A DNA stretch of 15,143 nt. It comes from an uncultured Candidatus Competibacteraceae bacterium. Its GTDB lineage: Bacteria; Pseudomonadota; Gammaproteobacteria; Competibacterales; Competibacteraceae. The stretch spans positions 1-15,143 of the forward strand of contig CALMNY010000539.1 of the NCBI GenBank assembly GCA_937872125.1. Direction: 5' to 3'. Both the position numbers and the translations under genes were made by a program. The notes beneath the pieces were generated by a model. The model was not told the DNA's origin. It saw nothing but the letters and a program-made list of their open reading frames with translations, and made no database searches. This document shows positions 1 through 15,143 of this stretch, in pieces (position 1 is the stretch's first letter; every line of letters starts with the position of its first letter).

Positions 1-30
1 CGTGGCCGGCGCTGAGTTCAGACAATCCGT

Positions 31-34
31 GGAG
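31..34 (+). promoter_or_regulatory. Shine-Dalgarno site of the pyrophosphatase gene
   Basis: GGAG lies 7 nt before the ATG at 42, which supports that start. The 30 bases before it are too short to identify a promoter. Confidence 0.6.
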
Positions 35-41
35 ACTTTTA

Positions 42-2078
42 ATGACTGTGGCAATTCTATCGCTGGTGGCTGGCCTGCTAGGTCTGGCTGCCGCCGCGAT
101 GCTGTATCGCTGGATCGTCCAGCAATCCACCGGCGACCCCCTCATGGGGTCCATCGCCGATGAGATCCATCTGGGCGCGATGACCTATTTGCGGGCGCAA
201 TACACCAAGATTGGCATCTTCGCCCTGGTGGTGGCGATGCTGCTGTCCATGCAGCATGGCTTTGGCACCAGCGTGGCGTTTCTGATGGGCGCGCTGACCT
301 CGGCGCTGGCCGGCCTGGTCGGGATGCAGGCGGCCACCAAGGCCAACGTTCGCACTACCGCGGCGGCGCGCGAACAGGGCGCGGGCGCGGCGTTGTTGAT
401 GACCTTTAACGGCGGCGCGGTGATGGGCCTGGCCGTGGCCAGCTTCGGGCTGCTGGGCCTGGGTATTCTGTTCTTCTTCCTGTCCGCCCAATTCGCCGTT
501 GATCCCAATTCGGCGTCCACCATCTGGGGCTTCTCGATGGGCGCTTCGTCCATTGCGCTGTTCGCCCGGGTCGGCGGCGGCATCTTCACCAAGGCCGCTG
601 ACGTCGGCTCCGATCTGGTTGGCAAGGTCGAGGCCGGCATCCCCGAAGACGATCCGCGCAACCCTGGCGTCATCGCCGACAACGTGGGCGACAACGTCGG
701 CGACATCGCTGGCATGGGCGCGGATATCTACGAATCCTATGTGGGAGCGATGGTGGCGGCCATCACCCTGGCGGCGACTTCCGCCGCTACTGAGTTGACT
801 CATTACTTCGGCGATGGCGTGAGCCGCCCGATGCTGCTGGCCTTGCCGCTGGCGCTGGCGAGCATCGGCCTGGTGTCCTCGCTGGTGGGTATTTACGGCA
901 TGTCCGCGTTTAGAAAGCAGGGGCCAGAACAGGCGCTGGCGATTTCCGAATTCAGCGCCGCCGGCGTGTTCCTGCTGCTGACCCTGCTGACGATGATGAT
1001 CTTCGGCTATGGCTGGTCGCTGTTCGCCGCCATCATCGCCGGCAATCTGGCCGGCATCGCCATTGGGCGGGCGGCCTGGTACTACACCTCGTCCAAGCCG
1101 GTGACCAAGATCATCACCGCCTCCAAGACCGGGCCGGCGACCAACATCATCACCGGCCTGGCGGTGGGCATGGAAAGCTGTGCGGTGCCGATCCTGGTGA
1201 TCGTCGCGGCGATCTTCGTGGCCTACGAGACCGCTGGCCAGTACGGCATCGCCATTGCGGCGGTGGGGATGCTGTCCACCGCCGGCGTGACCATGACGAT
1301 TGATGCCTCTGGCCCGATTTCTGACAACGCCGGCGGCATCGCCGAGATGTCGCATCAGCCCCCGGAAGTCCGCAAGATCACCGACCACCTCGACGCCATC
1401 GGCAACACCACCGCCGCCACCGGCAAGGGCTTCGCCATCGGTTCGGCGGCGCTGACCGCGCTGGCGCTGTTCGTCGCCTATAAGGAAGCGGTTGAACTGG
1501 CGGTCGGCAAGCCCATCATCATGGACATCACCGAACCGCGCGTGGTGATCGGGGTGCTGCTGGGCGGCATGGTGGTCATGCTGGCCGCGGCCATGACCAT
1601 GAGTTCGGTGGGCCGGGCGGCGATGGAGATGGTGACGGAAATCCGCCGTCAGTTCCGCGAAATTCCTGGCCTGCTGCAAGGCACCGCCAAGCCCGACACC
1701 GCCCGCTGCGTGACGATCTCGACCGACGCGGCCCTGCGCGAAATGGTTCCCCCGGGGATGCTGGCCGTGCTGGCGCCGGTGATTGTCGGCTTTTTCCTCG
1801 GACCCGTCGCGCTGGGCGGCATGTTGCTGGGCGCGCTGCTGACAGGCGTGGTCATGGCGCTGTTGATGGCCAACGCCGGCGGCGCGTGGGACAACGCCAA
1901 AAAGGCGATTGAAGCCGGCGAACTCAAGGGCGAGCGCAAGGGCGGCGACGCCCATGCAGCGGCGGTGATCGGCGACACCGTGGGCGATCCGTTCAAGGAC
2001 ACCAGCGGCCCGGCCATGAACATCCTGGTCAAGCTGCTCTCCATCGTTTCCCTGATCCTGGTGCCGTTCATTACCTGA
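42..2078 (+). CDS. hppA: Membrane-bound ion-translocating pyrophosphatase, K+-dependent type
   Basis: The 678-residue protein belongs to the membrane pyrophosphatase family, which couples hydrolysis of pyrophosphate to phosphate with pumping of H+ and/or Na+ across the membrane. It is almost entirely hydrophobic helices and has the normal family length. The substrate-binding signature [13 protein letters not shown] is at residues 187-199, followed by the acidic stretch EDDPRNPG and the repeat DNVGDNVGD (213-221). The second conserved acidic set ([14 protein letters not shown]) is at 419-432. The K+-determining site reads [10 protein letters not shown] (454-463), with alanine at 458 where K+-independent enzymes have lysine, so K+ dependence is expected. 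Glu231 in ADIYESY occupies the helix-6 position seen in Na+-PPases and several H+-PPases. Whether it moves Na+, H+ or both cannot be settled from sequence. The start has a good GGAG site. The gene stands alone and ends in a hairpin facing a convergent operon. Confidence 0.96.
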
Positions 2079-2099
2079 CCGGGTTGCCCCCCTCACCCC

Positions 2100-2128
2100 C
2101 TCCTCTCTCCCGCCAGGGGAGAGGGGAG
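2100..2128. terminator. GC-rich inverted repeat, likely bidirectional terminator or REP-like repeat
   Basis: The arms CTCCTCTCTCCC (2100-2111) and GGGAGAGGGGAG (2117-2128) pair over 12 bp with one G-T wobble around a 5-base loop. The hairpin sits in the 72-bp gap between the convergent pyrophosphatase and haloacid dehalogenase genes. It is followed by only a short TTT on the plus strand. The CCCCTC...GGGGAGAGGGG style is, from memory, a commonly dispersed intergenic repeat in GC-rich proteobacteria, so it may be both repeat and terminator. Confidence 0.6.
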
Positions 2129-2150
2129 TTTGGGTCCCCGGTTCCCCACG

Positions 2151-2864
2151 TCATCCCGGCGGGCGGGCAAACCCCGCCGCCAGTTCCTCCAAACTGCTGA
2201 CCACCAGGTCCGGCTCGACCTCCCAGGGATCGAACACCGCCTCTGCCTGACGCTTGACCCAGACGGCGCGCAGGCCGATGGCCTTGGCCCCGATCACGTC
2301 CCAGGCATTGCTGGACACCAGCCAGGTTTCCGCCGGTGCGCGCCCGGTTCGCTTCGCCAGGTATTCATAAACCGCCGGATCGGGTTTGAAGGTGCGCAGG
2401 TCGTCTACGCTGACCACGTCTTCCAGCAGCGGCAACACGCCGGCATTGGCCAGCAGCGCCCGAATGCTGGCTTCCACCCCGTTCGAAAACGCCACCAGCC
2501 GATGGCCTTGCGCCTTGAGCGCGGTCAGGCTGGCGGTGACCTCCGGAAACAGCGGCAGGTACAGATAGGCTTCCAACAGCCGGTCCCGGTCCGATTCCGG
2601 CAATTCACAGCGCAAGGTCTGCTGGGTGTAGCGCAGCGCCTGCCGGGTGCAGGCGTCGAAATCAACATAGCGCCGCATCAGGCCGCGCCGGAATGAATAC
2701 TCCAGTTGTTTGCTCCGCCACAGCACGGCGAACCGGTCGGCTTGTTCGCCGACCAGCGCCCGCAGCGGCTCGGCCATCGCCAGCGGGTCCACCAGCGTGC
2801 CGTAAACATCGAATCCCAAAGCGTAAAACGTTTCCACAAAGTCCCCTTTGTCCGAAGCTGACAT
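2151..2864 (-). CDS. Haloacid dehalogenase, type II (L-2-haloacid dehalogenase-like HAD hydrolase)
   Basis: This 237-residue protein is a HAD-superfamily hydrolase of the type II haloacid dehalogenase group, which hydrolyses L-2-haloacids to D-2-hydroxyacids through an aspartyl ester. The characterised active-site set can be followed in order: nucleophile Asp19 in FDVYGTLVD with Thr23, Arg50 in LWRSKQLEY, Ser127-Asn128 in AFSNG, Lys160 in KPDP with Tyr166, and SSNAWD (184-189) with Asn186 and Asp189. This is a full match to true dehalogenases rather than to generic phosphatases of the superfamily, which usually lack the LWR and SSNAWD motifs. No signal peptide is seen, so it is likely cytoplasmic. 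It is the last gene of a minus-strand block and starts 17 nt after the DUF423 stop. The natural substrate is unknown; physiological halo-acids are not implied by the neighbours. Confidence 0.9.
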   Translation of the reverse strand: MSASDKGDFVETFYALGFDVYGTLVDPLAMAEPLRALVGEQADRFAVLWRSKQLEYSFRRGLMRRYVDFDACTRQALRYTQQTLRCELPESDRDRLLEAYLYLPLFPEVTASLTALKAQGHRLVAFSNGVEASIRALLANAGVLPLLEDVVSVDDLRTFKPDPAVYEYLAKRTGRAPAETWLVSSNAWDVIGAKAIGLRAVWVKRQAEAVFDPWEVEPDLVVSSLEELAAGFARPPG

Positions 2865-2881
2865 TCCGCCCGTCGCCTGGC

Positions 2882-3265
2882 TTAATCCGCCCGGACGACC
2901 GCAACCGCCAGCAGCAGCCAGGCCGCCAGCAAGGCCACGCCGCCCACGGGAGTGAGGACTCCCAGCCCGCGAATGCCGCTCAGGCTCAGGGCGTACAGGC
3001 TGCCCGAGAATAACAGCAGGCCGGCGGCCATCAGAATGCCGGCCCAGCGCAGCGTTCCCGAAGCGGGAAGATGCAACGCCAGCAAGCCGACCGCCAGCAG
3101 TCCCAGGGCATGAATAAAATGATAGTTCACGGCGGTTTCATACGTCGCCATCAGTTCGGGGGCCAGCGTCTGTTTCAGGGCGTGTGCGCCGAACGCGCCC
3201 AGCGCCACCGCCAGCAACATCCCGATGCTGCCGAGGGCCAGAAAGATTTTCGCCAGCGGAGTCAT
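2882..3265 (-). CDS. DUF423 family small membrane protein (YgdD-like)
   Basis: The 127-residue protein has about four membrane helices (near residues 4-26, 47-64, 72-92 and 101-124). It carries the DUF423 hallmarks GAFGAHALK (23-31) close to the N-terminus and LFSGSLYAL in the third helix. The family is widespread in bacteria (YgdD of E. coli) and its function is not established. The ATG comes one base after the TGA of the upstream DUF4139 gene, reading TGACATG, so the two are probably translationally coupled. The haloacid dehalogenase gene follows after 17 nt. Confidence 0.9.
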   Translation of the reverse strand: MTPLAKIFLALGSIGMLLAVALGAFGAHALKQTLAPELMATYETAVNYHFIHALGLLAVGLLALHLPASGTLRWAGILMAAGLLLFSGSLYALSLSGIRGLGVLTPVGGVALLAAWLLLAVAVVRAD

Positions 3266-3266
3266 G

Positions 3267-4715
3267 TCAACGGTTCACCTCGCCCGGTTGCAACTCCACC
3301 CGGTTTTGTTTCTGGTTATAGCCCAGCCGGGCGATGACTTCGTAATCCAGTTCTGCCTTGTCGCCGGCGGGGATGTCGGTCTCGAATTGCACGGTCTGGA
3401 AATCGTGCAGGGTCGGATTCAGCCGGCTGCGGAACACGATGTCGCCCGGATATTCGCGGCGGATTTGCACATGGATGGGTTTGCGGGTGTAGTTGCGGAT
3501 TTTCTGCCGGTAGGTCGTATGCTCGTCCCAGCCGGCCACCTGGCTGTCCAGTTCCAGCTTGAACCCGTCCTCGCCCAGCTTGCGGTAGAGATTGCCGCCC
3601 TTGATCTGGAACCACAGGTTGTCGCGGTAGACCTTCTGCTTGAGCAACTCGAACACCACCGCCGGATCGGGACCGAGATTCAGTTCGATCTTGTCGCCGA
3701 TGGGGACATATTTGAGATTCTGCGCCGCCAGATAACTCAAGCCGTCGCGGCCATTGGCGCGGAATACCCGCAGCATCCCGTCCGGCAGCGGCGTGCTGCC
3801 CAATTTGGAGGCGGTGTCGTTGCGCAACAGATAGAGCCGGGTGAGTGGCTCGCCGTACTCGCGGGGACGATAGCGGTATTCAACCGTCATCGGCACACCC
3901 GCCGCCTCGAAGCTGCGCAGGCGCTTGGCCCAGCCGTTGGGCACGGTTTCCGTCCCTTCGATGGTGTAAATGAAGTATTCGCTCAGTCCCTCCTTGATGA
4001 TTTCCTTGGGCGCTTCCATCTCTTGCATTGCGCCCGCCGCCATGTCCATGGCCATCATGGGTGCGGGCGCAGCGGGCGCCATCATCTTGCGGCCCGCTTT
4101 CTGGCGCAGTTCCCGATAGTCCTCCTCGTTGACTTCATCCTTGACCCGCCCGACCGGCACTTTCGCCAGTTCGGCGATCTTCTCCACCAGATTGATCGTG
4201 CCCACCACCAGCCGCACCTGGGCGTTTTCGTAGTCCTCGCCGGAACGATTGTTGACCCGCACGAAGCTTTCCAGTCGCAACGTCTTTTCCTCAGCATCGG
4301 CGATAGCGACATAGTCCGCCGCCCACGAAATGCCGGAGGTGAAATAGCTGATTTCGATGGTCGCCTCGCGGTTGGCGTCGCTGTGCACGTTCCAGTACAG
4401 CATCTGCGGCTTGTCGTGCGGGAACGTGGTGTCGAGTACGTCCAGACCGGCTTTCGGTTCACGGAATTTGAGTTCCACCGAGGTCGGGTCAATCAGGGTG
4501 TTGGCCCAGGAGAATTGCAGGGGATTGACGCCTTGTTTGAAAGTCACCACCCGTGTTTCCCGGACCAGGGTCAGGTCCTCGGAGTTGTAGATGGTCAGTT
4601 GCACCGTGCTCCGGGTGGGCACGGTGGCGAGATCCACGTTGCGGGCCAGCAGCGCCAGCGGCAGCAGCAACCCGAACAGGCCCAGCAGAACACGAACGGT
4701 CAGGTTAGGGGTCAT
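3267..4715 (-). CDS. Secreted DUF4139 domain protein with methionine-rich insert
   Basis: The chosen start gives 482 residues; an ATG at 4727 would add four and overlap the upstream stop by 7 nt. I prefer 4715 because GGTGAG lies just before it and the earlier ATG has no ribosome site. A hydrophobic N-terminus ending in LLPLALLA|RN looks like a signal peptide, so export to the periplasm or beyond is likely. The rest is beta-rich and matches DUF4139 proteins, with FSWANTLIDP and FVRVNNRSGEDYENAQVRLVVG as the clearest conserved blocks. Between the two halves lies a charged helix and then a Met/Ala/Pro-rich segment with MMAMDM. The C-terminal part (KIRNYTRKPIHVQIRREYP) resembles a beta-sandwich. 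Function of the family is unknown. It follows a paralogue and precedes DUF423 by one base, so the genes are probably one operon. Confidence 0.87.
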   Translation of the reverse strand: MTPNLTVRVLLGLFGLLLPLALLARNVDLATVPTRSTVQLTIYNSEDLTLVRETRVVTFKQGVNPLQFSWANTLIDPTSVELKFREPKAGLDVLDTTFPHDKPQMLYWNVHSDANREATIEISYFTSGISWAADYVAIADAEEKTLRLESFVRVNNRSGEDYENAQVRLVVGTINLVEKIAELAKVPVGRVKDEVNEEDYRELRQKAGRKMMAPAAPAPMMAMDMAAGAMQEMEAPKEIIKEGLSEYFIYTIEGTETVPNGWAKRLRSFEAAGVPMTVEYRYRPREYGEPLTRLYLLRNDTASKLGSTPLPDGMLRVFRANGRDGLSYLAAQNLKYVPIGDKIELNLGPDPAVVFELLKQKVYRDNLWFQIKGGNLYRKLGEDGFKLELDSQVAGWDEHTTYRQKIRNYTRKPIHVQIRREYPGDIVFRSRLNPTLHDFQTVQFETDIPAGDKAELDYEVIARLGYNQKQNRVELQPGEVNR

Positions 4716-4720
4716 GGCGC

Positions 4721-5905
4721 TCACCATTCGTTATTCAGAGTTAGCCGCAGGGTGTGAATCTGCTTTTTGGCCTGGCCATCGGCGGCGCGGGCCGGCAAAT
4801 CCACATGGAACAACAGCTTGTCGGCGTCGCTCTTTTCCGGGTCGGGGGTGCGCAGGCTGCCGTCGCCCAGTTGCCATTCCGGGTCGCGGCCATTGTCGCC
4901 GCGAATCTGATCGCGGATCTGGCGAACGCTTTCGGCAATATCCAGCGTAACTGGCGCATCCTTGAAGTTCTCGATCTCGTATTTCAGAGTCACGTCGTAG
5001 CGGTACAGATTGCCGGCGATGCGCTGGCGCTCGTTGCGGTCCACCGTGCGGCGCACCGCAATGTCGCGGGCCAGGCCCAGATACAGCTTGAGTTCGTCAT
5101 CGGGCGCGGTGAACTTGCCGCGATCCTCGCCCAGAAACGCCGCGCCGCCCTTGCCGTCGTCCTGGAAAATGCGGGCCTTGCCTTCCGGCAGCGGCTCTTT
5201 GCCCAATTCGCCGCCAGCGTTCTTGACCACGTAGTGCATCGGCACGTTGAGCTTGTCCTGAGCGCGGTCGAGATAGCCGAACTCCACGGGATGGGTGGTG
5301 TAAGTCTTGCGCACCGGCACGCTGGCGAAACGGTCCAGTTGCACTTCCCTGGTTTCATTCAGGCCCAGCGGCTTGCCGAACCGCTCGCCCACGCCGGCCC
5401 AGAACTCGGCGGCGTCGTAGGCTTCGTTGGCGTTATTGTTGACCCGCAGGTATTGCGCCAGATTCAGCGCCTTCTCGTCGTGGTCGGCCACCGCGCGGTA
5501 ATGAAAATCCTTGCTCAGCCCGCCCAGGACGTAGCTGATGCGCACTCGCGCCGCGCCGGAGGCGCTGGCGGCCACTGCCCAGACCAGGGCGTTCTCATTG
5601 GGCGGATAGCTGACCGACAGCACTTTGGCGTCGAGCGGTTGATCGGCGGGCGGCGGCAGGATGCGCAGCACCAGCGTGTCGGGATCAATGCGGGTGTTGG
5701 CCCAGGAAAAATCCACCTGATTGACGCCCTTGACCAGGGGAACGATGCGCTCCTCTTCGACCAGAGCGATCTGGGGATGATCGAGCTGGATTTCCACCCG
5801 CTCGCGCACCGGCAGGGTGGTGAGCTTGATGCGGGCCAGCACGTCCAGCGGCATGGTTCCAAGCAGCAGAATGCCCAGCGGATACAACCATCGAGTTCGG
5901 TTCAT
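4721..5905 (-). CDS. Secreted protein, diverged paralogue of the DUF4139 protein
   Basis: The 394-residue form from ATG 5905 is preferred. It has GGAGG 9 nt upstream and begins with a signal-peptide-like N-terminus (MNRTRW, hydrophobic core, VLA|R). An ATG 18 codons further upstream gives a poor leader. It aligns by eye with the next gene: VNQVDFSWANTRIDPDTLVL against VNPLQFSWANTLIDPTSVEL, and LRVNNNANEAYDAAEF against VRVNNRSGEDYENAQV, followed by a similar GxLGxxPLPxGxxRxF block. It lacks the Met-rich middle of its partner and is about 90 residues shorter. The C-terminus again has an IENFKDAPVTLDI-type beta strand region. The molecular function is unknown. It is first in the four-gene minus-strand block, so its upstream gap probably holds the promoter. 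Confidence 0.84.
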   Translation of the reverse strand: MNRTRWLYPLGILLLGTMPLDVLARIKLTTLPVRERVEIQLDHPQIALVEEERIVPLVKGVNQVDFSWANTRIDPDTLVLRILPPPADQPLDAKVLSVSYPPNENALVWAVAASASGAARVRISYVLGGLSKDFHYRAVADHDEKALNLAQYLRVNNNANEAYDAAEFWAGVGERFGKPLGLNETREVQLDRFASVPVRKTYTTHPVEFGYLDRAQDKLNVPMHYVVKNAGGELGKEPLPEGKARIFQDDGKGGAAFLGEDRGKFTAPDDELKLYLGLARDIAVRRTVDRNERQRIAGNLYRYDVTLKYEIENFKDAPVTLDIAESVRQIRDQIRGDNGRDPEWQLGDGSLRTPDPEKSDADKLLFHVDLPARAADGQAKKQIHTLRLTLNNEW

Positions 5906-5914
5906 CGGTCGCAG

Positions 5915-5919
5915 CCTCC
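5915..5919 (-). promoter_or_regulatory. Shine-Dalgarno site fixing the start at 5905
   Basis: GGAGG on the minus strand lies 9 nt before ATG 5905. It selects this start over the in-frame ATG at 5959. Confidence 0.6.
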
Positions 5920-5924
5920 AACAG

Positions 5925-5990
5925 GTTGAGCGTACAGGTATAAACATAAACGCTGGCAAGCGACTTTGGGGTTATGCGAAAGGTTCCTTG
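5925..5990 (-). promoter_or_regulatory. Probable promoter region of the DUF4139 operon
   Basis: This is the AT-richest stretch of the 114-bp gap before the DUF4139 pair. It contains GTTTATGTTTATACC on the minus strand and a TTGCCA upstream, but their spacing (11 nt) does not fit a standard sigma-70 promoter. It also holds the imperfect palindrome CGCTTGCCAGCG. Location is inferred from gene arrangement; I cannot name the -35 and -10 boxes. Confidence 0.25.
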
Positions 5991-5992
5991 TT

Positions 5993-6014
5993 GTTCCCGC
6001 GCCGACGCGGAAAC
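5993..6014 (-). terminator. Hairpin just after the membrane-protein gene, likely terminator
   Basis: On the minus strand GTTTCCGCG (6014-6006) pairs with CGCGGGAAC (6001-5993) over 9 bp, including one T-G wobble, with loop TCGG. It begins 5 nt after the TAA at 6020. No T-run follows, so termination efficiency is uncertain. Confidence 0.45.
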
Positions 6015-6019
6015 TGGCC

Positions 6020-6523
6020 TTAGGTCTCGATCCAGCCCGCCAGCGTCCACGATAAAAAGGTGTAGCCGAGCGCGCCGAACGCGCCGACCCAGAGTGGAAG
6101 ATCAAGCGCATGACGCAGGATGTGGGCCATGATGGCGATGCTCCATGCGGTCAGCCCCAACAGCAGCAACCAGGGTAGCTGGACATCACCGGCCGAGCTT
6201 TGCCAAACGATCCAGGTCACTAACGGCAACATCAGCAGGCCCATCAGCGTACCCGTTCCGGTCAGGGCGCTCAGGGTCTGCTCGAACCGCCGGGGATGCC
6301 GCCGCGCCAGCAGCGCCAGATGCAGCAACCCGGCCATCAGCACGAGATCCAGCAGGATTTGCAGGATCGCCACCGGGAACGGCGTGCTCAGCAGCAGCAT
6401 CGCCAGCCCGGCCAGCGCATAGCCCAGCAGGCACAGTTTCAGCAGCGCCATCCCGGCGGGCACATCCTGCGGACCCTTGCGAAACAGGCAGATATCGAAG
6501 AACAGATCGAACAGGGCGCGCAT
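6020..6523 (-). CDS. Five-helix integral membrane protein of unknown function
   Basis: The 167-residue protein has five predicted membrane helices (about 25-46, 50-73, 86-107, 116-135 and 143-164) and a short cytoplasmic-looking N-terminus, LFFDICLFRKGPQDVP. The five-helix layout is like Yip1-type bacterial membrane proteins, but I do not recognise a diagnostic motif, so that is only a structural comparison. The ATG is 4 nt after the TAA of nicotinate phosphoribosyltransferase, so the two are very likely cotranscribed. A weak ribosome site suggests coupling. A hairpin follows its stop. Confidence 0.8.
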   Translation of the reverse strand: MRALFDLFFDICLFRKGPQDVPAGMALLKLCLLGYALAGLAMLLLSTPFPVAILQILLDLVLMAGLLHLALLARRHPRRFEQTLSALTGTGTLMGLLMLPLVTWIVWQSSAGDVQLPWLLLLGLTAWSIAIMAHILRHALDLPLWVGAFGALGYTFLSWTLAGWIET

Positions 6524-6527
6524 GGCG

Positions 6528-7865
6528 TTAATGGGGCTTCTGGTCCAGTTGCGTGGTCAGTTCGCGCAATTCGGACGCGATATCCACTGGATAAGGTGGG
6601 GCGGTTTCATCTGTGCGCAGAGCGGCGGGCAGCGCCGCCAGTTGCGCCCGCACCCGGTCGCGGATCACGCTTAACGGTTCTGGCGGTTGCAGTCGCCGGC
6701 CCTGTGTCATCACCGGCCTCAGCAACGGCTGGCCCGGCTGAGGATAGTGCTCCAATCCCAGACAATCGCCCGCCAAGGTTCCATCCGCCGCAACCCGACG
6801 ATAAACCTGCTTGCGGCCTGGCCAGGTCGCCTTGCCCTCGGACCGCTTGCGCCGGGGCTGACCGGCGTATTCTTGCAGCTTGTAAACCATGTCCAGCGTG
6901 GGCGCGTCGGTCGAGGCGTCCAGCCGGGTGCCGACGCCGAACCCATCAAGCGGCGCTTCAGCAGCCAGCAGGGCGCGGATGCGGTGTTCGTCGAGATCGC
7001 CGCTGCCGAGCAGGGTGACATGGGTCAGGCCGCCGGCGTCGAGAATCCGCCGGACCTGCCGGGCGTGTTCGGCCAGATCGCCGCTGTCAATCCGCACGCC
7101 TTTGATGGCGATGCCGCGTTCGCGCAGACGCGGCGCCAGTTGCACCAGCTTGTAAGCGGCGGCTTCGGTGTCATAGGTGTCGAGCAGCAGAGTCACGTTG
7201 CCCGGCTGGGCGGCGGCGAAGCGTTCGAAGGCGTCTTCCTCACGGTCGTGGGCCTGAATCAGCGAATGAGCCATGGTGCCGAAGATCGGGATGCCGAATT
7301 GCATCCCGGCCAGCACGGTAGCGGTGCCGGCGAACCCGGTCAGATAACTGGCCCGCGCCGCCAGCAGGCCCGCCTCGGCGCCGTGGGCGCGGCGCAGGCC
7401 GAAATCTACCAGCAGTTTGCCGGCGGCGGCCAGTACGCAGCGGGCGGCCTTGGACGCAATCAAGGTCTGGTAGTGCAGCAGGTTGATCAGCCGGCTTTCC
7501 ACCAACTGCGCCTGCGGCAATGGCGCGATGACCCGCAGAATCGGTTCGTTGGCGAAGAATGCCGTCCCTTCCGGCAGGGCCTGGACCGCGCCGGTGAAGC
7601 GGAAGTCGGCCAGCGCCGCTACGAAGTCGGCGCTAAAGCGGCCGGTGCTGGCCAGCCAGTCTTGCTCCTCAGCGGTAAAGCATAGATTCTCCAGGTAATC
7701 CAGCGCCTGCTCCAGGCCGGCGGCCAGCAGAAAATTGCGCTCCGGCGGCAGGCGGCGCACAAATAGTTCGAACACGGCCGTTTCATTCATGCGCTCGGCG
7801 TGGTAAGTCTGGAGCATGGTGAGCTGATACAGGTCGGTCAGCAACACGCTATCGGCAATGGTCAT
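6528..7865 (-). CDS. pncB: Nicotinate phosphoribosyltransferase
   Basis: The 445-residue enzyme joins nicotinate to PRPP with ATP hydrolysis to give nicotinate mononucleotide, the entry step of the Preiss-Handler NAD salvage route in the cytoplasm. Evidence is the N-terminal LLTDLYQLTMLQTY block (8-21), FELFVRRLPPERNFLLAAG (32-50), LLVDFGLRRAHG (151-162), SYLTGFAGTATV (173-184) and GTMAHSLIQAH, in which His200 matches the histidine that is phosphorylated in this family. Downstream come LLLDTYDT and IKGVRIDSGDL, both phosphoribosyl-binding regions. Length is normal for the bacterial type. The frame is open to 7931, but residues before MTIADSV are low-complexity and come from a 7-bp tandem repeat, so ATG 7865 is chosen; AAGG lies about 10 nt before it. 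It is divergent from the crotonase-family gene. Confidence 0.95.
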   Translation of the reverse strand: MTIADSVLLTDLYQLTMLQTYHAERMNETAVFELFVRRLPPERNFLLAAGLEQALDYLENLCFTAEEQDWLASTGRFSADFVAALADFRFTGAVQALPEGTAFFANEPILRVIAPLPQAQLVESRLINLLHYQTLIASKAARCVLAAAGKLLVDFGLRRAHGAEAGLLAARASYLTGFAGTATVLAGMQFGIPIFGTMAHSLIQAHDREEDAFERFAAAQPGNVTLLLDTYDTEAAAYKLVQLAPRLRERGIAIKGVRIDSGDLAEHARQVRRILDAGGLTHVTLLGSGDLDEHRIRALLAAEAPLDGFGVGTRLDASTDAPTLDMVYKLQEYAGQPRRKRSEGKATWPGRKQVYRRVAADGTLAGDCLGLEHYPQPGQPLLRPVMTQGRRLQPPEPLSVIRDRVRAQLAALPAALRTDETAPPYPVDIASELRELTTQLDQKPH

Positions 7866-7955
7866 GGCGGCGCCTTGAGGTGGAAGGCTAAAGGCTAAAG
7901 GCTTCGTCGCGGGGCTTCGGGGATTTACCATTTAATACTAGAGGGCAAATCGAAA
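7866..7955. promoter_or_regulatory. Divergent intergenic region, presumed promoters for pncB and the crotonase gene
   Basis: The 90-bp gap separates two divergent starts and must hold or overlap promoters for both. The AT-rich ATTTAATACTAG (7930-7941) is the best -10 candidate for the plus-strand gene, but no convincing -35 box is visible. GAGGG (7941-7945) is the ribosome site 10 nt before ATG 7956. The 7-bp tandem repeat lies on the pncB side. Box assignments are guesses. Confidence 0.35.
7884..7904. repeat. 7-bp tandem repeat, three copies
   Basis: AAGGCTA occurs at 7884-7890 and 7891-7897, and AAGGCTT at 7898-7904. It lies 19 bp upstream of the chosen pncB start, in its leader. Confidence 0.8.
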
Positions 7956-8714
7956 ATGAGTACGCCGGAAATTTTAACCGAACGGGAAGAAGGCGTGTTG
8001 CGGGTTTGTATTCACCGTCCCGACAAGAAAAACGCCCTGACGCTGGCGATGTATGCGGCGCTAACCGCTGCTTTGAACGAGGCTGCCCAGGATGCTGCTA
8101 TCCGGGCGGTGGTGCTAACCGGCAGCGGCGATAGTTTCAGCAGCGGCAACGACATCGCCGATTTTCTGGCGGCTCCGCCCGCTGGTGAGGATAGCCCGGT
8201 CTTTCAATTCCTGGCCGCGCTACGCCAGTTCGACAAGCCGCTGATTGCGGCGGTGAACGGTCTGGCGGTCGGCATCGGGGTGACGATGCTGCTGCACTGC
8301 GACCTGATCTATGCCCAGGCCGGGATTACCCTGGCGATGCCGTTCGTCAATCTCGGCCTGTGCCCGGAAGGCGGCTCCAGCCTGCTGCTGCCGCGCCTGA
8401 TCGGTTATCCGCGTGCGGCGGAGCTGTTGCTGCTGGGCGAGCCGTTCAGCGCCGAACAGGCGCTGGAATGGGGGCTGATCAACGGCATCGGCGCGGACAC
8501 CGATGCGACGCTGGAACTGGCGCTGGGCCGGGCGCAGCGACTGGCCCGGCAACCCGCCGCCGCGGTGCGCCTGGCCAAGAGGCTGCTCAAGCGTAATGAG
8601 GCCGAAACCTTGCGGGAGACGATTGCGCTGGAAGGCCGCCATTTCATCGAGCTGTTGAACTCGCCGGAAGCGGCGGCGGCGTTGCGGGCCTTCGTGGAGC
8701 GCCGCCGGGCGTAA
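7956..8714 (+). CDS. Enoyl-CoA hydratase/isomerase family protein, ECI2-like active site
   Basis: The 252-residue protein is a complete crotonase-fold enzyme acting on acyl-CoA thioesters. The CoA/oxyanion-hole segments are FSSGNDIADF (61-70) and AAVNGLAVGIGVTMLLHCDLIYA (98-120). In classical hydratases two glutamates act. Here the first position is replaced within MPFVNLGL (128-135), while the second is kept as Glu138 in CPEGGSS. This PEG arrangement is that of delta3-delta2-enoyl-CoA isomerases such as human ECI2, so an isomerase for unsaturated fatty acyl-CoA is more likely than a hydratase. Other single-glutamate crotonases remain possible. No partner beta-oxidation genes are in the window. 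It has a GAGGG ribosome site and is divergent from pncB; a 13-bp inverted repeat follows 58 bp after the stop. Confidence 0.92.
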   Translation: MSTPEILTEREEGVLRVCIHRPDKKNALTLAMYAALTAALNEAAQDAAIRAVVLTGSGDSFSSGNDIADFLAAPPAGEDSPVFQFLAALRQFDKPLIAAVNGLAVGIGVTMLLHCDLIYAQAGITLAMPFVNLGLCPEGGSSLLLPRLIGYPRAAELLLLGEPFSAEQALEWGLINGIGADTDATLELALGRAQRLARQPAAAVRLAKRLLKRNEAETLRETIALEGRHFIELLNSPEAAAALRAFVERRRA

Positions 8715-8772
8715 TGCTGATTTCATATAGGTTTCAGGCGATTTCCAAGTAGGCGGTGCCCGACCGACCTCT

Positions 8773-8801
8773 GTAGGGACACGGCGCCGCCGTGTCCCTA
8801 C
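8773..8801. repeat. Perfect 13-bp inverted repeat, REP-like element and probable terminator
   Basis: GTAGGGACACGGC (8773-8785) and GCCGTGTCCCTAC (8789-8801) are exact inverted copies around the 3-base loop GCC. It lies between the convergent crotonase and response-regulator genes. The right arm contains the TAG stop of the regulator gene (8800-8798 on the minus strand). No T-run flanks it. The GTAGGG...CCCTAC form resembles dispersed intergenic palindromes known from several bacterial groups; only this copy was noticed in the window. Confidence 0.75.
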
Positions 8802-9415
8802 TCCCCATCCTTCGCCAGGGCCAGGGTTCGGATCAGGTCCGAGAGCGACTCCGCTTCAAGCTTTTCCATCACCCGCTTGCGGTGGATTTCCACCGTGGAC
8901 AGGCTGATGCCCAGTTCAGCGGCGATCACCTTGTTGTACTGACCGGACGCGGCGCGCTCCAGCACCTCCCGCTCGCGCGCCGACAGCAGGGCCAGCCGCG
9001 CCTGGGCTTCGGCGCGGCTGGCCTGGCGCCGCCGTTGCCGGGCATCGAGCGCCAGCGCCTCCCGAACCCGCTCCAGCAAGGTCTCCCCCTGAAACGGCTT
9101 CTCGATGAAATCGAACGCGCCGCCTTTCATCGCCCGGATCGCCATCGGCACATCGCCATGACCGGTCATGAACAGGATCGGCATGTGACAGCCTTGCGCC
9201 CGGAGCTGCTTTTGCAAATCCAGGCCGCTCATGCCCGGCATTCGCACGTCCAGCACCAGACAACCGGCTTGCTGGGCGGCGCTGGACCCCAGGAACGCGG
9301 CGGCGCTGGCGAAAGTTGCTACCTTTAACCCGCTGGTTCGCAGCAATAAGCTGACGGCGTCGCGCACGGCCGGGTCGTCATCAACGATGAAAACAGTAGG
9401 AGTCGCGTCATTCAT
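8798..9415 (-). CDS. FixJ/TodT-type two-component response regulator
   Basis: The 205-residue regulator has an N-terminal receiver domain and a C-terminal LuxR-type helix-turn-helix. The acidic pocket VDDD is at 11-14, the phospho-acceptor Asp56 lies in LVLDVRMPG, Thr84 is in FMTGHGD and Lys106 in IEKPF; all are intact. The DNA-binding part (about 140-195) holds LSAREREVLERAASGQYNK and a recognition helix near LSTVEIHRKRVMEKL. This is the FixJ/NarL arrangement, typically a transcription activator after phosphorylation. Its ATG overlaps the stop of the PAS kinase gene in ATGAATGA, so it is almost certainly the partner of that kinase and of the GAF kinase before it. Target genes are unknown. 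Its stop codon lies inside an inverted repeat. Confidence 0.94.
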   Translation of the reverse strand: MNDATPTVFIVDDDPAVRDAVSLLLRTSGLKVATFASAAAFLGSSAAQQAGCLVLDVRMPGMSGLDLQKQLRAQGCHMPILFMTGHGDVPMAIRAMKGGAFDFIEKPFQGETLLERVREALALDARQRRRQASRAEAQARLALLSAREREVLERAASGQYNKVIAAELGISLSTVEIHRKRVMEKLEAESLSDLIRTLALAKDGE

Positions 9416-11342
9416 GCGGGGATGGCGCTTGATAACCGTGGTAGACCGGCAGGGTGAAATGAAACGACATCCCCTGATCGGGATTGGGCGTCGCCCAGAG
9501 CTGGCCTCCCTGGGATTCGATGATCGAGCGACTGGCCGGCAGCCCCAGCCCCATGCCGCCCGGCTTGGTGCTGAAGAAGGGCTGAAACAGACGTTCAGCG
9601 GCTTCCGGACTGAGGCCGGGTCCGTTGTCGGACAGGGTGATCAGCACGGTATCCGGGTCCTCCAGCGCCGTGCGCACGATCAGCGAGCGTGGTTCCGCAG
9701 TTGTTTCATACATTGCTTCGATCGCGTTGCGCATCAGGTAGAGCACTACTAACTGGGTTTGGATATTGTTGGCCAGGACTACCGGCAGCGGTGTCGCCAG
9801 TTCGAGTTGCAAGGTCACCCCGCCCCAGTGCAATTCCAGTTCTGCGTAGTGAACGACGGCGTGGATCAGGGCATTGAGATCAAGTGCAGTCCGAGCGGTG
9901 GGATGCTTGTGCACCAGGTCGCGCAGGTGCCGGATGATGTCGCCGGCCCGCAGGCCCTGCTTGGCGACTTCTTCGAGCACGCCGGTCAGTTCCCGGGGGT
10001 CAATCCGGTCCTGCCGCAGCAGCCCCAGACAGGCCTGGGCATAGGCGACAATCGCCGCCAGCGGCTGATTGATGTCATGCGCCAGGTTGGACGCCATCTC
10101 GACCGCCAGGCTGAGCCGTGAGGTCTTGGCCAATTCCACTTGTTGCCGGCGCAATTGGTCCTCGGCCAGTTTACGGGCGGTGATGTCCTCCGCCAGCCCG
10201 GCGATGCGGTAGGCGTAACCCGCCGCGTCGCGGATCGGAAAGCCACGATCCCGGATCCAGCGCACCGCGCCATCGGGCTGGACGATTCGATACTCCTCGT
10301 CGAGCCGGCCGGATTCGAGCTTTGCTACGTGCGCCGCGTGGATGCGCGCCCGGTCGTCGGGATGCACGGCCTCAATCCATTCCAGCGGCCGCTCCAGCAG
10401 GTTTTGCGCAGAGCGTCCCCAGATCTCCTCGTAGGCCGGACTGACGTAGAGCAGCCGTTCCTCGGTAATCCCGTAGACCCAGAACACCTCCCGGATATGC
10501 TCGGTCAGTTGGCGAAACCGTTCCTCGCTGTCACGCAGCGCGCATTCCACCTGGATGCGGGCGGCGATCTGATCCTGGAGCGCCTGGTTGGCGGCGGTTA
10601 ATTCCGCCGTGCGCGCCTGAACCCGTTCCTCCAGTTCGTCGTTGGCGCGTTGCCATTGCGCCTCGGTCCGTTTCAGGACGGTGCTGTCACGGGAGATGCC
10701 GATGATGCCGATGATGTGACCGGCGGCGTCGCGCCAGGGCCATTTGGTGGTCCGGAAGAGGAACTCGCCGTGCGCGAGAGCAACGGTTTGCTCGCGACTG
10801 TGCATGGTCCCGCTGGCCATGACCTGGCGGTCGTCATCCACCAACTGGCGGGCGACGGCAGCGGGGAACAACTCGGTATCGTCCCGGCCCAGGCACTCGG
10901 CCAGGGGATGACCGATCACGTTGGCCCCGGTCGAATTGAGCACGCGATAACGTCCCTGCCGGTCTTTGATGAACGCTGCATCGGTGATTTGCTCGATGAA
11001 TTCGACCAGCCGGATATCCTGGAACCGCGCCGCGCGCTGGAGGGTTCGAGCATCGAAATACAACAGCCAGTAGAAGAACACGCCGCTGGCGGCAATGAAC
11101 AGCGCATGCGTCAGCAGGTGGGCAAAAGGCGGGGCCAGAACGCTGCCGATCCAGGCGGTCACCAGGGGACCGCCCCACAGGAGCCAGATCAGACTGGCGG
11201 CGATATACAGCGCGACCCAAAGGGCCGGCCGGAGACCCCACGGTCCGCTTTGAGCCTCGGTGTACTTCCCGTCAGGGGTGGGCGGAAAGGGCGGTGGGTC
11301 GTGAGCAGCGTCCGCCAGGGGAGCGAATCCGGAATCGGCCAT
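9408..11342 (-). CDS. Membrane PAS-domain sensor histidine kinase
   Basis: The 644-residue kinase starts with a Pro-rich tail and two membrane helices (about 39-64 and 72-96). A first PAS domain spans about 108-222 (FIKDRQGRYRVLNSTGANVIG), followed by a coiled coil (about 226-270) and a second PAS/PAC domain (about 272-393, YVSPAYEEIWG ... EYRIVQPDG). The phospho-acceptor is His422 in NLAHDINQPLAAI. The ATPase domain has Asn539 in LMRNAIEAM, DNGPGL (572-577), FQPFFSTK and GMGLGLP (596-602). This is the FixL/TodS-like HPK4 style. It has no fused receiver. Its ATG lies 16 nt after the upstream kinase stop and has GGTGAGG 5 nt before it. The stop overlaps the response-regulator start. PAS ligands are unknown; no haem-binding histidine could be assigned. 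Confidence 0.94.
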   Translation of the reverse strand: MADSGFAPLADAAHDPPPFPPTPDGKYTEAQSGPWGLRPALWVALYIAASLIWLLWGGPLVTAWIGSVLAPPFAHLLTHALFIAASGVFFYWLLYFDARTLQRAARFQDIRLVEFIEQITDAAFIKDRQGRYRVLNSTGANVIGHPLAECLGRDDTELFPAAVARQLVDDDRQVMASGTMHSREQTVALAHGEFLFRTTKWPWRDAAGHIIGIIGISRDSTVLKRTEAQWQRANDELEERVQARTAELTAANQALQDQIAARIQVECALRDSEERFRQLTEHIREVFWVYGITEERLLYVSPAYEEIWGRSAQNLLERPLEWIEAVHPDDRARIHAAHVAKLESGRLDEEYRIVQPDGAVRWIRDRGFPIRDAAGYAYRIAGLAEDITARKLAEDQLRRQQVELAKTSRLSLAVEMASNLAHDINQPLAAIVAYAQACLGLLRQDRIDPRELTGVLEEVAKQGLRAGDIIRHLRDLVHKHPTARTALDLNALIHAVVHYAELELHWGGVTLQLELATPLPVVLANNIQTQLVVLYLMRNAIEAMYETTAEPRSLIVRTALEDPDTVLITLSDNGPGLSPEAAERLFQPFFSTKPGGMGLGLPASRSIIESQGGQLWATPNPDQGMSFHFTLPVYHGYQAPSPHE

Positions 11343-11358
11343 GCGCGCCTCACCGAAT

Positions 11359-13320
11359 CTAGGCTGTATCCAGGGACAGCGCTACGGCCACACCTTCGGG
11401 AGGGGCAGCGGCGCTGGCGATGGGTAGGGTGAAGTGGAAAGTGACCCCGTGCCTGGCGTTGGGCGTCGCCCACAACCGACCGCCATGCGCTTCGATGATG
11501 GACTGACTGATGGGCAACCCCAGCCCGAGACCGTCGGGCTTGGTGGTGAAAAAGGGATGCAGCAGTTGATCGTGTACGTCTGGCGCCAGGCCTGGCCCGG
11601 AATCCTGTATCGCGATTTCGACTCCCGCCGGTTCGGCGCGGGCTGAGATCGCCAGCGTGCGGGCCTCCGGGCCGGGGCTGGCGTTGATGGCGTCCATGGC
11701 GTTGCCGACCAGGTTGAGCAGCACCTGCTGCACTTGCAGGGCGTCGGCCCGCACCAGTGGCAATTCCGGGGCGATGTCGTAGCGCAACTCGATCTGATGA
11801 CGACGGGCCTCCAGATTCAGGAAATCCATAATGTCCGTGAAAACGTCGTTGAGCCGAACCGTGATGTAATGCGGTTTCCCCTGGCGGGCAAATTGGCGGA
11901 TGCGCTGGATGATGGCCTTGGCCCGGGTGCTCTGGGCAATGATTTTTTCCAGGGTTTCGCGCGCCTCGGCCGGTCCCAGCGCGTCGTTGCGCACCCGGGT
12001 CAGGCCGGCTTCGGCGTACAGATTGATCGCCGTGATCGGCTGGTTGACCTCATGGGCCAGGGCCGACGCCATTTCGCCCAGAGTGTTAAGGCGCGAGGCG
12101 TGCGCCAGCAGGGTTTGCTGGCGCTGCGCCGTCTCGGCCATGCGTTCCTGCTCCAGTGCGCCACCCACCCACTGAGCCATGAGCTGGATCAATTCGCGGT
12201 CTACGGGAGTAAACGGTACGCTCCGTGGAGTGAAAGCAGAGAAACTCAGGGTCCCGTACACCTGCTCGCCGACCCGGACCGGAACGCCCAGATAGGTCTC
12301 CAACCCGAATTTCTGGTAGCAGGGATGCTGGCGCCAGGGACCCGCCGACGCATGTTCGAAACTCAGCAACGTCCCGGCGCGCAGCGTGTCGCGGCAGTAG
12401 GTATCGGCCAGGTTGAGAACATCGCCCTGGTTGATGACGCCGTCAGGGGCAACGGTGTAGGCGACTTCATGACGCTCGCCTTCGACATGGCACAGAATGC
12501 CGATGGCCATGTCGAAGCGCTGGCAGCCCATCGCCAGCAGGGCCTGGATTCGATCACTGGCGTGGCGGCGCGGGGTCGAGATCACCTGGTACAGTTCCCG
12601 CATCGCCGCCACGCTGTCGCGCAAAGCCGCTTGCTGGTCGGCCAGTTGCCGGTTGGTTTCCTCGGTCTCCGCTCTGGCGGTGGCGAACGACTGCGCCAGG
12701 CTCAGATTTTCCGCCGCCAGGCGTAGCGAGCGGGCCAGCGTTCGGTGAAAGTACCAGGCGGTGCCCAGCACCAACAGCAGATAGAAAATACCGGCGGCGC
12801 CCATGGCGACGCGCACCGGATCGTCCCGCAGCAGCAGCCAGAGTACCGGCGGCAGACCGACCGGCAGAGCATAGGCCACACAGGCGGTTAACACCGGACT
12901 CAGGGTCAGCGCGCTACCCATCAGGACGCCGCCCAGGATCAGGGCGATGAAGGCGTCATAGACCGGCGACGGGGACAGGGCCAGCAGGACGACGCAACCG
13001 CCCCAGCAGGCGCCGTTGGTAGCGCCGGCCCAGGTGTAACGACTGACCCAGCCTTCGATGTCGGCATCCGGATCGGCGTGGCGCTGGAAGGCGGCGGTCA
13101 GAGCCAGCCGGATCAGGGTGGCCGCCGCCAGCAACAGAACCCAGACCGCTAAAACTGTTCGCGGCAGCGTATCCCACAGGACCAGCACCAGGATCGGAGC
13201 AACGAACAGATTAGCGGCCACCCCCAGCGGGGCCTGTTCGTATAGCTGCCGTACTTGTTGGGCGCGGATTTGCCGCGCCGCAACGTCACTCACAGGACTG
13301 GGCATGGCGACGGCGTTCAC
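11359..13320 (-). CDS. Six-helix GAF-domain sensor histidine kinase
   Basis: The 653-residue kinase begins with about six membrane helices (35-192). A coiled-coil linker (about 200-240) and a GAF domain (about 240-392, with NLADTYCRDTLRAG and LGVPVRVGEQVYGTLSF) follow. The phospho-acceptor is His423 in ALAHEVNQPITAI. Asn540 in LLNLVGNAMDA, DSGPGL (573-578), HPFFTTK and GLGLGLP (597-603) form the ATP site. The last 90 residues closely resemble the PAS kinase (SIIEAHGGRLWATPN against SIIESQGGQLWATPN), so the two probably share a regulator. The start is GTG at 13320, overlapping the TGA of the 100-residue gene as GTGA; an ATG at 13305 is an alternative. Four GAF-region cysteines (266, 277, 309, 334) and Cys105/Cys109 in a helix are noted. 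The sensed signal is unknown. Confidence 0.92.
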   Translation of the reverse strand: MNAVAMPSPVSDVAARQIRAQQVRQLYEQAPLGVAANLFVAPILVLVLWDTLPRTVLAVWVLLLAAATLIRLALTAAFQRHADPDADIEGWVSRYTWAGATNGACWGGCVVLLALSPSPVYDAFIALILGGVLMGSALTLSPVLTACVAYALPVGLPPVLWLLLRDDPVRVAMGAAGIFYLLLVLGTAWYFHRTLARSLRLAAENLSLAQSFATARAETEETNRQLADQQAALRDSVAAMRELYQVISTPRRHASDRIQALLAMGCQRFDMAIGILCHVEGERHEVAYTVAPDGVINQGDVLNLADTYCRDTLRAGTLLSFEHASAGPWRQHPCYQKFGLETYLGVPVRVGEQVYGTLSFSAFTPRSVPFTPVDRELIQLMAQWVGGALEQERMAETAQRQQTLLAHASRLNTLGEMASALAHEVNQPITAINLYAEAGLTRVRNDALGPAEARETLEKIIAQSTRAKAIIQRIRQFARQGKPHYITVRLNDVFTDIMDFLNLEARRHQIELRYDIAPELPLVRADALQVQQVLLNLVGNAMDAINASPGPEARTLAISARAEPAGVEIAIQDSGPGLAPDVHDQLLHPFFTTKPDGLGLGLPISQSIIEAHGGRLWATPNARHGVTFHFTLPIASAAAPPEGVAVALSLDTA

Positions 13321-13619
13321 AGAGTGCGGCGCGACCGCTGGCGCGATGGGGCGACCGGCGCCGGTTGGTGTTCCAGTGCGGGTTGGTCAGAAACTACCGT
13401 GTATTCGCCTTCGATAAAGCCGGGGTGGGCTTTGCGCGCCTGCCGCGCCAGCCGGCGGAATTGCCACCACAGCCAGCCGCCGAACGCCAGCCCGACGACC
13501 AGCAGGACGGTGAACAACACGGAGGCGACGGCGAACCCGGCGATGATCGCCAGGACGGAGGTCAGAGCCAGGCCAATCCGGCCCAGCAGCGAGGTTTTGG
13601 GGAGCGGCAGGGATTTCAT
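13317..13619 (-). CDS. Small membrane protein with IEGEY tail, unknown function
   Basis: The 100-residue protein starts at ATG 13619, overlapping the stop of the 26-residue gene as ATGA. The open frame runs further upstream, but that extension overlaps the ATPase gene and is Arg/Pro-rich nonsense. One long or two short membrane helices occupy about 13-53, followed by a basic stretch (FRRLARQARKAH), then GFIEGEYTVV (67-76) and a Pro/Arg tail. Small proteobacterial membrane proteins with a similar IEGEY-type tail exist, from memory, but have no known role. It has no clear ribosome site, so it probably depends on coupling. Its stop overlaps the GTG of the GAF kinase. Whether it acts with the ATPase or the kinase is open. 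Confidence 0.75.
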   Translation of the reverse strand: MKSLPLPKTSLLGRIGLALTSVLAIIAGFAVASVLFTVLLVVGLAFGGWLWWQFRRLARQARKAHPGFIEGEYTVVSDQPALEHQPAPVAPSRQRSRRTL

Positions 13620-13696
13620 GAGCGGGCGATCCAGAACCACCAGACGATCAGGCCGATCAGGCCCAGTCCGGCGAGGTTGACGAGCAGTAGGGTCAT
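13616..13696 (-). CDS. 26-residue single-helix membrane peptide
   Basis: This small gene reads [15 protein letters not shown] at its start and ends VWWFWIARS, a single hydrophobic helix with an aromatic WWFW border and one basic residue. It is supported by AGGAG 8 nt before its ATG, by an ATGA overlap with the ATPase stop at 13695-13693, and by a second ATGA overlap with the 100-residue gene start at 13619. From memory, the sequence resembles the N-terminal anchor of cupredoxin-like proteins that sit beside copper ATPases. It could therefore be a remnant of such a protein, or a functional helper peptide like those of other P-type pumps. No metal ligand is present. Confidence 0.65.
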
Positions 13697-15143
13697 GATG
13701 ACTTCTCCTGGGGTCGAAACCCCCGCAGCCGGTTGGCGTTGCTGACGACGGTAAAGGACGACAGCGCCATGGCCGCGCCGGCCAGCATCGGGTTGAGCAA
13801 CAGTCCGGTCGCCGGGTAGAGCACACCCGCGGCGAGCGGAATTCCCAGACTATTGTAAAGGAAAGCGCCGATCAGATTCTGCCGAATGTTGCCCAGCGTG
13901 GCGCGAGAAATGGCGATGGCGTCGGCGACGCCGTGCAGGGAGCCGCGCGCCAGGGTGATGCCGGCGCTTTCGATGGCGATGTCGGTTCCGCCGCCCATGG
14001 CCAGGCCAACATCGGCCCGGGCCAGCGCCGGCGCATCGTTGATGCCGTCGCCGACCATGCCCACCACCGCGCCCTCGGCTTGCAGTCCGGCGATCACCTC
14101 GGCCTTGGCGGTGGGCAGCACCTCGGCGAATACCGTCTCGATGCCGACTTGCGCGGCAATCGCCTGGGCAGTGGCGGCATGGTCGCCGGTCAACAATACC
14201 ACCCGCAGCCCCAGTTCCCGCAGGCGGGCGAGGGCGGCGGCGGAATCCGGCTTGAGCGGATCGGCGATAGCCAGGATGCCGGCAAGCCGACTGTCCACCG
14301 CCACGAACACCGGCGTCTGGCCCTGGGCGGCCAGGCGCTCCGCGTCGGCGTGCAACGGTGCGGCGTCAATCCCGTGTTCCTCCAGCAGGCGGCGGTTGCC
14401 GGCCAGCAACGCCCGGCCCTCGATCACGCCGCTCGCGCCGTGACCGGCGATGGCCGCGAACCGTTCCACGGCGGGAATCGCCAGCCCCCGGGCGCGCGCC
14501 GCGTCCAGGATCGCCTGGGCCAGCGGATGTTCGGAACCGGCTTCCAGCCCCGCCGCCAGCCGGAACACCTCGGTCTCGGCGAAACCGGGCGCGGTGATCA
14601 CGGCGGTCACGGTGGGCCGGCCGGTGGTGACGGTGCCGGTTTTGTCCAGCACGACGGTCGTGAGTTGCCCGGCCCGTTGCAACGCCGCCCCGTCGCGGAT
14701 CAGGACGCCATATTCGGCGGCCTTGCCGACCCCGACCATGATCGAGATCGGCGTGGCCAGCCCCAACGCACAGGGGCAGGCGATGATCAGCACGGTCAGC
14801 GTCGTGACCAGCATGAAGCCGGCGCGCGGTTCCGGGCCGAAGTTGAACCAGGCCAGGGCGGTGAGCACGGCCACGATCAGGACCGTAGGCACGAAGATGG
14901 CGGCGACCCGGTCGGCCAGCCGGCCAATCGGCGGCTTGCTGTTCTGGGCCTGGCGCACGCTGGCGATGATGTGGGCCAGCACCGTGTCGGCCCCGACCCG
15001 GGTGGCCCGGAACACGAAACTGCCGGTTTGATTGACCGTGCCGCCAGTGACCGGATCGCTGGCCTGTTTGACGACCGGCAGCGGTTCACCGGTGAGCATG
15101 GCTTCATCCACGGTGGACTGACCGGCGATGATTTCGCCGTCCA
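13693..15143 (-). CDS. copA: Cu(I)-exporting P1B-type ATPase, 5' part outside window
   Basis: The frame is open to the right edge; the N-terminus (metal-binding domains and first helices) is missing. The visible 483 residues begin in the actuator domain ([22 protein letters not shown]) and include the membrane metal site CPC in [11 protein letters not shown], the phosphorylation motif DKTGT, the P1B-specific SEHPLAQAI, the hinge [11 protein letters not shown], and C-terminal helices with LYNSLGIP and MALSS. The YN and MxxSS signature in the last two helices marks the Cu(I)/Ag(I) subgroup (CopA), which pumps Cu+ out of the cytoplasm using ATP. The end, [12 protein letters not shown], is typical of CopA and less like CcoI, the oxidase-assembly pump. 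It leads a chain of overlapping genes ending in two kinases and a regulator. Any promoter lies beyond the window. Confidence 0.95.
13705..13709 (-). promoter_or_regulatory. Shine-Dalgarno site of the 26-residue gene
   Basis: AGGAG lies within the last codons of the ATPase gene, 8 nt before ATG 13696. It is among the clearest ribosome sites in the operon and the main evidence that the tiny gene is translated. Confidence 0.6.

Follow-up and report, generated by a model that had tools for sequence, protein, structure and literature searches.

Directly behind the gene for the copper ATPase CopA, a Competibacteraceae genome carries a frame for a 26-aa single-helix protein that, judged by its sequence, is the membrane anchor of a CupA-like cupredoxin minus the copper domain. 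We regard this helix as a candidate CopA subunit with predicted binding to the pump. It is possible, with a likelihood approaching even, that many Gammaproteobacteria have such an unnamed CopA subunit of 23-35 aa, its frame often overlapping copA in translation, in which a CupA-like anchor repeatedly lost or gained its cupredoxin domain while the helix would have been kept as a pump-binding tuner, by analogy with KdpF or sarcolipin, and that in Competibacteraceae it then came under a two-kinase FixJ-type system replacing CueR/CsoR. The helix microprotein is the less expected part of this finding and the one most worth following. As judged from gene order and overlaps, copA, two sensor kinase genes and one regulator gene are one tightly packed operon.

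The window, i.e. the whole stretch of 15,143 nucleotides that was analysed, is one whole contig of a draft genome of 3.49 Mb (553 contigs, 80.69% complete). The relatives of this genome are Candidatus Competibacteraceae, a group of the class Gammaproteobacteria from wastewater. All six genes of the chain lie on the minus strand:

13693..15141, minus strand: copA, copper P1B-1 ATPase, C-terminal 482 aa (TIGR01511 and TIGR01525)
13616..13696, minus strand: 26-aa single-helix protein, CupA-like cupredoxin anchor without cupredoxin domain (matches, pN/pS)
13317..13619, minus strand: 100-aa membrane protein (no family over a cut-off; alignment from 30 loci)
11359..13320, minus strand: membrane GAF histidine kinase, 653 aa (GAF, HisKA, HATPase_c)
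9408..11342, minus strand: PAS-PAS histidine kinase, 644 aa (PAS_4, PAS_3, HisKA, HATPase_c)
8798..9415, minus strand: FixJ-type response regulator, 205 aa (Response_reg and GerE)

The first two junctions, copA/26 aa and 26 aa/100 aa, are ATGA overlaps, the 100-aa gene and the GAF kinase gene share GTGA, a gap of 16 nt separates the two kinase genes, and the PAS kinase gene overlaps the regulator gene by 8 nt (ATGAATGA). The original prediction had described this coupled six-gene chain and its junctions; upon re-reading of the coordinates in the window it proved correct to the base, and its domain assignments agree with the Pfam and NCBIfam matches. The contig end cuts off the 5' part of copA, so the window lacks the start and promoter of this gene and shows the chain solely from the gene's 3' part onward. 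For the 100-aa protein, profile searches against Pfam and NCBIfam gave no match over a cut-off. Elsewhere in the window, positions 42-2078 encode the membrane pyrophosphatase HppA, of which a second copy, 45-50% identical, is present in many family genomes, and positions 3267-5959 hold two tandem neighbouring frames, one with DUF4139.

The partial CopA of the window scored 482.8 bits with TIGR01511 (cut-off 397) and 523.1 bits with TIGR01525 (cut-off 346.25). Its open reading frame contains the CPC motif and has the features that define P1B-1 copper ATPases. Seventeen complete CopA relatives (747-776 aa) start with a single MSCAGC metal-binding motif. A cysteine-rich N-terminus of the CCxGC type marks oxidase-assembly ATPases (CcoI/FixI). 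An ATPase of this CcoI type is encoded by a separate gene in G001, G006, G018, G021, G022, G026, G029, G037 and G222 (9 of the 11 further ATPases examined), indicating that the CopA of the operon is not the oxidase-assembly pump. A CcoI/FixI-type pump was ruled out by these nine separate CCxGC genes together with the MSCAGC start of the complete relatives, the window protein itself being without its N-terminus. Further ATPases with TCPM motifs, which we take to be SilP-like, were seen in L252, L256, L257, L260 and L263, most of them adjoining weak matches to the CueR model; several metal pumps therefore coexist in some relatives.

The 26-aa frame was matched in 29 of the 39 family genomes, with a weakest best E value of 8.5e-7. 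Pooled pN/pS was 0.34 for this frame (406 pairs, 29 family sequences), compared with 0.88 and 1.60 for the two alternative frames, and the frame is under purifying selection in the family. A version of 25 aa follows copA at a distance of 2 nt in the sister-family genome G222. Elsewhere in the class, PF13473 cupredoxin proteins encoded directly 3' of copA begin with the same helix. With CupA-like proteins the 26-aa protein shares the N-terminal membrane helix and the copA-coupled gene; it has no cupredoxin domain with copper ligands, being 26 aa in total and having its stop codon overlapped by the next gene. Among 13 cupredoxin proteins the helix part was better conserved than the remainder (mean identity 0.55 vs 0.48, higher in 60 of 78 pairs), although these proteins had been picked from 30 loci for an anchor resembling the 26-aa query, a choice that favours this result. 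A CcoS-like identity, considered as an alternative, was dropped, as the protein matches the cupredoxin anchor instead. The original prediction had not recognised the 26-aa protein as such an anchor.

Across the class, the helix segment was found in 65 of 369 genomes, three of them in the family. All 64 matches outside the family were read, and 58 lie directly behind copA, starting from 4 nt inside to 47 nt past its stop codon. Frames of more than 80 aa account for 24 of the 58, with a cupredoxin motif in 22 of them, and 33 are anchor-only frames of 23-35 aa. The window protein itself belongs to this helix-only group by its length, its WWF motif and its position directly behind copA. L388 has a 68-aa partial cupredoxin behind copA; it may be a frameshifted cupredoxin, and the trees treat it as cupredoxin. 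In L381 and L390 a CopA gene lies about 0.5 to 1 kb upstream of the helix frame, L394 has a helix frame and no CopA gene within the stretch, L368 has a cupredoxin without copA in the stretch, and L397 and L400 look like chance matches inside longer frames. By eye, RNase D-like frames adjoin the helix microproteins in L390 and L394.

A 4-nt overlap with copA is present in 18 of the 33 short frames. Their tails contain Lys or Arg in 29 of 33 cases and Asp or Glu in seven, and residues 2 to 5 hold Lys or Arg in none of the 33, a distribution that points to an inside C-terminus of the helix. The pN/pS outside the family was 0.35 (10 close pairs), with 0.88 to 1.60 in other frames, so selection on the peptide is seen there too. 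That the short frames are frameshifted cupredoxins was rejected, since a cupredoxin motif occurred within 600 nt downstream, in the three forward frames, in 0 of 33 (the L372 sequence ends soon after the frame).

In a CopA tree of 72 rows (76 labelled, four too short), 62 helix-bearing CopA proteins fall on one side of a branch with support 100/98. Helix-only versus cupredoxin states required 13 to 14 changes on this tree, of which 4 to 5 are forced by well-supported branches, with the bootstrap unsettled. Rows were chosen for having the helix, so that helix losses within this clade are invisible, and the 10 helix-less CopA proteins are all from the family. That the helix was repeatedly separated from its copper domain yet retained behind copA suggests a function of its own at CopA. 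Plasmid copies near the window copA, from Shewanella, Alteromonas and Salinimonas, have an annotated cupredoxin domain-containing gene behind and a MerR-type gene before them; two of these plasmid cupredoxin genes were translated and both start with the helix. A plasmid search with the 26-aa query gave no match, but it ran under a low-complexity filter and does not speak for absence. An Enterobacter copy with CueR has no cupredoxin gene annotated behind copA.

KdpF, sarcolipin and phospholamban are small single-helix proteins that bind a P-type ATPase. The copA-coupled helix may be likened to them, by analogy, in size and build, and we know of no P1B copper ATPase with such a single-helix subunit. 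No description of a small helix protein at copA was found in the open-licence literature, and the CopA-coupled single-helix proteins are apparently an undescribed family. According to the available parts of the sources, Streptococcus pneumoniae CupA and the Rhizobiales CupA-like PF13473 proteins have a single N-terminal membrane helix and CopA as partner (PMC7558416, PMC5552934). CupA and the long form encoded behind copA in Gammaproteobacteria are built alike. Unlike CupA, the window protein and 33 others consist of the helix only and have no copper-binding cupredoxin domain.

We then turn to the operon as a whole. All six genes are present in the same order in 21 of the 39 family genomes (21 of the 33 genomes with loci read), and the order is hence not unique to the window genome; the refuting condition named in the original prediction, a gene order confined to this genome, does not hold. 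The operon or part of it, defined by a match to any kinase, to the 26-aa frame or a close match to the regulator, occurs in 32 of the 39, with the GAF kinase matched in 27 (E 1e-60) and the PAS kinase in 26 (E 1e-120). Junctions are conserved as well. The helix and 100-aa genes overlap by 4 nt in 28 of 29 family loci, copA and the helix gene by 4 nt in 21 of 27, and the 100-aa and GAF kinase genes by 4 nt in 15 of 25; the spacing between the kinase genes is -4 to +30 nt in 22 of 24, and the PAS kinase and regulator genes overlap by 4 or 8 nt in 18 of 27. This conservation of order and junctions indicates that the layout is more than chance.

Among the 33 genomes read, five are without one or both kinases: G003 has no PAS kinase, G025 and G027 have no GAF kinase, and G026 and G028 have neither, the regulator of G028 being split by an insertion. 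In this last genome (L158, 619-2681) the interrupting gene encodes about 395 aa, and a second copA-helix-100 aa piece is present on L162. Six further genomes (G007, G014, G016, G017, G035, G038) have loci cut by contig ends. The interpretation in the original prediction is supported in part: the association of a two-kinase system with copA is kept across a clade, but the two-kinase state is not fixed. No part of the operon was detected in G012, G021, G022, G023, G031 and G032. G001 has only copA, the helix gene and the 100-aa gene, without kinases or regulator.

The hppA gene was unusable as a species-tree marker, with no match at E 1e-100 in 6 of the 30 genomes searched (G001, G010, G021, G022, G023, G222), and rpoB was used instead. 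In the rpoB tree (27 rows from the 30 genomes searched), a single branch with support 100/100 separates 20 carriers from 7 non-carriers, the latter including the sister-family genome G222. It follows from this single split that the kinases and the regulator joined the pump once, and the rpoB tree places their addition to copA-helix-100 aa on the stem of the Competibacter/Contendobacter clade. The copA-helix-100 aa set that stands alone in G001, outside the carriers, is plausibly the earlier state. A unique or accidental layout is ruled out by the conserved order, the conserved junctions and the single rpoB branch.

The region upstream of copA was compared among relatives. A shared operator was not found in a low-power test with 21 sequences from 14 lineage groups; the best four-plus-four word was present in 6 of the 14 groups and was equalled by 1 of 30 shuffles. 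Exact 7-nt dyads occurred in 3 of 22 regions (G001, G005, G029) and differed from each other. Another gene stops 12-21 nt short of copA in G033, G034 and G036, and a hemL-like gene stops 53 nt short of it in G025 and G027, so that the copA promoter context differs between genera. Upstream of copA and divergent from it, L036 (3130-5161) and L049 (3144-5179) of relatives contain a partner-switch set composed of a response regulator-SpoIIE phosphatase, a HATPase_c_2 anti-sigma-type kinase and a STAS protein, in the place taken by the hemL-like gene in G025 and G027.

CueR (TIGR02044) scored over the cut-off in 5 of the 39 family genomes (G011, G021, G022, G031, G032), that is in 1 of 32 operon carriers (G011) versus 4 of 7 family genomes without the operon; none was found over the cut-off in the window genome, which is 80.69% complete. 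In G011, G021, G031 and G032 CueR adjoins a different copA, 51 to 55% identical to the operon copA. Matches to the CueR model at E 0.001 occur in 29 of the 39 genomes, some of the weaker ones that were read standing alone and some beside ATPases. Upstream of copA, G222 carries a gene of the CsoR type (PF02583, 97.4 bits), and G001, G012 and G023 have neither the regulatory operon nor CueR over the cut-off. An exchange of copper regulators, from CueR to the two-component branch, is plausible; it rests on one tree event, with many of the genomes incomplete. Kinase gain and CueR absence coincide on that single branch only, and the family survey covered CueR.

The regulator reached 239.5 bits with the FixJ model, below the cut-off of 255, and both kinases scored best on the FixL model (220.9 and 192.1 bits), far under its cut-off of 850. 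Against TIGR01387 (CzcR/SilR/CopR) the regulator scored 61 bits (cut-off 279.2), with the receiver part only, and its output domain is GerE; it is FixJ-type and not of the CusR/CopR (OmpR) type, as had been proposed. Its nearest solved structure is 1yio, followed by FixJ 5xso. The kinase motifs are conserved. In the GAF kinase H423 is invariant in 20 of 20 aligned sequences, as are Cys266 and Cys309 of the GAF domain. The GAF part is absent in G034, G036, G037 and G038, whose proteins have 503-531 aa. The membrane regions of the kinases have conserved Trp, and the alignment contained no conserved Cys/His cluster in these regions. By eye, no histidine of the heme type, as in FixL, was recognised in the PAS domains; a heme FixL identity is unsupported. 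A structure model of the GAF kinase (mean pLDDT 75.6, pTM 0.39) gave, among the 50 matches listed, mostly kinase cores and phytochromes and offered no clue to the membrane domain. Around other regulators of FixJ-like type, 20 stretches were read, 17 of them from genomes outside the order, and none had a CopA of the operon's type within about 8 kb; CopA-like ATPases were confined to L196 and L200 and began with a CCxGC N-terminus in both.

The original prediction knew of no described system with this layout. A close precedent is the Myxococcus xanthus curA operon, which, in the part of the source available, comprises nine genes including corS, corR and copA and is regulated by CorSR (PMC3707914). 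It likewise places a two-component system inside a copA operon, and it differs from the window in having, as far as that part of the source goes, one kinase, a sigma-54 (NtrC-type) regulator and a multicopper oxidase (PMC3707914). The window operon, unlike that of Myxococcus, has two kinases and a FixJ-type regulator. Thus, a two-component system in a copA operon is already known, and the two-kinase FixJ-type form is a variant of it.

Our preferred reading, held tentatively and at somewhat less than even likelihood, is that the genes form a copper-export operon equipped with a regulatory branch of two inputs, with the helix docked on CopA and the branch replacing CueR/CsoR. It is favoured by the 21-genome order with its overlaps, the single rpoB origin, the G001 state, the CueR distribution, the CsoR-type gene of G222, the separate CcoI-type ATPases and the 58 of 64 helix matches behind copA. 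Against it stand an upstream region with no word clearly above shuffles, unshared dyads and variable promoter context, the absence of kinases where copA stays, the interrupted regulator of G028, the three genomes with neither the regulatory operon nor CueR over the cut-off, the weaker CueR-model matches, and the coincidence of kinase gain and CueR absence on one branch only. A somewhat less probable alternative is that the two-component genes use the pump operon for steady expression and regulate unrelated genes, copA not being their target. In its favour, no motif is common upstream of copA, its promoter context varies between genera, five genomes keep the pump side without one or both kinases, and no metal site was seen in the sensors. 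However, position and overlaps are conserved in 21 genomes, and CueR scored over its cut-off in just 1 of 32 carriers.

Two further alternatives concern the signal. Strict Cu(I) sensing, in which copper binds to one kinase or to both and the regulator turns the operon on like CusS/CusR or Myxococcus CorS/CorR, draws on operon membership, the CorSR precedent and the invariant Cys266 and Cys309 of the GAF domain (20 of 20). We consider it improbable; against it, the GAF part is absent in G034, G036, G037 and G038 and the membrane helices have no cluster of conserved Cys or His. A FixL/FixJ-like sensing of oxygen or redox state, coupling copper export to respiration mode, appears more improbable still. 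The regulator and kinase cores score best on the FixJ and FixL models, and in two other genomes (L196 and L200) an ATPase with a CCxGC N-terminus has a kinase-FixJ-like pair at a distance of about 4 kb, but the FixL scores of 220.9 and 192.1 bits stand against a cut-off of 850, and the PAS domains showed, by eye, no heme-type histidine as in FixL. The window system is like FixL/FixJ in kinase core and regulator type and unlike it in scoring below both cut-offs, in the absence of a heme PAS by eye, in its two kinases and in its link to an export CopA.

In the preferred reading of a copper-export operon with its own regulatory branch, CopA would export Cu(I) from the cytoplasm, as expected from its family. 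The 26-aa helix would stay in the membrane with its C-terminus inside and dock on CopA as an accessory subunit; its sequence and position show that it descends from, or shares descent with, the CupA-like chaperone anchor. The GAF and PAS kinases, with their related cores, intact motifs and coupling, would both phosphorylate the single FixJ-type regulator. The regulator in turn would modulate expression of the pump operon, probably along with further genes for copper handling or respiration, and would take the place of the CueR or CsoR sensors found next to a copA in some other members of the order.

CopRS is a copper two-component system. Another is, in the available part of the source, CusRS (PMC7558416). 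The CueR-copA arrangement resembles the window operon in that a local copper regulator adjoins copA, and differs, as far as this partial source describes it, in having a one-component sensor of the MerR type (PMC7558416). The regulatory part of the window operon suggests that a local one-component copper sensor is exchangeable for a two-kinase phosphorelay. Competibacteraceae are known from phosphorus-removal plants, in which each cycle brings a swing in redox state. The usual picture of a copper ATPase is a pump made of a single chain. If true, the conserved coupled helix would place copper ATPases among those P-type ATPases that have a small subunit for regulation or stabilisation, and a helix subunit would explain the unannotated short frame behind copA in many genomes.
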